From assembly GCA_018449715.1 (NCBI GenBank), contig JAAVVA010000003.1, positions 372,001 through 436,000 on the forward strand: a stretch of DNA of 64,000 nt, written 5' to 3'. Origin of the DNA: Acidobacteriaceae bacterium dw_441 (GTDB taxonomy: Bacteria > Acidobacteriota > Terriglobia > Terriglobales > Acidobacteriaceae). A program made the position numbers and the translations under genes. This document shows, in pieces, positions 1 to 64,000 of this stretch (its first letter is position 1; each line of letters opens with the position of its first letter). The notes under the pieces were generated by a model that did no database searches, had not been told where the DNA came from, and saw only the letters and a program-made list of their open reading frames with translations.

Positions 1-603
1 TTCGATGGTGGCGGTGCCGTAGGAGAGCGCGGCGATGGCCTGCGCTCCGCCGACGCGGTAGAACTCCGTGACGCCAGCGAGCCATGCGGCGGCGAGGGTC
101 TCACGCGCAGGCTTGGGAGAGCAGACGACGATGCGATCGACACCTGCGACCTGCGCGGGCGTGACCGTCATCAGAAGCGTGGAGGGAAGCGGATAGCGGC
201 CTCCGGGGACATAGCAGCCTACGCTGCCCAGCGGACGGACGATCTGGCCGGTCTTGACGCCTTTGGCCGCGGTGATGGTCCACTCCTGCGGAAGCTGGGC
301 TTCGGCGAAGGCGAGAATGTTGCCGCGCGCGATCATCATGGCGGCCTGCAGCTCGGGCGCGGTGGCCTCCCATGCAGCCTGCATCTCTTCGCGGGAGACG
401 AGCAGCGGCTGGTTCTTCTTGAGCGCATCGAACTTGGTGGCGTACTTCTTCAGCGCGGCATCACCGCTCTTGCGAATGTCCGCGAGAATGCGGCGGACGA
501 CGGGCTCGACCTTCGCGGTGCTGACAGCGCCGCGGCGCTCGATGGAGGCGATCAGGTCGGCGGCGGTCTTCGCGGTGCGGCCGTATGTCTTTACCAGCTT
601 CAT
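1..603 (-). CDS. hisD: Histidinol dehydrogenase, N-terminal part (cut by window edge)
   Basis: The reading frame runs from an ATG at 603 off the left edge and gives the first 201 residues. It starts MKLVKTYGRTAK and contains the GxVGCYVPGG segment (about residue 138-148) and the VCSPKP segment that are characteristic of HisD. The enzyme performs the last two steps of histidine synthesis, oxidising histidinol to histidine with two NAD+ in the cytoplasm. It is the third gene of hisI-hisG-hisD on the minus strand and lies 79 bases after hisG. That gap holds a 14-bp hairpin. The family is usually about 430 residues, so roughly half is missing only because the window ends. Confidence 0.93.
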   Translation of the reverse strand, partial: MKLVKTYGRTAKTAADLIASIERRGAVSTAKVEPVVRRILADIRKSGDAALKKYATKFDALKKNQPLLVSREEMQAAWEATAPELQAAMMIARGNILAFAEAQLPQEWTITAAKGVKTGQIVRPLGSVGCYVPGGRYPLPSTLLMTVTPAQVAGVDRIVVCSPKPARETLAAAWLAGVTEFYRVGGAQAIAALSYGTATIE

Positions 604-633
604 CTACCAGGGCTCCAGAGGTACAGCTTGTGT

Positions 634-671
634 CCCCTGTCTCCGGCGCGGTTCAGGGCCGGAGACAGGGG
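634..671. repeat. 14-bp perfect hairpin between hisG and hisD
   Basis: Arms at 634-647 and 658-671 are exact inverted complements (CCCCTGTCTCCGGC) around a 10-base loop. Read along the operon (minus strand) the stem is not followed by a T run, so it is not a classical terminator. It could stabilise the hisI-hisG part of the message or mark a processing site. Function is inferred only from position. Confidence 0.7.
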
Positions 672-682
672 TTTGTTGCCTG

Positions 683-1564
683 TTACAGAACGACCTTGCT
701 CAGCGGATACTCGACGATGCCAGTGGCTCCGGCGGCCTTGAGCTTGGGGATGACCTCGCGGACCTCGGTCTCGTCGAGGATGGTGTTGAGCGCGACCCAC
801 TCGGCATCGCTGAGCTGCGAAACCGTCGGCGAGTTGAGCGCGGGAAGCACTCCCAGCACCTCGCGCAGGTCGGCCTTCTTCGCGTTGAGCATCAGGCCCA
901 CGCGGCCCTGCGCGGCGATGGCGGCGTTCAGCATCAGAGAGATGTTGCTGATCTTGGCCTTCTTCCAGTCGTCCTTCCAGGAGTTCTTGTTAGCGATGAG
1001 CTGCGTCTCGCTCTCCATCAGGGTCTCGATGATGCGCAGACGGTTGGCGCGCAGCGAGCTTCCGGTCTCGGTGACCTCGACGATGGCGTCGGCCAGCGTG
1101 GGAGGCTTGACCTCGGTGGCTCCCCAGCTGAACTCAACCGTGACGGGGATGTTCTTCGAGGCGAAGTAGCGCTTGGTGAACTCGACCAGCTCGGTGGCGA
1201 TGGTCTTTCCGGCGAGGTCTTCGGGCTTCTCGAAGGGCGAGTCCTCGGGGACGGCGAGCACCCACTTCACCTTCTGGCGGCTCTGCTTGGAGTAGGTGAG
1301 GCTGGTGACGTACTCGACGTCATGCTGGTTCTCGAGCACCCAGTCGTTTCCGGTCAGGCCGGCGTCAAGAGCGCCGTGCTCGACGTAGCGGGCCATCTCC
1401 TGCGCGCGGACGAGCATGCACTCGATCTCGACGTCGTCGATGGCGGGAAAGTAGCTGCGGCCATTGGCGAAGATCTGCCATCCTGCGCGCTGGAACAGTG
1501 CGAGGGTGGCGTCCTGCAGGCTGCCCTTGGGAATGCCGAGCTTCAGCTTCTTCTGGTCACTCAT
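683..1564 (-). CDS. hisG: ATP phosphoribosyltransferase, long form
   Basis: HisG catalyses the first committed step of histidine synthesis, joining PRPP and ATP to give phosphoribosyl-ATP, and is normally inhibited by histidine. The 293-residue product is the long form, which carries its own C-terminal regulatory (ACT-like) domain and needs no HisZ. Visible signatures are the early IPKGSL segment (11-16), TGNDW (71-75), the GATEVKPP segment (148-155) and the PRPP-binding ETGSSLRAN (166-174). The start codon overlaps the hisI stop by one base (TAATG), so the two genes are probably translationally coupled. Expression is expected to depend on the his attenuator upstream of hisI. Confidence 0.96.
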
Positions 1565-1905
1565 TACTTCGTCTCCGTTTCAATCTTTTTGGTGAAGCAG
1601 CTTACGGTTCCCTCGTGGCAGACCAGGCCGTCGCCCTCGACCTCGACGCGGAACAGCAGGGCGTCGTTGTCGCAGTCGGTGGAGGCCTCGACGATGCGCA
1701 GGCGGTTTCCGCTGGTCTCGCCCTTCATCCAGAGCTTCGAGCGCGTGCGGCTCCAGAAGGTGACGAAGCCGGTTTCAAGGGTCTTCTGATAGCTGGTTTC
1801 GTTGAGGAAGCCGAGCATGAGCATCTCGCCGGTCTTCCAGTCCTGAACGATGCCCGGAACCAGTCCGTCCATCTTCGCGAAGTCAATCTTTACTGCGTCT
1901 GCCAT
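1564..1905 (-). CDS. hisI: Phosphoribosyl-AMP cyclohydrolase
   Basis: HisI opens the purine ring of phosphoribosyl-AMP, the third step of histidine synthesis. At 113 residues it is the stand-alone cyclohydrolase without a fused HisE pyrophosphatase. The metal-binding DCDND motif (77-81) and two further cysteines, in VCHEG (96) and VSCF (103), match the family's Mg and Zn sites. The [17 protein letters not shown] segment (51-67) is the most conserved block. It is the first structural gene after the His-rich leader and its terminator, and its stop codon overlaps the hisG start. Confidence 0.95.
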
Positions 1906-1940
1906 CTCAAATCTCCCAATCCAATCTGTTCGTTACACGT

Positions 1941-1979
1941 AAAAAGGCCCGCTCGCGGAGTGCGCGTTAGCGGGCCTTT
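1941..1979 (-). terminator. Attenuator terminator of the his operon
   Basis: On the minus strand, arms AAAGGCCCGCT (1979-1969) and AGCGGGCCTTT (1953-1943) pair perfectly over 11 bp with a 15-base loop and run into TTTTT ending at 1941. It lies between the leader peptide stop (2004) and the hisI start (1905), so it acts before any structural gene. Its 5' arm and loop (1973-1962) can instead pair with leader bases 2038-2027 over 12 positions (10 Watson-Crick, 2 G-U), giving a mutually exclusive antiterminator. Confidence 0.9.
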
Positions 1980-2003
1980 CAGAATCCTGTGGTCTGCGCT
2001 TCT

Positions 2004-2090
2004 TTACTTCGCAACACCGGACACAGCCGCCAACACGCTCTGCGCATGATGATGGTGATGATGCCCGTGATGGAGGTGTAGCGAACGCAT
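2004..2090 (-). CDS. hisL: His operon leader peptide, nine histidines
   Basis: A 28-codon frame begins at ATG 2090 and ends at TAA 2006-2004. It encodes MRSLHLHHGHHHHHHAQS followed by ten residues. Nine of the first fifteen residues are His, including six in a row at positions 10-15. Peptides of this kind stall ribosomes when charged His-tRNA is scarce. The promoter -10 box ends ten bases before the ATG, so the transcript probably starts within a few bases of it and has no room for a Shine-Dalgarno site. Leaderless translation is therefore likely. Segment 2083-2076, covering codons 3-5, can pair with 2036-2028. A ribosome held on the His run would mask it and free 2038-2027 to form the antiterminator. 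Confidence 0.88.
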   Translation of the reverse strand: MRSLHLHHGHHHHHHAQSVLAAVSGVAK

Positions 2091-2099
2091 CGCATCTTC

Positions 2100-2128
2100 A
2101 GATTAGCGGCGGGGAAGGGGAAAGTCAA
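2100..2128 (-). promoter_or_regulatory. Sigma-70-type promoter of the his operon
   Basis: The minus strand reads TTGACT (2128-2123), a 17-base spacer, then TAATCT (2105-2100). Both boxes are near consensus and the spacing is ideal. The predicted start point is about 2093, two to three bases before the leader ATG at 2090. Confidence 0.85.
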
Positions 2129-2249
2129 CAGCCGCTCGTTTCGAGACGGAGGTTTCATGCCCCGTAAATATTTGAAGCCACTGGCCGAGTCCTGCGGCGC
2201 GGATACGGGTTCGTATGGGGAAGCACCACGATAGAAGGGAGGATTCCGA

Positions 2250-2278
2250 TTGACGCCGGTCCGGGTCTTTCGTACTCT
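2250..2278 (+). promoter_or_regulatory. Candidate promoter for the ComEA-like gene
   Basis: TTGACG (2250-2255), a 17-base spacer and TACTCT (2273-2278) lie 50 bases before the start at 2328. The -35 box is good and the -10 box matches the consensus at only three of six positions. Confidence 0.5.
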
Positions 2279-2327
2279 TCCCCTGCAACCCCGTATCTAA
2301 AACCAATAACAAGGAGTCTTCTTCGCG

Positions 2328-2633
2328 ATGCGTATCTTTCGGAACCTCGTTCTTGCGGCAACTCTCTTTTCGACTCTTCCTCTCTCGATGGCGGCGCAGC
2401 TTCCCACGAAGGCTGCCACCGCAGCGGCTGCGGCGACGAGCAAGCTCGATATCAACACCGCCACCCCGGACCAGCTGAAGGCGATCCCCGGCATCGGCGA
2501 CGCGTACTCCAAGCGCATCATCGACGGACGCCCCTACACGGCGAAGAACCAGCTCGTCTCGCGTGGCATCCTTCCGCAGGGCGTCTACGACAAGGTCAAG
2601 GACCAGATCGTCGCCAGCAAGGTAAAGAAGTAG
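2328..2633 (+). CDS. Secreted ComEA-like helix-hairpin-helix protein
   Basis: The 101-residue product has an N-terminal signal sequence (about 1-22, ending near MAAQ), an alanine-rich linker (26-38) and one helix-hairpin-helix unit around LDINTATPDQLKAIPGIGDA (40-59). This matches the DNA-binding part of ComEA, which holds incoming DNA in the periplasm during transformation. Only the HhH part is present, without the N-terminal anchor domain of true ComEA. A role in DNA uptake is therefore possible but not shown. A Shine-Dalgarno AAGGAG precedes the ATG. Confidence 0.75.
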   Translation: MRIFRNLVLAATLFSTLPLSMAAQLPTKAATAAAAATSKLDINTATPDQLKAIPGIGDAYSKRIIDGRPYTAKNQLVSRGILPQGVYDKVKDQIVASKVKK

Positions 2634-2639
2634 TCTCCG

Positions 2640-3956
2640 CTATTTCAGCTCCATCACCACGATGCGGCCATCGGACTGGAAACTTCCCCCGGTGGCCGTT
2701 TTTGCTGTCAGCAGCGGATCGGTGGGAGTGACGTAAGCCGCGCTGCTGAAGGCTCCCGCAGCGTCGAAGCTCTGGAGCAGGTACTGGCGCTCCTTGTCGA
2801 TCTCGGGGTCGATCTTGTGCGTAACCTTGCCGTTTCGCTGATCCTTCTCAAAACCGATGTCATGCGTTGCGGAGCCGACCCAGAGCGGGCGTCCGCCGAC
2901 GGTTTCGTTGCTCTGCCACACGCGAAGATGATGCCGTTCGGCGGCGACCATCAGAGGGTCGGCGCGAGCGAAGGACAGGTCCTGCGGACGACCGAAGAGA
3001 TAGAGCGTGCTCATGGGCATCTCGGTGTAGGTCTCGTGGCTTAGTGTCTTCATCAGACCGTTGAGGATGGCGTCCTGCACGGACTTGTCGACGGGAACCC
3101 AGCCCGCCGCTTTGAAGGCGGCCTCGACCTGTTCCTTCGTTCCGACGAGGCCGAAGTTCACCATATCGCCGGGGTTGCCCTGCCCGGAGGCGACATCGGA
3201 GACGCGGCGTGGAATGTCGTTGAAGAGGTTCGGCGTGAGGAGCGAGCTGACGGGAGCGGAAGGTGCTGCGGTGGTCGGGACTGAGGTCTTCGCTGGTGTT
3301 ACAAATTTCAGCTTCACTTTGTAGCTGCCGGTGAAGCTGAGGTCGCTGCTCACGTTGACGCAGAGGTAGAGCTTGCCCGTGGTGGGCATGGTGACCTGTC
3401 CCGAAGACCCAACCGGGAAGGGGACCGTGGCCCCGATGTCGCTGACGCGGGCGACCACAGAGCCGATCTTTGAGCTGTTCGCGGGAAACTGCCGCAGCAG
3501 ATCCTTCCAGCCGCGGTCGATGCCGTCAGGATCGACCTTGCGGCTATCGACCAGCGTAATTTCTCCGCTTGAGGTGAAGGAGGCCGTCTCGCCTGCGGAG
3601 ACGGTGACGCCTGTATCGAACCACTCGGCGTCCTTGAGAGTGAATTCGTAACTCTGCTTGTGCGTGGTGAGCGCGGAGGTGTTCTTGATCTGCTTGTCGC
3701 GCATACTCACGACCGCTTCGACACCTGGGCCGACCCTGACTATAGGAGCTGGGGTGCCAGCCGGGGGAGGAACCGATGGCTCGGATGGAGTCGTAACCGG
3801 GGGCTGCGGAGGAACGGTCTGGGAGCTTGTCGCCGCGGGAGCGTCCTGCGCCTGTATCGAAGAGGAACAGAGAATGGGAAAGACCAGGGCCAATGCACCG
3901 GCAAAAAAGAGTCGGCTATGCCATGTCGTCCGTGGGAATCGTATAAAGTGGTTCAT
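2640..3956 (-). CDS. Secreted PA-IL-like and LssY_C domain protein
   Basis: The 438-residue product has a signal peptide (about 1-37, cleaved near IQAQ) and a proline-rich linker (46-75). Residues 105-218 resemble the PA-IL (LecA) lectin fold: EWFDTGVTVSAGE near 111, then IGSVVARV, PFPVGSS and GKLYLCVNVS. Residues 245-410 resemble the LssY C-terminal domain (VNFGLVGTKEQVEAAFKAAGW, PLWVGSATHDIG, HKIDPEIDKERQYL). LssY_C is a domain of unknown function found in envelope proteins. The gene is convergent with the ComEA-like gene, with a six-base gap, and divergent from the lipoprotein gene downstream. An envelope location and perhaps sugar binding are inferred; no enzyme activity can be assigned. 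Confidence 0.65.
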   Translation of the reverse strand: MNHFIRFPRTTWHSRLFFAGALALVFPILCSSSIQAQDAPAATSSQTVPPQPPVTTPSEPSVPPPAGTPAPIVRVGPGVEAVVSMRDKQIKNTSALTTHKQSYEFTLKDAEWFDTGVTVSAGETASFTSSGEITLVDSRKVDPDGIDRGWKDLLRQFPANSSKIGSVVARVSDIGATVPFPVGSSGQVTMPTTGKLYLCVNVSSDLSFTGSYKVKLKFVTPAKTSVPTTAAPSAPVSSLLTPNLFNDIPRRVSDVASGQGNPGDMVNFGLVGTKEQVEAAFKAAGWVPVDKSVQDAILNGLMKTLSHETYTEMPMSTLYLFGRPQDLSFARADPLMVAAERHHLRVWQSNETVGGRPLWVGSATHDIGFEKDQRNGKVTHKIDPEIDKERQYLLQSFDAAGAFSSAAYVTPTDPLLTAKTATGGSFQSDGRIVVMELK

Positions 3957-4000
3957 ATCTAAGCTCTCGCCTTAAGATGCTCAACCCCGGCTGGCAGGAT

Positions 4001-4744
4001 ATGTCGCTCTCATCTTTTACCCGACGTGTGTTGCTGCGGACGGCCTTGGGAGCGTGCGCCGTCGCGCTGTCGGGGTGCCAGGGGATGATTCTCACGACTC
4101 CGGCCCGACCCCAGGTCCGCATCATCGACGTCTCGCCCGATTCGCCGGACCTCGATCTCTACCAGAACAAGTCGGCGATTGCGTACCGTCTGGGCTTCGG
4201 CACCATCACCTCGTATGTCCCGGTTGATCCCGGCACCGCGACGACAGTGGCGACGCTCTCGGGAACACGGCAGAAGTTCACCTCCTCCAGAACGATGCTG
4301 GCCAAAGCCGGACAGTACACGGTGCTGATCGGGAACTACTCCTCGAGCCTGCAGCAGGTGGTGTTGAAGGATCAGAGCCAGCCCGCGCCTCCGGGGCAGG
4401 TGGCGCTGCGCTTCATCAACCAGGCGACGCGGAACAGCCCCGTGGATATCTACCTGGTCTCCGCGGGACAGGCGCTGGCTGCGGTGACTCCCGTGGTTTC
4501 GGGCGCGGGGTTCGGAGCCAATACCGGCTATATGAATCTTCCCGCGGGCGTTTACACCCTGATGCTGATGCCTGCGGGTGTCGCTCCGAGCGACGGCTCG
4601 GCTGCGCTCTATACGGGGGCACGGGTGATCTATGGCTCCGGAGCAGCCGATACGATTGTCCTGATCGACGAGCAGCGTCCGGAGGCGCAGCCGGGAATGC
4701 AGGCCATCATCGCTCCTGACTACACGCCGGTCACGGAAGAGTAA
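4001..4744 (+). CDS. DUF4397-type lipoprotein
   Basis: Starting at the ATG at 4001 the product is about 247 residues. It has an Arg-containing n-region, a hydrophobic stretch and a lipobox ending LSGC, so it is probably exported and lipidated. An upstream in-frame ATG at 3977 would add eight residues with no better ribosome site. The body contains two similar beta-rich segments, VRIIDVSPDSPDLDLYQN and LRFINQATRNSPVDIYLV, each followed by a glycine/valine-rich part. This is the pattern of the DUF4397 repeat (uncharacterised, found in surface proteins). Function is unknown. Confidence 0.65.
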   Translation: MSLSSFTRRVLLRTALGACAVALSGCQGMILTTPARPQVRIIDVSPDSPDLDLYQNKSAIAYRLGFGTITSYVPVDPGTATTVATLSGTRQKFTSSRTMLAKAGQYTVLIGNYSSSLQQVVLKDQSQPAPPGQVALRFINQATRNSPVDIYLVSAGQALAAVTPVVSGAGFGANTGYMNLPAGVYTLMLMPAGVAPSDGSAALYTGARVIYGSGAADTIVLIDEQRPEAQPGMQAIIAPDYTPVTEE

Positions 4745-4758
4745 GCCGCGAAAACACG

Positions 4759-4782
4759 AAGGCCGCCATCGCTGGCGGCCTT
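4759..4782. terminator. Bidirectional terminator between lipoprotein gene and ahcY
   Basis: A 10-bp perfect stem AAGGCCGCCA / TGGCGGCCTT with a TCGC loop sits between two convergent genes, with A and T runs on the two sides. Confidence 0.8.
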
Positions 4783-4805
4783 TCGGTTGATTGCGTGGAG
4801 AATCG

Positions 4806-6242
4806 TTAGTAGCGGTACTGATCGGACTTGTACGGGCCTTCGGGAGCAACGCCCAGATAATCCGCCTGCTTCTGTGTGAGCGTGGTCAGCTTGACGCCGA
4901 TCTTCTCAAGATGAAGGCGAGCGACCTCTTCGTCGAGCTTCTTCGGAAGGATGTAGACGCCCGGCTTGTAGGTGTCCTTGTTCTTCCAGAGATCGAGCGC
5001 GGCCAGCGTCTGGTTGGAGAAGCTGTTCGACATCACGAAGCTCGGGTGGCCGGTGGCGCAGCCCAGGTTCACCAGGCGTCCCTCGGCGAGCACGAAGATG
5101 CTGTTGCCCGCGGGCAGCGTGTACTTATCGACCTGCGGCTTGATATTCAGGCGGGTGACGCCCTCAGCCGAGTTCAACGCATCCATCTGGATCTCGTTGT
5201 CGAAGTGACCGATGTTGCAGACGATCGCCTGGTCCTTCATCAGCTTCATGTGCTCGTAGGTGATGATGTCGAGGTTACCGGTGCAGGTGACGTAGATGTC
5301 GCCGATGCCGAGCGTCTCCTCGATGGTCGTGACCTCGTAACCTTCCATCGCGGCCTGCAGGGCGTTGATGGGGTCGATCTCGGTGACGATGACACGAGCG
5401 CCCAGACCGCGCAGCGAACGCGCGGAGCCCTTGCCCACATCGCCGTAGCCGCAGACCACCGCGACCTTGCCCGCGATCATGACGTCGGTGGCGCGCTTGA
5501 TGCCGTCGACCAGCGACTCGCGGCAGCCGTAGAGGTTGTCGAACTTCGACTTCGTGACCGAGTCGTTGACGTTGATGGCCGGGACGAGCAGCTTGCCCTG
5601 CTCCATCATCTTGTAGAGGCGGTGAACGCCGGTGGTCGTCTCCTCGGCAACGCCGCGCCACTCGGCGGCGAGCTTCTGGAAGTAGGTCGGGTCTTCGGCG
5701 TTGACCTTCTTGAGGAGGTCCTTGATGACCTGCTCCTCCTGGTTGCCGGAGGGGGTGTTGACCCAGCCGTCGCCCTTCTCAAGCTCGACGCCCTTGTGGA
5801 TCAGCAGGGTGACGTCGCCGCCGTCGTCGATGACAATCTGCGGTCCGAGTCCGCCCTTGTGGCGCAGCGCCTGATCGGTGCACCACCAGTACTCTTCGAG
5901 GGTCTCGCCCTTCCAGGCGAAGACCGGAACGCCAGCAGCAGCGATGGCGGCGGCGGCGTGGTCCTGCGTGGAGAAGATGTTGCAGCTTGCCCAGCGAACG
6001 TCGGCGCCGAGAGCGACCAGCGTCTCGATCAGTACGGCGGTCTGGATCGTCATGTGCAGAGATCCGGTGACGCGCACGCCAGCCAGCGGCTTGGCGGGAG
6101 CGTACTTGTTGCGGATGGACATCAGTCCGGGCATCTCCTGCTCGGCAATGTCGATCTCCTTGCGTCCGAAGTCGGCAAGAGAGAGGTCCGCGACCTTGTA
6201 CTCACTCGCTACCGTTGCTTTATCGATGGTTGCTGTGGCCAT
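4806..6242 (-). CDS. ahcY: Adenosylhomocysteinase
   Basis: AhcY hydrolyses S-adenosylhomocysteine to adenosine and homocysteine and so relieves inhibition of methyltransferases. The 478-residue product has the full family pattern: a substrate domain with [20 protein letters not shown] near residue 58, [13 protein letters not shown] near 220, the NAD-binding GYGDVGKG near 261 and the C-terminal [12 protein letters not shown] that reaches into the partner subunit's cofactor site. A GAGGTG ribosome site precedes the ATG. It lies on the same strand as metK but in a separate unit with ada and a transporter between them. Its short 5' region contains two competing hairpins. Confidence 0.97.
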
Positions 6243-6289
6243 TCCGGCACCTCGTTTTTATGGGGAAGTATGTATTTCTACCGCGATAA

Positions 6290-6321
6290 ATCCTTGCCCA
6301 AGGATACCATTGGGAATCCTT
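6290..6321 (-). promoter_or_regulatory. Alternating hairpins in the ahcY 5' region
   Basis: On the minus strand AAGGAT (321-316 of 6 kb), CCCAA (6314-6310), ATCCTT (6305-6300), TTGGG (6301-6297) and a second AAGGAT (6295-6290) follow each other. The central ATCCTT can pair with either AAGGAT copy, giving two exclusive structures. It does not match the SAH riboswitch pattern as I know it. A regulatory role is only inferred. Confidence 0.35.
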
Positions 6322-6357
6322 CGACTATGAATGAACGCTAAAAGCCTGGGGTTTCCT

Positions 6358-7668
6358 CTAGCCCTTCTGAGGTGCGCCGAACCGGCGGGTGGTAAGGCTG
6401 AGAAGAGCCGCCAGCAGGGCCAGCGCTGCCATCGCGTAGAGCCCGCCCGCAAAGCTCTGCGTCGCATCGCGCAGGCGGCCAGTGACATAGGGACCGAGGA
6501 AGCCTCCGAAGCCTCCCAGCGTGGTGATGATAGCCACCGCGGCGGCGGCTGCGGTTCCTGCGACAGTGCGGGTCATCAGGGCCCAGAACGGTCCCATCGT
6601 GCTCCATAGCCCGATGGCGACGAGCGAAAATGCGAGGATGGCAACCGCGATGTTGCCAGCGATGGCGGCCCACGCGAAGCCTGCGGCGGCCAGCGCCATG
6701 CATCCCGCAAGATGGCCGCTACGCTCGTTCCAACGGTCGGAGCTCCAGCCGATGACGACGGTGAAGATCGCGGCCAGCAGGTACGGCACCGTCGCAAAGC
6801 GCGCGATCAGTCCTATGTCGCTGCCGCCTCGTGAGAGGCTGTCGAGTATCAGCGGCATCCACAGATTCACGATGTAGACGCCGATCTGAATGGTGACGTA
6901 GATCGCGGCCATCAACCAGACCGCAGGGAGCCGGAAGGCGTCGGAGAAATTGTGGTGCTTCGTAGCTCCATAGAGGGCGCGGTCCTTCTCCAGTTCATTG
7001 GCGAGCCACTGCTGTTCTTCCGTGCTCAGCCATTCGGCTCGAGCAGGGCCATCCCGCAGAACGAACAGCACAGAGAAGCCCAGCAGCACCGTCGGGACGC
7101 CCTCCGCGAGAAAGAGCCACTGCCAGCCGTGAAGTCCGGCGATTCCATCGAGCTTCAGCAGGGCGCTCGAAAGTGGTCCGCCGACGACTCCGGCGAGCGA
7201 GGTCGCCGTCATGAAGCGGGACACGGCACGGGCGCGCTCCTGCGAGGGAAACCAATAGGTCAGGTAGAGCAGCATCCCCGGAACGAAGCCCGCTTCGGCC
7301 ACGCCCAGCAGGAAGCGCATCGCGTAGAACGAGCCGGGGGAGTGAATGAAGCTCATGCACGCCGCGACCGCTCCCCAGGTGATCATGATGCGGGCGATCC
7401 ATAGCCGCGTGCCGACGCGCTGCATCACGAGATTACTGGGGAGATCGAATAGAGCGTAGCCGATGAAGAAGATTCCCGCGCCTGTGCCGTAGACCGTGTC
7501 GCTGAAGTTGAGCTGCCGCTTCATGTCCAGCGCAGCGAAGCCCACGTTGACGCGATCGACGTAAGCGACGATGTAGAGCAGAAAGAGGTAGGGGATCAGC
7601 CGCCAGGTGATTCGGCGATAGAGCGCGCGCTCGTTGATGGTGGTCTGAGGAACGGTCTCGTTCGGCAT
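6358..7668 (-). CDS. MFS transporter, anion:cation symporter (ACS) type
   Basis: The product (436 residues from the ATG at 7668) has about twelve hydrophobic segments. Its family motifs include IPYLFLLYIVAYVDRVNVGFA after the first helix, YALFDLPSNLVMQRVG and RFLLGVAEAGFVPG, all typical of the ACS branch that carries sugar acids, phthalate or tartrate. Substrate cannot be told from sequence. A longer frame opens at 7731, but it would overlap ada by 44 bases. The 7668 start has an AGGAG site and lies 20 bases after the ada stop. The two genes are probably co-transcribed. Confidence 0.85.
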   Translation of the reverse strand: MPNETVPQTTINERALYRRITWRLIPYLFLLYIVAYVDRVNVGFAALDMKRQLNFSDTVYGTGAGIFFIGYALFDLPSNLVMQRVGTRLWIARIMITWGAVAACMSFIHSPGSFYAMRFLLGVAEAGFVPGMLLYLTYWFPSQERARAVSRFMTATSLAGVVGGPLSSALLKLDGIAGLHGWQWLFLAEGVPTVLLGFSVLFVLRDGPARAEWLSTEEQQWLANELEKDRALYGATKHHNFSDAFRLPAVWLMAAIYVTIQIGVYIVNLWMPLILDSLSRGGSDIGLIARFATVPYLLAAIFTVVIGWSSDRWNERSGHLAGCMALAAAGFAWAAIAGNIAVAILAFSLVAIGLWSTMGPFWALMTRTVAGTAAAAAVAIITTLGGFGGFLGPYVTGRLRDATQSFAGGLYAMAALALLAALLSLTTRRFGAPQKG

Positions 7669-7687
7669 CGCTCCTAATGTAACGATC

Positions 7688-8860
7688 TCAGGAGAAAAGC
7701 GCGACCTTCTTTCCGCTAGCGGGCTTTCCACCTGCGGCCTTCTCGGCTTCGAGCAGTCTGCGCTTGCGCTCGGTGCCCCAGCGGTAGCCGGTCAGCGAAC
7801 CATCCTTGCCGACGATGCGATGGCAGGGAACGACGACGGCCACGGGATTGGCCGCGCAGGCTCCCGCGACGGCTCGGGTGGAGGAAGGGGCTCCCAACTC
7901 GACGGCAAGCTGCGAGTAGCTGCGAGTTTCGCCGCGGGGAATCTGTTGCAGCGCCTTCCACACGCGCTGCTGAAAAGCCGTTGCGCGCACGTCGAGTGGA
8001 AAGGTTGCGGCGGTCGGGTGCTCGCCCATCTGACTGAGGATGAAGCTGACGGCCTCCGCGAGCCAGCCGGTCTTGGGAGTATTTGGCGTCTCAGCGGCGA
8101 GGTCGGCGTTGGGGAAGCGCTGTCGCAACGTCGAGACGATCTCGGCGTCCTCGTCTCCGAAGGCGATGGTGCAGATGCCCTTGTCGGTTGAGGCTACGAG
8201 CATTCTTCCCAGCGGGCTGTCGGAGATCGTGTACCGGATCGCGATTCCGCGAGCGCCGTTCCTCAGCTCGCGCGGAGTCATTCCCAGCCGCGCACCGCTG
8301 TTCTCGTAGAGTCTGCTGCTCGATCCAAAACCCGCGTCGTAGATTGCATCGGTCACTCGCATGTTGGTCTCCCTTACGGTTTCGTTGAATGTCTTCAGAC
8401 GATGCTGCCGGGCATACTGGGCAGGGCTGACGCCGAAGATGCGCACGAAGGCTCGGTGAAGAGTCAGCCGTCCGATGCCTGCCACCTCCGCCAGATCGGT
8501 TGTGGTGATGCGGTCGCCTGCGTGTTTCCGCAGATAGCGGGCCGCTCGCTCGACAGCCTCAGTGTGCGCGTCGGGCGCAGGCGTTGTCCGTTCAGGATGG
8601 CAACGCTTGCAGGTGCGGAAGCCTGCCTTCAGAGCCTCCGCGAGCGAGGTGAAGAACAAAACATTCTGCTTCTTCGCGGGCCTTCGACTTGGGCAGGTCG
8701 GCTTGCAGACGATTCCTGTCGACCGCACCGCGTAGAAGAAGTTGCCATCCGCTTCGGGGTCGCGGTCGAGCATCCGCTGCCATCGCCGGTCGAAGAGAAG
8801 GTCCGTGTTGCTCGAAGCCATCGCCATGACAGTATCTTCCTTCAGGCAGGGAAGGGCCAC
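7688..8860 (-). CDS. ada: Bifunctional DNA repair methyltransferase and regulator Ada
   Basis: Ada removes methyl groups from methylphosphotriesters and O6-methylguanine and, when methylated, activates adaptive-response genes. The 390-residue product has the zinc-binding N-terminal domain with Cys 52, 56, 84 and 87, an AraC-type helix-turn-helix region (about 100-200, ITTTDLAEVAGI) and a C-terminal alkyltransferase domain with the acceptor motif PCHR (Cys 346). Translation could also start at an internal ATG at 8827 or 8821. The four zinc cysteines would be kept in either case. It is followed at 20 bases by an MFS transporter. Confidence 0.93.
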   Translation of the reverse strand: MALPCLKEDTVMAMASSNTDLLFDRRWQRMLDRDPEADGNFFYAVRSTGIVCKPTCPSRRPAKKQNVLFFTSLAEALKAGFRTCKRCHPERTTPAPDAHTEAVERAARYLRKHAGDRITTTDLAEVAGIGRLTLHRAFVRIFGVSPAQYARQHRLKTFNETVRETNMRVTDAIYDAGFGSSSRLYENSGARLGMTPRELRNGARGIAIRYTISDSPLGRMLVASTDKGICTIAFGDEDAEIVSTLRQRFPNADLAAETPNTPKTGWLAEAVSFILSQMGEHPTAATFPLDVRATAFQQRVWKALQQIPRGETRSYSQLAVELGAPSSTRAVAGACAANPVAVVVPCHRIVGKDGSLTGYRWGTERKRRLLEAEKAAGGKPASGKKVALFS

Positions 8861-8886
8861 ACTCCGTTTTGTTCAGCCGAAGTAAA

Positions 8887-8912
8887 ACGGGCGAGCCCGA
8901 AGGCCCGCCCGT
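8887..8912 (-). terminator. Terminator of metK
   Basis: Arms ACGGGCG (8887-8893) and CGCCCGT (8906-8912) enclose an inner GCC/GGC stem with a CGAA tetraloop. In the metK direction the stem is followed by TTTTAC. Confidence 0.75.
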
Positions 8913-8930
8913 GTTTCTTCCGAGGAAGAT

Positions 8931-10097
8931 TTACTTGGCTGCAAGAGCCAGCGCCTGCTCCTTGAGAGCGGCGGCCTTGTCGGTCGCCTCCCAGGTGAAG
9001 CTCTCGCCGGTGCGTCCGAAGTGGCCGTAGGCTGCGGTCGCCTTGAAGATCGGGCGGCGCAGGTTCAGGCTCTCGATGATGCCCTTCGGGGTCAGCGAGA
9101 AGTTCTTGCGGACCAGGTCCTCAAGCGTGGTCTCATCGACCTTGCCGGTGCCGAAGGTGTCGACCAGGACGCTGACCGGCTCGGCCACGCCGATGGCGTA
9201 GGCAAGCTGGACTTCGCAGCGGTCGGCAAGACCGGCGGCGACGATGTTCTTGGCAACGTAGCGAGCCATGTAGGCAGCCGAACGGTCGACCTTGGTCGAG
9301 TCCTTGCCGCTGAAGGCTCCGCCGCCGTGACGGCCCATGCCGCCGTAGGTGTCGACGATGATCTTGCGTCCGGTCAGTCCGGTGTCGCCCATCGGTCCAC
9401 CGACCACGAAGCGGCCAGTCGGATTGATGTGGTACTTGGTGTTCTCGTCCAGAAGCTCGGCGGGGATGACGGCCTGGATGACGTTCTTCAGGATGTCGGC
9501 GCGCAGCTCTTCGTTGCCCACGGTCTCGGCGTGCTGGGTCGAGATGACGACCGCGTCCACACGGACGGGCTTGTGGTTGGAGTCGTACTCCACCGTGACC
9601 TGGCTCTTGCCGTCGGGGCGAAGGTAGGCCATGCTGCCGTTCTTGCGAACCTCGCTGAGCTTGAGCGCGAGGCGGTGCGCCAGAGAGATCGGGGTCGGCA
9701 TCAGCTCGGGGGTCTCGTTGGAGGCGTAGCCGAACATCATGCCCTGATCGCCGGCTCCGCCCGTATCGACGCCCATCGCGATGTCGCCAGACTGCTTGTT
9801 GATCGTCGAGATGACCGCGCAGGTGTTGGAGTCGAATCCGTAGAGGGCGTTGTCATAGCCGATCGAGGCGACGACGCCGCGGACCAGGTTCTGGAAGTCA
9901 ACGTAGGCCTTGGTGGTGATCTCACCGGCGACGACGACCAGGCCGGTGCAAGTCAGGGTCTCGCAGGCAACACGGCTGTAGGGGTCCTGCGCCAGGCAGG
10001 CGTCGAGGATAGCATCCGAGATCTGATCGGCGATCTTGTCGGGATGGCCCTCGGTAACAGACTCGCTGGTGAAGAGAAAGCGCTCGCGTGTAGCCAA
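8931..10097 (-). CDS. metK: S-adenosylmethionine synthetase
   Basis: MetK makes S-adenosylmethionine from methionine and ATP. The 388-residue product shows the N-terminal [20 protein letters not shown] (8-27), [12 protein letters not shown] (about 113-124), the ATP-site [19 protein letters not shown] (about 255-273) and the C-terminal GHFGR segment. The start codon is TTG at 10097-10095. It is chosen because AAGGAG lies six bases upstream and because the translated N-terminus matches the family. A compact RNA structure sits directly before that ribosome site. The gene lies downstream of a RodZ-like gene after a 214-base gap. Confidence 0.96.
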
Positions 10098-10103
10098 ATG
10101 AAA

Positions 10104-10150
10104 CTCCTTCGCATAAGGGCTCGCGCCCGTTGGGTAATCAACCCACTTAT
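10104..10150 (-). promoter_or_regulatory. Compact three-way junction in the metK leader, next to the ribosome site
   Basis: On the minus strand an outer ATAA/TTAT pair (10150-10147 with 10116-10113) encloses two hairpins: TGGGT-TGATT-ACCCA (10145-10131) and GGGC-GCGA-GCCC (10128-10117). Only three bases (GCG) separate the outer stem from the AAGGAG ribosome site (10109-10104) of metK. The position suggests translational control, as in SAM-sensing metK leaders of other bacteria. I do not recognise a described riboswitch class here. Confidence 0.45.
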
Positions 10151-10311
10151 TCTACCTGTCTGCACGGAGGTACTTCAAAGCAGTACAGTTATCGGCACGA
10201 TTCCCTCTGCCAACGGCAAAATTCTGCATCAAGTGGGATCATCCCGCAGGGTCGTACGATTTACCAATCCATTAATTAACTAACCATTCACTAAGGAGGC
10301 AGCGTTCTGAA

Positions 10312-10734
10312 TCAGAGGAAGAGGCGGCCATGCAGGACGAACTTCCAGACGCCCCAACCAAGCGCAACCAGTGTTCCGACCATAACGACGACGCCCAGCC
10401 AGCGGGAATCCACCCTGGAGCCAGCTCCGCTGGAGCGGGTTCTGCGAACATTTTCTGCAAACTCGACCCAGCTCTCGTCCGCATGTTCAGCCATGCCGTT
10501 GGAGCGGAGGGCCTCGTCGAAGCGCTCGAGCCAGTCTGTCGGATCAGCCCCGATTGCGTGGAGATAGCCGCGGACGATTCCTTTGCGAAAGACGCCCCCG
10601 GGAAGCTCGGAGTATCGACCGGCTTCGAGGGCTTCGAGATGGCGCACGGAGACCTTGGTGATCTCACAGACGGTTTCGAGCGCGACTCTTCGTCGCTCCC
10701 GTTCCATTCTCAGCTCGTCTCCGAATCGCTCCAT
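10312..10734 (-). CDS. RodZ-like helix-turn-helix membrane protein
   Basis: The 140-residue product has an N-terminal helix-turn-helix of the RodZ/HTH_25 type (about 1-70, MERFGDELRMERERRRVALE then LEALEAGRYSELPGGVFRKG) and one transmembrane helix (about 110-133). Only about eight residues follow the helix. RodZ links the MreB cytoskeleton to the membrane and usually carries a long periplasmic tail. This protein lacks that tail, so it is a short relative and its role in cell shape is not certain. It lies upstream of metK on the same strand. Confidence 0.7.
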   Translation of the reverse strand: MERFGDELRMERERRRVALETVCEITKVSVRHLEALEAGRYSELPGGVFRKGIVRGYLHAIGADPTDWLERFDEALRSNGMAEHADESWVEFAENVRRTRSSGAGSRVDSRWLGVVVMVGTLVALGWGVWKFVLHGRLFL

Positions 10735-11033
10735 TCTGTTCTGTCCCGATACTCCAGAAGGCCCTCTGCAACCAGAAGTGCAGTTTCCGGCAGAATAGTT
10801 CGGGTTTCAATGGAAGTCAAAGGTGCAGAGCCTCCGGAATCCAGTTAGTTAGAGTGGTTTTCCCGGATCGGTTCCGAGATTCCGCTTCTTACGGACTTTG
10901 CGGCGTATAACCGCGCTGATATGATCTGGATGTCCCTTCTCTCTGGGGATCGGCGCACAGCGATCGTAACTTCCAGAAAGCGGACTCAGGCAGGGTGGCT
11001 TTCCAGTACAGGCGGGGTTAGAAAAGAGAACCA
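10735..11033. other. Intergenic region between divergent genes
   Basis: This stretch of about 300 bases separates the RodZ-like gene from the polymerase-like gene. I see no conserved frame, RNA gene or clear terminator in it. It presumably holds both promoters. Confidence 0.5.
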
Positions 11034-12545
11034 GTGCGTATCCCCTTCCCAGTCCGTGTTTCCCTGTTATACGTCACCTGCTTTGCCGTTGTGCTCTTCG
11101 TCGTCCAGATCGCCGAGGGGACTTCTCCTGTCTTTGCGATCTTCAGCCTCCTCTTTGTCATGCTCAGTGGGGTTACCTTCAACATAGCTGGCGGGTTTTC
11201 CACGTCGACCGGGTTCTACGTCAGCTCCTATGCCATTCTCGCCGTGATTTTGGGGATCACCTGGAAGGCGGTTCTGGGAGAGCCAGGGAATTCAAATCTC
11301 TCGCAGCCTGAGCTGACGATGAAGGTTTATGCGGGGTCGATGGCCGCAATGCTCGTTGCGGTCGCCGTCAGCCGCAAGATCACTGTGAAGAAGCCGCTTC
11401 TAGGCAGTCTTATTACGGACGCCAATATGCAGGGAGCTGTTGCCGGATCGCTGCTGACGGGTGTTGTGCTTACCGTTTACATCATGCTTGCGGGGCAGCG
11501 GACCGCGGGTAGCGCCGTCGCAATCCTGGCGCAGCTGAACGGCTTTCTTCCCCTGGCGATCATCCTGGGAACCCTATATGAGATTCGGAGAAGCGGCGGG
11601 ACGAGAAGCGTTAACCTTGCCGGCATGATCGCAATGGTTGCGGTTACAGCCCAGGGAGTGATTTCTTTCTCCAAGGCGGGTATGTTTGCCGGCCCCCTCT
11701 GCTGGATTATTGTCGTGAGTTCGCAAGGGTACAGGCTCTCCCGCGCGCAGGTCATGGGACTTATCTTCGCGGTGTACCTGGCGGGCCACTACATGGTTCC
11801 TTTTTCGCAGTTCGGAAGAAACTATGGTGAACCTACGATTGCCGGTCGAATAGACGCAGCAGTTGATCTGCTGGGGCGACTGGGAGAGGTTCGCGAGCAG
11901 GTGCAGGCGCAGGCGCAGGATGATGAGCGGTCGAAGTACTTCAACACATCGCAGGGAATCATGGATCGTCTGCAGATGATCTTTCCCGATGATGGACTGA
12001 TCGATATTACGGAGCAGCGGGGGGCAATCGGTATCTTTCCTCTCATTATGGGAGTTGAAAACCTGGTCCCGCATGCGATCTGGCCCGATAAGCCAATTCC
12101 TCGCTTCGGCAACTACTATGCGCACGAGATGGGGGGACTGGCGGACGATGACGATACGACAGGCATCTCCTTCTCTCCCACGGGAGAGGCCTACCATATT
12201 GCCGGATGGATTGGAATCTTCGTATGGGCTCCTCTGCTCTGGATCATGCTCTTTACGGTCTTCGACTCGTTGTGCGGTGACCCTCGCGTCCATCCATGGG
12301 GTTTGCTGATGGCGAGTTTCTATGTACACATGGCGCCTGAGGGAATGTTGCAAAGTATTATCCACGCGGTTGGTTTCACTTCCATCGTGATGGCGGGTAG
12401 CGCCGTGGTGACGGCCTATCTCATGCCCGTCATCGGTGCCCTGATCAGCAGCTCGCGGAGGTCGACACTTCTCCGCACGGGGCTGGTGCGGGGAACCTTC
12501 CGGCAGGGACCGAACCCGCTTACGCAGCAGGGAGTCGGTCAATAA
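11034..12545 (+). CDS. Polytopic membrane protein, O-antigen-polymerase-like
   Basis: The 503-residue product (GTG start) is mostly hydrophobic, with about ten to twelve membrane segments. A long hydrophilic stretch around 270-350 includes DAAVDLLGRLGEVREQVQ and a cluster FGNYYAHEMGGLADDDDTTG. The layout, with paired helices around a large loop and acidic and aromatic residues in it, resembles polysaccharide polymerases of the Wzy/O-antigen ligase type. No diagnostic motif is decisive. The downstream FtsX permease and GT-C glycosyltransferase on the same strand support an envelope role. Confidence 0.5.
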   Translation: MRIPFPVRVSLLYVTCFAVVLFVVQIAEGTSPVFAIFSLLFVMLSGVTFNIAGGFSTSTGFYVSSYAILAVILGITWKAVLGEPGNSNLSQPELTMKVYAGSMAAMLVAVAVSRKITVKKPLLGSLITDANMQGAVAGSLLTGVVLTVYIMLAGQRTAGSAVAILAQLNGFLPLAIILGTLYEIRRSGGTRSVNLAGMIAMVAVTAQGVISFSKAGMFAGPLCWIIVVSSQGYRLSRAQVMGLIFAVYLAGHYMVPFSQFGRNYGEPTIAGRIDAAVDLLGRLGEVREQVQAQAQDDERSKYFNTSQGIMDRLQMIFPDDGLIDITEQRGAIGIFPLIMGVENLVPHAIWPDKPIPRFGNYYAHEMGGLADDDDTTGISFSPTGEAYHIAGWIGIFVWAPLLWIMLFTVFDSLCGDPRVHPWGLLMASFYVHMAPEGMLQSIIHAVGFTSIVMAGSAVVTAYLMPVIGALISSSRRSTLLRTGLVRGTFRQGPNPLTQQGVGQ

Positions 12546-12575
12546 GGGCTTCCGCTGCCATACACTGGTAACAGC

Positions 12576-13667
12576 ATGAATAAACTTGTCGTCGGCAACC
12601 TGGTCCATCGCCCTCTCCGCTCGCTCATCAGCGCCCTTGCCATTGCGATTGAAGTCATTATGATTCTGTCGATTACGGCTATTCTTCTGGGCAAGATCAG
12701 CGGCTTCAAGACGCGGCAGAGCGGCATCGGCATGGACATGATCGTTCGTCCCGCGACGACCAATAACTTCATCGGGATGAGCGGAGCCGGAGCCTCTATT
12801 AAGGTTGCCGACGTTCTGCGCAAAATTCCGCATGTGACCGTGGCTTCCCCGGTTAACATGCAGATCACCGGATCGCTCGACAGCATCTATGGGATCGACT
12901 ACGAGAGCTTTAACGCGCTGCTTCCGTTCACCTTCCTCTCCGGAACAGCCTTCCAGGGGCCGAACGACATCATCGTCGACGACTACGCAGCGGCAGGCAA
13001 GAAGGTGGGCGATACGATCCGGCTCTTCGACCACGACTTCCGCATCTGCGGCATCGTCGAGCACGGCAAGGGAGCGCGTAAGTTTATTCCTATCAGCACG
13101 ATGGGATCTCTGAACGGCACGGAGGGCAAGGCCTCCATGTTTTATGTGAAGACGGAGGACGAGCCCCGCTACCAGGAGGACGTCCGCAAGGCCGTTCTCG
13201 CCACGCCCGGCATGGGGCAGTACGACGTTCGCACCGCCGAGGAGTATCTTTCGGCCTATTCGCCTTCGCAACTGCCTTACATGAGCGTGGCCATCCGCGT
13301 GGTCGTCGGGATCGCGCTGGTGATCGGCTTCCTCGTGATCTTCCAAGCGATGTATACGGCTGTCATGGAGAGGACGCGGGAGATCGGAATTCTGAAATCG
13401 CTGGGCGCCTCGCGCATCTATATCGTCTCGCTCGTGATGCGAGAGACGGCACTGATTGCCGCGGTTGGCACGTTGCTCGGGGTGGTCTCCAGCTACGTTC
13501 TGAGCGCGGCTTTGAGCGCGCGCTTCCCGACGCTTGACTTCGTGATCGACCTGCCGTGGGTATGGAAGTCCATCCTGATCGCCTTCGCCGGTGCGCTGCT
13601 GGGAGCGATCTATCCGGCCTACAAGGCCTCGAGCAAAGACCCCATTGACGCGCTGGCCTACGAATAA
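12576..13667 (+). CDS. FtsX-type ABC transporter permease
   Basis: The 363-residue protein has one N-terminal membrane helix (about 17-40), a large extracytoplasmic domain (about 45-250) and three C-terminal helices, ending with YPAYKASSKDPIDALAYE. This is the MacB/LolE-type FtsX permease layout. The MERTREIGILKSLGAS segment (about 265-280) is the usual coupling region for the ATPase. No ATPase gene is adjacent. The nearest matching one is at 34600-35364. Such permeases move lipids, lipoproteins or peptides across the envelope; the substrate here is unknown. The MlaD-type protein at 15.6 kb is a possible functional partner. Confidence 0.85.
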   Translation: MNKLVVGNLVHRPLRSLISALAIAIEVIMILSITAILLGKISGFKTRQSGIGMDMIVRPATTNNFIGMSGAGASIKVADVLRKIPHVTVASPVNMQITGSLDSIYGIDYESFNALLPFTFLSGTAFQGPNDIIVDDYAAAGKKVGDTIRLFDHDFRICGIVEHGKGARKFIPISTMGSLNGTEGKASMFYVKTEDEPRYQEDVRKAVLATPGMGQYDVRTAEEYLSAYSPSQLPYMSVAIRVVVGIALVIGFLVIFQAMYTAVMERTREIGILKSLGASRIYIVSLVMRETALIAAVGTLLGVVSSYVLSAALSARFPTLDFVIDLPWVWKSILIAFAGALLGAIYPAYKASSKDPIDALAYE

Positions 13668-13783
13668 GCGACTGCGGAATATCTTGCATCCTCTGTTTTT
13701 CGGTTTTAGCCTGTTTTAAAGAGGCTTGTCTGCCTGCCATTGCTCGAACGGGCAGAGGGCTTCTTTGTTGCCGATTCGGAAGA

Positions 13784-15424
13784 ATGAAATTGCCGATAGC
13801 CACCTTGGATAAAAATCTCAGGCGAGTCTTTCTTCGCCCCGTCGAACTGTTTCTTCTCGGAACGGCTGCGGTGTTTTTTGTCTTCCATGTGGTCCACCTG
13901 CGCGCCGATTTCCCCAACCACTCCCCCTGGATGGACTGGGCGAAGTACACCGACGAGGGGTGGTACGGGGACGCCGCGATCCGGCACTTTCAGCGCGGCA
14001 ACTGGTACGTTCCCGGCGACTTCAACCCCGCCGTGGCCCTTCCCGTATGGCCTCTGGTGGAGTCGTTCGTCTTCCATTTCACCGGCGTGAACATCGAGGC
14101 GGCACGCGCTCTTGCGGGGGGAATCTTTGCCCTGATCCTGCTGTGCGTCTATTTCCTGGTGCGCCGCTGGCAGAGGGAGTCGGGGAAGGAGGGCTGGTCC
14201 TCGCTGTCTCCCGCGACCTCGGTGCTGCTTCTGGCGGTCAGCCCGTTCTGTTATGCCTTCGGGCGTATGGCGATTCTTGAGCCCATGCTGATTCTGCTGA
14301 CACTATTGTCCCTGCTGGCGGCGTCGTACCTGCCTGCCACGGAAAGCGAAACGCGGCGAGTCGGCCCCATTATGGCGCTGGGGCTTCTGTTGCCCCTGAT
14401 GGTTCTGACCAAGACCACGGCGATCTTTCTGTTTCCCTGCATCGCGTGGCTGGTCTTTGCCCGCTCCGGGTATCGTCTGCGAGAGACCCAGAGGGTGGCC
14501 GTGCCGATACTGGCCCTTGCTGCGGCGATCTGGGGAACCTACTATGGCCTCTTCGTCCGTCCGCATTTTCTAAGCGACTATCGATATCTCTTCAGCGCGA
14601 ACGATTACACCGGCATCACCTCGCAGAACGCCTTCCAGGTGCTTTGCCACACCGTTCATGATGGACTGTGGCTGGGCCACATTCTGTATCCGATGGCCCT
14701 GATGGCGGCTGTGGCTGCGCTTCTGATCAAGCCGCGCCTGCTGCGCAACCCGTTGCTTCCGGCTCTGCTCCTGTGGGCGGTGGGATACGCCTCCTTCATC
14801 GCCTATCATGGCAATCTTCAGCCTCGTTACTACCTGGTGATCGTGGTTCCGGTAACGCTGCTGACGGTGATCGTCTTCGAAAACTTCAGCGCCACGCTGC
14901 GCCGCCCGCTGGCTCCGGTGATGGGAGTTGTCTGCGCCACGGCTTTAACGGTTGTAGCGATGACGGACGCGCGGCGGACTCTCGGTTATGTCTGTCATCC
15001 GGAGTACACCTTTGCGAGCGCGGCAGATCGCATTCACCAGATCGTGGCCTCCGACCATACGCATAACTCCCTGGTACTTTCGATCAGCGGCTCGGACCTT
15101 TCGTTGATGACGGGCCTGCCTTCGATCTGCGATGACTTTGGAACGATGGAGCTTGCCGATCGCGTGGAATCCTACCATCCCGGCTGGTACGTCGCGTGGA
15201 ACCAGGTGGACGACGACAAGATGGACGCCCTCACCCCGATCTATCGCCTGAACCGTGTGGCGTCCTTCCCGGCGATGGACGACCCCGAGCGCAATCTGTT
15301 GATTCTCTACCGTCTTGACCCGATTCAGACGGCCTCGCACAAGCAGGAGCATACTCGGCCCAGTCCGCGTCTTGTCCAGACCGCCTTTCGGCAGCCGAAC
15401 CCTTCTGTGCAACTGCAACATTAA
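13784..15424 (+). CDS. GT-C type membrane glycosyltransferase (GT39/ArnT-like)
   Basis: The 546-residue product has about eleven membrane segments. The first extracytoplasmic loop carries acidic residues in the motif WAKYTDEGWYGDAAIRH (about 52-68), as in ArnT and protein O-mannosyltransferases, which use polyprenyl-phosphate sugars as donors. The C-terminal soluble part (about 415-546) has no motif I recognise. It follows the FtsX permease after 116 bases and probably modifies a surface glycan, lipid or protein. Donor and acceptor are unknown. Confidence 0.75.
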   Translation: MKLPIATLDKNLRRVFLRPVELFLLGTAAVFFVFHVVHLRADFPNHSPWMDWAKYTDEGWYGDAAIRHFQRGNWYVPGDFNPAVALPVWPLVESFVFHFTGVNIEAARALAGGIFALILLCVYFLVRRWQRESGKEGWSSLSPATSVLLLAVSPFCYAFGRMAILEPMLILLTLLSLLAASYLPATESETRRVGPIMALGLLLPLMVLTKTTAIFLFPCIAWLVFARSGYRLRETQRVAVPILALAAAIWGTYYGLFVRPHFLSDYRYLFSANDYTGITSQNAFQVLCHTVHDGLWLGHILYPMALMAAVAALLIKPRLLRNPLLPALLLWAVGYASFIAYHGNLQPRYYLVIVVPVTLLTVIVFENFSATLRRPLAPVMGVVCATALTVVAMTDARRTLGYVCHPEYTFASAADRIHQIVASDHTHNSLVLSISGSDLSLMTGLPSICDDFGTMELADRVESYHPGWYVAWNQVDDDKMDALTPIYRLNRVASFPAMDDPERNLLILYRLDPIQTASHKQEHTRPSPRLVQTAFRQPNPSVQLQH

Positions 15425-15586
15425 AATTCTTCCCTCCCTTGAAACTGCATCCCGATCCATGAACTCTGCATCCATGCTTTAGGCCAGAGGTAATGTATCC
15501 TCTGAACTATCAGGCACCTGTCGCGCGTGCCCGATGAAGAGCCGGCCAGAGCAGCCGGTGCAGAAGACCAGTTTTCGAGGAGCGCT

Positions 15587-16672
15587 ATGCCGAGTCAGCA
15601 GGAGGTACGATGGTCGCAGTTGAAGGTAGGCCTGATTGTCCTGATCGCCTCGGTCGTTCTGGTAACGCTGCTCTTCCTGATGACCAGCTCCGCCGGACTG
15701 GGAGTCTTTTCGCACAAGCTCACGATCACCTCCTACTTTGAAAACTCCGCGGGCGTGAAGCCCGGCGCCGCCGTGAACCTGCAGGGCGTGACCATCGGAA
15801 CGGTGAAGACCGTGACCGTGGTGGCTTCGCCCGACCGCAAGCTGACTCCGGTGCGGGTAGTGATGAAGCTAAATGAGAAGAATGTTGATGAACTGAAGAA
15901 AGACTCCAAGGCATCGTTGACGACTATCGGCGTGCTTGGCGATACGGTGGTCGACATCAACAGCCAGTTTGCGGTCGGTCCTCCGCTGCAGGACGGCGAC
16001 GAGCTGAAAACGCTCGAGTCGCCGGGGATCACGGACGTGGTGAAGGCCAGCCAGGGAACCATCGAGAGTCTCAACGTCATTCTGGCGAAGCTGAACACCA
16101 TTGTGGACAATCTTCAGTCGGGCAAGGGCTCGATCGGACAGCTCATCAATAACCCCGACCTCTACTACAAGGTCAACGGCACGATGGACGAGCTGCACAA
16201 GCTGACGGTCAACCTGAACAGCGGCAAGGGCTCCATCGGCAAGCTCGTCAACGACCCCTCTCTCTACAACCGGCTCAACGACACGGCGGAGAAGCTCGAC
16301 AACATTGCGAATGACCTGAACAGCGGCTCGGGAACGGCGGGCAAGCTGCTGAAAGACCCCGCGCTCTACGACAACCTGAACTCGACCCTGAAGCACGCGA
16401 ACTCGCTGATGGCCGACGCGGACGCGGGCAAGGGCGGACTGGGCCTGTTGATGAAGGACCCGAAGTTTCGCCAGCAGTTGGACGATACCGTCTCGCAGGT
16501 CAACCATCTCGTCTCGGGGATCAACCAGGGACGCGGAACGCTGGGCCAGCTGGCGACGCAGGATACGCTGCACACCAACATGAACAACCTGCTGATCAAC
16601 AGCAACGACCTGGTTTCGGCGGTCCGCCAGAATCCGAAGAAGTACCTCACGATCCACCTGAAAATCTTCTAA
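15587..16672 (+). CDS. MlaD-family lipid-binding protein with five 34-residue repeats
   Basis: MlaD/MCE proteins sit in the inner membrane and pass phospholipids through the periplasm. The 361-residue product (ATG at 15587 preceded by GAGGAG) has one N-terminal helix (about 14-34) and an MCE domain (about 43-145, FENSAGVKPGAAVNLQGVTIG). A C-terminal region of five tandem 34-residue units follows (178-211, 212-245, 246-279, 280-313, 314-347). Each unit opens with a GKGSIGKL-like turn and a DPSLY-like motif and then an amphipathic helix. A frame open from 15527 lacks a ribosome site at its start. No MlaE or MlaF gene is adjacent. Confidence 0.85.
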   Translation: MPSQQEVRWSQLKVGLIVLIASVVLVTLLFLMTSSAGLGVFSHKLTITSYFENSAGVKPGAAVNLQGVTIGTVKTVTVVASPDRKLTPVRVVMKLNEKNVDELKKDSKASLTTIGVLGDTVVDINSQFAVGPPLQDGDELKTLESPGITDVVKASQGTIESLNVILAKLNTIVDNLQSGKGSIGQLINNPDLYYKVNGTMDELHKLTVNLNSGKGSIGKLVNDPSLYNRLNDTAEKLDNIANDLNSGSGTAGKLLKDPALYDNLNSTLKHANSLMADADAGKGGLGLLMKDPKFRQQLDDTVSQVNHLVSGINQGRGTLGQLATQDTLHTNMNNLLINSNDLVSAVRQNPKKYLTIHLKIF

Positions 16673-16693
16673 ACATTGCTTTTATCGAGTGCA

Positions 16694-16720
16694 AAAGGTC
16701 TCCTGCTTCGGGAGGCCTTT
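16694..16720 (+). terminator. Terminator after the MlaD-type gene
   Basis: The stem pairs AAAGGTCTCC (16694-16703) with GGAGGCCTTT (16711-16720), with one G-T pair, and is followed by a pyrimidine-rich run. Confidence 0.75.
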
Positions 16721-16812
16721 CTCGTGTCTGCTTTTCATGAAACAGGTCGTGGGAGTAGTGTGAAGTTACTGTTACTCAGGAAAGATCTACTTGACCCGTC
16801 TTCAGGAGAGCC

Positions 16813-18891
16813 ATGAATAAAATGTCGTTGAAGCGCGTGATTCCAGCCCTTGTGCTGATGGCTGCCTTGCTTCCGGCTGCCGGTGCGGAGGATGTCTCGG
16901 GGCCGAAGTCCGCGCCGAAGAAGCCCGTGATCTTTGACCTTTCGGCTATCGATACCACGGCGGACCCCTGCGTCGATTTCTACCAGTACGCCTGCGGAAA
17001 CTGGCGGAAGAACAACCCGATCCCCTCGGACCAGACGCGGTGGGGAAGATTCAACGAGTTGGCGGAGTACAACAACTATCTTCTCTACTCCGACCTGAAG
17101 GCTGCGGCGGACTCCCCGAAGACCCCGCTCCAGAAGAAGTACGGTGACTACTTCGCCGCCTGCATGGACGTCGATCTTGCGAACCGTCTTGGAGCGAAGC
17201 CGATTGAGCCGATCCTGAAGACCATCGCCTCGTGGAATGACCGCAAAAAGCTGGCGACGCTCTTCGGACAGACCGAGGACAAGTACGCGGTCGGCTATCT
17301 CTTTGGCTTCGGCTCCGACCAGGACCAGAAGGATTCGAGCAAGCAGATCGGCGAGGTCGATCAGGCGGGACTTGGGCTTCCTGACCGCGACTACTATCTG
17401 AATCAGGACGAGCGCTCGAAGGCCCTGCGCACGCAGTACGTCGAGCACATGACGAAGATGTTCACGCTGATCGGCGACACGCCCGAGCAGGCGGCCAAAG
17501 AGGCGCAGAGCGTCCTCGCCATCGAGACGGCGCTGGCGGAAGGATCGATGGCACGTGTGGACCGCCGCAATCCGGCGAATGTCTACCACGTCATGACCAT
17601 TGCCGAGCTGCAGTCGCTGACGCCGGAGTTCGACTGGACGGTGTACTTCAACGCGAAGAAACAGGGCGCGCTGAAGACCGTCAACGTCGCCTCGCCGAGC
17701 TTCTTCAAGGCGATGAACCAGCAGATCGCCACGGTGGATCTCGATGCTCTCAAGAGCTACATGCGCTGGCACACGGTGCATCGTTTCGCTCCCAACCTGG
17801 GCGATGCCTTCGTGCAGGAAAACTTCCATTTCTACGCCGCGACGCTCGCTGGACAGAAGGAGCTTTCCCCGCGCTGGAAGCGCTGCACCGCCGCGACCGA
17901 CCGAGCCCTGGGCGAGGCTGTCGGGCAGGACTGGGTCGCGAAGAACTTTCCTCCCGCCGCGAAGGACAACATGGAGAAATTGGTCAAGGCTCTCGAGGTC
18001 GCCCTGGCGGAGGACATCAAGCAGCTCGATTGGATGAGCGACGCCACGAAGGTCGAGGCAAAGAAGAAGCTCGATGCCTTCCGCGACAAGATCGGCTATC
18101 CCGAGAACTGGCGCGATTACTCCTCGGTGAAGATCGACCGCAACAACGCTGTGGCTAACGCGCAGCAGGTGGCGGCCTTCAACGATCGCCGCGACCTTGC
18201 GAAGATCGGCAAGCCCGTCGACGAGAAGGAGTGGGACATGACTCCTCCGACGGTGAACGCTTATTACAACCCGGCGATGAACGACATCAACTTTCCGGCT
18301 GGAATCCTGCAGCCGCCGTTCTATGACTTCAAGATCGACCCGCCTGTGAACTTCGGAGGCATCGGCGTGGTCATCGGCCACGAGATGACGCACGGCTTCG
18401 ATGACCAGGGCAGCCAGTACGATCCCCAGGGCAACGTCCGTAGCTGGTGGACCGACGAGGACAAGAAGAAGTTCGAGCAGCGCACCGACTGCGAGGTGAA
18501 GGAGTACAGCGGCTTCGAGGTCGCCTCCGGACAGAACCTCAACGGCAAGCTGACGCTGGGCGAGAACACCGCCGACAATGGCGGCCTGCGCATCGCCTAC
18601 CGCGCCCTGATGAACACTCTGGCCGAGCAGAACGCAGCTGGCCAGGAGGCTGCGAGCGCGGCGAAGATCGACAACTACACCCCCGCGCAGCGCTTCTTTT
18701 TGGGCTTCGGGCAGGTGTGGTGCGAAAACGTCACCGAGCAATCGGCGCGACTTCGAGCGAAGACCGATCCGCACTCCTCCGGCCGCTGGCGCACCAACGG
18801 GACCGTGCAGAACTTCGACGAGTTCGGCAAGGCCTTCGGCTGCAAGGTTGGTCAGCCCATGATGCCGGTCAATGCCTGCCGCGTCTGGTAA
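16813..18891 (+). CDS. M13 family (neprilysin/PepO-type) metallopeptidase
   Basis: The 692-residue product has a signal peptide (about 1-25). It shows the zinc site GHEMTHGFDD (HExxH, about residue 520), the third ligand and neighbours in GENTADNGG, and the family's C-terminal NACRVW. M13 peptidases cut short peptides outside the cytoplasm. The length and the early ADPCVDFYQYACGNW block also match the family. The ATG has an AGGAG site. The gene is bounded by terminators on both sides and appears to be a single-gene unit. Confidence 0.95.
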   Translation: MNKMSLKRVIPALVLMAALLPAAGAEDVSGPKSAPKKPVIFDLSAIDTTADPCVDFYQYACGNWRKNNPIPSDQTRWGRFNELAEYNNYLLYSDLKAAADSPKTPLQKKYGDYFAACMDVDLANRLGAKPIEPILKTIASWNDRKKLATLFGQTEDKYAVGYLFGFGSDQDQKDSSKQIGEVDQAGLGLPDRDYYLNQDERSKALRTQYVEHMTKMFTLIGDTPEQAAKEAQSVLAIETALAEGSMARVDRRNPANVYHVMTIAELQSLTPEFDWTVYFNAKKQGALKTVNVASPSFFKAMNQQIATVDLDALKSYMRWHTVHRFAPNLGDAFVQENFHFYAATLAGQKELSPRWKRCTAATDRALGEAVGQDWVAKNFPPAAKDNMEKLVKALEVALAEDIKQLDWMSDATKVEAKKKLDAFRDKIGYPENWRDYSSVKIDRNNAVANAQQVAAFNDRRDLAKIGKPVDEKEWDMTPPTVNAYYNPAMNDINFPAGILQPPFYDFKIDPPVNFGGIGVVIGHEMTHGFDDQGSQYDPQGNVRSWWTDEDKKKFEQRTDCEVKEYSGFEVASGQNLNGKLTLGENTADNGGLRIAYRALMNTLAEQNAAGQEAASAAKIDNYTPAQRFFLGFGQVWCENVTEQSARLRAKTDPHSSGRWRTNGTVQNFDEFGKAFGCKVGQPMMPVNACRVW

Positions 18892-18913
18892 GGCATTCAG
18901 GCATTCCATCCTC

Positions 18914-18950
18914 GAAAGAAATGCCCGGATTTCGGTCCGGGCTTTCTTTC
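18914..18950 (+). terminator. Terminator after the M13 peptidase gene
   Basis: The core stem GCCCGGA / TCCGGGC (18923-18929, 18936-18942) is flanked by GAAAGAA and TTTCTTTC, giving a long stem that ends in a T-rich tail. Confidence 0.85.
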
Positions 18951-19131
18951 TGTGTGGAAAAGCAGCCCGAAAGATCACGGCGAACGTCTATGGAGGAAAG
19001 AGATTCCATTTCGGGAAGGTGGCATAAAGTCTCCTCACCTTCTACAATGTCGAAAGGAATCTATCCCTAAAGAGTTGCTCGCAAGTAGCGGCATCGTTCA
19101 AGCTGGATGTCGGCGAGGATTAAGGAAGCGC

Positions 19132-20400
19132 ATGAGGTTGAGCAGGATTGGCCGGGTTTCGTTGGCCGTAGTAGTGTCCGTAGCATTGGGTCTGGGCATG
19201 ACAGCGTGCGGTGGTGGCACAGTCGCCTTCATGTGGGTGCTTGGTACCCAGTACAACCAGGTCGCTGGATTCAAAGTCGACAACTTTACAGGGAACCTGA
19301 CTCCGGTCGTTGGCTCACCCTTCAGCTCGAATGGCACCAACCCGATCTCGATTGCGGTGAAGCCCGGTGGACGTTTTGTTTACGTCATCAACAAGGGTGT
19401 TCCTGCCGCGGGAACGAACGCCGGTACTCCCGGCAACATCGCCCTCTTCAGCGTGGGCGGCGACGGTATTCTGACCTTCCAGCAGACCTACACCAGCCGC
19501 GGCAGCACGCCGGTCTGGGCCACGGTCAGCAGCGACGGCACCTACCTCTACGTGCTCGACACGCTCTATCCGGACACCCCGGAGTATCCGAACCCCGATG
19601 GTCTGGGTGACGTCACTGTCTTTGCGATCGACCCGAACACGGGCCGTTTGCAGCTGGTGCCGAACCAGCAGATCAAGGACAGCAACCAGACGCAGCTCAC
19701 CTTCTTCCCGGTCGGACCTTCGCCGGTCATGATGCGCGTCTCCGGAAGCTGCCTCTTCACGGTCAACTCGGGTAACCAGACGGTCTTCCCGTATGCGGTC
19801 GGAACCAGCGGACAGCTGGTTGTGACGGCGAACTCGACGATCACGACGGGCGCGGGCAACCTGACCTCGATCAGCACCAGCGGCAACTACGTGTACCTGA
19901 CCGATGCTGCTCCGACAGCGGACAGCCAGGGCGGACGCATCCTGGCCTACACGGTTGGCTCCGGATCCGCGGCCTGCTCGCTGAACACCCTGACGGGTGG
20001 ACCGGTGAACAACCTGCCGCTGACCTCGAACCCGGTCTACTCGATGGCGGACAATCGCGGAAGAACGCTCTATGTTCTCAACCGTTCTTCGCTCGATCCG
20101 ACGAACCAGACCAGCTCGATCTCGGCCTTCACGATCGATCCGACGACCGGCAAGCTCCAGGTTCTTGGAACCGGCGGCAGCGCCGCGGCGGGTAACCCGT
20201 ATGCTGTAGGCGCTGGACCGACCTGCATGGTCGAGGACCCCACCAACCAGTGGGCTTACACCTCGAACAACATCGATGGAACGATTACGGGTAAGCGAGT
20301 CGATTCCAACTCAGGCGAGTTGCGAGAGCTGCCACGAAACTCGACGTTCCCCACGATCGGCCAGCCAACCTGCATGGTTCTTAGCCAGAACGTCAACTAA
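19132..20400 (+). CDS. Lactonase-type beta-propeller lipoprotein, first of three
   Basis: From the ATG at 19132 (AAGGAAG upstream) the product is 422 residues. It has a signal sequence and a lipobox at LGLGMTACGGG. An in-frame ATG at 18952 would put the signal sequence internally and lies within the terminator area, so it is rejected. The body has repeated blades with YVYVLD- and FVYVINKG-like strands and NPISIAV / GPTCM motifs, the pattern of the 6-phosphogluconolactonase-like (PF10282) propeller. Surface-anchored members of this group are mostly of unknown function. Two paralogues follow on the same strand. Confidence 0.8.
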   Translation: MRLSRIGRVSLAVVVSVALGLGMTACGGGTVAFMWVLGTQYNQVAGFKVDNFTGNLTPVVGSPFSSNGTNPISIAVKPGGRFVYVINKGVPAAGTNAGTPGNIALFSVGGDGILTFQQTYTSRGSTPVWATVSSDGTYLYVLDTLYPDTPEYPNPDGLGDVTVFAIDPNTGRLQLVPNQQIKDSNQTQLTFFPVGPSPVMMRVSGSCLFTVNSGNQTVFPYAVGTSGQLVVTANSTITTGAGNLTSISTSGNYVYLTDAAPTADSQGGRILAYTVGSGSAACSLNTLTGGPVNNLPLTSNPVYSMADNRGRTLYVLNRSSLDPTNQTSSISAFTIDPTTGKLQVLGTGGSAAAGNPYAVGAGPTCMVEDPTNQWAYTSNNIDGTITGKRVDSNSGELRELPRNSTFPTIGQPTCMVLSQNVN

Positions 20401-20514
20401 CCGACCGCAGGTTGTCGGCAAATCAGCACCCATTCGCGCCTCTCCTGGTGAGAGGCGCGAATGAGAGAATCGGTTTCTCAGGGGACCGTATTGGTATTGG
20501 AGTAAGGGAAGCGC

Positions 20515-21750
20515 ATGAGCTTGAAGAAGATGGGCCGTGGAGCGATAGCCTCGATTGTTTCTGTGGCGATGGGGCTTGGCCTGGCGGCGTGTGGCAGTGA
20601 CCATTCAGTCGGTTACGTCTATACCACGACAGCGCAGAGCACCTCTGGCCTGGTCAATGGCTATAAGGTCTACTATCAGCAGGGTTACCTGTTGCAACTT
20701 CCTAACTCCCCTCTTCCCTCCGGAGGTAAGAACCCAGTTACGCTCGTGGCCTCTCCTGACCACCTGAGCGTGTATGTCGTGCACCGCGACGACTCGAACG
20801 TGGTTCACTTCCTGATCGGAACGGACGGCAAGCTCTATCCGCAGAAGACCTACAACATCTCGGGAAGCTTCGCGACCGATGCTTCCATCGACCCTGCGGG
20901 CAAGTTCCTGTACGTGACCTACACGTACCAGAACACCCTCACGCTCGATGGGAATGGCAATATTACGCAGCAGGAGCAGCTTTACACCCCGGCCAACCCT
21001 GGTCCTGGCGGTGTGACGGTCTTCCCCATCGGCAGCGACGGTTCGCTCGGGAGTCCTTTTGACGTCCATGTCGGGCGTAATCCGGTGAAGATCTCCGCTA
21101 CGGATCCAAACCACTTTGTTTACATCGCTTCTCAGGACACCGGGACTACGACCAATCTCCTTGGTTTTTCGCAGGACCCGAATACCGGCAGGCTGACCAA
21201 GCTTCCCGGCGTGACGATCAACGAGGGGAATGTTCCTTCGGTCGGCTTCCAGTCCGGAGTCACCCCTGCTGGTGTTCTGGTGGATGCTTCGGGAGGCCAT
21301 CTGTACGTCACGGATCAGGGCGCGAACGATGTTTTGACGTACTCACTCGGCTCCAACGGCGTTCCGACACTGCTTGGCACGGTCGATACCGACCAGTCGC
21401 CGGCTGGAATGACGATCGACCCGAGCGGAAAGTACTTCTATGTTGCAAGCTACGGCGCCGGAGCGATTAATGGATATACCCTCGGTTCCGATGGTGTTCC
21501 GGTTCGTTCGAGCATCGCTGGAAGCGTTCAGGTAGGAACGGGGCCGACGTGCCTGGCATTTATCGATGCTCCTGCAGGTGGCTCGAGCCATGCCACGTAC
21601 CTCTATTCCTCGAACGCGCTGAGCAGCAATATCTCGGGAACCCAGATGGACCCCACGGATGGCCGACTGCGCCTGATTCAGAGGGCTCCCTTTGGCGCGA
21701 ACGCTTTGCCCTCCTGCATCGTAGCCGTACCCGCCGTTTCAGCACGTTGA
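20515..21750 (+). CDS. Lactonase-type beta-propeller lipoprotein, second of three
   Basis: The 411-residue product has a signal sequence ending in the lipobox LAACGSD (Cys about 26) and several propeller blades, with motifs such as DPAGKFLYVTYTY, SGGHLYVTDQGANDVLTY and DPSGKYFYVASYGAGAINGY. It shares the GGAAGCGCATGAG start context with the preceding gene, which suggests tandem duplication. No catalytic residues can be assigned with confidence. The gap to the previous gene is 114 bases and to the next 70. Confidence 0.8.
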   Translation: MSLKKMGRGAIASIVSVAMGLGLAACGSDHSVGYVYTTTAQSTSGLVNGYKVYYQQGYLLQLPNSPLPSGGKNPVTLVASPDHLSVYVVHRDDSNVVHFLIGTDGKLYPQKTYNISGSFATDASIDPAGKFLYVTYTYQNTLTLDGNGNITQQEQLYTPANPGPGGVTVFPIGSDGSLGSPFDVHVGRNPVKISATDPNHFVYIASQDTGTTTNLLGFSQDPNTGRLTKLPGVTINEGNVPSVGFQSGVTPAGVLVDASGGHLYVTDQGANDVLTYSLGSNGVPTLLGTVDTDQSPAGMTIDPSGKYFYVASYGAGAINGYTLGSDGVPVRSSIAGSVQVGTGPTCLAFIDAPAGGSSHATYLYSSNALSSNISGTQMDPTDGRLRLIQRAPFGANALPSCIVAVPAVSAR

Positions 21751-21820
21751 TTCTGGTTGCCGACCAGGCGGAAAGATAGAATGAAGCAAGGCGGAGCAAT
21801 CCGCCGGATGAAGGAAGAGA

Positions 21821-23083
21821 ATGAGTTTGACTGGAAAGATCTTCGAATCGACGCCCACGGGGGCCGCACGGCTGTCCACCAGGAAGGTCTCGTTTTCACG
21901 GCTTGCTTCCGCACTGCTGCTGACGGGAGCCTTCGGCCTGACAGCCTGCACCCGCGACTACACGGTGGACTACGTTTACGCGACGGCTGCAGGGGCTGGG
22001 ATCAACGAGTATGGAGTGGACTACCGCTCTGGCGCCCTGGTTCCGATCAACGGATCACCGGTTGCCGCAGGCAACAACCCCGTCAAGATCATCGCCTCTG
22101 AGAATGGACTGAATGTCTATGTGCTGAATCAGGGAGACTCAACCGTCCAGCTGTTTACGGTGGATGCTGAGAGCGGCCAGCTGACCTCCAAGGGGACTTA
22201 CCCCACCGGGTCGCATCCCACCTCGATGGCTCTCGATGTCGCGGGCAAGTTCCTGTATGTGACCTTCACCTATCAGCCGGGCTACTCTGAAACCAACCTG
22301 GGGCCTGGCGGCGTGAATATCTTCCCGGTCTCCTCTGATTTCACCCTGGGAACCCCGACGGTGCAGCCGCTCGGCAACAATCCTGTCGATGTTGTGACGT
22401 CCAACTTCGACAACTACGTTTACATCATCGACGCAGAGCTGGCGACCAGCTCGACGTCGGCGACCGGCCAGCTCCTCGGATTTTCCGAGAATACAAGCTC
22501 GGGAGCGCTGACTCCGATCGGCAAGACCAGCATCACGACGGGGCAGGATGGAAAGACGGTCGCTGTGGGTTATGGCGCGGGAACCTCTCCCAGCTCCATC
22601 GCGATTCATCCTACCGCTCGCTTCCTCTATGTGACGGACCGCTCCACCAACCAGCTTTACGGAAACCTCATAATCGCCGGAGGACTCCTCCAGCCGATGC
22701 AGAACTCGCCCTTCGCGACGGGCCTGCTCCCGGTTTCGGTGAAGGTCGATCCGCGCGGCAAGTACCTGTATGTTGCGAACTTCAACTCGAACACGGTGAG
22801 CGCCTACGCGATCGATCAGTCCACAGGAGCCCCGACGGCTTCGGTTGGATCGAGTGCGGCGAGCGTGGGAACGGGTCCGAGCTGCATTGCGATCGAGCCT
22901 GCTCTCGGTATCTACCTGTACACTGCAAACGCTCTCGACAACACAACCACGGGCCTCAAGCTGGATTCGCACACTGGCGCTCTGCAGAACGCGCAGAACA
23001 CGCCTTATCCTGCGGCTGGAACCCCGACTTGTGCGGTTGCCGTGGCAAACGGATCGCACGCGACCCAGGTCGTCAATCCATAA
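21821..23083 (+). CDS. Lactonase-type beta-propeller lipoprotein, third of three
   Basis: The 420-residue product has a long, Arg-containing n-region, a hydrophobic stretch and the lipobox LTACTRD (Cys about 43). The propeller strands are clear: NGLNVYVLNQGDSTVQLFTV, VAGKFLYVTFTYQ, PRGKYLYVANFNSNTVSAYA. It is closer to the second copy than to the first, for example in GPGGVNIFPV against GPGGVTVFPI. The gene ends before a strong bidirectional terminator. The three genes probably form one unit of related surface proteins; their ligands are unknown. Confidence 0.8.
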   Translation: MSLTGKIFESTPTGAARLSTRKVSFSRLASALLLTGAFGLTACTRDYTVDYVYATAAGAGINEYGVDYRSGALVPINGSPVAAGNNPVKIIASENGLNVYVLNQGDSTVQLFTVDAESGQLTSKGTYPTGSHPTSMALDVAGKFLYVTFTYQPGYSETNLGPGGVNIFPVSSDFTLGTPTVQPLGNNPVDVVTSNFDNYVYIIDAELATSSTSATGQLLGFSENTSSGALTPIGKTSITTGQDGKTVAVGYGAGTSPSSIAIHPTARFLYVTDRSTNQLYGNLIIAGGLLQPMQNSPFATGLLPVSVKVDPRGKYLYVANFNSNTVSAYAIDQSTGAPTASVGSSAASVGTGPSCIAIEPALGIYLYTANALDNTTTGLKLDSHTGALQNAQNTPYPAAGTPTCAVAVANGSHATQVVNP

Positions 23084-23100
23084 GCTCCCATCAACGGAAC

Positions 23101-23132
23101 ATAAAAGGCCTCGCTTCGGCGAGGCCTTTTAT
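23101..23132. terminator. Bidirectional terminator with TTCG tetraloop
   Basis: A 14-bp perfect stem (23101-23114 and 23119-23132) closed by TTCG separates the convergent propeller and acyltransferase genes. Confidence 0.92.
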
Positions 23133-23150
23133 GTTGCCCCAACCGTTTGG

Positions 23151-24404
23151 TCAGGCGGCTTTGCGAGACGAGGGGGGAAAGCGATTGAGAATCGCCTTGC
23201 GGACAGGGTTCTCGAAGAAGCGGTAGATGATGATCGAGAGCACGATAAGAGCGGCGTAGGAGATCCAGGGGTCGAGCGCGGCGACGTGCAAATGCTCCGG
23301 AAGATGGTACTGGTGGATCAGGGCGAAGACGTTGAAGTGGAGCAGGTAGAGGCAGTAGCTGCTCTCGCCGACCAGCAGCAGCGGTCCCCAGGAGAAGATG
23401 CGTGAGATGGCATGGTCTCCGCTCAGGCCGAAGATCAGCGAGGCGAAGAGGGGCAGCAGGAGTCCTCCATGAAGGAGGAGGTAAGGAACGTGATCTGCCG
23501 CGAGGTAGAAGAACAGTCCCAACCCCGTAAGTGCGATGGCGGCGATCAACATTCTCTTCTGTTCGGAAATCTTGACGAGTAGTTGCAGGCGCGAAAGCGC
23601 GATACCTGCGAGGAAGGTCGGAGCGTAGGGTAGGGGAGTGTACTTCAGGAACCGGATCAGCCAGGTGGAGCTGTAGCGATTGACCTGGCTGGAGAGGTGG
23701 TCCGGGTTGATCCAGAGGTAGAGCGTCGCGGGCGTGAGGTCGATGATCCAGAGCGCGAGGATCAGCAGGAGCAGCCGCGATGGCCTGCGGGGCCAGGGCA
23801 GGCGAATGAGCCAGGGAAAGGTGAGGTAGAAGGCCATCTCGCAGGAGAGGGTCCAGGCGACCGTGTTCCAGAAGGTGGCGAGCGAGGGGCTCCAGCCCTG
23901 AAGCAGCAGGGGGGTAAGGACGAGGCCCTGCCAGAACTCGCTGGAGGAACGGGCGGTCCACTCAAGCTTGAGCATCGGGACGGAGATGAGGAGAACGAGA
24001 AGGTAGACGGGATAAAGCCGTGAGAAGCGCGCCATCCAGAAGTCACGCTTGACCAGTCCGGCTCCTCGGTCGAAGTAGTTGTAGGAGAGGATGAAGCCCG
24101 AGATCAGGAAGAAGACGTTGACGAAGACGAATCCGTGCTCGACGAAGGGACGGAAGGGCCCCAGCCAGGGCGGGGTGAAGTGGAAGAGGACGATGTTGAA
24201 GGCGAGCAGGGTGCGGATGCCTGTAAGGGCAGGCAGTGGAGGCTTGCGAGGCGGTCTTACAGGCAGGGTGGTTGCAGTGGAGGCCAAAATCCTTGAGTCC
24301 TGTTGGATTGACGCGCCTCCGCGGCGTGGTGTTGCAAAGGCGCTTTCGGTTTCTTCAGGCAGTAACCAGGGAGCCGATCTTTTCGCCCGAGACGACGCGG
24401 ACAA
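23151..24404 (-). CDS. Acyltransferase family 3 membrane protein (OafA-like)
   Basis: The product has about ten membrane helices and the family's opening motif LTGIRTLLAFNIVLFHF (about 60-76), followed by FVNVFFLISGFILSYNY and RFSRLYPVYLL. Members O-acetylate surface polysaccharides or lipids at the membrane. The ATG at 24404 gives 417 residues but overlaps the 3' end of pyrH by 50 bases and adds about 55 non-conserved residues. The true start may be a non-ATG codon further in. A surface-glycan role fits the glycosyltransferases nearby but the substrate is unknown. Confidence 0.85.
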   Translation of the reverse strand: MSASSRAKRSAPWLLPEETESAFATPRRGGASIQQDSRILASTATTLPVRPPRKPPLPALTGIRTLLAFNIVLFHFTPPWLGPFRPFVEHGFVFVNVFFLISGFILSYNYFDRGAGLVKRDFWMARFSRLYPVYLLVLLISVPMLKLEWTARSSSEFWQGLVLTPLLLQGWSPSLATFWNTVAWTLSCEMAFYLTFPWLIRLPWPRRPSRLLLLILALWIIDLTPATLYLWINPDHLSSQVNRYSSTWLIRFLKYTPLPYAPTFLAGIALSRLQLLVKISEQKRMLIAAIALTGLGLFFYLAADHVPYLLLHGGLLLPLFASLIFGLSGDHAISRIFSWGPLLLVGESSYCLYLLHFNVFALIHQYHLPEHLHVAALDPWISYAALIVLSIIIYRFFENPVRKAILNRFPPSSRKAA

Positions 24405-25059
24405 TATTACCCTGCTCGCGCATGCTGAAGACCATCATCGGCATATTGTTGTCGCGGCAAAGAGAGACGGCGGTGGTGTCCATCACTCCCAGGTTGAGGC
24501 GAAGGATGTCGTTGTAGGTGATCTGCTCGAAGCGCTCGGCATCGGGTTCCTTCTTCGGGTCGGCGGAGTAGATGCCGTCGACCGAGGTGGCCTTGAGCAG
24601 AATGTCGGCCTTGATCTCCATGGCGCGTAGTGCGGCGGCGGTATCGGTCGAGAAGAAGGGGTTGCCGGTTCCGGCGGCGAAGATGACGATGCGTTCCTTC
24701 TCGAAGTGGCGGATGGCGCGGCGGCGGATGTAGGGCTCGGAGATCTGGTGCATCTCGATGGCAGACATCACGCGGCAGAAGAGGCCGCGCTTTTCGATGG
24801 CGTCCTGCAAGGCGATGGCGTTGATGACGGTCGAGAGCATGCCCATGTGGTCGGCGGCGACGCGGTCCATGTCGATGGCCTGCTGGGCGACTCCGCGGAA
24901 GAAGTTGCCTCCTCCAACGACGATACCGACCTGGCATCCGAGAGCGTGTACGGCTGCGATCTCTTCGGCGACCTTGTGGATAAAAACTGCGTCGATGCCA
25001 AAGCCTCGGCCTGCGGCCAGAGCTTCGCCCGAGATCTTGAGAAGGACTCTTTTGTACAT
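24355..25059 (-). CDS. pyrH: UMP kinase
   Basis: PyrH phosphorylates UMP to UDP and is essential for pyrimidine nucleotide supply. The start at 25059 gives 234 residues opening MYKRVLLKISGEALAAG, the usual N-terminus. A longer frame from 25101 adds fourteen unrelated residues. Visible motifs are VVGGGNFFRG (about 48-57), the UMP-binding DHMGMLSTVINAIAL and GTGNPFFSTDTAAALRA. In most bacteria pyrH follows tsf directly. Here two cytochrome c maturation genes lie between them. Confidence 0.95.
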   Translation of the reverse strand: MYKRVLLKISGEALAAGRGFGIDAVFIHKVAEEIAAVHALGCQVGIVVGGGNFFRGVAQQAIDMDRVAADHMGMLSTVINAIALQDAIEKRGLFCRVMSAIEMHQISEPYIRRRAIRHFEKERIVIFAAGTGNPFFSTDTAAALRAMEIKADILLKATSVDGIYSADPKKEPDAERFEQITYNDILRLNLGVMDTTAVSLCRDNNMPMMVFSMREQGNIVRVVSGEKIGSLVTA

Positions 25060-25185
25060 GTCAGTTTCTAGTATCGCATGATGGAAACGGTCAGTTTCCA
25101 TCGTCTCCTCCCCTCCCGGTTATTTCATGCAAAATATTGATTCTCTGATGGTTAATCTCGCATTAAGGCGTTGACGGCAAATGAC

Positions 25186-25329
25186 TTATTTGCCAGAGAT
25201 CCAACGGCGGAGAGCATAGGCCCCATAAGCCAGTTGCAGCAGCCAGACCACGCCGTAGATCAGGACAAGGTTGCGATGGCCCAGGGGAGTGTCGATTGCG
25301 GGATCGTAAGGCACGATGGGGCTAAACAT
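25186..25329 (-). CDS. ccmD: Small CcmD-like membrane protein
   Basis: A 47-residue frame starts at ATG 25329 and ends at TAA 25186-25188. It has one hydrophobic helix (about residues 20-37, around VLIYGVVWLLQLAYG) followed by a basic tail RRW and a short end. The start overlaps the end of ccmC by eight bases. CcmD is a small one-helix protein that helps CcmC release heme-loaded CcmE, and it normally follows ccmC. The assignment rests on size, topology and position because the family has little sequence conservation. Confidence 0.7.
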   Translation of the reverse strand: MFSPIVPYDPAIDTPLGHRNLVLIYGVVWLLQLAYGAYALRRWISGK

Positions 25330-26059
25330 GGGTGCTCTCCTGTGGGGTAGGGTGGTCGATGAGTTGGAATGCTTCGTCCTGCTCCCGTAGCTGGGCGCGA
25401 AGCTCGGCCATGTAGCGGATGGATGCGATCAGGATGCCCCATGCGACCCATGCGGCGACGTTCCAGAGGGTCGGCTTCAACATGCTGGGATCGACGCCGG
25501 AGCCCTCTCCTCCTCCAAAGACGGGAGCCGGATGCTGCGTGCGCCACCACGTGGTGGACATGTAGACGATGGGCATATCGACGAAGCCGAAGATGGCGAG
25601 GACGGCGCAGAGGGTAGCGCGTGAGCTGCCGGAGTACAGGTGCCGCACCATGAGGTAGGCGACGTAGATGAGCGCCAGCATGAGCGTGGTAGTCAGGCGC
25701 GCATCCCATGTCCACCAGATGCCCCACGCCTCGCGACCCCAGAGAGAGCCGGTGACCAGGCCGAGGGTGCAGTAGAGGACTCCCATCTCGGCTGTCGCCA
25801 GTGCGAGGGCATCGGCTTTGGTGGCTGCGAGTAGATTTTTATTCCGAAGCGCAAGGTAGGTGACGGAGGCAACGAGGTTGAGCGGGAGGAAGATTCCGGC
25901 TCCGATCCAGTTGGGGAAGTGGTAGTAGAAGGCCCGGATCATGTTGCCCTGTTCGGCGTCAGGAGGTGAGGCGCGGAGTGCGAGGTACAGCCCGTAGGTG
26001 AGAAGACAGAGGGTGAACAGGAACCATGTTCCCAGAAGCGTTTTCGTCGTCCTGCTCAT
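25322..26059 (-). CDS. ccmC: Heme exporter / cytochrome c maturation protein CcmC
   Basis: CcmC carries heme to the chaperone CcmE during cytochrome c assembly. The 245-residue product (start MSRTTKTLLG at 26059) has six membrane helices and the tryptophan-rich heme-handling motif WGIWWTWDARLTT (about 115-127). Candidate heme-ligand histidines lie in AFYYHFPNW and TQHPAP. A frame open to 26215 adds residues without signal or conservation. The rest of the ccm genes are not in the window. Its place between tsf and pyrH is unusual. Confidence 0.9.
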   Translation of the reverse strand: MSRTTKTLLGTWFLFTLCLLTYGLYLALRASPPDAEQGNMIRAFYYHFPNWIGAGIFLPLNLVASVTYLALRNKNLLAATKADALALATAEMGVLYCTLGLVTGSLWGREAWGIWWTWDARLTTTLMLALIYVAYLMVRHLYSGSSRATLCAVLAIFGFVDMPIVYMSTTWWRTQHPAPVFGGGEGSGVDPSMLKPTLWNVAAWVAWGILIASIRYMAELRAQLREQDEAFQLIDHPTPQESTHV

Positions 26060-26197
26060 CGTCGGAATCTCCACGGACAGAGGCGTTCGGTGCGATGGTA
26101 GTTGATTCGGAGTGGGAAAGGAATTGAGGAGTGGTGGCGAGGGCGATATGCGAACTCTATTTTGCGTGGCAGGTGCTTTTCGCGTTGAAGGAGAGGA

Positions 26198-26251
26198 ACC
26201 CTGCAAAAAATACAAGGATTATTCGCTCTGCTCAGAATGACGATTGAGAGA
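26198..26251 (+). repeat. Interspersed repeat, divergent copy
   Basis: The copy keeps the CCTGCAAA start, AGGATT, the CGCT-CTGCTCAGAATGAC core and the final GA, but has several differences from the copies at 26317 and 31970. Confidence 0.55.
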
Positions 26252-26316
26252 CTTTCAATCTGATCACTACCGGTAGAGGGGACAATGTTTTTAAGAGGCA
26301 GAAGAATGTGATGAGC

Positions 26317-26375
26317 ATCCTGCAAAGAGAAGCAGATTCTTTCGCTGCGCTACGGAATGACAAGTCTGAAAAAAG
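26317..26375 (+). repeat. Interspersed repeat, copy 2
   Basis: Begins ATCCTGCAAAGAGAAG and continues through CGCTGCGCT and GGAATGACAAGTC to an A run. It matches the copy at 31970 at nearly all positions over about 55 bases and has the same orientation. Confidence 0.75.
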
Positions 26376-26396
26376 GAAATGGTGAGCTAAAAGGAA

Positions 26397-26422
26397 GAGA
26401 GGCTCCCATCAGGGAGCCTCTC
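26397..26422. terminator. Terminator after tsf
   Basis: Perfect 11-bp stem GAGAGGCTCCC / GGGAGCCTCTC with ATCA loop, 36 bases downstream of the tsf stop on the minus strand. Confidence 0.85.
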
Positions 26423-26457
26423 TCTTACCGCGGCGCTTCATCGCAGAAGCGAATGTT

Positions 26458-27120
26458 TTAAGCCGAGGCCTCTTCGGTTGCGGCCTGAGCGGTCGTGGCG
26501 ACGGTCCAGTTGGGGTCACCGACCTTGAAGCGGGCGAAGCGGCGCACCGAGATGTTCTCGCCGAGCTTGGCTACGCGGGCGGAGATGATCTGTGCGATCG
26601 TCTGCGACTGCTCCTTGATGAACGGCTGGTCGAGCAGGCAGACCTCCTCGTAGAACTTGCTCATCTTGCCTTCGAGCATCTTCTCGATGATGTTGGCCGG
26701 CTTGCCGGTGGCTGCAGCCTGGGCGCGGTAGATCTCCTTCTCGCGCTCGATGTCCTCAGGGGTGACGTCCTCGCGGCGAACGTAGCGCGGATCGACAGCG
26801 GCGATGTGCATGGCGATGTCGCGGAGCAGCTCCTGGAAGTCAGTCGTGCGGGCGACGAAGTCGGACTCGCAGTTGAGCTCGACGAGGACGCCGATCTTGC
26901 CGCCGGCGTGGATGTAGGTTCCGACCGAGCCCTCGTTGGTGGTGCGCGAGGCCTTCTTGGCGGCAGACGCCATGCCGCGCTTGCGGAGGACAACGAACGC
27001 CTCCTCCATGTCGCCCTTGGCCTCCTGGAGAGCCTTGAGGCAGTCGCCCATCGGGGCGCCGGACTTTTCGCGGAGTTCCTTGACGAGTTTTGCGTCGATC
27101 TTTACGGCGGTGTCAGACAT
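26458..27120 (-). CDS. tsf: Translation elongation factor Ts
   Basis: EF-Ts recycles EF-Tu by exchanging GDP for GTP. The 220-residue product has the N-terminal UBA-like part ([20 protein letters not shown]), the EF-Tu-contact block (about 60-95, [20 protein letters not shown] and CESDFVART) and the dimerisation half. At 220 residues it belongs to the shorter EF-Ts forms seen in several phyla (E. coli has 283). It follows rpsB on the minus strand, but a strong hairpin lies between them. Confidence 0.96.
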
Positions 27121-27159
27121 GCGTAGTTCCCTTCATTGGTATAGAGCGTAATTCAGGCA

Positions 27160-27193
27160 AAGGGGGCGCGGGCTTGAAAACCCGCGCCCCCTT
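27160..27193 (-). terminator. Strong hairpin between rpsB and tsf
   Basis: A 13-bp perfect GC-rich stem (AAGGGGGCGCGGG at 27160-27172 with its complement at 27181-27193) and an eight-base loop. On the minus strand it ends in CCCCTT and is followed by TGCC, without a real T run. Partial termination or an RNA-processing and stability role is possible. Confidence 0.75.
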
Positions 27194-27250
27194 GATGAAA
27201 CCAGATGGCGGTTACGGCACTGCAAATTGCGGTGCCTGGAACGCCGGGGC

Positions 27251-28168
27251 TTAGGCTCCTGCCTCGGAGACGGCCGATTCGGGCTCGTCGACGGAGGCGG
27301 CAGCTGGGGCCTTGCGGATGTTTCCACCCAGAACGGCGGCGAGATCGAGGTTCTCGTCCTCGTCGGCGTCGGCAGCTGTGACCGAGGCCTGAACCTCGTT
27401 CAGCTCGCCTTCCTCACCTACGAACTCGGGAGCGACCTCAGCCTGCTGGACATCGGCGACCTCTTCGGAGAAGGCGCGCTCGGAGATCATCTGAACGCCC
27501 TCAAAGGCCGAGTCAGCGATCTTCGTGGTGAAGAGGCGGATGGCGCGCAGGGCGTCATCGTTGCCGGGGATCACGTAGTCGACAACCGTGGGATCGCAGT
27601 TGGTATCGACGACAGCGACGACCGGGATACCGAGCTTGCGGGCCTCGGAGACGGCGATGGCCTCGTTGTTCGAGTCGATGATAAAGAGAGCGTCCGGAAG
27701 GCGCTTCATGTTCTTGATACCGGAGAGGTTCGTCGACAGGTGCTTGCGCTCGCGCTCGAGCTTGATGACTTCCTTCTTGGTGAGCAGCTCGTAGCGACCG
27801 TCGGTCGACATGTCGTCGAGCTCCTGCAGGCGCTTGACCGACTTCTGCACTGTGACCCAGTTGGTCAGAAGACCGCCCAGCCAGCGCGAGTTGATGTACG
27901 GCATTCCGGCGCGGTTGGCCTCTTCGGCCACGGCGTCCTGCGCCTGGCGCTTGGTTCCGACGAAGAGGATCAGCTTGCCGCTGGAGGTCAGCTCGGTGAC
28001 GAACTTCGACGCGTCCTTGAACATCTTGAGCGTCTTCTGCAGGTCGATGATGTAGATTCCGTTACGCTCGCCGAAGATATACTCCTTCATCTTCGGGTTC
28101 CAGCGCTTGGTCTGATGCCCGAAATGTACGCCAGCTTCGAGCAGTTCCTTCATTGTGATGGTAGCCAA
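27251..28168 (-). CDS. rpsB: 30S ribosomal protein S2, with C-terminal extension
   Basis: S2 is a late-binding protein of the small subunit. The product opens [20 protein letters not shown] and shows the conserved [12 protein letters not shown] and [19 protein letters not shown] segments. It has 305 residues, compared with about 240 in E. coli. The extra part after about residue 235 is acidic and rich in Glu, Val and Ala (for example [15 protein letters not shown]) and ends in a low-complexity tail. Such acidic tails occur on S2 in several phyla. It is followed by tsf. Confidence 0.97.
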
Positions 28169-28286
28169 ATGGATCTCCTTGGTTGAGGCCTTGGCGGAGT
28201 GTGAACATCCGGGACCTGGATTTATCCCCCGTAGGGGAGATTGGACTCCTTGCCGCAGAAAATACTCCTCCTGCGGGTGTTGCGAA

Positions 28287-28317
28287 CAGGAGCCCGATCG
28301 CGTGGATCAGGCTCCTG
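28287..28317. repeat. Hairpin between rpsI and rpsB
   Basis: CAGGAGCC (28287-28294) pairs with GGCTCCTG (28310-28317), and inner GATC pairs with GATC. There is no T run in the gene direction, so the role is uncertain. It could be a weak terminator or a leader structure for rpsB. Confidence 0.6.
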
Positions 28318-28377
28318 CCAAAACGGAAGTTCTCAGCGGCGAAAGCAACAGCAAAAAGAGTTTGCTGAAAGCCTTGT

Positions 28378-28773
28378 TTAGCGCTTTGAGAACTGGAAGC
28401 GTGCGCGAGCGCCCTTCTGACCGTACTTCTTGCGCTCCTTGGCGCGCGAGTCACGGGTGACGAGGCCTTCGCTCTTGAGCGCCTTGCGGAGCTCAGGGTT
28501 GAACTGCATGAGAGCGCGGGCGATGCCGAGCTTGACCGCGTCGGCCTGACCCATCACGCCGCCACCGCGGACGGTGGTGATGACGTCGAAGGTCTCCCCA
28601 ATGTTTTCGATGCCGAGCGAACGCTTGGCGGCAGCACGCTGCTGCGCGGTGACAAAGTAGACGTCAACGTCCTTCTTGTTGACGATGAAGTTTCCGCTGC
28701 CGGGGCGCAGGAAGACGCGCGCGATCGAGCTTTTGCGGCGGCCGGTGCCATAGTACTGGACGAGATCTGCCAT
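28378..28773 (-). CDS. rpsI: 30S ribosomal protein S9
   Basis: The 131-residue product opens with [20 protein letters not shown] and ends [17 protein letters not shown], the basic tail that reaches the P-site tRNA. It follows rplM by 69 bases, the usual rplM-rpsI pair. Confidence 0.97.
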
Positions 28774-28842
28774 GATGCTCCTTGAATCCTCTTGAAACGG
28801 GGCCGAAGCCCTTCAGAACCTGATAAATACGATCCGCAAAAC

Positions 28843-29277
28843 TTAGGCGGTCGCCTCGAGCGGCTGGGGCTTCTGGGCCTGGTGCGGATGCTTGTCGCCC
28901 TTGTAAACCTTCAGCTTGGTGGCCATCTGGCGACCCATCTTGGACTTGGGAAGCATGCCCTTGACGGCCTGCTCGACAATCGCTTCGGGGCGGCGCGCCA
29001 GCAGCTTGATGAAGGACTCTTCGCGGAGTCCGCCAGGGAAGCCGGTGTAGCGGCGGTAGAGCTTCTGGTCCGCCTTGAGGCCCGTGAGGACAATCTTCTC
29101 GGCGTTGATGATCACGACGTGATCGCCGGTATCGATGTAGGGCGTGTAAAGCGGGTTGAGCTTGCCCGAAAGAATGTTGGCAGCCTGCGTTGCGAGGCGG
29201 CCCAGCGTCTTGCCGCTGGCGTCGAGGACAAACCACTTGCGCTGAATCTCGTTCGCGCTCGGAATCCTGGTAGACAT
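28843..29277 (-). CDS. rplM: 50S ribosomal protein L13
   Basis: From the ATG at 29277 the product is 144 residues ([20 protein letters not shown]), the normal L13 length. It contains [16 protein letters not shown] and the conserved [12 protein letters not shown] segment. A longer frame to 29460 adds about 60 residues with no family match. The nearest good promoter lies more than 300 bases upstream, so the message has a long leader. Confidence 0.97.
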
Positions 29278-29711
29278 CGTTGTAGTACTCCCTGCTTCTG
29301 CCGTCTTCCTTGGTCGGCGTGTTTCGGAAGAATGATGGAACGAATGGGTGTTGCCTGTTTGCTGCAAATCTGAAAAAGAACCAAAAACGTCCCAGACGCT
29401 CGATACCTCGCAGGGAGAAAAATCTCCGGCACGAGAGATCGAATCGCCTGAATTGCGCACAGAGCCTGGTTCGAGGGCCTGAGGAGTGGGTGCTTTGGGG
29501 GCCAGGTGTTTTTTGCCCCAGATGGATCCACCACGATGTCCCGCCGCATCTCCGAACGTGTGAACGCACAGAGGCGCAGACGCGAGACTGCGCGAGTATT
29601 AAGAATAGCCCAGGTCCAGGGGGGAGTCAACGTGATTAATTGCGGAGAACCCTCCCGCTATTGTATCCAGACCGGCGCTCAGACAGACGAAGGGGAAAGG
29701 GCGCTGGAGGT
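29278..29711. other. Long upstream region of rplM
   Basis: About 430 bases without a convincing gene. It contains the promoter at 29602-29630 and about 318 bases of predicted untranslated leader. I found no known RNA motif in it. Confidence 0.5.
29602..29630 (-). promoter_or_regulatory. Promoter of rplM-rpsI
   Basis: On the minus strand TTGACT (29630-29625), a 17-base spacer and TATTCT (29607-29602). The predicted start near 29595 gives a leader of roughly 318 bases. Confidence 0.75.
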
Positions 29712-30986
29712 CTAGGGAGCGGGAGAAGAGAACTGGCTGGCCGAGGCGATGCTCTGGAGGGAGAGCCGGAAAAGCCAGCCGTATCCGGCGATAAGGGCGA
29801 TCTGAAGTCCGAGGAGGATGAAGTTTGGGGCGTGTCCTGCCAGAAGCCCCTGGTGCTCCTTCAGGGAACTGGGCTGGAGCAGCACCGTGGCCCAGTAGCT
29901 GGGAGAGACAGAGGCGACGAAACCCACCAGGGCGAAGCCGATCAGGGAGATACGTCGGCGGTCGACCAGAGCGCAGATGGGGAAGAGCGCAAGCATCATG
30001 TAGGGCGGCCAGGACTTCTTGGAGAAGGTCAGAAGAGCCAGGGTGAGAGCAGCCATCGAGAAGGTGATAATCCGCAGGCGGCCTTCAGGGGTGGCTGAGC
30101 GGACTGCGCGTGCGACTACAAGAAAGATCGCGGCGAGAACGACGAGGAAGATGAGGTCCCAGAGGCGATTGGAGAGGGAGATTCCCAGAATGGATTCGAC
30201 CAGGTAGGGAAGATTGCCGGCGGTCTTGAGATCGCCCTGTCCCTGCAGAGGGGTCAGCATGGGGAGATGGAGAACAGCGCAGGTTCCATAGACGAGGAGG
30301 AGCACAAGGGTAAGTCCAGCCAGCCAACTCCAGCGTCTCCGAAGTGAGAGAAAGTATGCGGGGACAAAGAGCAGGGGGAGGAACTTGACCGCGGCGATGG
30401 AGAGCCCGGTGGAGAGCCCTGAGAGAAGAGGCTTGTGGCGAACGAGGAAAAAGAGGGAGAGGCCGAGGAGCAGGGCAATGATGACGTTGTTCTGGCCGTC
30501 GATGGCGACAAACTGGATGCTGATGGCGCTGGTGAGATAGAGGATGGCGGAGGTGCGCGTCTCGGCTTCGGAGAGGAAGGCGCGGGCGAAGCGCAGCCAG
30601 AGGGGAAGCAGAACGCATTCGGCGAGGATGGCCAGAAGGATGATGGCGAGCGGAGAGTGCCAGATGCTGATGGCCACGGCGTCCAGGTAGGGGTGCAGGG
30701 GCGAGTAGCTGCTGGTGAAGTCGCGGTAGGGGAGCAGGCCCTTGAGAACGGAGTTGGCCTCGGGCCAGTAGTAGGCCGGGATATCGCCGCGTGGAGCGAT
30801 GTGGAGCACTATAAAGATGAGCGCGAAGATGCCGATACGACTGACGCAGAAGGCGAGGGAGAGCAACCGGTCGAAGAGCCGGGAGGGGACCGAGAAGAGG
30901 TACGAGGTGGAGCAGGCGAGGACAGAGGCGATCCCGGCAAGGATGCTGACCGTGCCGCGGGCGATCAGTGTCTGTTGACCGTTCAA
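29712..30986 (-). CDS. GT87-like membrane glycosyltransferase
   Basis: The 424-residue product has about ten to eleven membrane helices. The first periplasmic loop has acidic and aromatic residues in GDIPAYYWPEANSVLKGLLPYRDFTSSYSP (shown in part: YYWPEANSVLKG, PYRDF), and a later helix carries FVAIDGQNNVIIALLLG. This resembles the GT87/DUF2029 mannosyltransferases, which use polyprenyl-phosphate donors. The acceptor is unknown. It lies between rplM and acpS on the same strand, apparently with its own transcription. Confidence 0.65.
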   Translation of the reverse strand: MNGQQTLIARGTVSILAGIASVLACSTSYLFSVPSRLFDRLLSLAFCVSRIGIFALIFIVLHIAPRGDIPAYYWPEANSVLKGLLPYRDFTSSYSPLHPYLDAVAISIWHSPLAIILLAILAECVLLPLWLRFARAFLSEAETRTSAILYLTSAISIQFVAIDGQNNVIIALLLGLSLFFLVRHKPLLSGLSTGLSIAAVKFLPLLFVPAYFLSLRRRWSWLAGLTLVLLLVYGTCAVLHLPMLTPLQGQGDLKTAGNLPYLVESILGISLSNRLWDLIFLVVLAAIFLVVARAVRSATPEGRLRIITFSMAALTLALLTFSKKSWPPYMMLALFPICALVDRRRISLIGFALVGFVASVSPSYWATVLLQPSSLKEHQGLLAGHAPNFILLGLQIALIAGYGWLFRLSLQSIASASQFSSPAP

Positions 30987-31059
30987 GGTGGGGAGGCTCC
31001 TTCGGTTGCGTGGAATGATTATGACATCTGGCCCGCGAATCGCTAATTGATCGCGAGCT

Positions 31060-31488
31060 TTACCGGGTGGACCTGTTTCCTTCGGCGATGACGACGGCGA
31101 AGGCGAGGTCGCGGCTATGAGTGAGGCTGACGGAGAGGCGGGTGATGCCGAGATGGTCGGCGATCTCGCGGGCGCGGCCGTGGAGGGAGAGGGTCGGGCG
31201 GCCGCTGGGCTCGCGGCGCACCTCGATCTCTTTCCAGGTGACGCCTCGGCTGATGCCGGTGCCGAGAGCCTTGGCTCCGGCCTCTTTGGCGGCGAAGCGG
31301 GCGGCGAAGCTTTCGGCGGCGTTCTTTTTCTTCGTCAGGCAATAGGCTATTTCGCCGGGAGTGTAGACGCGCTGGAGGAAGCGTTCGCCATGCTGGTCGA
31401 GGCTGCGCTGGATTCTGCCGATCTCGATCATGTCGGTCCCGATGCCGAGAATGGTCGGGCCGTCGCCTGCGGGTTGCTCAATCGTCAT
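31060..31488 (-). CDS. acpS: Holo-[acyl-carrier-protein] synthase
   Basis: AcpS transfers 4'-phosphopantetheine from CoA to acyl carrier protein. The 142-residue product has the two diagnostic motifs: GIGTDMIEIGRI (about 16-27, Mg-binding Asp) and FAARFAAKEAGAKALGTG (about 61-78, catalytic Glu and Lys). The C-terminal VSLTHSRDLAFAVVIAE is also typical. The length is slightly above the usual 120-130 because of an N-terminal extension. Confidence 0.95.
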   Translation of the reverse strand: MTIEQPAGDGPTILGIGTDMIEIGRIQRSLDQHGERFLQRVYTPGEIAYCLTKKKNAAESFAARFAAKEAGAKALGTGISRGVTWKEIEVRREPSGRPTLSLHGRAREIADHLGITRLSVSLTHSRDLAFAVVIAEGNRSTR

Positions 31489-31586
31489 GTGACCACCGTA
31501 CCGTGTGACGGCATCACGCTACAACCGTCTGGCTCCGATGAAGAAATACGACACGTTAAAAAACTATCGGGGGCCCCGGAAAACTT

Positions 31587-31949
31587 ATGATTACGCTCGA
31601 CATCCAAGGGTTCAGCTATGAGGAACGCACGGGTGTTCTGCCAGGATTGCTGACGTCGCTTGCGGACTGCGGAGGGTGGGTGCTGGACCGGCGCACGCTC
31701 TCCGCGAACATGATGGAGCTGCGCGTGGAGGTACAGCTGCGGTCGATCATTGACCTCTACGGATCGATCGTTGCCACGGGAGTGGAGCTGACACGGGCCT
31801 CGCACATGGGATTGACCGACCTGTGTACCTGCTGCCGGAATATCACCTCGAAGACGGACGTGGGGCAGGTGGTCACGCTGCGGCTGGAGCTGAGTTTTCT
31901 GGAGGAGGTCACGCTGCACTCTCTGCTGGAGGGTGGGGTTCCGGCATAG
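31587..31949 (+). CDS. Conserved small protein of unknown function
   Basis: The 120-residue product starts MITLDIQGFSYEERTGVL. The order of strand and helix, with GVLPGLLTSLADCGGWVLDRR followed by a strand MMELRVEV, resembles an ACT-type alpha/beta fold, but no family is certain. It contains the pair CTCC (about 81-84) and no signal sequence. The gene is divergent from acpS with a 98-base gap. Start and frame are supported by codon use and by the absence of better alternatives. Confidence 0.55.
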   Translation: MITLDIQGFSYEERTGVLPGLLTSLADCGGWVLDRRTLSANMMELRVEVQLRSIIDLYGSIVATGVELTRASHMGLTDLCTCCRNITSKTDVGQVVTLRLELSFLEEVTLHSLLEGGVPA

Positions 31950-31969
31950 GGGTGGGCTTGCCGGGGGAA

Positions 31970-32028
31970 TCCTGCAAAGAGAAGAGGATTCCTCCGCTGC
32001 GCTGTGGAATGACAAGTCCAAAAAAGAA
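31970..32028 (+). repeat. Interspersed repeat, copy 3
   Basis: Begins ATCCTGCAAAGAGAAG, contains CGCTGCGCT and GGAATGACAAGTCC and ends in an A run. It is close to the copy at 26317 and has the same orientation. Confidence 0.75.
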
Positions 32029-32067
32029 GGCTGCGGAAGAAGTGAGGGGAAGCAACGCCGCCTGGGG

Positions 32068-33954
32068 TTAGTGGACCGTCTCCCGCGGTTTCCAGAGGGC
32101 GCGGCGGAGGGGGAAACCGATCGAGAACTGGATGGAGGTTGGGGGTGTCGGGGGTGAGGCCGATGCCGAAGCTGAGGTCGATGGTGCGGCTGGGGGCGTA
32201 GAGGTACGACGCTCCGAGGCGCAGGGAGCCCTCGGCGAGGTAGGAGGCGGGGATGACCTGCCTGTTCAGCGTGGTGGCGCGGGTGAAGCGCTGGTCCCAG
32301 CCGATGGTCATCGAGGTCTCGGGGTTGAGCGAGAGGATGGAGCCGAGCTGGAAGCCGATGGCGTCGCCGGGCTTGAAGTGGCCGGGGATCATCGCCTGCG
32401 GGTTGTCGGGGTCGTTGGCGGGGATGGAGTGGGTGCCGTTCAGGTTGGCCGTATAGGAGAGGTTACCGAAGAAGACGACGGGGTCGTTGGCCTTGGCGGC
32501 GGTGAGGGGCATAGAAGCCGGTGCCGAGGGCGGTCTGGCTGCTGTTGAGGTTGAAGCTGTCGATGCCGGTGGTGGTCTTGAAGCGCACATTGGCGAGAAG
32601 GTCGGGGACGCGGTGGTGCTCGAGGGCGATCTGACGCGAGAGGCCGAAGGTGATGTCGCCCATGCCGAAACTGCTTTCGGAGGTCTGGGAGTTGTTGCCG
32701 TCGACGGTGCGGTTGAGCTGGTAGCCGTAGGGGACGTAGGTTTCGAACTGGAACTTGTGGGGAAGGCCGAGGCGCGCGGAAAAGTGGGCAGAAGGAGGTC
32801 CTTGCGGACGCGCTGCGAGGAGATGTCGCCGACGACGAGGACGGGGAGGATGGCGAAGCCGTCGATGTTGAGGCGGTCAGAGGTGGAGTTGAAGTAGGAG
32901 GTCGTGTTGTCTAATTCGATGGTGCCGGGTGGAAGCAGAAGGCCGCCGCGGGTGATGAGCGCCTGGTCGAGCGCCTGGCTGGCCTGACGCTCTTCGGCGT
33001 CGTAGCCGGAGTTGACGACGACGGAGGCCGTGGGGGAGGGGCTTCGGGGCGCGCGGGCGCTGAAGGTGTGGACGAGGAGAAGGAAGCGGTGGGGATGGAC
33101 TTTGCGGCGGTGAACTGCTTCGACGAGGCAGAGGTGGGGTCGCCGTTGACGCGTCGCTCAAGCTCCTGCACACGTTCGAGCAGGTTGCGGATGATGGCGT
33201 CGCGCTCGCGCAGCGATTCGTTCAGGCGCTGGTTGACGGCTGCGAAGAGTGAATCTTGTGGGGACATCTGAGGCTGCGCGTGTTGTTGGGGTGGTACGCT
33301 CTGCTGCGGCGGGACTGGTTGTTGCTGAGCGAGGGCCGTGGGCGAAGAGACGAGAGCTCTTCGACGAGGAGGCGGCGGTGGACAGAGAAGCGTCCGAGCT
33401 CTTCGAGGAAGAAGCAGCGGTGGAGAGCGAGTTCGACTTGCTGGCCGAAGCATCGAGCGAGGCGTCGTTGCTCTTGCTGAAGTCCGTTGAGAGGGTGTTC
33501 GTGTTCGAGTGGCCGAGGGTCAGGGACTGGTCGTGGCTCTTCGACGTGTCGAGCGAACCGTCGAAGCTGTTGCTGCTGGAGTAGTTCTTGTCCACGTCGG
33601 AGGAGGCCGTGACACCGAGTTGGACGTTCGCGCCGCGGTGGTAGCCATCGATCTCGCCGACCTGCGCGCTGCTCTGGCCGATGGCGTTGGCCTGATGGAC
33701 GTTCGCTCCGCCGTTGTTGGAGTCGGAGGTCAACGAGCCGCTGTAGACGTTGACGCCGTTGCCGACCAGGGCGTCGGACGAGCTGACGATGTTGATGCCG
33801 GAGGCTCCGTTCAGCGAGCTTCCCGAGAGGCTGACCGAGCTGGCGTTGTTCGAGGTAATGGTGGATGGCGACGAAAGTTTCGGGATGTTGCAGCACTTTG
33901 CGGGGCAACTGGGGACTCCCGGTGCTAGTTGCTGAACAACGGATGAAAAGGGGT
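32068..33954 (-). pseudogene. Frameshifted outer-membrane transporter gene
   Basis: Five successive frames on the minus strand together make one plausible protein. Segment A (about 33954-33355) is Ser/Asn-rich (NNGGANVHQANAIGQSS and repeated AASSSKSSDAS). Segment B has a Gln/Pro linker and a coiled coil (ERDAIIRNLLERVQELERRV). Segments C, D and E form an outer-membrane beta-barrel part: VVVNSGYDAEERQASQALDQ, then FQFETYVPYGYQLNRTV and TFGLSRQIALEHHRVPDLLA, then VVFFGNLSYTANLNGTHSI. The end is DLSFGIGLTPDTPN then SIQFSIGFPLRRALW and a stop at 32068-32070. Frame changes fall near 33350, 33035, 32790, 32512 and 32140, mostly beside C/G runs. No start codon is visible at the 5' end. It is either a decaying gene or a site of assembly error. 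The domain resembles meta-pathway/phenol-degradation type (PF13557) porins. Confidence 0.7.
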
Positions 33955-33956
33955 TT

Positions 33957-34562
33957 TTATTCGAGAGGAACGAAGACCTGCGGGTGCAGGAGGCTGTCGC
34001 GGTCGCCGAGGAGAAGGGCGTTGGGAAGGCCGCGTCCATGCGTAAATACGAGCCGGAGTTGAGTTGCGCTGGAGGGGAGACGGAAGACCGGCTCGCTGAT
34101 GATGGAGCCGGAGGGCGCGACCGTGGTGGAGATGGGGACACCGCCGAGGCCCGGGACGCTGTCCCAGCGGCGGCCCCGGGAATCGACGAGGAAGGCTTCG
34201 AGGCTGGTGTCGCCGAGGCGCTTCTCGCGGGAGTGGTTGGAGATACGGAGGGAGACGCGGAGGAGGCGTTCGTCGCCGATGGGGACGTAGCCGGGCATCG
34301 GGTCGGCCCTGAGGACGGTGAGGCAGCGGTCGCCGAAGCACTGTTCCTGCCCGCGGGCGATGGGGCGGGGGTGCGCGGTGAGGGAGATGCCGAGGAGGAC
34401 GGCGAAGTAAAGGAGCCAGATTCCTACGATGGTAGCGAGATGCCGGAGGGACTTCGGGCGCTCTCCTTTGCGGTATGTGACGCTGACGCCGACGAGGCCA
34501 ATGAGGGTCCAGGCGGCAAGCACCAGGAGAAGAAGCCCAGTCCAGTTTATCCCCGTTCGCAT
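33957..34562 (-). CDS. Two-helix membrane protein with DUF4352-like domain
   Basis: The 201-residue product has two membrane helices (about 8-28 and 44-63) and then a beta-rich domain. The pattern RVSLRISNHSREK, LEAFLVDSRGRRWD and LVFTHGRGLPNALLLGDRD resembles the immunoglobulin-like DUF4352 fold used by exported bacterial proteins. Function is unknown. It is divergent from the ABC ATPase gene with a 37-base gap, and its stop lies at the 5' edge of the frameshifted gene. Confidence 0.6.
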   Translation of the reverse strand: MRTGINWTGLLLLVLAAWTLIGLVGVSVTYRKGERPKSLRHLATIVGIWLLYFAVLLGISLTAHPRPIARGQEQCFGDRCLTVLRADPMPGYVPIGDERLLRVSLRISNHSREKRLGDTSLEAFLVDSRGRRWDSVPGLGGVPISTTVAPSGSIISEPVFRLPSSATQLRLVFTHGRGLPNALLLGDRDSLLHPQVFVPLE

Positions 34563-34599
34563 GTAAAGGCCCCAGTCACGATAAACTCAAAGGTAACTC

Positions 34600-35364
34600 A
34601 TGGCGACTCCTTCTTTCTCTGTTTCGGGTGTGCAGACGGCAACTCAGCCGATTATCGTAGCCAAGGATCTGGGCAAGACGTATCGCTCGGGCAAGCTGGA
34701 GGTTCCGGCGCTACGCAAGGTCAGCTTCTCAGCCGATCCGGGCGAGTTTGTCGCCGTCGTGGGGCCGTCGGGCTCGGGTAAGTCGACGCTGTTCTACGTT
34801 CTTGGCGGGCTGACGCAGGCGACCTCGGGTTCGCTGTTTATCGACGGCGCAGAGTTCTCGAAGCTCTCGGACATCGAGCGCACGAGGATGCGACGGTCGC
34901 GGATCGGGTTTGTCTTTCAGAGATTTAACCTGCTGCCTACGCTGACGGCGATGGGGAACATCGAGATTGCGCACGACATCGCCAACCTGGGAGCGGCGGA
35001 GAAGAAGCCTCTGGATCGCGCTCTGCTGGAGCATCTGGCCGATCTGATGGGGATTCGGGGAAGGCTGCACCACAGGCCGAGCGAGCTTTCGGGGGGAGAG
35101 CAGCAGAGGGTCGCGATTGCGCGCGCCCTGATTACGCGGCCCTCGATTGTGCTGGCCGATGAGCCTACCGGAAATCTGGATACGAAAAACTCGGATGCGG
35201 TGCTGGAGATGCTGCGCCGCTCAAGCCGCGAGTTGAACCAGACGGTGCTGATGATTACGCATAACCCTGAAGCCGCCCAGATTGCGGACCGCATCCTGTA
35301 CATGCGGGATGGCGAGATCAAGCACATCGAGAAGGGCACGGGAGCTGTGGTTCACGAGGACTGA
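34600..35364 (+). CDS. LolD/MacB-type ABC transporter ATPase
   Basis: The 254-residue protein has Walker A GPSGSGKST (about 58-66), Q-loop FQRFNLLPTLTA, signature LSGGEQQRVAIARAL (about 162-176), Walker B IVLADEPTGN and the switch His in MITHNPEA. The sequence places it in the LolD/MacB/FtsE group, which pairs with FtsX-type permeases. No permease is adjacent. The one at 12576-13667 is a candidate partner. A hairpin with an 11-bp stem lies directly after the gene. Confidence 0.9.
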   Translation: MATPSFSVSGVQTATQPIIVAKDLGKTYRSGKLEVPALRKVSFSADPGEFVAVVGPSGSGKSTLFYVLGGLTQATSGSLFIDGAEFSKLSDIERTRMRRSRIGFVFQRFNLLPTLTAMGNIEIAHDIANLGAAEKKPLDRALLEHLADLMGIRGRLHHRPSELSGGEQQRVAIARALITRPSIVLADEPTGNLDTKNSDAVLEMLRRSSRELNQTVLMITHNPEAAQIADRILYMRDGEIKHIEKGTGAVVHED

Positions 35365-35365
35365 T

Positions 35366-35400
35366 CGGGATAAGAAGCACGTTTAGGGTTTCTTATCCCG
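35366..35400 (+). terminator. Hairpin after the ABC ATPase gene
   Basis: CGGGATAAGAA (35366-35376) pairs exactly with TTCTTATCCCG (35390-35400). The T run is weak, so terminator function is likely but not certain. Confidence 0.6.
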
Positions 35401-35501
35401 CTTGATATGGATGGTGAGAGGCCTGCCGTGCTTACAGTGAAGTAGAATCGGCTAGCCAATGTTGTCCTATTCCTGTGCTGCTATGTAGCAGGAGAAAACA
35501 C

Positions 35502-35984
35502 ATGCGTAAGTTTTTTTTCTGCCTTCTCGCTCTTTCGAACTTGTCGGCTTTAGCCGCAGCCAATGACGCATACGTTACTTTTTACAATAAGGGTTCGATT
35601 GCGCTCGGTTCGATTCCAGGGACGAAACATAATTTATTTGTGGGCACGGTCTTTGATGGACAGCAGAGCCTGGGGTACTTGCGCTTCCATCGATTCATGA
35701 CAATGCGATTTCCGGCGGGGCAGCATGTCTTCTCAGCTAGCAGCAGCGATAAGCATCCAGCCGAGAACTCTCAACTAATCCTGACCCTTGAGGAAGGAAA
35801 GAACTACTTCATTCGGGCGCAATCAGAAGCGCACATGGTAAAAGATAAAGGGCGACTGGACTTAATAACGTGCGAAGTTGCTCACGCTGACCTCAAGGGA
35901 GCGACTGCGGTCGAAGAAAAGCATGTCCGGAAGGATGTTCGTGACCGACTTGTGCAAGACAATTTGCTGCCGGAGTGTCACTAG
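35502..35984 (+). CDS. Secreted protein of unknown function (DUF2846-like)
   Basis: The 160-residue product (ATG at 35502 with AGGAG upstream) has a signal peptide (about 1-20). Its body has the order seen in DUF2846-type proteins: a small surface region, VGTVFDGQQSLGYLRFHRF, then FPAGQHVFSA, LEEGKNYFIRAQ and a Lys/Asp-rich end. An in-frame ATG at 35475 has no ribosome site. The role is unknown. A strong terminator follows. Confidence 0.6.
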   Translation: MRKFFFCLLALSNLSALAAANDAYVTFYNKGSIALGSIPGTKHNLFVGTVFDGQQSLGYLRFHRFMTMRFPAGQHVFSASSSDKHPAENSQLILTLEEGKNYFIRAQSEAHMVKDKGRLDLITCEVAHADLKGATAVEEKHVRKDVRDRLVQDNLLPECH

Positions 35985-36018
35985 ACGCAGTTGGTATATT
36001 TCAACGGGAACATTATGA

Positions 36019-36046
36019 AAAGCCGCCAGTTTGTACTGGCGGCTTT
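36019..36046. terminator. Bidirectional terminator
   Basis: Perfect 12-bp stem AAAGCCGCCAGT / ACTGGCGGCTTT with TTGT loop between convergent genes. Confidence 0.9.
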
Positions 36047-36062
36047 CATTAGTTGAATCGAC

Positions 36063-38042
36063 TTACTCGGCGGACTTCGTGTTGTTGCTACGGTCGTCGT
36101 CCGGAAGCTTGTGGTCGGGGTCGATGGTGACCGAGGTGATGGGCTTCTTCGTGTCCGACGACCAGAGGTACTCGGACTTATTGAGCCACGTCTCCCACGG
36201 CAGGCGGAAGCGCTCGGAGGTGCCGTCCTTGAACTTCACCTGGACCGTCGCGGGAAGCACGAGCTGGTCTTTATTAATGATGGTCATAGTGGCGCCGTCG
36301 ATCTTCGTGACGGCGAGGTCGAACTTCCAGGTGTTCTCGTACCAGCCGCGCCAGAACCAGCCGAGGTCTTCGCCGCCTTCGCTCTGCATGGCGCGGAAGA
36401 AGTCCGACGGCGAGGGGTGCTTGAAGGCCCAGTCGCGGATGTACTTGCGGAAGGCCCAGTCGAAGCGCTCGGGGCCGAGGATCTCCTCGCGCAGAAGGAC
36501 GTTGCCGTAGGCTCCTTTAAAGTAGCTGACCGGGTGACCGAGGCGACCGGTGTAGCCGTCGGCGGGGAAGAGGACGGGAGGGACGCCGGGTTCGTCGAGC
36601 ACCTTCAGAATCATGTCCGGTGGTTCGCCTCCGGCGGAGTACTCGGAGTCGCGCTTGGGGCCGAATTTGCCTCCGGCGTACTCGTCGGACTCGAAGATGT
36701 CGATGAAGGTGTTGAAGCCCTCGTCCATGAAGGCGTTGCGGCGCTCGTTGGAGCCGACGATCATGGGGAACCAGTCGTGGCCAAGCTCATGCGCCGTCAC
36801 CCAGAAGAGGAAGGAGCCGTTGTCGGGGATGCCGTCGAAGACGATGCCGGGGTACTCCATGCCGGTGGAGAATCCGGCGACGTTGATGGCAGCGGGGTAG
36901 GGATACGGGAACCAGCGCTTGGAGAAGTTCTCGATGGAGTTCTTCACGTACTCGGTGGATTTGGTCCAGGCGTCGTCGCCTATGCTCTCGGGTGGGTAGA
37001 CGCTCATCGCGAGCGACTTCTTGCCTTCGGGAAGGTTGATCTTCGCCGCGTCCCACACGAAGACCGGCGAGGCGCTGAAGGCGACGTCGCGGGTGCGGTC
37101 CATGTGGAAGTGCCAGGTGAGAGTGCCGTCCTGCTTCGGGCGGCTGGCTGGTGTGCCGACCTCTTCGGGCTTGAGGATGTAGACAGTCGCGTCACTGTTG
37201 CGGGCCTGGTCGAGACGCGTGACCTGCTGCGCGGTGAGAACCTCCTTCGGGTTCACCAGCTCGCCGGAGCCGGCGACGATGAAGCTGGAGGGCACGGTGA
37301 CGTAGTAGTCGAACTGGCCGTATTCGAGGTAGAACTCGCTACCCAGGTAGGGGAGGGTGTCCCATCCGCGAAGGTCGTCGTAGACGCACATGCGGGGATA
37401 CCACTGGGCCATGTCGTAGATCTCGCCCTGCTTGGATTTGCCCCACGAGGTGCGGCCGCCCCAGACGCCGGGGATCTGGTAGTGGTACTTGATGTGGATC
37501 TTGAGCTGACCGCCTTTGGGCTTCAGAGGCTCGGCGAGGCGAATCTGCATGCGCGTGTCGGAGATGAGGTAGTCGGCCTTGACGCGCTGCTTGCCGGATT
37601 CGATTTCGACCGAATCGAAGATGGTGCCTTCGGAGGAGGGCGTGGGGCCGCTTTCTTCAGCGTTGCGGCGGCGCATACGGACGGCTCCTCCGGCGAGGCG
37701 TGAGCGCGAGTCCTTGCGGTAGATGTTCTGCTCGACGTGCAGCCAGAGGCTGGTGAGGGTGTCGGGGCTGTTGTTGGTGTAGGTGATGGTCTCGGTCGCG
37801 CTGAGCTGCTTGGCCGCGGTGTCGATGGTGGGGTGCAGGTCGTAGTCGGCCTCGTTCTGCCAGTAGCTCGGTCCGGGGGCTCCGTTGCTGGAGCGGTAGG
37901 CGTTCACGGGATCGGGCATGGTGAAGGGCGCGAAGGTCTTCACGGGATCGTAGGCAGATGCAGGGGAGGAGGCTCCCTGTGCTCCGGTAAAGGGCACGGC
38001 AACGGCAAGAAGAAATACGAGGGCGCGACAGCGGTTCACCAT
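36063..38042 (-). CDS. M1 family metallopeptidase (aminopeptidase-like)
   Basis: The 659-residue product has a signal peptide (about 1-23) and the M1 zinc site HELGHDWFP with the third ligand Glu in [11 protein letters not shown], eighteen residues after the second His. The exopeptidase motif normally reads GxMEN; here the matching place reads TGMEYPG, as in several secreted M1 proteins with altered specificity. Domain order is an N-terminal beta domain (about 60-270), a catalytic domain (about 275-520) and a C-terminal part. It is likely periplasmic and cuts peptides; the substrate is unknown. Confidence 0.88.
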
Positions 38043-38108
38043 CAGAGACGTTCCTCAATTTCGGAATTTGAAGGAGCTTTATCTTGAATATACGTCGAAG
38101 CCGGTAGG

Positions 38109-39062
38109 ATGGACGCAAAAGGATTCCGGTCAGGCCGGCGCCACAAAGAGATTCGAGAAGAGATTGGGGAAGACCTCATGCCGTGGTATCAACTCGACAA
38201 TCCAAAAGATCCAAGGCTCGACGAACTTGCGAAGGAGTACAACCTTCATCCCCTGCACGTGGAGGATGCGCGCAGCGAGGATGAGAACGTCAAGGTGGAT
38301 TCAGGAAGCCATTACACCTTTGCAGTTCTCAAGCCGGTCTACCTGAAGCCCGATCCCGATGCTCCGACGGAGCAGATGCCGGTCTTTACCACGGTCGACG
38401 TCTTCGCGGGCAAGGACTTCCTGATTACCGTGGTCGACCCGGTGTGTCCGGCGACGAATGAGGCGCTGGACAGGGCGCGGAGAGATGGCGATGCGGAGCA
38501 TCCTTCGCGGCTGCTGTACCTGATCCTCGACACGATCGTAGACCGCTACTTTCCCGCGATCGACTATTACGACGACCGCATCGACGAGCTTGAGGACGAG
38601 GTCTTCGACAACCCTGCTCCGGAGATTCTGGCCAAGGTCTTCGCTATCAAGCGCGAGCTGATCGACCTGCGGCGGGTGCTGGTGAATACGCGTGATGCAT
38701 GCCTTCACCTGCAGCGCGATCCCAACACGATCATCGATGGCGAGCACCAGCTCTATATCCGCGACACGTATGACCATGTGGTGCGATTGCTGGACGCGGT
38801 GGAAACGCAGAGAGACCTGCTGAACAATACGCTCGACATCTACCTGACGTCGGTTTCGAACCGGACCAACGAGGTGATGAAGATTCTTACTATTCTGGGA
38901 ACGATCGCGCTGCCTGCGCTGGCGATCTCGGGCATCTACGGGATGAACCTGAAGGGGCTTCCGTTTGAGGAGTCGCCGCACGGGGCGTTGTACGTGGGTT
39001 TCCTTACGGTGATGTGTACGGTGTTGATGCTGTTTGTATTGCGGCGGATGAAGTGGCTCTAG
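38109..39062 (+). CDS. corA: CorA-family magnesium/cobalt transporter
   Basis: The 317-residue product has a large cytoplasmic domain and two C-terminal helices. The first ends with the selectivity motif YGMN (GMNLKGLPFEESPHG), followed by a basic C-terminus RRMKWL. Translation may instead start at ATG 38178, opening MPWYQLDNPKDPRLDELAKE, which would remove 23 poorly conserved residues. CorA imports Mg2+ as a pentamer in the inner membrane. It is convergent with the bestrophin gene with no bases between the two stop codons. Confidence 0.93.
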   Translation: MDAKGFRSGRRHKEIREEIGEDLMPWYQLDNPKDPRLDELAKEYNLHPLHVEDARSEDENVKVDSGSHYTFAVLKPVYLKPDPDAPTEQMPVFTTVDVFAGKDFLITVVDPVCPATNEALDRARRDGDAEHPSRLLYLILDTIVDRYFPAIDYYDDRIDELEDEVFDNPAPEILAKVFAIKRELIDLRRVLVNTRDACLHLQRDPNTIIDGEHQLYIRDTYDHVVRLLDAVETQRDLLNNTLDIYLTSVSNRTNEVMKILTILGTIALPALAISGIYGMNLKGLPFEESPHGALYVGFLTVMCTVLMLFVLRRMKWL

Positions 39063-39980
39063 CTACCAGAGGATTCCTTGGATGGGCGCGCTGACCGGGG
39101 GAAGGTCGGTTTCGCCGAGCATCTGGCGCAGGTTGATCTCGATGGTGCGCGTGATCGAGGTCAGCGGAATGTCGTGAATCGTGTTGTCGAAGGGGTCTTC
39201 GAGGTCGCGGCCGATCTTGTCGAGCGCGAGGAAGATGAAGCCTACGAGCGTGGAGCCAAGAGGCGTGAACCAGCCGAGGCTTGAGACCATCGCCAGCGGA
39301 AGCAGCATGCAGTAAAGATGCGTGCAGAGCTGCGGAAGGAAGTCGTACTGGCGCGGCATGGGAGTGTTCTTGATGCGCTCGGCTCCGCCCTGCGCATCGA
39401 CCAGGTCGTTCAGGCTCTCGTCGAGGGCACGCCACTGCATGGAGTCAATCCAGCCGCGGTCGAGCGCGTCGCGGACGAGAGCGCTCTGTTTCTGCTGGAT
39501 GGCGGCAGGGAGGTTGCTCTGTCCGCGCAGCTCTTCGATCTCTTCGGGGGAGAGGAAGGAGCCGATCTCAGCGAACGGGTCGAGGCGGCGCAGGTGTTGC
39601 CGCAGGGCGTGGCACCAGGCGATCTGCAGGTAGATCATGCGGTGCTGCATCTCCTGGATCTCGTCCTGCTCGGAGGGCTTTGCGCTGCGGATCACGGTGG
39701 TGACCTGGCGGCCCCAACTGCGGGAGTTGTTGACGATGGCGCCCCAGAGGGTACGGGCCTCCCACCAGCGTCCATACGAGTTGGTATTGCGGAAGGCAAG
39801 CAGGACGCCGATGGCGGAGCCGAAGAGGGACAGCGGAATCTCTTCGAGCGCCGACCAGTGCAGATGACCGGTGATGAAGGCCGTGACGACGATGACATCG
39901 TAGGCGAGCAGGACCAGAAGCGCCTTGCCCATGTACTGAATCGTCAGCAGGACCAGCTGCCGCGTCCTGGGAAGGATCAT
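39063..39980 (-). CDS. Bestrophin-family anion channel
   Basis: The 305-residue protein has the family's early helix, ending FGSAIGVLLAFRNTNSYGRWWEARTLWG (shown in part: LLAFRNTNSYGRWWEAR, about 62-78), and a later helix region LLPLAMVSSLGWFTP with PFDNTIHDIPLTSITR after it. Bestrophins are pentameric anion channels that pass chloride and, in several organisms, bicarbonate. Its ATG overlaps the stop of the carbonic anhydrase gene by four bases (ATGA). This suggests coupled translation and a joint role in bicarbonate movement or pH control. Confidence 0.88.
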   Translation of the reverse strand: MILPRTRQLVLLTIQYMGKALLVLLAYDVIVVTAFITGHLHWSALEEIPLSLFGSAIGVLLAFRNTNSYGRWWEARTLWGAIVNNSRSWGRQVTTVIRSAKPSEQDEIQEMQHRMIYLQIAWCHALRQHLRRLDPFAEIGSFLSPEEIEELRGQSNLPAAIQQKQSALVRDALDRGWIDSMQWRALDESLNDLVDAQGGAERIKNTPMPRQYDFLPQLCTHLYCMLLPLAMVSSLGWFTPLGSTLVGFIFLALDKIGRDLEDPFDNTIHDIPLTSITRTIEINLRQMLGETDLPPVSAPIQGILW

Positions 39981-40627
39981 GCCTTCTTGACCTCGGAGAG
40001 GACGGGGTGGAAGATCCGGCTGCCCTCCTCAGAGATGCGGACGTGGCCGGTGCCGATGTCGTAGACCCAGCCGGAGAGTGTGAGCTGCTCGCGAGCGACT
40101 GCGCCAGCGACCGAGGGATGCGTTCTGAGGTGCTGGACCTGCAGGAGGACGTTCTCTTCGGTCAGGCGCTTCAGCAGCTCGCTGGGTTTTTCGTCCGGTC
40201 CGGCGAGCGACTCGGCGACGCTCATTGCGGCCTCGGCGTTGCGCATCCAGCGGCGTACGGTCGCCATCTGTTCGAGGCTTTCGGGGTCGAGCATGGCCTT
40301 CATCGCACCGCAGTCGCTGTGGCCGCAGACGGCGATGTGACGCACCTTGAGGGCACTGACCGCGTACTCGACTACGGCGCTGACGCCGCCCATCATCTCT
40401 CCGTAAGCGGGGACGAGGTTGCCGATATTGCGCGTGACGAACAACTCGCCGGTGCCGGAGTTTGTGATCAGTTCGGGGTCGATGCGCGAGTCGGCACAGG
40501 TGACGATCAGGGCTGCTGGCCGCTGCGGCTCGGTGGCTGCTTTGCGATAGATTTCGGCCTGCGCGGGGTAGATCTCCGCCTGAAACTTGCGGATGCCTTC
40601 CTTCAATTGCTCCAGAACTTCGTCCAT
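39977..40627 (-). CDS. Beta-class carbonic anhydrase
   Basis: The enzyme interconverts CO2 and bicarbonate. The product (216 residues from ATG 40627) has the zinc-site motifs CADSR (about 44-48) and HSDCGA (about 101-106), with the Asp-Arg pair in the first. The 40627 start is preferred because the upstream redoxin gene ends at 40638. A frame open to 40771 would overlap that gene by over 130 bases. The C-terminal region YDIGTGHVRISEEGSR is usual for this family. The stop overlaps the bestrophin start. Confidence 0.95.
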   Translation of the reverse strand: MDEVLEQLKEGIRKFQAEIYPAQAEIYRKAATEPQRPAALIVTCADSRIDPELITNSGTGELFVTRNIGNLVPAYGEMMGGVSAVVEYAVSALKVRHIAVCGHSDCGAMKAMLDPESLEQMATVRRWMRNAEAAMSVAESLAGPDEKPSELLKRLTEENVLLQVQHLRTHPSVAGAVAREQLTLSGWVYDIGTGHVRISEEGSRIFHPVLSEVKKA

Positions 40628-40637
40628 AAATTCCTCG

Positions 40638-41210
40638 CTATTCCTTCCATTTGATGTTGCAGCCGATGGAGAAGCGCTGATTTGTATCAGGGCGCTTGCC
40701 TGCGAGCACGGCGTCGATTGCGGCACGAAGATCTTTGCCGGTGACGGGGAGGTCGTTGCCGAAGTCGCCACGGCGCGGACGGCTGTCGTCCAGCTGTCCG
40801 CGGTAGACGAGCTTCATCTCACCGTCGAAGAGGAAGAAGTCGGGGGTGCAGGCGGCCTCGTATTCGCGGGCGACCTCCTGGGTTTCGTCGTAGAGATAGG
40901 GGAAGCGGAAGTCGAGGCGCTGAGCCTGCTGCTTCATCTCCTCGGGGCCGTCCTGCGGGTAGGCGGCGACGTCGTTGGACGAGATGGCGGCGATGCCGAT
41001 CTGGCCTTCGTAGTCGCGTCCGATGCGGGCCAGCTCCTCTTCGACGTGCTTGACGTAGGGGCAGTGAACGCAGACGAATATGACCAGAAGGCCCTTGCGG
41101 TCAGCGGCGATGTCGTCGCGCCCGAAGGCTTTTCCGGTGACAACATCCTGTAGTTCGAACGGAGGAGCGATCGTGCCTAGCTCGACCATGGTGGATTGCG
41201 TCTTCGCCAT
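40638..41210 (-). CDS. Thioredoxin-like (AhpC/TSA-type) protein
   Basis: The 190-residue product has a thioredoxin fold with the N-terminal GTIAPPFELQDV block and a FVCVHCPYVKHVEEEL motif (about 45-60), in which the usual CxxC is CVHC. Proteins of this group have been named thioredoxin family or redoxin. They probably reduce a periplasmic or cytoplasmic thiol target. No signal peptide is visible, so a cytoplasmic place is likely. It is the first gene of a minus-strand unit with carbonic anhydrase and bestrophin. Confidence 0.85.
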   Translation of the reverse strand: MAKTQSTMVELGTIAPPFELQDVVTGKAFGRDDIAADRKGLLVIFVCVHCPYVKHVEEELARIGRDYEGQIGIAAISSNDVAAYPQDGPEEMKQQAQRLDFRFPYLYDETQEVAREYEAACTPDFFLFDGEMKLVYRGQLDDSRPRRGDFGNDLPVTGKDLRAAIDAVLAGKRPDTNQRFSIGCNIKWKE

Positions 41211-41273
41211 AAAATCTCTCCGTGTGACAACGCTCGTCGAACCATTCTAAGCGGAGGCGGTTAAACTGGGCGC

Positions 41274-41561
41274 ATGGTAATCCATACATTTCTCTTTCGC
41301 TGGAAGTCGGACGTCGCCGAAGAACAGAAGCAGCGCGTCATTGATGAGATCAAGGCGTTGCAGGGGCCGATTCCTGGTCTGCTGGAGGTCTACGTTGGTC
41401 ATAATTTTTCGCCGCGTTCACAAGGGTTTGAGTTCGCCGGAGTGATGAAATTCGCGGATGCGGAGACATTCGGAGGCTACAACGATCACCCGGTTCACCA
41501 GAAGCTGTTGTCGTGGCTGGTGCCCCTGGTGGAGGCAGTTGAGGTGGACTTCAAGATATAA
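41274..41561 (+). CDS. Dabb (stress-responsive alpha/beta barrel) protein
   Basis: The 95-residue product opens with MVIHTFLFRWKSDV and contains GLLEVYVGHNFSPRSQGFEF and the conserved YNDHPVHQKL (about 69-78). This matches the Dabb domain, a dimeric ferredoxin-like barrel. Substrate is unknown; the fold is used for small-molecule binding or chemistry. It is divergent from the redoxin gene. Confidence 0.85.
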   Translation: MVIHTFLFRWKSDVAEEQKQRVIDEIKALQGPIPGLLEVYVGHNFSPRSQGFEFAGVMKFADAETFGGYNDHPVHQKLLSWLVPLVEAVEVDFKI

Positions 41562-41587
41562 CCCTATCTTTTGATAGATCGAATGAT

Positions 41588-42136
41588 TTGCTGGAAAACG
41601 ACAGGCCGAATGATTTTGCTGTGAAAAGAACAGTTCATCCCTCACGCACGCTGGCAGGAGGCTGGGCCCGACGGCGCGACTTGCGCACCGGGCCGAATGG
41701 CCTTCCCCTGTGTCGATGGTGCGATCTGGAGATTCTCGCCAAGCGTCGCCGCACCTTTTGCAGCGACTATTGCGTCCACCAGTGGCGTCTGCGGACGGAC
41801 CCCGGCTATCTTCGCGACCAGGTCTTTGAGCGCGATCATGGGCGCTGTGCAGTCTGCGAGATCGATACGGTGGCGGCATACAACGCTCTCAAACGCGCTC
41901 GGGGAGCGGCGCGGGAGGCGGGACTGCGGCTGTACGGAATGAAGAGCATCGCAAGTCGCCGCAGCCTGTGGGATGCGGACCACATCGTGCCGGTGGCGGA
42001 GGGCGGAGGGCAGTGCGACCTCGATAACCTTCGCACGCTCTGCCTGTTGTGCCATCGCGAGGCCACGGCACAGCTTCGCGCACGGCTCCAGGAGCAGAGA
42101 AGGATTGTAGAAGAGGAGGAGAGCTTCGCGGGTTAA
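41588..42136 (+). CDS. HNH endonuclease-like protein with zinc-binding N-terminus
   Basis: The 182-residue product has an N-terminal CxxC pair (CRWCDLEILAKRRRTFCSDYC, in part: CRWC, CSDYC) and then an HNH domain: CAVCEID, WDADHIVPVAEGGGQCDLDN and LCLLCHREAT. His and Asn in the middle and the paired CxxC zinc knuckles agree with the family. The start may be the TTG at 41588 or the GTG at 41621. Its target is unknown: it could be a stand-alone nuclease, or part of a repair or defence role. A 1080-residue patatin-like gene follows after 147 bases. Confidence 0.75.
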   Translation: MLENDRPNDFAVKRTVHPSRTLAGGWARRRDLRTGPNGLPLCRWCDLEILAKRRRTFCSDYCVHQWRLRTDPGYLRDQVFERDHGRCAVCEIDTVAAYNALKRARGAAREAGLRLYGMKSIASRRSLWDADHIVPVAEGGGQCDLDNLRTLCLLCHREATAQLRARLQEQRRIVEEEESFAG

Positions 42137-42283
42137 CCGCTCCGCGGGCGGATTTCAGAAACTCTCTGTCGCATCTGCGCCCGTCTCTGGTATTGTTTCT
42201 CCATCTCTCCCCCTTCGGGCCCCTCCTTTACCTGAATCGCTTGCACCGTTTTCTCCCGGCGTCGCCATGCTTCGAGGAGCTTT

Positions 42284-45200
42284 ATGGCACGACCCGACGC
42301 ACCGAAGGACCCGATTCTCTGCGAGGCCGATCTCCGAGACGGCGCGGCGCAATCTTACTGTGATCGGCTTGCCGAGCATATCGTCGCGCACTACGCCGCG
42401 CTGAAGATGGCCGATGAGAGGGAGTCCTTTGCGGAGTGCCTGAGGATGGCGTTCAAGGAAGACGCCCCGCAGGTGAATGCGACGGTCGGGGAGATCTCTA
42501 AGAAGCTCTTCCGTGAGCCGCACGCGCAGGCCCGCATGGCCACCATTGTCGAATATCCCCCCAGTAAGTGGCTGCTGGAGCAGGAGTTGATCGCGCAGGG
42601 CATGTGGCCTCATGCGGATTCGAGCAAAGATGCTTATGCGGTTGCCGACGAGCTGAAGATGACGGGAATCTGCTTTTCAGGGGGAGGAATCCGAAGCGCG
42701 ACCTTCAATCTTGGTGTTCTGCAGGGACTGGCTGCGGAGAACAGGCTGAAGTGTTTTGACTATCTCTCGACGGTCTCGGGCGGAGGATATATTCACCAGT
42801 TCCTCGCGTCGTGGATCTCGTGCGAGAACATCGATAAGGTGCAGAAGCAGCTGCAGCCGCTCCCGGGACCGCCATCGCAGCGTGGTTCGTGGCCCGAGCC
42901 GCTGAACTGGCTGCGGCGATACTCCAACTACCTCACGCCGAGGGCCGGCCTGTTTACCGCCGATACGTGGGTGGCCTTCGCGATCTGGGCGCGCAACACC
43001 TTCCTGAATCAGATTGTGCTGATCTCATCGCTGTCGCTGGTGCTTCTGCTGCCACACTTCTACCTCAGCACACGCGGACGCACGGCGCACTACCTTCTCG
43101 ATCACGGGATCGTGGCCGCGTGCATCATCCTCGGAGGTTTTCTGTTTGCCTCGGCGATTATCTTCTTCACACAGCTCATTCATCCTCCCGGGGATTTCTG
43201 TCACCCGGTGGAGGAGAGCGGCTTCGGCCAGGCAGGGGTGCTGGGGCTGGTCTTTGTGCCAATCCTGATCTCGGTGTTTGCGCTCTGCCCGTATCTCTAT
43301 CGCGCATCGTTCTGGTCGGGGAATGCGCTTCCGGAGATTGCTCCAAAGACAGAGGCGCAGCTTCGCCACTGGAAGCGGGTGCATCGCGTGTTCTCGATTG
43401 TGGACTGGCCGCAGAATACGGGAATCGTTCCACCCAGCACCCGCGTTTATATCAGCCATCTGCACCGTCTCGCGCAGAGGGAGCCTGTGCCTGCGGTCGA
43501 TGCGACAACGGGGAAGAGGCACATTCCGCCGCTGGGCGATCCGGATGCGATGAACAATATTCGCATGTGGGAGATGGCTTACTCCTTCCACTGGTGGAAC
43601 CCCGTTACGGGGTTCGATGAGGACACGTCCACGTCGTGGGTCTTCAGCTCGGTGCTGGCCGGGATTGCGTTGCTGGTGCTCTCGGCGGCGCGGGCGATTC
43701 CGCAGAACTGGCGAAGGCTGATTGTGCTGCTGGGAATGGCCGGGGCGATGGGATGCGGTTATGTGCTGCTGAACCTGTCGCGCATGGTGATCTTTCTTGC
43801 CTCGTTCTTTCTTCCGCTCGAGCACGTTACCCGGACGGCGATTCCGCTGCTGCCGTGGCTGGGGCTGACGACGATCTTTGTTTCGGTGGAGATTGCGGGT
43901 GGGTTGGTCGGCAACCTGGTGGACGATTCGGTACGCGAGTGGTTTGCCCGGTTGCGCGCATGGAGCTTCCTCTTCGGCATTCTCTGGTTTGCCCTGATCG
44001 CGAGCGCGTTGCTGGGGCCGGGGCTGGTGTCGTGGCTCTTTCACGAGGCCCGGATTGGAAAACCTCTCTGGCTGGGATGGATTGGGACGACGCTGGCCAG
44101 TGTGCTGGCCGGGAAGAGCGCGTTGATCTCGGGCATGAGCAAGGACGAGAACTCGAAGTCGGCGCAGACGCTTAAAGCGCTGGTGCTGCTGGGCCCGCCA
44201 GTCTTTGTTGCGGGGCTTGTGCTCTCACTCTCGTGGGTGATCGAAAAGGCGCTCACCCTGCTGGAGTCGGAGCTGGGACATATTCTTCCGCACACGAACT
44301 TCCTCTGCCTGCTGGGGTTGCTGGCTGCTACGGCGCTGCTTTTTGGCTGGCGCGTGGATGTGAATGAGTTTTCTCTGCACGCCTTTTATCGCGACCGCAT
44401 TGCGCGGTGCTACGCCGGAGCCAGCAATCCCGATCGCAGTGCCAATCCGTTTACCGGCTTTGCCGCCAGCGACAAGCGGCTGCGCCTGATCGACCTGCTT
44501 CCCACGCGCTTCAACGACGAACGCAAGAAGGAGCTGTGGGCCGATCTTTGCAGCCCCGATGCGAATGTATGTTCGAACGAGCCGCGGCCTCCGATCTACC
44601 AGGGACCGTTTCCCATCTTCTGCACGACGCTGAACCTCTCCTTTGGGCAGGATCTCGCCTATCAGGAGCGCAAGGGAGCGTCGTTCGCCTTTACTCCACT
44701 TTATTGTGGCTACGATGTGAGCTGGACCGAGACGAACTCCGAGCGCGTGCAGTTCAACGGATACACGCCGACGCGCAGCTTCGCCTACAACGACGGCGGC
44801 CCGCGTGTGGCCACCGCCGTCGCCACCTCGGGCGCGGCCATGAGCCCGAACTGGGGCTTTCACTCCAGCCCTACGATGGCCTTCCTGCTGACGATCTTTA
44901 ACGTGCGGCTGGGCCTGTGGATTCGCAATCCGCGCCACAAGCGTTTTCGCCTGCGCGGACGCCACAGCAATCCCTCTTCGCCGTGGCTGGGCCTGTTCTA
45001 CCTTCTGGCCGAGCTGTTCGGACTGGTCAACGACGAGGCTGCCTTTGTCTACCTGACCGATGGCGGCCACTTCGAGAATATGGGGCTCTATGAACTGGTG
45101 CGTCGCCACTGCTCCACCATCGTCATCTGCGATGCCGAGCAGGATAGCCGTCTGTCCTTCCAGGGAATCGGCATGGCGATTCGCAAGTGCCGGATCGACC

Positions 45201-45526
45201 ACGGCGCAGAGATCATTCTCGATCTGACGCAGCTTGATCCAGCGGGAACTCCTGCGGCGAGCCCTTATCCCTGTGTCTCCGGAACCATCCGGTACGCCAA
45301 TGGCGCGATTGGCCAGATTCTCTATATCAAGTCGACGTATACGCGGGACCTTCCTGCCGACCTGGTGAACTACCGCCGGGAAAATCCCACCTTTCCCAAT
45401 ACCTCTACCGCCGACCAGTGGTTCAGCGAATCGCAGTTTGAAAGCTATCGGCGGCTTGGTCTGCACTATGCCAGTTCCCAGAGGGTGCAGGCATGGCTGG
45501 ATCAGCATCTCCCGGCCAAACCCTGA
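42284..45526 (+). CDS. Patatin-like acylhydrolase with inserted membrane domain
   Basis: The 1080-residue protein starts with a patatin-like core: oxyanion motif GGGIRSATFNLGVLQGL (Gly 133 to about 149) and a nucleophile Ser 165 in STVSGGGY. About nine hydrophobic helices follow, from about residue 243 to 690 (for example VLLLPHFYL, ACIILGGFLFASAIIFF, LFGILWFALIASALLG). A soluble C-terminal part then carries the partner Asp 926 in LTDGGHFENMGLYEL. In ordinary patatins the Ser and Asp lie within about 200 residues. Here they are 761 apart. It should sit in the inner membrane and act on lipids; the substrate is unknown. The ATG has a GAGGAG site. Confidence 0.8.
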   Translation: MARPDAPKDPILCEADLRDGAAQSYCDRLAEHIVAHYAALKMADERESFAECLRMAFKEDAPQVNATVGEISKKLFREPHAQARMATIVEYPPSKWLLEQELIAQGMWPHADSSKDAYAVADELKMTGICFSGGGIRSATFNLGVLQGLAAENRLKCFDYLSTVSGGGYIHQFLASWISCENIDKVQKQLQPLPGPPSQRGSWPEPLNWLRRYSNYLTPRAGLFTADTWVAFAIWARNTFLNQIVLISSLSLVLLLPHFYLSTRGRTAHYLLDHGIVAACIILGGFLFASAIIFFTQLIHPPGDFCHPVEESGFGQAGVLGLVFVPILISVFALCPYLYRASFWSGNALPEIAPKTEAQLRHWKRVHRVFSIVDWPQNTGIVPPSTRVYISHLHRLAQREPVPAVDATTGKRHIPPLGDPDAMNNIRMWEMAYSFHWWNPVTGFDEDTSTSWVFSSVLAGIALLVLSAARAIPQNWRRLIVLLGMAGAMGCGYVLLNLSRMVIFLASFFLPLEHVTRTAIPLLPWLGLTTIFVSVEIAGGLVGNLVDDSVREWFARLRAWSFLFGILWFALIASALLGPGLVSWLFHEARIGKPLWLGWIGTTLASVLAGKSALISGMSKDENSKSAQTLKALVLLGPPVFVAGLVLSLSWVIEKALTLLESELGHILPHTNFLCLLGLLAATALLFGWRVDVNEFSLHAFYRDRIARCYAGASNPDRSANPFTGFAASDKRLRLIDLLPTRFNDERKKELWADLCSPDANVCSNEPRPPIYQGPFPIFCTTLNLSFGQDLAYQERKGASFAFTPLYCGYDVSWTETNSERVQFNGYTPTRSFAYNDGGPRVATAVATSGAAMSPNWGFHSSPTMAFLLTIFNVRLGLWIRNPRHKRFRLRGRHSNPSSPWLGLFYLLAELFGLVNDEAAFVYLTDGGHFENMGLYELVRRHCSTIVICDAEQDSRLSFQGIGMAIRKCRIDHGAEIILDLTQLDPAGTPAASPYPCVSGTIRYANGAIGQILYIKSTYTRDLPADLVNYRRENPTFPNTSTADQWFSESQFESYRRLGLHYASSQRVQAWLDQHLPAKP

Positions 45527-45937
45527 AGTGCTGTCCTGCGGCCCTGCTCCCAGCCAATTTCCCGAATACGGAAGACCCTGAAGAACTTCCACATTCCTGT
45601 CGCCGATTTCCACGGCGCTGAATGTTTTACTCTTCAATAAAGGGGAGTACCCCCGCTGGTAACACAACATGTTGTGCTTTATACTTGACATACCCTATAA
45701 GCGGCGGTAACTTCACCACTGCAAGCAGACGTGAGACGTTTTCGGTGTCCACGCAAAAGATCGTTTCGCTTCGTATGACTTCAGTTTTGCTCGCCCGGAT
45801 CCCCGCCCGTAAGCCGGCTCGATCGCCCAGCGTCTGAAGCCCTTAAAAACACCGCCGCGAGCCCGCGGCCAGCCATCCGGGGAACCTTCGTTGCTCCGGG
45901 CATCCAATTTAAAGAAAAGAGAGGAGCGAACTCCCCT
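45527..45937. other. Leader region of the B12-dependent reductase
   Basis: About 410 bases with no gene. It contains an NrdR-like box (45662-45677), two candidate promoters and about 230-250 bases of untranslated leader. Near the start codon GGAG-CGAA-CTCC could form a four-bp hairpin over the ribosome site (around 45920-45931). I see no B12 riboswitch core. Confidence 0.55.
45662..45677. promoter_or_regulatory. NrdR-type operator
   Basis: ACACAACATGTTGTGC contains a 14-bp perfect palindrome CACAACATGTTGTG (45663-45676), close to the NrdR box consensus. It fills the spacer between a weak -35 TGGTAA (45657-45662) and a good -10 TATACT (45680-45685). A second, paired box is not clear. Confidence 0.65.
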
Positions 45938-48900
45938 ATGGCTACGATTTCCAAAAAGACCGCCACCGCTACCGCCTCCACGCAAACCTCCCCGGCGACT
46001 GCAAAAAGCGCTCCGGGCCTTACCTTCTCGCGCCACTTCACGCGCCCCGGCTCCTCCCCCTTCGACGAGGTTACCTGGGAGCTGCGCGACGCCGTCATCC
46101 AGGACTTCAAGGGCAAGACGATCTTCGAGCAGAAGAACGTCGAGGTTCCGTCCGACTGGTCGATGACCGCGACCAACATCGTCGCCTCGAAGTATCTCCA
46201 CGGCCAGCTTGGAACTCCTGAGCGCGAGACCGGCGTGCGCCAGCTCGTCTCTCGCGTCGCCGAGTCGATCCGCGACTGGGGCATGGAGGGCGGCTACTTC
46301 GCCTCTGCCGAGGACGCTACGGTCTTCTTCGAAGAGCTTTGCCACCTGCTGCTGAACCAGAAGGTGGCCTTCAATTCGCCGGTATGGTTCAACGTGGGCT
46401 GCGACCGTTTGGAGCCGAACTCCGACGCGCAGAACTGGCATTGGAACCCGCACACCTGCGCGATCGAGTTTTCGGTCACTGGCTATAAGAAGCCCCAGTG
46501 CTCGGCCTGCTTCATCAACTCGGTGAACGACTCTCTTGACTCGATTCTGAACCTCGCCAAGACCGAGGGAATGCTTTTCAAGTGGGGCTCGGGTACGGGC
46601 TCGAACCTTTCGAGCATCCGCGGATCGATGGAGACGCTCTCGGGCGGCGGCACGGCCTCCGGCCCGCTCTCGTTCATGCGTGGCTTCGACGCCTTCGCGG
46701 GCGTCATCAAGTCCGGCGGCAAGACTCGCCGCGCGGCCAAGATGGTCATCCTGAACGTCGATCATCCGGACATCATCGACTTCATCGAGTGCAAGCAGAA
46801 GGAAGAGGCCAAGGCCTACACGCTGGTGCAGGCGGGCTACGATGGCTCGGGGCCGGACTCTGAGGCCTACAGCTCCATCTTCTTCCAGAACGCCAACAAC
46901 TCCGTTCGAGTGACCGATGAGTTCATGGCGGCGGTCGAGGCCGATTCCAGCTTCGTTACTCGCACGGTGAAGGCCCGCACGCCGGTTAAGGAATACAAGG
47001 CGCGCGACATTATGAACAAGATTGCCGAGGCCACATGGCAGTGCGGTGATCCCGGCATGCAGTACGACACCACGATCAACCGCTGGCACACCTCGAAGAA
47101 CACGGGGCGTATCAACGCGTCGAATCCGTGCTCGGAGTACATGTTCCTCGATGATTCAGCCTGCAACCTTGCGAGCTTCAACCTGTTGAAGTTCCTCACG
47201 CCGGGCGGCCAGTTCGATGTGGACAGCTATCGCAAGGCGATTGGCATTGTCACGACCGCGATGGAGATTATCGTGGATGCGGCGGGTTATCCGACGGAGT
47301 CGATTGCGAAGAACTCTCACGACTACCGCCCGCTGGGCCTTGGCTACGCCAACCTTGGAGCGCTGCTGATGGCCTTCGGCCTGCCGTATGACTCCGATGC
47401 CGGTCGCGACTTTGCCGCGACCGTTACCGCGATTCTTTGCGGCGATGCCTACTGGCAGTCGTCGCGTATCGCAGAGCTTTGCCCTGCGCTGGGAGCGGCT
47501 ACCCCGCTGACCCAGCAGGCGGAGATTGCGGGAGGAGCCTGCCCCGGCTTCTACGTCAACCGCGAGCCCTTCCTCGACGTCATCCGTATGCACCGCGCCG
47601 AGGTCAACAAGATCGGCAAGTCTCGTATTTCGGCGGAAACCTTCGTGGCCCCGCAGCTCGATGAGCTGGTTGCGGCCAGCAAGGATGCGTGGGACGGCGC
47701 TCTCGCGCACGGCGAGAAGCACGGCTACCGCAACTCGCAGGTCACGGTGCTTGCTCCCACTGGCACCATCGGCTTCATGATGGACTGCGACACGACCGGC
47801 ATTGAGCCTGATCTTGCGCTGGTGAAGTACAAGAAGCTGGTTGGCGGCGGCATGATCAAGATCGTCAACAACACGGTGCCCTCGGCACTCTTCAAACTCG
47901 GTTACACGAACGCCGAGGTGGATGCCATCGTCAGCTATATTGACGCGACCGGCACGATCGAAGGTGCTCCGCACGTCAAGCCCGAGCACCTGGCCGTCTT
48001 CGACTGCTCGTTCAAGGCAGCCAAGGGAACCCGCTCGATTCACTACATGGGTCACATCAAGATGATGTCTGCGGCGCAGCCCTTCCTCTCGGGCGCGATC
48101 TCGAAGACCGTCAACCTGCCGCACGATGCGACGGTGGACGACATCGCCGAGGCCTACATCGAGAGCTGGCGTCAGGGCCTTAAGGCTGTCGCAATCTATC
48201 GCGACAACTCCAAGGGTTCCCAGCCGCTCAACGTCTCTGGCGCTGACGGCAAGGCCCAGAAGGAGAAGGCCGAGGCTGTTTCGGCTGTTGCCGCTGGCTC
48301 GATCGAGATCGAAGAGGCTGTCGTCGCGGCCAAGGCCGCTGCGCAGGTTCGCATCACCGCTCTCGAAGCGCAGATCCAGGCGATGGCCGAGGCTGCGAAT
48401 AAGAGCGCTGATTCGCTCGATTCACAGGCCCCGCCGCGCGCGGTTCGTCACCGCCTGCCCGCCGAGCGTGCCTCGATCACCCACAAGTTCGGCGTTGCCG
48501 GACACGAGGGGTACATCACGGTTGGTCTCTATCCCAACGGTCAGCCGGGCGAGATCTTCATTCGCATGGCGAAGGAAGGCTCTACGGTCTCGGGACTGAT
48601 GGACTCCTTCGCGACGGCTGTTTCACTCGCGCTGCAGCATGGAGTTCCGCTGCGTGTATTGTGCGAGAAGTTTGCTCATACGCGCTTCGAGCCTTCGGGC
48701 TGGACGGGCAACGAGCAGATCGGCTATGCGAAGTCCATCATGGACTATATCTTCCGCTGGCTGCTGATCCGCTTCCTTTCGGGGCAGCAGCTCTCGCTCT
48801 TTGCAGGACTCGCTCCGCAGGCCACGGTTCCGGTCGAGGGAACGGTGCAGGCTCCAGGCAACCAGGTCATTCCATCGATTGCAGCCTCAGCTTATTCTGC

Positions 48901-49138
48901 GGAGAATGCCCACACAACTACTCCTCCACAGCAGGGAATTGCTCCGGACCCAACCTATACGGCTGAGTCTAATCCGCTCTCGATGGAAGATCGCGGGATA
49001 TACCATGCGGCGGATGCTATGAAGTCGATGTACGACATGGGGGATGCTCCGAGTTGCGCCACCTGCGGGGCGATTATGACCCGTAACGGCTCATGCTATC
49101 GCTGCATGGAGTGCGGAAGCACGAGCGGCTGCAGCTAA
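45938..49138 (+). CDS. nrdJ: Adenosylcobalamin-dependent ribonucleotide reductase (class II)
   Basis: The enzyme reduces ribonucleotides for DNA synthesis with adenosylcobalamin as radical source and so works with or without oxygen. The 1066-residue product has the catalytic NPCSEYMFLDDSACNL block (Cys 398), an earlier active-site Cys in the KPQCSACFINSV area, GSGTGSNLSSIRGS and a C-terminal zinc/thiol tail with paired cysteines (CATCGAIM, CYRCMEC) and a final SGCS. An Ala/Glu-rich segment near 780-830 links the core to the C-terminal region. No class I or III genes are present. The NrdR-like box in the promoter predicts repression when dATP is plentiful. Confidence 0.95.
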   Translation: MATISKKTATATASTQTSPATAKSAPGLTFSRHFTRPGSSPFDEVTWELRDAVIQDFKGKTIFEQKNVEVPSDWSMTATNIVASKYLHGQLGTPERETGVRQLVSRVAESIRDWGMEGGYFASAEDATVFFEELCHLLLNQKVAFNSPVWFNVGCDRLEPNSDAQNWHWNPHTCAIEFSVTGYKKPQCSACFINSVNDSLDSILNLAKTEGMLFKWGSGTGSNLSSIRGSMETLSGGGTASGPLSFMRGFDAFAGVIKSGGKTRRAAKMVILNVDHPDIIDFIECKQKEEAKAYTLVQAGYDGSGPDSEAYSSIFFQNANNSVRVTDEFMAAVEADSSFVTRTVKARTPVKEYKARDIMNKIAEATWQCGDPGMQYDTTINRWHTSKNTGRINASNPCSEYMFLDDSACNLASFNLLKFLTPGGQFDVDSYRKAIGIVTTAMEIIVDAAGYPTESIAKNSHDYRPLGLGYANLGALLMAFGLPYDSDAGRDFAATVTAILCGDAYWQSSRIAELCPALGAATPLTQQAEIAGGACPGFYVNREPFLDVIRMHRAEVNKIGKSRISAETFVAPQLDELVAASKDAWDGALAHGEKHGYRNSQVTVLAPTGTIGFMMDCDTTGIEPDLALVKYKKLVGGGMIKIVNNTVPSALFKLGYTNAEVDAIVSYIDATGTIEGAPHVKPEHLAVFDCSFKAAKGTRSIHYMGHIKMMSAAQPFLSGAISKTVNLPHDATVDDIAEAYIESWRQGLKAVAIYRDNSKGSQPLNVSGADGKAQKEKAEAVSAVAAGSIEIEEAVVAAKAAAQVRITALEAQIQAMAEAANKSADSLDSQAPPRAVRHRLPAERASITHKFGVAGHEGYITVGLYPNGQPGEIFIRMAKEGSTVSGLMDSFATAVSLALQHGVPLRVLCEKFAHTRFEPSGWTGNEQIGYAKSIMDYIFRWLLIRFLSGQQLSLFAGLAPQATVPVEGTVQAPGNQVIPSIAASAYSAENAHTTTPPQQGIAPDPTYTAESNPLSMEDRGIYHAADAMKSMYDMGDAPSCATCGAIMTRNGSCYRCMECGSTSGCS

Positions 49139-49729
49139 GTTCTTTATAGAGGATGCCTGCTGCTGTTGTGATTTACCCCATAAAGTGAAACTGAATAAGT
49201 AGTTTGTAAAGAACAAAATTGCCCGTTCGAAATTTCGAACGGGCAATTTTGTTTGTATTCGCGAAGAGCAAGATCCCATGTTTGTGAACAATGTCCGCTA
49301 CGGATACACAAAGGAGGGATATGCGAACCAAGGTGCCATCGATTCGCATTTTTTAATAAGTTACAACCATTGACGTGAATGGCATGGAAGCGATCTGCCG
49401 TGAGTTTCGAGAGCGGCAATTCTGGCCGGAGGGCTGGACCGGCATACGTTCGATCCGGCGTCGGCGGGACGAACGGGTCTGATGGACGAATCGAACGCGA
49501 GAAATAAGGTGTCGAGGAACTGCTTCCTAGCTCTTTATGGAGCTTACGGGGATGCAGGCTGATGCTATGTAAGTCGTGCAGCTGGAAGTGTCGCAGTGGG
49601 TTGGCCATAATTTCCGTTCCCATCATTTAAAGGAAATACGCCGGACGCTGAGTAAAAGCCGACGGCGTAAGATAGGGGCGGATAAACACGGGTTGAGATC
49701 CAGAGATATCTGCACAAAAGGAGTCGAGC
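49139..49729. other. Intergenic region with large palindrome
   Basis: About 590 bases without a supported gene. It holds the 40-base palindrome described separately. The rest shows no RNA gene or conserved frame. Confidence 0.5.
49213..49252. terminator. Perfect 40-base palindrome, terminator of nrdJ
   Basis: Two exact 20-base arms meet at 49232/49233 (ACAAAATTGCCCGTTCGAAA and its complement), about 75 bases after the nrdJ stop, with T runs on one side and A runs on the other. Confidence 0.8.
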
Positions 49730-51475
49730 GTGTATTACAGCAAAGGGAACTACGAGGCATTTGCACGTCCACGCAAGCCTGTGAACATTGAGGCCAAATC
49801 CGCTTATCTGGTGGGCGGCGGCCTGGCTTCACTGGCGGCAGCTGCTTTTCTCATCCGGGATGGCCATATAGCCGGTGACCGGATCACAATTCTGGAGGCA
49901 TCAGCTATCAGCGGCGGCGCGCTCGATGGTGCCGGGAATGCGGAGACCGGCTGGTTGATACGTGGGGGCCGCGAGATGGAAGATCATTTTGAGTGTCTCT
50001 GGGATCTTTATCGATCGATCCCGTCGCTTGAGATAGAAGGCGCCTCTGTACTTGACGAATTTTACTGGCTCAATAAGGATGACCCCAATCGTTCGCTGCA
50101 GCGAGCCACCATCGAGCGAGGTCAGGATGCCAAGACCGGGATGGACTTCGCTCTTACCTCGAAAGCGCGAAGAGAGATCATCGAGCTCGTCCTTGCACTG
50201 CCCGAGCAGCTCTACGAAAAGCGAATCAATGAAGTCTTTGGCAAGGATTTCTTTGAGTCAAACTTCTGGCTTTACTGGCGAACGATGTTTGCCTTCGAGG
50301 AATGGCACAGCGCGTTGGAGATGAAGCTCTATGTTCAGCGCTTCATTCACCACATCAATGGTCTCCCTGACTTCAGCACACTGAAGTTTACAAAGTACAA
50401 CCAGTACGAATCGCTTGTTCTGCCGCTGATCACTTGGTTGCGTCAGCAGGGCGTCAAGGTTCAGTTTGATACGCAGGTGATGAATGTCGTCTTCGATATT
50501 GCGCCGGATCGCAAGGTCGCCCGACGAATCGAATGGATTCAAAGCGGGCAACAGGGAGGGATTGATCTCACTGAAGACGATCTGGTCTTCGTAACGAATG
50601 GCTCGCTGGTAGAGAACTCTGCATGGGGCGACCATCACACGCCTGCGAAGTTTGACCCTATCGTCCATGACGGAGGGAGCTGGCATCTCTGGCGAAATAT
50701 TGCGGCCCAAGACCCCTTGTTTGGAAAGCCCGACAAATTCTGCACAAGGCCGGAGGAGTCGCAGTGGGCTTCCGCTTCGATCACGACGCTCGACCCTCGA
50801 ATACCTGAGTACATTGAGAAGATCGCGAAGCGGCCAACGAGATCAGGCAAGGTAGTGACGGGCGGTATCGTCAGTGTGCGGGATTCGTCATGGCTTCTCA
50901 GCTGGACCGTCAACCGTCAGCCACACTTCAAGCAGCAGCCTCCGGACCAGACCGTCGTATGGTTCTATGCGCTCTTCACGGACCGTCCCGGAGACTATGT
51001 CAAAAAGCCGATGCGGGACTGCACAGGTGAAGAGATCACAAAGGAGTGGCTCTACCATCTCGGCGTGCCGCTAGCTGAAATCGACCAGCTGGCTGCGGAA
51101 GGAGCGATCACGCGTCCCTGCATGATGCCCTTCATCACTGCGTTCTTCCTGACACGCAATGGCACCGACCGGCCGAAGGTCGTGCCGGACGGAGTGAAGA
51201 ATTTCGCTTTCATCGGCCAGTTCGCTGAATCGACACGAGACTGCATCTTTACGACGGAGTATTCGGTCCGGACTGGAATGGAAGCGGTGTATCAGCTCCT
51301 CAACATAGAGCGTGGCGTCCCTGAGGTATTCGGCTCCATCTATGATGTCCGCGAACTTATTAAGTCGACGGTGTTTCTGCGGGATTGTGAGAAGCTCTCC
51401 GTGCCATTCTTTGCCAAACGCTGGGTAGAGAAGACGATCATCGGGCGTCTACTCGAGGAATATGGACTGATCTGA
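49730..51475 (+). CDS. ohyA: Oleate hydratase (MCRA family)
   Basis: The 581-residue flavoprotein adds water to the double bond of unsaturated fatty acids such as oleate, giving 10-hydroxy acids. It opens MYYSKGNYEAFARPRKP, has the FAD motif VGGGLASLAAAAFL (about 28-41), the GGREMEDHFECLWDL block (about 84-98), the catalytic-region KYNQYESLVLPL (shown in part) and a C-terminal domain. Length matches the family. The start is GTG at 49730 with AAAGGAG upstream. It appears to be a single gene; the family is linked to fatty acid detoxification. Confidence 0.95.
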   Translation: MYYSKGNYEAFARPRKPVNIEAKSAYLVGGGLASLAAAAFLIRDGHIAGDRITILEASAISGGALDGAGNAETGWLIRGGREMEDHFECLWDLYRSIPSLEIEGASVLDEFYWLNKDDPNRSLQRATIERGQDAKTGMDFALTSKARREIIELVLALPEQLYEKRINEVFGKDFFESNFWLYWRTMFAFEEWHSALEMKLYVQRFIHHINGLPDFSTLKFTKYNQYESLVLPLITWLRQQGVKVQFDTQVMNVVFDIAPDRKVARRIEWIQSGQQGGIDLTEDDLVFVTNGSLVENSAWGDHHTPAKFDPIVHDGGSWHLWRNIAAQDPLFGKPDKFCTRPEESQWASASITTLDPRIPEYIEKIAKRPTRSGKVVTGGIVSVRDSSWLLSWTVNRQPHFKQQPPDQTVVWFYALFTDRPGDYVKKPMRDCTGEEITKEWLYHLGVPLAEIDQLAAEGAITRPCMMPFITAFFLTRNGTDRPKVVPDGVKNFAFIGQFAESTRDCIFTTEYSVRTGMEAVYQLLNIERGVPEVFGSIYDVRELIKSTVFLRDCEKLSVPFFAKRWVEKTIIGRLLEEYGLI

Positions 51476-51581
51476 ATCATTCTCATAACCCAATCGGTGA
51501 GATTCGAGGCGCGATGAGCCTGCGCAGCGAGTTGTCTCTTCGCGGCCAGAGATATGCCGCGTGTCTTGCTGGGGCGGGCTT

Positions 51582-52085
51582 TCATTTTGCGGTCCATTTT
51601 TTCCAGTTTTTGCCCTGCGCATGCGCAGCAACGCCTTCGAGAATGACAGGACGCATCTCCTCCTGATATTCCTCTGCGAAGATCGTGTCGTTGACTATTA
51701 CCGTGGTCTTGCCAAGGAGAAGAAAGCGACCGTTAGTGTTGGGGCTGTAATCCTGCATGAGAATGACTGGCTGCTCCAGGCCCTGAGCCCAGGTGGATAC
51801 TACAAGAACATCAGTCTTCTGGTCGCTTCCGTTTACGGAACGAAGACCTTCCCGCACAAAGGCCCAGTAGTCGAGTAGGTTCCTGAAGCCGTCGAGGCTT
51901 GCTTTTCCATTTGCGATAGCTTCTTCCTGCGTTTCTGCGTAGAAGCGCTCAATGGATTGTTTGCCGTCCTGCTCCAAAACGGCAAATGGGATCAGGAGGT
52001 CTCCTCCCTTCAAATCGGAGACGCAGTAGGCGGCGTGCGCAAGCGCGAAACCGCCGAAACGCAAAGCGCTGGCGAAGGTTTCCAT
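51582..52085 (-). CDS. Conserved protein of unknown function
   Basis: From the ATG at 52085 the product is 167 residues (METFASALRFGGFALAHAAY). It is soluble, without signal or membrane segments, and has no family I recognise. Its C-terminal half contains GRFLLLGKTTVIVNDTIF and ends KNWKKWTAK. A longer frame to 52130 adds 15 residues without support. It is convergent with the oleate hydratase gene; the neighbours do not suggest a function. Confidence 0.5.
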   Translation of the reverse strand: METFASALRFGGFALAHAAYCVSDLKGGDLLIPFAVLEQDGKQSIERFYAETQEEAIANGKASLDGFRNLLDYWAFVREGLRSVNGSDQKTDVLVVSTWAQGLEQPVILMQDYSPNTNGRFLLLGKTTVIVNDTIFAEEYQEEMRPVILEGVAAHAQGKNWKKWTAK

Positions 52086-52661
52086 GGAGCAAGTGTAGGC
52101 GTGGTTGCATATATTTCGCGTTAAAGCCAACCCGTACCATGCAATCTACACCCGAGCGCTCGGTATTTCCTGAATGGAAATACTAAGCAAATCCGCGCTC
52201 CATCAGTGCTCCGTGGCGGTAAGCGAATCTCACGCACCTAGTCTCATTTGTTCCGACGTATAGGTCTGAGAATCCCAATCTTCCGATGACACACTCATCC
52301 TCTTGCAGAACGATCCGATTAGCTCATTGAACGCTTTCACAAGATAAATCTCTTCTGAAAATACGTTTGAGAGGGGTAATCAGGAGGATTTCAAGCAGAT
52401 GATCCCACGCGCGTGGCTCACCCTCAAGCGCGGAAGTCTATCTTCTTCCAGACTTGGAGCGTGCTCAGTAGTGCGTACACACGAGCTGTGGGGAATTCGC
52501 ATCGGCCCACATTTCCCCGAAACCTCTCGGATATTTGTAATACGAGCGATGTTGCTGTGCTTTAAGGCACGTCTGTTCGGATAAACTTTTTAGTTTTCTT
52601 CTGGACGAGGATATCTGAGAGGTGGCGGATTGCCGCGTGCGTTCATTTTTCTTTAGTAGTT
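52086..52661. other. Intergenic region with no supported gene
   Basis: About 575 bases. Only short frames occur (the longest is 61 codons), none with a ribosome site or family signal. A hairpin-like GTGGGGAA / TTTCCCC pair lies near 52490-52520. It could be a remnant of a lost gene. Confidence 0.4.
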
Positions 52662-53618
52662 TCAGGCCTGCTTCAGACCGCGAAGAAACTCAAGCAAGGC
52701 CTCATTGAGAATCTCAGGCTTTTCCTGCGAGACCCAGTGTCCGGCGTCTTCGACCTCAAGGTATCCGCGCAGCCCCGGCATGCTCTCTCGAAGCTCTTCC
52801 AGTGGCTTCTTGAAAAAGGGATAGAGCCCGTCCTCTTTTCCCAGAACAAAATAGCTGGGCTGCATAACCTTGGCTCCCTTGAACGGAGCTAGAAGTTCAA
52901 AGCTGAGAGGGATCGCCCGGTAGTAGTTCAGACCGGCTCTAAAATCAGTCCTCTTGTATTCCTCGATTGTGTACTCGACATCCTTTGGATCGGCCCAGGG
53001 CGGCAGAGTTTCCTGGGCTGTCTTCAGGAACAGGCTTGAGTAGTCAAAAACATTCCATCGCTCCTCGTGAGGAAGCGTTGCCGAGGCGGTGTAGAGGATA
53101 CCTGGAATCGTTTTGCTTGCATCGGCCCAGTCTTCTACGGCTTTTTCCTGCATCTGGCCAAACATATAAAAATCATCATGGCCTGCGTCGTGCATGAGTT
53201 CGAGAATAGACTTTTCCCCGCGCGAAACGAACGGAACACTAACGCCGACGACCGCGGTGAATCGATCAGGCCGCAGCAGTGCAGCATTCCATGCAATGTC
53301 CGCTCCCCAGTCATGTCCAACCACGGTTACGGATGAAAGCTCCAAGGCATCCAGTAACCCGACAAGATCGCCTACCGTATGAAAGGGCGTGTATTGCGAA
53401 CTGTCTTCAGGAGCGGAACTACGCCCGAATCCTCGCATATCAGGCGCAATAGCGCGATACCCCTCTTTTGCCAGGGCATCGATCTGCCTGCGCCAGCCGC
53501 GCCACGTATCTGGGAATCCGTGACAAAACAGAACGGGCTCACCTTGCCCTTTTTCAACAACGTGCAAGGTGAGCCCATTCGTATTAACCATAGAACTGCG
53601 CATGATATCTCTCGTCAT
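52662..53618 (-). CDS. Alpha/beta hydrolase, epoxide-hydrolase-like
   Basis: The 318-residue product has the HGFP oxyanion motif (33-36), a nucleophile Asp 103 in VVGHDWGAD and a catalytic His near the end in DAGHW, the pattern of soluble epoxide hydrolases and haloalkane dehalogenases. HGFPD and the lid tyrosines favour epoxide hydrolase. The start at 53618 is chosen because the upstream SDR gene stops at 53615-53617, which gives an ATGA overlap and coupled translation. The pair is divergent from an AraC regulator. Confidence 0.85.
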   Translation of the reverse strand: MTRDIMRSSMVNTNGLTLHVVEKGQGEPVLFCHGFPDTWRGWRRQIDALAKEGYRAIAPDMRGFGRSSAPEDSSQYTPFHTVGDLVGLLDALELSSVTVVGHDWGADIAWNAALLRPDRFTAVVGVSVPFVSRGEKSILELMHDAGHDDFYMFGQMQEKAVEDWADASKTIPGILYTASATLPHEERWNVFDYSSLFLKTAQETLPPWADPKDVEYTIEEYKRTDFRAGLNYYRAIPLSFELLAPFKGAKVMQPSYFVLGKEDGLYPFFKKPLEELRESMPGLRGYLEVEDAGHWVSQEKPEILNEALLEFLRGLKQA

Positions 53619-54445
53619 TCTCCCGTGCTAACGGAAAGGTCTTTCCACTGATCCAGGTCAAGACGCAGCTTCGCAATCTTTTCCTCGATTGCTGCAACGG
53701 CATCCACTCCCGCAGCGAAACGAAGCGGCGGGTTTGGCTCTTTCGCTAGGCTAACGATAGCTTCTGCGAGCTTTTGGGGGTCGCCTTTCTGCTGACGATT
53801 GAGTCCTCGATAGAGTTCCTGCAACTTTGCCGATTGTTCTGCGTAATCTGCAATCGTTTGGCCCCCGAAGCGAACAGAGGATGGACTCAGAAAATCCGTC
53901 TTGAACAATCCCGGTTCAACGATGGTTACGTGGACGCCTAGTGGTTCAACTTCCGGGGAAAGTGCCTCTGAGAATCCTTCGACTCCAAACTTGCTGGCGC
54001 TATAAATTGAGCCGGTCATGCTCCCGCGAATTCCCGCGACAGATGAGACATTGAAGATTCGTCCCTCTCGTGCAGCGCGCATCACGGGCAGCACGGCCCA
54101 GGCCACATTGAGTGTCCCCAGGAGATTCGTCTCAAGTTGCTCGAGTGCATCCTGAAGAGTGTTCTCTTCAAAGAAGCCGAGTTGACCATAACCCGCGTTG
54201 TTCACAAGGACATCGATTCCGCCAAAGTGAGCAACAGCAGAATCAACGGCCTTCGATACTTCTTCGGGGCGAGTGATATCCAGCGCCAGAGCAAGGAATC
54301 TCTCGGAAGAGTCGGCTGCGATCGGATCGGCTGTGTTTTTGCTGCGGGATGTGGCGACAACCCTATGGCCGACAGCGAGCGCTGCCTTTGCTATCTCGAG
54401 TCCTAAGCCACGACTCGCTCCTGTGATAAACCATCTTTGACTCAT
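53615..54445 (-). CDS. Short-chain dehydrogenase/reductase
   Basis: The 276-residue product (ATG 54445) has the cofactor motif TGASRGLG (about 7-14), NNAGYG (about 83-88) and the catalytic YSASK (about 149-153), so it is a complete classical SDR. A frame open to 54556 has no ribosome site. It belongs to the oxidoreductase branch often annotated as ketoacyl reductase. The substrate is unknown. Its stop overlaps the hydrolase start by four bases. It is divergent from the AraC gene that starts about 100 bases away. Confidence 0.88.
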   Translation of the reverse strand: MSQRWFITGASRGLGLEIAKAALAVGHRVVATSRSKNTADPIAADSSERFLALALDITRPEEVSKAVDSAVAHFGGIDVLVNNAGYGQLGFFEENTLQDALEQLETNLLGTLNVAWAVLPVMRAAREGRIFNVSSVAGIRGSMTGSIYSASKFGVEGFSEALSPEVEPLGVHVTIVEPGLFKTDFLSPSSVRFGGQTIADYAEQSAKLQELYRGLNRQQKGDPQKLAEAIVSLAKEPNPPLRFAAGVDAVAAIEEKIAKLRLDLDQWKDLSVSTGE

Positions 54446-54540
54446 TTGAAATCCTTTGACCTGTCTGGAGGCTAGCCTCCCTCTATAAAAAAGTCTGTGC
54501 CGCATGCCCAGAATTAGGAATGCTTGAAAATGCGCCTTAT

Positions 54541-55530
54541 ATGCGCGATAGTTCAAACATGATTGCTGATCCGCTGTCTGATCTGCTTGAGTTGGTGCGC
54601 GCGCGGTGCGGCATTTCAGGTCGTCTGGCTGCCGGCGGAACCTGGTCTCGACGTTTTCCTAATCTCAATGCGGTCAAGTTCTGCGCCGCTGTCGAAGGCG
54701 AGTGCTGGTATTTCATGGAAGGTATGCCGGAACCAGCTCGATTCTTGGCCGGAGATATCGTCGTCATGAACGGCACCCGATCCCTCATCCTTGCCAGTGC
54801 ACCATCGCTGATTGCTGATGCGTCCACCATTCCCATTCCTCGTGACCAGAACGGAATCCATCGGCTCGGGTACGGGGATGACTTTACGATGGTGGGTGGT
54901 AGCGTCTCCATTGATGAGCGGAGACTGCCCCTGCTTCTTAGCGGTTTACCTTCCATCCTTTTCGTACCGGGAAGCGCACACTCCGCAGAAACCCTTGGCT
55001 GGTTATTGGAGCAGATCGTTCGAGAGATAGAACTGGGTGATCAACCAGGCCGCATGATGGTTGTGGCCGAACTCGCCCAACTTCTCTTTGTGAAAACCCT
55101 TCGTGCCTACCTCACGCTCGCCTCCCCAGGAGACCGCGGCTGGTTGAAAGGACTCGGTGACAAGCAGCTAGCTCCTGCGTTGGGTCGTATGCACTCCGAA
55201 CCCGGCAGGTCATGGAGTCTCGAAGAGTTTGCACAGGAAGCTGCCATGTCACGCACGTCATTTGCGGTCCGATTCCGCGACGTAATGGGAATGCCGCCTC
55301 TGGCTTACCTGACAAGCTGGCGAATGCACTTGGCAGAACGGGAACTGCGATCCGGCGCTACGGTTGCGGGAGCTGCGGCGGCGATCGGCTATACGTCAGA
55401 GAGCGCCTTCAGCCATGCTTTCAAACGCGAGTTGGGAATTGCGCCTGGACAATGCCGCAGGGAGAAGGAACCGATGGATACGCGGCAGGAAGATCGTGAG
55501 TGGTCAGAATCTCAGACTGCTTCGCTATGA
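54541..55530 (+). CDS. AraC-family regulator with cupin sensor domain
   Basis: The product (329 residues from ATG 54541) has an N-terminal cupin-like sensor (about 20-190, VKFCAAVEGECWYFMEGMPE then FLAGDIVVMNG) and two C-terminal helix-turn-helix units (about 215-310: WSLEEFAQEAAMSRTSFAVR and VAGAAAAIGYTSESAFSHAF). ATG codons at 54520 and 54559 are alternatives. Its divergent position makes the SDR/hydrolase pair its likely target. The inducer is unknown. Confidence 0.85.
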   Translation: MRDSSNMIADPLSDLLELVRARCGISGRLAAGGTWSRRFPNLNAVKFCAAVEGECWYFMEGMPEPARFLAGDIVVMNGTRSLILASAPSLIADASTIPIPRDQNGIHRLGYGDDFTMVGGSVSIDERRLPLLLSGLPSILFVPGSAHSAETLGWLLEQIVREIELGDQPGRMMVVAELAQLLFVKTLRAYLTLASPGDRGWLKGLGDKQLAPALGRMHSEPGRSWSLEEFAQEAAMSRTSFAVRFRDVMGMPPLAYLTSWRMHLAERELRSGATVAGAAAAIGYTSESAFSHAFKRELGIAPGQCRREKEPMDTRQEDREWSESQTASL

Positions 55531-55629
55531 TCAGAGGTTTGTACGAGCGCGCATATTTTTCGCATTCTTGGGCGTTCATGATTCATCCTCAAGTGCCTAG
55601 ACTAGCTCTGAAGCATTAGGAGATGAGTT

Positions 55630-56597
55630 ATGTCCACGCCCCAAAAGCCCTTGAATTCAGGTTTCGGAGCAGCAAGCACTGCCGACGATGTCATCAAGAA
55701 TATCGATCTGACTGGCAAAACAGCCATCGTCACTGGTGGATACTCCGGTATCGGTATCATCACTGCGAAAACTCTTGCACGCGCAGGTGCCAAGGTTATC
55801 GTTCCGGCACGCGATCAGGCAAAGGCAAAAGAATCGCTCAAGCCGTATCCCGAACTCACGCTCGAATCGCTGGATCTCATGGACCCGTCATCTGTGGATG
55901 CATTTGCAGATCGGTTCCTGTCGTCAGGCCAGCCGCTGCACATCCTCATCAACAATGCGGGAATTATGGCGCCTCCCTTGGTACGCGATACAAGAGGATA
56001 TGAATCGCAGTTCAGCACCAATCACTTGGGGCACTTTCAACTCACGACAAGACTCTGGCCAGCGTTGCTTAAAGCGAATGGTGCGCGTGTAGTTTCAGTA
56101 TCATCTCGTGGACACATGCGTAGCCCGGTTGATTTTGAGGACTGGAACTTCGAGAAGCGCGGATATGAAACATGGACAGCATACGGGCAGTCGAAATCAG
56201 CCAATGCTCTCTTTGCTGTGAAACTGGATGAGTTGGGCAAGCAACATAACGTGCGCGCGTTCTCCTTGCATCCCGGTGGAATTGTCACAGATCTCGTTCG
56301 CTACATGAAGACCGAGGATCTCAAGAAGGCAGGAGCCATCGACGAAAATGGCAACCCCGTCATCGCCCCGGAGAATAACATGAAAACTCCAGAGCAGGGC
56401 GCAGCAACAAATGTCTGGTGCGCTACGAGCCCCAACTCGATGGACTGGGCGGAGTCTACTGCGAAAATTGCGACATCGCGGTTGCAGTCCCAGCAGATTC
56501 AACGACGCTGCTCGGTGTCAGGCCGTGGGCTGTTGATCCGGATTTTGCAAATCGCCTCTGGAGTCTCAGCGAGACACTTACCGGGGTATCCATCTAG
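55630..56597 (+). pseudogene. SDR oxidoreductase with a C-run frameshift
   Basis: The frame from ATG 55630 is a complete SDR up to about residue 267. It shows TGGYSGIG (about 36-43), NNAG and the catalytic YGQSK. At 56430-56433 the sequence has four C residues where five would restore the frame. In the +1 frame the protein continues QLDGLGGVYCENCDIAVAVP and ends at TAG 56595-56597, the normal family ending. The uncorrected frame runs on to 56838 through a strong terminator and has no family match. A sequencing error or a recent loss are both possible. Confidence 0.8.
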
Positions 56598-56631
56598 AGG
56601 GGGCGTAAAGTCATATGGTCACATTAAACTC

Positions 56632-56663
56632 AATGAGAGGCTGGCAAGTGCCAGCCTCTCATT
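56632..56663. terminator. Terminator after the SDR gene
   Basis: A 15-bp perfect stem AATGAGAGGCTGGCA (56632-56646) with its complement at 56649-56663 lies 34 bases after the restored SDR stop and is followed by a pyrimidine-rich run. Confidence 0.85.
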
Positions 56664-56870
56664 CTTCAGCGACAAGAAAATCTCGCGGGAGATATTCACC
56701 CCAGCCTCAAAGAGGTCATCGGTTCAATTCAGCTTAGCGCCGCAGATTCAATTAACGATCTCTCAAACGGCACTACGAATAAATTCGAAATGTCGCAGGT
56801 CGCTACGTCCAATCGATACCTCCTATGGTGAGTCGTAGGATCTAGCAGTGACGTAGCTCTCTGTTTGCAT

Positions 56871-57833
56871 CTAGGGAGTGAGCGATGTACGCATGACTAT
56901 CCGAGCGTTGCGACGCACGGCTTGTGGTGGATGACCGTAGATTCGGAGAAACGCTCGACGCATCCTTTCAGGATCGCTAAATCCTACTTGCTCGGCGATC
57001 GCTTCGACTGGTTCGACGGTCTGTTCTACCAATGAATGTGCGACTTCAGCCCGGATTCGCTCGACCGCTTTGGATGGCGTCTCGCCGGTTTCTGCCTTGA
57101 AAGTTCGTCCGAACTGCCGAACGCTCAAGTGTGCAGCCGCTGCCAACTCTTCCATGGACAGGCTGTTCGAGAGATTTTCACGAATGTATCCGATGATGTG
57201 TTGCATCCGCTCAGTTTCTGGAGACATATCTGCCAAAGCCGAGAACTGTGTCTGCCCACCCAGGCGCCGGTGATAGATCACCATGTCCTGGGCGATAACC
57301 TTCGAAAGGGATATTCCGTGGTCTTCTTGAATCAAGGCAAGCGCTAAGTCCATCCCTGCCGTGATCCCTGCTGAGGTCCATGTGTTGCCATCTTTCACAA
57401 AGATTGCGTCTCCGTTAACCTTTGTAAGCGGAAATTCCTTTTCCAAACGATGCGCGTATCGCCAATGAGTAGTCGCACGCTTGCCGTCTAACAGGCCCGC
57501 CTGGGCAAGCAGAAAAGCTCCCGTGCATACGCTTGCAATTCGTCGTGATCTCTTCGCTTGGGCGCGCAGCAATCGAACGATCAAAGATCCGAACTCATTG
57601 GGCAAGTCTCCTCCCACCACGATGAGCGTGTCCAAGTCACGTCTCCCAATCCGCAACGTATCTATGCCAAAGCCCAAACTGTTCTGGACCGTTCCTCCGT
57701 CAGCCGAGAGGATTTGAGGTTGATATAGCTTCTCGCCGGAGAGAACATTGGCTACCTGAAACACGCACAAAGGTCCTGACAGATCTAGCATCTGATGGTC
57801 GGGGTAAACCAGAAATCCAATTCGTCTAGGCAT
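56871..57833 (-). CDS. GlxA-type regulator: DJ-1/PfpI domain plus AraC DNA-binding domain
   Basis: From the ATG at 57833 the product is 320 residues. Residues 1-170 form a DJ-1/PfpI fold with the nucleophile motif ASVCTGAFLLAQAG (about 98-111), and the remainder is an AraC-type tandem helix-turn-helix (LSMEELAAAAHLSVRQFGRT then VEAIAEQVGFSDPERMRRAF). Such GlxA-type regulators control catabolic genes and sense metabolites through the first domain. It is divergent from the SDR at 58135, its likely target. A frame to 57869 adds twelve residues. Confidence 0.88.
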   Translation of the reverse strand: MPRRIGFLVYPDHQMLDLSGPLCVFQVANVLSGEKLYQPQILSADGGTVQNSLGFGIDTLRIGRRDLDTLIVVGGDLPNEFGSLIVRLLRAQAKRSRRIASVCTGAFLLAQAGLLDGKRATTHWRYAHRLEKEFPLTKVNGDAIFVKDGNTWTSAGITAGMDLALALIQEDHGISLSKVIAQDMVIYHRRLGGQTQFSALADMSPETERMQHIIGYIRENLSNSLSMEELAAAAHLSVRQFGRTFKAETGETPSKAVERIRAEVAHSLVEQTVEPVEAIAEQVGFSDPERMRRAFLRIYGHPPQAVRRNARIVMRTSLTP

Positions 57834-58134
57834 AAGCAACCATGACTGAACCATGAACGAATATTCCAACGCCGAGAATATTCAGTTTGGTTATAGACGT
57901 ATATGACATAAATCCCTCTTATCTCGCCATATTAAAAAAGGCCGTTTTATGGCTCGCTCTCTAGTCATAAGTCTAATCGGGACCGCGACTTATTTTGAGG
58001 GATATATGTCCTTTACGCCATTTTCATCGCCTTCCATAATCGGCATGAAAGGTCAAGCCGAGACAGGCGCGCCGACGCGGTTGCGCTTTGAACGTTCGGC
58101 TTTACCAATCATGAGGTAGAGAAAGGAACACAAG

Positions 58135-58881
58135 ATGAGACTTCTAAATAAGTCAGCTTTGATCACAGGTGGTACCAGTGGCATCGGTCTGGCAACCGCT
58201 AAGCTCTTCGTTGCGGAGGGTGCCCGAGTAGCGGTTACTGGTCGTGATGATGCCGCATTTGAACGTGTGAAGGCGGAGCTGGGCGAGAGTGTACTTGTTC
58301 TCAAGGGTGATGTTCGATCAATCAAGGACATGCGGGCGATTGCATCTACGGTAAAAGAAAATTTTGGCGGCTTGGATGTAGTCTTCGCTAACGCTGGCCG
58401 AGCTTTTCCGTCAGCAATCAACGATATCGGCGAAGAACTCTATGACGAGATCATGGATATCAATGTCAAAGGCGTGGTGTTCACGCTTCAGGCGGCGCTG
58501 CCATACTTACGAGAGGGTTCCTCTTTCATCCTCAATACATCGTTCGTCGCACAGACCGGCAAGCACGGCATCTCGTTGACTGCGGCGGCGAAGGCCGCCG
58601 TACGATCACTTGCTCGCAGTTGGTCCTACGAATTTCTCGACCGCAAGATCCGCTTTAACGCGATCGCTCCTGGCGGGATAGACACGCCGATACTTGGCAA
58701 GTTGGGCATGTCCGACGAAGCTGTCCGCAGCTTCAAGGCTGAGTTCTCCAAAATGGTTCCGGTGGGCTATATGGGCAAAGCCGAGGACATTGCTTACGCG
58801 GCCCTCTATCTCGCGAGCGACGAATCCTCCTACGTCGTCGGCACCGAACTTGTCGTCGATGGCGGCGCCTCACAACTTTAA
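58135..58881 (+). CDS. SDR-family protein lacking the catalytic tyrosine
   Basis: The 248-residue product has the cofactor motif TGGTSGIG (about 11-18), the ANAGRAF segment (NAG conserved) and the Ser of ILNTS. The position four before the catalytic Lys, normally Tyr (YSAAK), reads Thr in SLTAAAKAAV. The codons are clear (TTG ACT GCG GCG GCG AAG). The C-terminal VGTELVVDGGASQL is typical of the family. It is complete and in frame. Loss of the proton-donor Tyr suggests a changed chemistry or a binding role. It lies downstream of a divergent GlxA-type regulator. Confidence 0.85.
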   Translation: MRLLNKSALITGGTSGIGLATAKLFVAEGARVAVTGRDDAAFERVKAELGESVLVLKGDVRSIKDMRAIASTVKENFGGLDVVFANAGRAFPSAINDIGEELYDEIMDINVKGVVFTLQAALPYLREGSSFILNTSFVAQTGKHGISLTAAAKAAVRSLARSWSYEFLDRKIRFNAIAPGGIDTPILGKLGMSDEAVRSFKAEFSKMVPVGYMGKAEDIAYAALYLASDESSYVVGTELVVDGGASQL

Positions 58882-59002
58882 GACTTCAATTCCCGGTTCC
58901 AGGGCTCTCCGCGTTCGCCATTCTCTTCATCGTGGAGTGAGCTTCTATTTGACCCAACTGGCTGCGCTTGCAGAGGTGGCCGAAGCACAGGAAGGAATTA
59001 TC

Positions 59003-59857
59003 GTGACAAACAAGATTGAAAACAACGCCTCCGGTGAGCGACAGATCAGCGCGGGCCATTCCCGCCGCGATGTTCTCAAGTTTGGAGGCATCGCTACACT
59101 CGGCACTCTCTTGGGAGGCGGAGCCCTACTTAGCCGGGCCACTCCCGCTCTCGCGCAGGCGAACAGCGAGGGGATTCTTTCCTCGTCCGATCCACTCGAC
59201 ATTGTCATTGCGGTTTATTCTGGCGGGACGCTTCTCGACTTTTCCGGTCCCAGCGAGGTTTTTCATCGGCTGCCGAACACAAACATCCGCTTTGCGAGTC
59301 TTGATGGTGGTCCCGTGATCCTCGAATATGGTGTGGTGTTTGGCAAGACTGACCAACTAGCGGACATAGAGAAAACTGACCTGATTCTGGTTCCCGGTGC
59401 CCCGGATATGACGGCTGCGATGAAACCGGAGTTCCTTGCTCAGATCCGGCGCCTGGCTGACGGTGCTAAACATGTTACGTCGGTCTGCACGGGATCACTC
59501 GCACTCGCTGCTGCAGGTGTTCTTAAGGGTAAGCGGAGTGCCTGCCACTGGGCATTGGTCAATAAGTTGGCAGAATACGGTGCCATCCCCGTAGGAGATC
59601 GCTTCGTGGAAGACGATAATGGCAGGTTCATGAGCGGCGGTGGTGTGACCTCGGGCATCGACTTCGCGCTTCGTGTCGGCGAAAAGCTGAAAGGACGGCA
59701 GAGTGCAGAGCTTGCGCAGCTCCTCATCGAATATGATCCCGATCCTCCGTTCCATTCCGGTCATCCCAGGAACGCCCCTCCCGAGATAATTGCGATGGTC
59801 GAAAAAGTACTACCCGGCGCAACCAAAGGCCTTGCAACTATCCCAGCCGTTCGCTGA
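59003..59857 (+). CDS. Tat-exported DJ-1/PfpI protein
   Basis: From GTG 59003 (AAGGA upstream) the product is 284 residues. The N-terminal part has a twin-arginine signal (HSRRDVLKFGG, about 20-30) with a hydrophobic stretch and cleavage near ALAQA. The body is a DJ-1/PfpI fold with the nucleophile motif SVCTGSLALAAAG and KGKRSACHWALV, matching the first domain of the adjacent GlxA-type regulator. An export signal on this fold is unusual. A frame open from 58694 overlaps the SDR gene and is rejected. It may hydrolyse a nitrile/isonitrile or a peptide; no substrate can be named. Confidence 0.8.
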   Translation: MTNKIENNASGERQISAGHSRRDVLKFGGIATLGTLLGGGALLSRATPALAQANSEGILSSSDPLDIVIAVYSGGTLLDFSGPSEVFHRLPNTNIRFASLDGGPVILEYGVVFGKTDQLADIEKTDLILVPGAPDMTAAMKPEFLAQIRRLADGAKHVTSVCTGSLALAAAGVLKGKRSACHWALVNKLAEYGAIPVGDRFVEDDNGRFMSGGGVTSGIDFALRVGEKLKGRQSAELAQLLIEYDPDPPFHSGHPRNAPPEIIAMVEKVLPGATKGLATIPAVR

Positions 59858-59983
59858 ATGTTAATCGCTCTTTGTCGAGGTCACACCGCTGGCCTCGACG
59901 AAGACCGCAATGGACATCGTCTGCTGCACCTGCGCAGTCAATTGCAGCCGTCTCTAATTCAAACCAAGACAGGAAATGATTCA

Positions 59984-60466
59984 ATGCGACAGATTCATCT
60001 TTACTCTGCTGCTCTTGCAGCTTGCATCTCGCTCTTCGCTTTTGCGATGCCGGCTACTGCCGGGGGGACGAAGCGTCCACCTGAAGCAGCTATCAAAGCC
60101 GAGAACGTACGATGGGCGGAAGCCTTCGGGCGAGGTGACTATGAGGCGATAGGCCGTCTCTATACGGAAGATGGCGCACTCTTGCCGCCAGGGGCCAACA
60201 GAGTCACAGGTCCACGGGCGATCGCCGAATACTTCACCAAGGGCTATGCTGGCTCCAAGCCAGACACCGTATCCTTCAGCAATTATGAGTTCTATGGGAA
60301 CGATCAGACCGTGACCGAAGTCTCAGACGCCGAGATCCGTGATCATGGTGGAAAGCTCAAACTCCGCGCCAAACAGACACTGATCTTTTTGAAGCAGGGA
60401 GGCACCTGGAAGTTGCACCGCGATATGTGGAGTGATTACGCCCCCTTGAAATCTGACAGCCGTTGA
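59984..60466 (+). CDS. Secreted SnoaL/DUF4440-like protein
   Basis: The 160-residue product (ATG 59984 with AGGA upstream) has a signal peptide (about 1-26, ending TAGG). Its body shows RWAEAFGRGDYEAIGRLYTE then DGALLPPGANRVTG and GTWKLHRDMWS, the pattern of the SnoaL/NTF2-like (DUF4440) fold. A frame open at 59858 adds 42 residues without signal features. It may bind or turn over a small molecule outside the cytoplasm. It probably belongs to one unit with the SDR and the PfpI protein. Confidence 0.75.
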   Translation: MRQIHLYSAALAACISLFAFAMPATAGGTKRPPEAAIKAENVRWAEAFGRGDYEAIGRLYTEDGALLPPGANRVTGPRAIAEYFTKGYAGSKPDTVSFSNYEFYGNDQTVTEVSDAEIRDHGGKLKLRAKQTLIFLKQGGTWKLHRDMWSDYAPLKSDSR

Positions 60467-60689
60467 GCGTCCGGCGAAAGCACCCTGGGCGGCGGAGCTG
60501 AGGGAAGGGACCTGATCTGTCGAACTACGTTCCTGTGACCTCGCCTCGCCGCACTGGGTTAGAGTACGACTAGTCAGCGTTTCCGAAGATATCCCCTGCA
60601 GATGAGGAGTGCGCTGTCAGGACTGATTGCCATGTAGTTTCCAGAGAATCGAAACAATGATAAGGTATCGCGGAAACGCCTGCGATCCG

Positions 60690-63320
60690 TCACTCCGTTC
60701 GCAGAGCCTCCATAGGATCGATCATCGCGGCGCGTAACGCTGGAAGACCCGTCGCCACTGCCGCCACTACCACCAACAAGGCGCCCACGGAGACAAGCGT
60801 CGCGCCATCCAGCGGTTTCACGCCGTACAGAAATCCCCGTACTGCATACCCTGCTGCCCATGCTCCCGCTAATCCCGGCACCAGTCCCAGCAGCACCATC
60901 CCACCTGCCTGACGTATCACCAGAGCCGCCGCCTCCACACGCGTTGATCCCAGAGCCATGCGGATGCCGATCTCTTTTCGTCGTCGAGCCACCGAGTACG
61001 CCAGCACGCCGTAGATGCCTACCGCTGACAGCACCATCGCTGTTGCGCCGAAACCTGCCACCAGCTTCAACGCAAGCCTTCTCTGGCCAAGTGACTTATC
61101 AATCCCAGCTTTCATCGGCTGCAAGCTCATCTCCACCATGCTCGGAGCATCTTTGTGCAGTACGCTTCTTAACTCCTCCGCAATCGTTTCAGGAGGGAGC
61201 GTAGATCGTACCGCATATTGTGCCGTCATATTGAATACCTGCGCCAGAAATGAGTTTGTTGGAAACTGCAGGTTATCCAGGTACACCATCGGTTTGTACG
61301 ACGAACTCAGGTCTTTTCCTTGCAACTCGTTTTCCAGCACACCGACAACCGTCATCGTCTGCGCAAACGGAAGGTCCGAATCCGTTTCACCCTTTTCGCG
61401 ATGAAACCGAAGGTTTGCTCCAATTGCATCGCGCCCCATCAGATACTTCTTCACGAAGGCCTCGTTTACCATCGCAACGATTGATGCGCTGCTCTCATCT
61501 TCTGAAGTAAAACCGCGTCCTCTCAGCAGATGAATTCCACTTGTACTCACAAAGTTCGTGCTTACCAAGCTGTAGTAGGCTGTATCTCCCGAGCGATAGG
61601 GGCGTCCCGAAATCTCTGTCGTTCCATTCAGCGTTATGTTGTACGCCGAAAAAGGAACCGATGTTTGCATCGTCACTGATTGAATTCCTGGCAGGGCCTC
61701 AAAGCGATGCAGCAGCTCCGTCTCCACCTCTCGCGAGCGCATGGGATCCTGCTTTTCGTTCTCCGGCATCAGGACCAACGTCGTCACGCCTTGCGGATCG
61801 AAACCAAGCCTGACGTTTTCGAGCGACTGCAGCGTCCGTACAAACAGGCCGCTCACCACCAGGAGCACGCACGTCAGCGCTACCTGAAGAGCGACCAGCG
61901 CATCCGGTAAGCGTGATCGCTTCGTGACATGAGTTGCGGCAAACTGCGATGTAATCTGTCGCCGTATCGTCACAATCGGAGCGATTGTCGCCGCCACTCC
62001 CACCAGCACCGCCAGGGAAGCGGTCGTCACGACGACCATCGGCTTCACCGTCAACTCGTCGAAGCGAGGATACTGTGAGCCATACGTATGCCGCACCATC
62101 GTGACCGCCACATATGCTAACCCGCTACCCAGTAGCGCTCCTACCAGCGACAGCAGCACGCTCTCTGTTACCAGTTGTTGCAGCAGTCTGCCAAAGCTCG
62201 CCCCCAGCGCCGACCGCAACGACATCTCCTCCATGCGATTTGCTGCGCGACCGATCTGTAGATTCGCTGCATTTGCACATGCGATCAGCAGCAGCACACT
62301 AACGCCTCCCAGCAGGGCCAGCAGTGGACGCTGCACATCATCCACAATCACACTTTGATACGACCGTACCCCCAGATGCCGAGACTTCTCAGCGTACCTT
62401 CTCTCCGTGTGTGTAAAGATGCTCTCCGCATCTGCCAGCGCCTGCTGTTTCATTATCCCCGGCTTCAGCCGGGCAATTGTTGCCGCGGACTCGAACCTGA
62501 ACTCGTCTTCGCTTGAAGCATTCACTGTAAGCGGCATATACACCACAGCTTCACCCGTACCCAAAGGCACATGCACTCCCGGCGACAACACGCCCACTAT
62601 CGTCCGCAATTGCCCTGCCACCATCAGAGTTGAGCCGATTGCGTGCAAATCAGAATGCATCCGCTCGCGCCAGAACTCGTCGCTTACCACCACACCCAGG
62701 CCATCTGCGTCCTCCGCTCCCATCACTCGCCCAAGCCTCGCTCCGACACCGAGCATCGAAAAGAAGTTCGGTGTAATCTCCACCAGCGCAGTGATACGTG
62801 TATCGTCTTTTGTGCGCACCGGGCGCACCATCGTGTTGAAGCCAGCGAGCCCTTCAAATGAGCGTGTATCGTGACGAAGCGCTGCAATCACCGAATATGA
62901 CAGCGCCTGCGGAGAGGCCGATGTCCCATGCACTCCACCGTTTTCGTAGATCTGCACCAGTTGCTCCGGGTGCGGCAGCGCCACCGGCCGCATCAGGATG
63001 GACTCCACAATCGCCAGCATTGCCGTCACAGATCCTAATCCCAGGGCCAATGTCATCACCAGCGTGATCGTGTACGCGGGAACCCTGCGCAAGCTCCGCA
63101 CCGCATAGCGAATATCCTGCACAAGCCGCTCCAGCCACACCCCTCCCCACACCTCGCGCGAGGCCTCCGCTGCTGTCAGTGGATTGCCGAACTTCAGCCT
63201 TGCCGCGCGTCGGGCCTCTTCGAGCGTCATCCCCGCCGCAAGGTTCTCCTCCGTCTCCAACGCAACGTGCTCGTCGAACTCCTCCAGCAACTGCTTCCTG
63301 CGGCGTCTCCAGGTAAACAT
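60690..63320 (-). CDS. ADOP-type duplicated ABC permease
   Basis: The 876-residue product (ATG 63320) begins with a short soluble part (MFTWRRRRKQLLEEFDEHVA), then a MacB-type permease unit (helix about 70-95, periplasmic domain, three helices about 325-460) and a second copy of the FtsX-type helices (about 740-870, ending MIDPMEALRTE). Each half has the conserved EMSLRSALGAS or EIGIRMALGS coupling motif. This double-length permease without its own ATPase is the acidobacterial duplicated orphan permease family. Its substrate is unknown; export of peptides or lipids is inferred. A PadR gene lies 11 bases upstream. Confidence 0.9.
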   Translation of the reverse strand: MFTWRRRRKQLLEEFDEHVALETEENLAAGMTLEEARRAARLKFGNPLTAAEASREVWGGVWLERLVQDIRYAVRSLRRVPAYTITLVMTLALGLGSVTAMLAIVESILMRPVALPHPEQLVQIYENGGVHGTSASPQALSYSVIAALRHDTRSFEGLAGFNTMVRPVRTKDDTRITALVEITPNFFSMLGVGARLGRVMGAEDADGLGVVVSDEFWRERMHSDLHAIGSTLMVAGQLRTIVGVLSPGVHVPLGTGEAVVYMPLTVNASSEDEFRFESAATIARLKPGIMKQQALADAESIFTHTERRYAEKSRHLGVRSYQSVIVDDVQRPLLALLGGVSVLLLIACANAANLQIGRAANRMEEMSLRSALGASFGRLLQQLVTESVLLSLVGALLGSGLAYVAVTMVRHTYGSQYPRFDELTVKPMVVVTTASLAVLVGVAATIAPIVTIRRQITSQFAATHVTKRSRLPDALVALQVALTCVLLVVSGLFVRTLQSLENVRLGFDPQGVTTLVLMPENEKQDPMRSREVETELLHRFEALPGIQSVTMQTSVPFSAYNITLNGTTEISGRPYRSGDTAYYSLVSTNFVSTSGIHLLRGRGFTSEDESSASIVAMVNEAFVKKYLMGRDAIGANLRFHREKGETDSDLPFAQTMTVVGVLENELQGKDLSSSYKPMVYLDNLQFPTNSFLAQVFNMTAQYAVRSTLPPETIAEELRSVLHKDAPSMVEMSLQPMKAGIDKSLGQRRLALKLVAGFGATAMVLSAVGIYGVLAYSVARRRKEIGIRMALGSTRVEAAALVIRQAGGMVLLGLVPGLAGAWAAGYAVRGFLYGVKPLDGATLVSVGALLVVVAAVATGLPALRAAMIDPMEALRTE

Positions 63321-63331
63321 CGTCTTCTCCC

Positions 63332-63691
63332 CTACGACTTTTCTTCCACTACAGGAGCAAGAACCCTCGCCATTGCATCGACAAGTCGTTCCCACCGAGA
63401 GGTCTCCGCATGTAACTGCTTTCTCCCCTTTGCGGTCAGTCGATAGAAACGCGCCTTACGATTGTTCTCCGAGATTCCGTCCTCTGCCGCAATCAGTCCC
63501 GATTGCAACAGACGTTGCAGCGCCGGGTACAGCGAACCATGTCCTACCTGCAGCATCTCCTCCGATCGTTGTTCAATCCTCCGCGCAATCGCATGCCCGT
63601 GCGTCTGTCCCGCTGCCAGCGTCTGCAGGATCAGTAGATCCAGCGTTCCCTGCATCAATTCAAGCTGTTTATTTTTCTCTCTGGTCGTCAT
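63332..63691 (-). CDS. PadR-family transcriptional regulator
   Basis: The product (119 residues from ATG 63691) has a winged-helix domain, opening [20 protein letters not shown] and then [19 protein letters not shown], with a C-terminal helix. It matches the PadR branch that accompanies ADOP permeases in Acidobacteriota. An upstream TTG at 63700 is less likely, because it lies upstream of the predicted transcription start. It overlaps an inverted repeat that is a probable self-operator. It likely represses itself and the permease until a ligand binds. Confidence 0.9.
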
Positions 63692-63724
63692 TCGACCCAA
63701 GGCTAGATCTGCTCAGGTCGAATG
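63689..63724. promoter_or_regulatory. Inverted repeat at the padR start (probable operator)
   Basis: CATTCGACC (63689-63697) and its exact complement GGTCGAATG (63716-63724) with an 18-base spacer lie across the padR promoter and overlap its ATG. Confidence 0.75.
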
Positions 63725-63728
63725 TCAA
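63700..63728 (-). promoter_or_regulatory. Promoter of padR-ADOP, probably leaderless
   Basis: On the minus strand TTGACA (63728-63723), a 17-base spacer and TAGCCT (63705-63700). The predicted start point is about 63693, two bases from the ATG at 63691. Confidence 0.65.
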
Positions 63729-63810
63729 GGGGAGTGTCTTGTCGTCTAACCGAATGGGACTTCTAAACAGCTTCAACCCCTCGGGCTAATATGTCAGTTC
63801 GAACCCGTAG

Positions 63811-63847
63811 TGTTCGTTTCTGGACACGCGCGGCAGGAAATGGACAC
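63811..63847 (+). promoter_or_regulatory. Candidate activator sites upstream of a sigma-54 promoter
   Basis: TGTTCG-TTTC-TGGACA (63811-63826) is an imperfect palindrome. TGGACAC recurs at 63821-63827 and 63841-63847, 20 bases apart. They lie about 70-100 bases before the sigma-54 element, a typical place for an enhancer-binding protein. Confidence 0.45.
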
Positions 63848-63908
63848 TTTTCGCGTGCGATGCAACATGAAAGCCCTGTACTTTGAATAAGTTTCGCTTC
63901 AATACTTA

Positions 63909-63924
63909 TGGCACGGGCCGTGCA
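63909..63924 (+). promoter_or_regulatory. Sigma-54 (RpoN) -24/-12 promoter
   Basis: TGGCACGGGCCGTGCA carries the -24 TGGCACG and a -12 GTGCA (consensus TTGCA, one mismatch) with correct spacing. The expected start is about 63935, 28 bases before the ATG at 63963. Confidence 0.7.
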
Positions 63925-63962
63925 GCTTACAGGGGAACGGTATCCGCGATCGAGGTGACGGG

Positions 63963-64000
63963 ATGGGGTTTTGGAATGAGGATATACAGCATGGCCTTCG
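63963..64000 (+). CDS. Start of an ADOP-type permease gene (cut by window edge)
   Basis: The first twelve codons read MGFWNEDIQHGL, similar to the N-terminal D-R/H-Y/G-L-R motif that opens many ADOP/MacB-type permeases. GAGGTG lies five bases before the ATG, and a sigma-54 promoter is just upstream. The rest is outside the window, so the call rests on this short segment and on the neighbouring ADOP gene. Confidence 0.45.
   Translation, partial: MGFWNEDIQHGL

Follow-up and report, generated by a model that had tools for sequence, protein, structure and literature searches.

The region upstream of hisI in the window (the whole stretch of 64,000 nucleotides analysed here) raises the question of whether the histidine genes that follow it are controlled by ribosome-mediated transcription attenuation and, if so, how a ribosome would be loaded onto a leader frame which begins almost directly behind a promoter. 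The original prediction of a his attenuator is supported by comparative data, namely 93 upstream regions of relatives, the pair counts obtained from them and an order-wide covariance model. The element is very probably a transcription attenuator of the his genes that works through the ribosome, its leader peptide being translated from a leaderless or nearly leaderless RNA.

The leader region and the his operon

The element lies on the minus strand. Direct reading identified a -35-like element, TTGACT (2123-2128), followed after a 17-base spacer by a -10-like element, TAATCT (2100-2105), with nine bases between the end of TAATCT and the A of the leader ATG. This was first described as a consensus promoter; the hexamers and their spacing are present, but "consensus" is too strong, as TAATCT agrees with TATAAT at three of six positions and the -10 hexamer of the window is weak. 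The leader peptide frame MRSLHLHHGHHHHHHAQSVLAAVSGVAK (2004-2090) runs from the ATG at 2090 to a TAA at 2006-2004 and has 28 codons, nine of them for His, of which six (codons 10-15, 2046-2063) stand in a row. Both direct reading and translation agree with the prediction on these points.

The last codon of the His run and the first two bases of the Ala codon after it make up conserved segment 1, CATGC (2044-2048). Segment 2, GCGTGTTGGCGG (2027-2038), would serve both as the 3' arm of a hairpin with segment 1 and as the 5' arm of the antiterminator, and segment 3, in the antiterminator register given by pair counts on 93 sequences, is CCGCTAACGCGC (1962-1973). As predicted, segments 2 and 3 can pair over 12 positions, two of these being G-U. 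Search and folding placed the 5' arm of the terminator, AAAGGCCCGCT (1969-1979), so that it overlaps segment 3, and its 3' arm, segment 4, is AGCGGGCCTTT (1943-1953) with a T run at 1945-1941. The terminator predicted ahead of hisI is accordingly present, having an 11-bp stem, a 15-base loop and a T run reaching 1941; the stretch 1985-1941 folds with -26.3 kcal/mol (z -5.3). A mechanical scan at its own thresholds called neither promoter nor terminator in the window, the latter because its loop limit of 8 shuts out a 15-base loop.

A Shine-Dalgarno-like GGGAG (1913-1917) precedes hisI (phosphoribosyl-AMP cyclohydrolase, 1564-1905; PRK00051, 131.8 bits, cut-off 126), which is followed on the same strand by hisG (ATP phosphoribosyltransferase, long form with C-terminal domain, 683-1564; TIGR00070, TIGR03455) and the start of hisD (1-603). 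In its own genome (L182) the operon continues past the window edge as hisD-hisC-hisB-hisH-(small ORF)-hisF-hisA. The small ORF between hisH and hisF (L182:6554-6841, minus strand) has 95 residues and a sub-threshold match resembling a biotin/lipoyl-attachment domain (Pfam PF00364, E 0.0016). An open frame of 511 codons on the plus strand (254-1789), antisense to hisG and hisI, is probably not a gene. A divergent small-protein gene (2328-2633, plus strand) with a weak, sub-cut-off ComEA match adjoins the his promoter.

Distribution among relatives and position of the promoter

HisI was present in 60 of 60 genomes of the genus, and 30 of those loci were taken together with 80 further named loci, the best 80 of 417 from the genome collection (Edaphobacter, Granulicella, Terriglobus, Terracidiphilus, Silvibacterium, and unclassified Acidobacteriaceae or Acidobacteria). 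After removal of 17 exact duplicates, these 110 loci gave 93 distinct 450-base regions upstream of hisI; in two (L020, L051) the leader start was shifted by hand to an upstream in-frame ATG. The original prediction had proposed that such regions be searched in relatives, and the search found the His frame in all of them together with compensatory changes in terminator and antiterminator (see below). A His-rich frame (at least five His within 12 codons) occurs in 93 of the 93 Acidobacteriaceae regions, with five to ten His codons per leader and a longest run of two to six, and a terminator with a T run lies between the frame and hisI in every region. A short leader frame rich in His codons ahead of an intrinsic terminator, as an attenuator should have, is thus found by sequence throughout the set, and finding the same arrangement in all 93 relatives appears to be more than chance, though the sequences share ancestry, so that counts are not independent and kinship inflates both double changes and shuffle results.

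At the level of the order, HisI was found in 170 of 200 genomes. Among the best 30 HisI matches of those 170, all 30 loci read have a His leader and 28 a terminator, the strict search having missed it in the other two (L115, L139). The alignment of the 93 leaders was also turned into a covariance model, which matched 166 of the 200 genomes, 161 of them at E ~1e-6 or lower; the model includes relatives of many of the scanned genomes, and high scores within the genus are expected by construction. The other five (G060, G064, G072, G073, G075) reached only E 2e-4 to 2e-3, a range also attained by secondary matches elsewhere in genomes. Direct reading confirmed a His leader in G072, G073 and G075 (L129, L113 and L140, respectively), and the best match in G060 (L276) lacks a His-rich frame and is doubtful. 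Second copies of the element were looked for in 21 genomes searched again, 20 of which had more than one match, and were rejected: additional matches score no more than 33.8 bits, and of nine secondary loci read (L277-L285) eight have no His-rich frame, the ninth (L285) being the opposite strand over that genome's primary element.

Thirty-four order genomes gave no model match; of the 20 that are listed, 19 appear in the list of genomes lacking HisI as well. HisI was missing from 30 of the 200 genomes; among the 20 listed, several (e.g., G083, G088, G107) are given as 99-100% complete. The joint absence of HisI and attenuator hints that histidine synthesis, or the contig bearing it, has been lost in some lineages of the order. 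One genome (G177) has the leader and no HisI match, which is attributed to an assembly gap because its contig ends shortly after the leader.

In a second family of the order the leaders (L111, L113-L115, L119, L125, L129, L140) differ from the main type. The His codons of L111, L114, L115, L129 and L140 are scattered and do not form one long run, the terminator sequences of this family differ, and L125, L129 and L140 lack TTGAC, yet keep a -10-like hexamer near the ATG.

Beyond the order, 40 regions from 40 genomes of the phylum were picked from the listed part of 256 genomes with HisI. A His leader stands ahead of the his genes in nine of these regions from other acidobacterial families; none was found at the threshold used in the other 31, several of which miss the operon start. 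Where the operon starts with hisI (nine regions) five have the leader, and one of the four that do not (L143) covers only 270 bases before hisI. By eye, in eight of the nine leaders from outside the order some 8 to 10 bases separate the end of a -10-like hexamer from an in-frame ATG, with the qualifications that the hexamer is weak in L163 and that in L171 the ATG is the upstream in-frame one. TTGACA was seen, also by eye, in four of them (L149, L163, L171, L172).

The position of the promoter relative to the leader varies within narrow limits. TTGAC starts 31-43 bases before the leader ATG in all 93 sequences, at 37 to 39 bases in 72 of these, and is a full TTGACA in 69; the chance expectation is 0.008 per such interval (five occurrences in 14186 other upstream positions). 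The motif also occupies this position in 26 of the 30 loci read across the order, and in all 16 tested of the 18 loci found with the model, several of these being shared with other sets. The base after the best -10 hexamer falls at -13 to -4 from the ATG, most commonly at -8 or -9 (57/93), and in the best register 82 of 93 sequences have A at position 2 together with T at position 6. For the window sequence the scoring script preferred GCTAAT, two bases upstream of TAATCT, and close relatives carry TACTCT or TACCCT in place of TAATCT.

Because TTGAC sits 31-43 bases before the ATG, there is no room for a Shine-Dalgarno site, as had been predicted. Shine-Dalgarno-like 4-mers precede the leader ATG in nine of 93 sequences (7.8 expected by shuffling); for hisI, 66 of 93 sequences have one within 20 bases upstream of the approximate start (38.8 expected). 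As judged from sequence, the leader frame accordingly has the feature expected of a leaderless mRNA, namely, the lack of such a site. In the his promoters of Corynebacterium glutamicum described in part of PMC3896937, the distance from -10 element to start is 7 ± 1 bases. If the same customary spacing of about seven bases holds here, the first transcribed base would lie no more than a few bases from the ATG, and from the promoter position in all 93 sequences the leader mRNA is predicted to be leaderless or to have a 5' UTR of a few bases. Leaderless initiation is plausible for Acidobacteria, since on average 13.3% of genes were predicted to be leaderless in the three genomes covered by the relevant portion of PMC3160421. 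No dRNA-seq work on Acidobacteria was found in the literature search.

The window has an out-of-frame ATG at 2095-2093 (minus strand), five bases upstream of the leader ATG, and an extra ATG lies 5 to 7 bases upstream in ten of the 93 sequences, out of frame in nine (at -5 or -7). With transcription starting at or before 2095, a ribosome initiating in the leaderless manner would be placed in a frame that lacks the His run. The upstream out-of-frame ATGs fit the leaderless model only if the start site lies downstream of them; a longer 5' UTR would likewise expose them to ribosomes.

An attenuator with an ordinarily translated leader, transcribed from upstream of TTGAC or from a second promoter and provided with a normal ribosome-binding site, could be considered in view of the weak -10 hexamer of the window. 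One of the nine leaders from other families (L176) has, by eye, a Shine-Dalgarno-like GAGG together with a wider interval downstream of its -10-like element. However, this reading is very unlikely given the narrow range of distances between TTGAC and the ATG in 93/93 and 26/30 loci and the occurrence of Shine-Dalgarno-like words before the leader ATG at no more than the shuffled level.

Pairing of the leader RNA and constraint on its codons

The structures examined in the alignment were themselves derived from the sequences, so the percentages of paired cells given here lean towards them, and double changes and shuffles are the better evidence. The terminator (segments 3 and 4), which had been predicted in this form, is paired in 95.5% of cells and has 56 cells changed on both sides; its covariation is 0.192 compared with 0.126 shuffled, and none of 500 shuffles reached the observed value. 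For the antiterminator (segments 2 and 3) 89.8% of cells are paired, six of the 12 pairs show double changes amounting to 48 cells, and the covariation is 0.197 against 0.152 shuffled (0/500 as high). The predicted pairing of segments 2 and 3 is therefore not only present in the window; it shows compensatory changes in relatives. Three outer pairs fail in 29-30 of 93 sequences. Slid registers are 29 to 47% paired, and the +1 register has 34 double-change cells compared with 48. The complementarity of segments 2 and 3 within single sequences ranks among the best 5 of 100 shuffles in 52 of 93 sequences and 18 of 28 order-level ones, that of the window itself not being among them, and is not exceptional for GC-rich DNA.

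Segment 1 had originally been placed at 2083-2076, pairing with 2036-2028. Such a pairing is present in the window but is not conserved, being 54.8% paired with 500 of 500 shuffles as high, and the conserved segment 1 at 2048-2044 takes its place. Pairing of 2048-2044 with 2038-2034 (GCGUG) is retained in 98.5% of cells; one pair is C-G in 58 sequences and G-C in 28, and another is U-G, C-G or U-A. Covariation of this hairpin 1:2 is 0.335 compared with 0.166 shuffled (0/500), but double changes (28 cells) occur in one pair only and are equalled by every shuffle, and on two measures counting pairs and types the hairpin is no higher than shuffles. A further pairing, of UUCGCUACACC with GGUGUUGCGAA, taken from the minimum-energy fold of the free leader in the window, was discarded as not conserved (51.1% paired, equal to shuffles).

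An antiterminator that excludes the terminator, as attenuation requires, appears from these alignments to be kept by compensatory change. What the sequence comparison shows is which parts make up the element, how they are ordered and covary, and that the spacing between promoter and ATG varies little.

The layout resembles that of the hisL leader of E. coli and Salmonella (Rfam RF00514), where the his operon is likewise preceded by a run of His codons and by an antiterminator and a terminator that exclude each other. Such likeness in function and layout would suit direct membership of the proteobacterial His_leader family, be it inherited from Proteobacteria or acquired from them, and one locus (L092) has a full-length, sub-threshold match to it (29.9 bits compared with a gathering score of 49, E 0.65). 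Nevertheless, RF00514 gave no match at E up to 1 in the first 10,000 bases of the window, nor in nine of the ten loci examined in this way, and the peptide and promoter spacing are unlike those of the enteric leader as described in print. The E. coli hisL peptide is given in part of PMC3896937 as 18 residues with seven His in a row; here the peptide has 28 residues, the 3' part of its coding sequence doubles as segment 2, the promoter comes so close to the ATG that a Shine-Dalgarno site does not fit between them, the operon starts with hisI, and there is no significant Rfam match. With its score below the gathering threshold, the element would not be assigned to RF00514, and descent of this kind is very unlikely.

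One group comprises the 47 leaders whose peptide carries an [S/T]V[L/S]AA motif. Within segment 2 of this group AGC GTG TTG GCG does not vary at its third bases (AGC 47/47, GTG 47/47, GCG 47/47); the Ala codon just after segment 2 varies (GCT 35, GCC 6, GCA 3, GCG 3). Another group of 32 leaders has CCG (20/20 Pro) and GCG (32/32) equally fixed at the same place, and 14 of the 93 leaders belong to neither group. These invariant wobble bases fit selection on nucleotides within segment 2, which would help to explain the conserved look of the C-terminal part of the peptide. Third-base conservation does, by sequence, reach beyond segment 2, e.g., in TCC three codons on: among the 47 leaders GTG (38/41) and TCC (45/46) past segment 2 are also nearly fixed. 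These near-fixed codons, at 2022-2010 (minus strand) in the window, have no known pairing partner.

A Pfam search of the leader peptide returned no family at E up to 10. Poly-His binds metal ions, and since conservation extends to the His run and some of the C-terminus, the frame might be thought to encode a functional small protein such as a metal-binding peptide, with the hairpin merely a terminator separating it from hisI; this is highly improbable, as third bases are fixed inside segment 2 and vary in the Ala codon right after it, the C-terminus differs between the groups of leaders (SVLAAVSG or SMPADCHG) while the RNA pairs are kept by compensatory change, and the element goes with hisI across genomes of the order.

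Switching, mechanism and related systems

In the constrained minimum-energy folds the ribosome was taken to cover 18 bases upstream and 13 downstream of the A-site codon. With RNA made through segment 3, the antiterminator is present in 89 of 93 folds with the ribosome at the first His codon, in 93 of 93 at the middle one and in 67 of 93 at the last (absent in 26). A ribosome on segment 2 leaves it in 0 of 93 folds; with the ribosome at the stop codon it is seen in 66 of 93, and in RNA free of ribosomes in 51 of 93. An earlier value of 0/93 at the stop codon was discarded, as it came from masking all RNA behind the ribosome, which is too strict. Up to the making of segment 4, the modelled stalled state behaves as attenuation requires. 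In full-length RNA at equilibrium the terminator is favoured in 80 to 93 of 93 sequences in every ribosome state, and it still wins in 80 of 93 with the ribosome at the middle His codon. Since the terminator wins at equilibrium even with a stalled ribosome, the switching decision would have to be kinetic.

In the model the histidine-replete state likewise depends on timing and is not settled by equilibrium folding. In 82 of 93 sequences the stop codon lies 18 or 21 positions past the end of segment 2, so that a ribosome which has reached that codon does not simply cover the segment; at this distance, termination would have to be set during passage of the ribosome over segment 2, or else through renewed formation of hairpin 1:2 in its wake. 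In the fold of the window RNA with the ribosome at the stop codon, this hairpin does re-form behind the ribosome.

From these results we infer the start site, leaderless initiation, stalling and kinetics as follows. RNA polymerase would start within a few bases of the leader ATG, and a ribosome would initiate on the 5'-terminal AUG without a Shine-Dalgarno site. During transcription of the His run, segment 1 and the GCGUG at the start of segment 2 may form a local hairpin. When charged tRNA-His is scarce, the ribosome would stall in the His run and keep segment 1 unpaired; segment 2 would then be free for segment 3, no terminator would form, and hisI-G-D-C-B-H-F-A would be transcribed. When histidine is plentiful, the ribosome would be crossing segments 1 and 2 as segment 3 emerges, or hairpin 1:2 would re-form behind it, and segment 3 would pair with segment 4, stopping transcription ahead of hisI.

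The separate elements of such a system are already known, his attenuators from Proteobacteria and Firmicutes and leaderless leader peptides from Sinorhizobium trpL and mycobacteria. A setting outside the Proteobacteria, which the original prediction regarded as unusual, is not in itself unprecedented, since his attenuators are described in part of PMC9413887 for the Firmicutes (Bacillus cereus group, Peptostreptococcaceae and Erysipelotrichales). As here, these combine a His leader peptide, a terminator and an antiterminator; their leaders have three to five His codons in a row, and leaderless initiation is not mentioned for them in the accessible part of that paper. In Sinorhizobium meliloti the 5' end of the attenuator RNA (rnTrpL/peTrpL) lies at the ATG of the leader frame, by experiment, according to sections of PMC7298713. 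An RNA of this type, starting at the leader ATG, is what is predicted for the present element; the S. meliloti system differs in that it concerns Trp, an alphaproteobacterium and a 14-residue peptide, with the start determined experimentally there and predicted here. Leaderless polycysteine frames of mycobacteria (Canestrari 2020, as cited in part of PMC9031893), for which earlier leaderless leader candidates appear in a portion of PMC4633059, resemble what is predicted here, in that a short frame translated without a leader, and containing the amino acid to be sensed several times in a row, attenuates the operon behind it. They sense cysteine, and candidate leaders of the cys operon are, in excerpts of PMC1262725, without obvious terminators.

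No his attenuator, leaderless His leader or other leaderless leader peptide in Acidobacteria or Acidobacteriota was found among the matches listed in the literature searches, to which a comparative attenuation study (Lopatovskaya 2010) and the supplementary tables of PMC4833913 and PMC2965389 are possibly relevant. Leaders of the same design for Trp, Leu and Ile/Val were sought in the genus in the stretches ahead of trpE, leuA and ilvB (13, 15 and 15 loci), as distinct from genes further upstream in those operons. None was convincing, the two weak Trp frames seen (L185 and L191) being without the promoter spacing.

It is conceivable, though rather doubtful, that the leaderless start is the ancestral and selected mode of ribosome loading in the his attenuator of Acidobacteriota, so that the element would sense both tRNA-His charging and the capacity for 5'-AUG (70S) initiation, and that the terminated leaderless RNA of about 150 bases may act in trans like rnTrpL/peTrpL. 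For classical attenuation to work, ribosome loading must follow closely upon the passage of RNA polymerase. A leader starting at its AUG would make it directly testable how leaderless initiation achieves such prompt loading, and whether pausing at hairpin 1:2 is still needed. The covariance model, in turn, may be used for annotating histidine regulation across the order.
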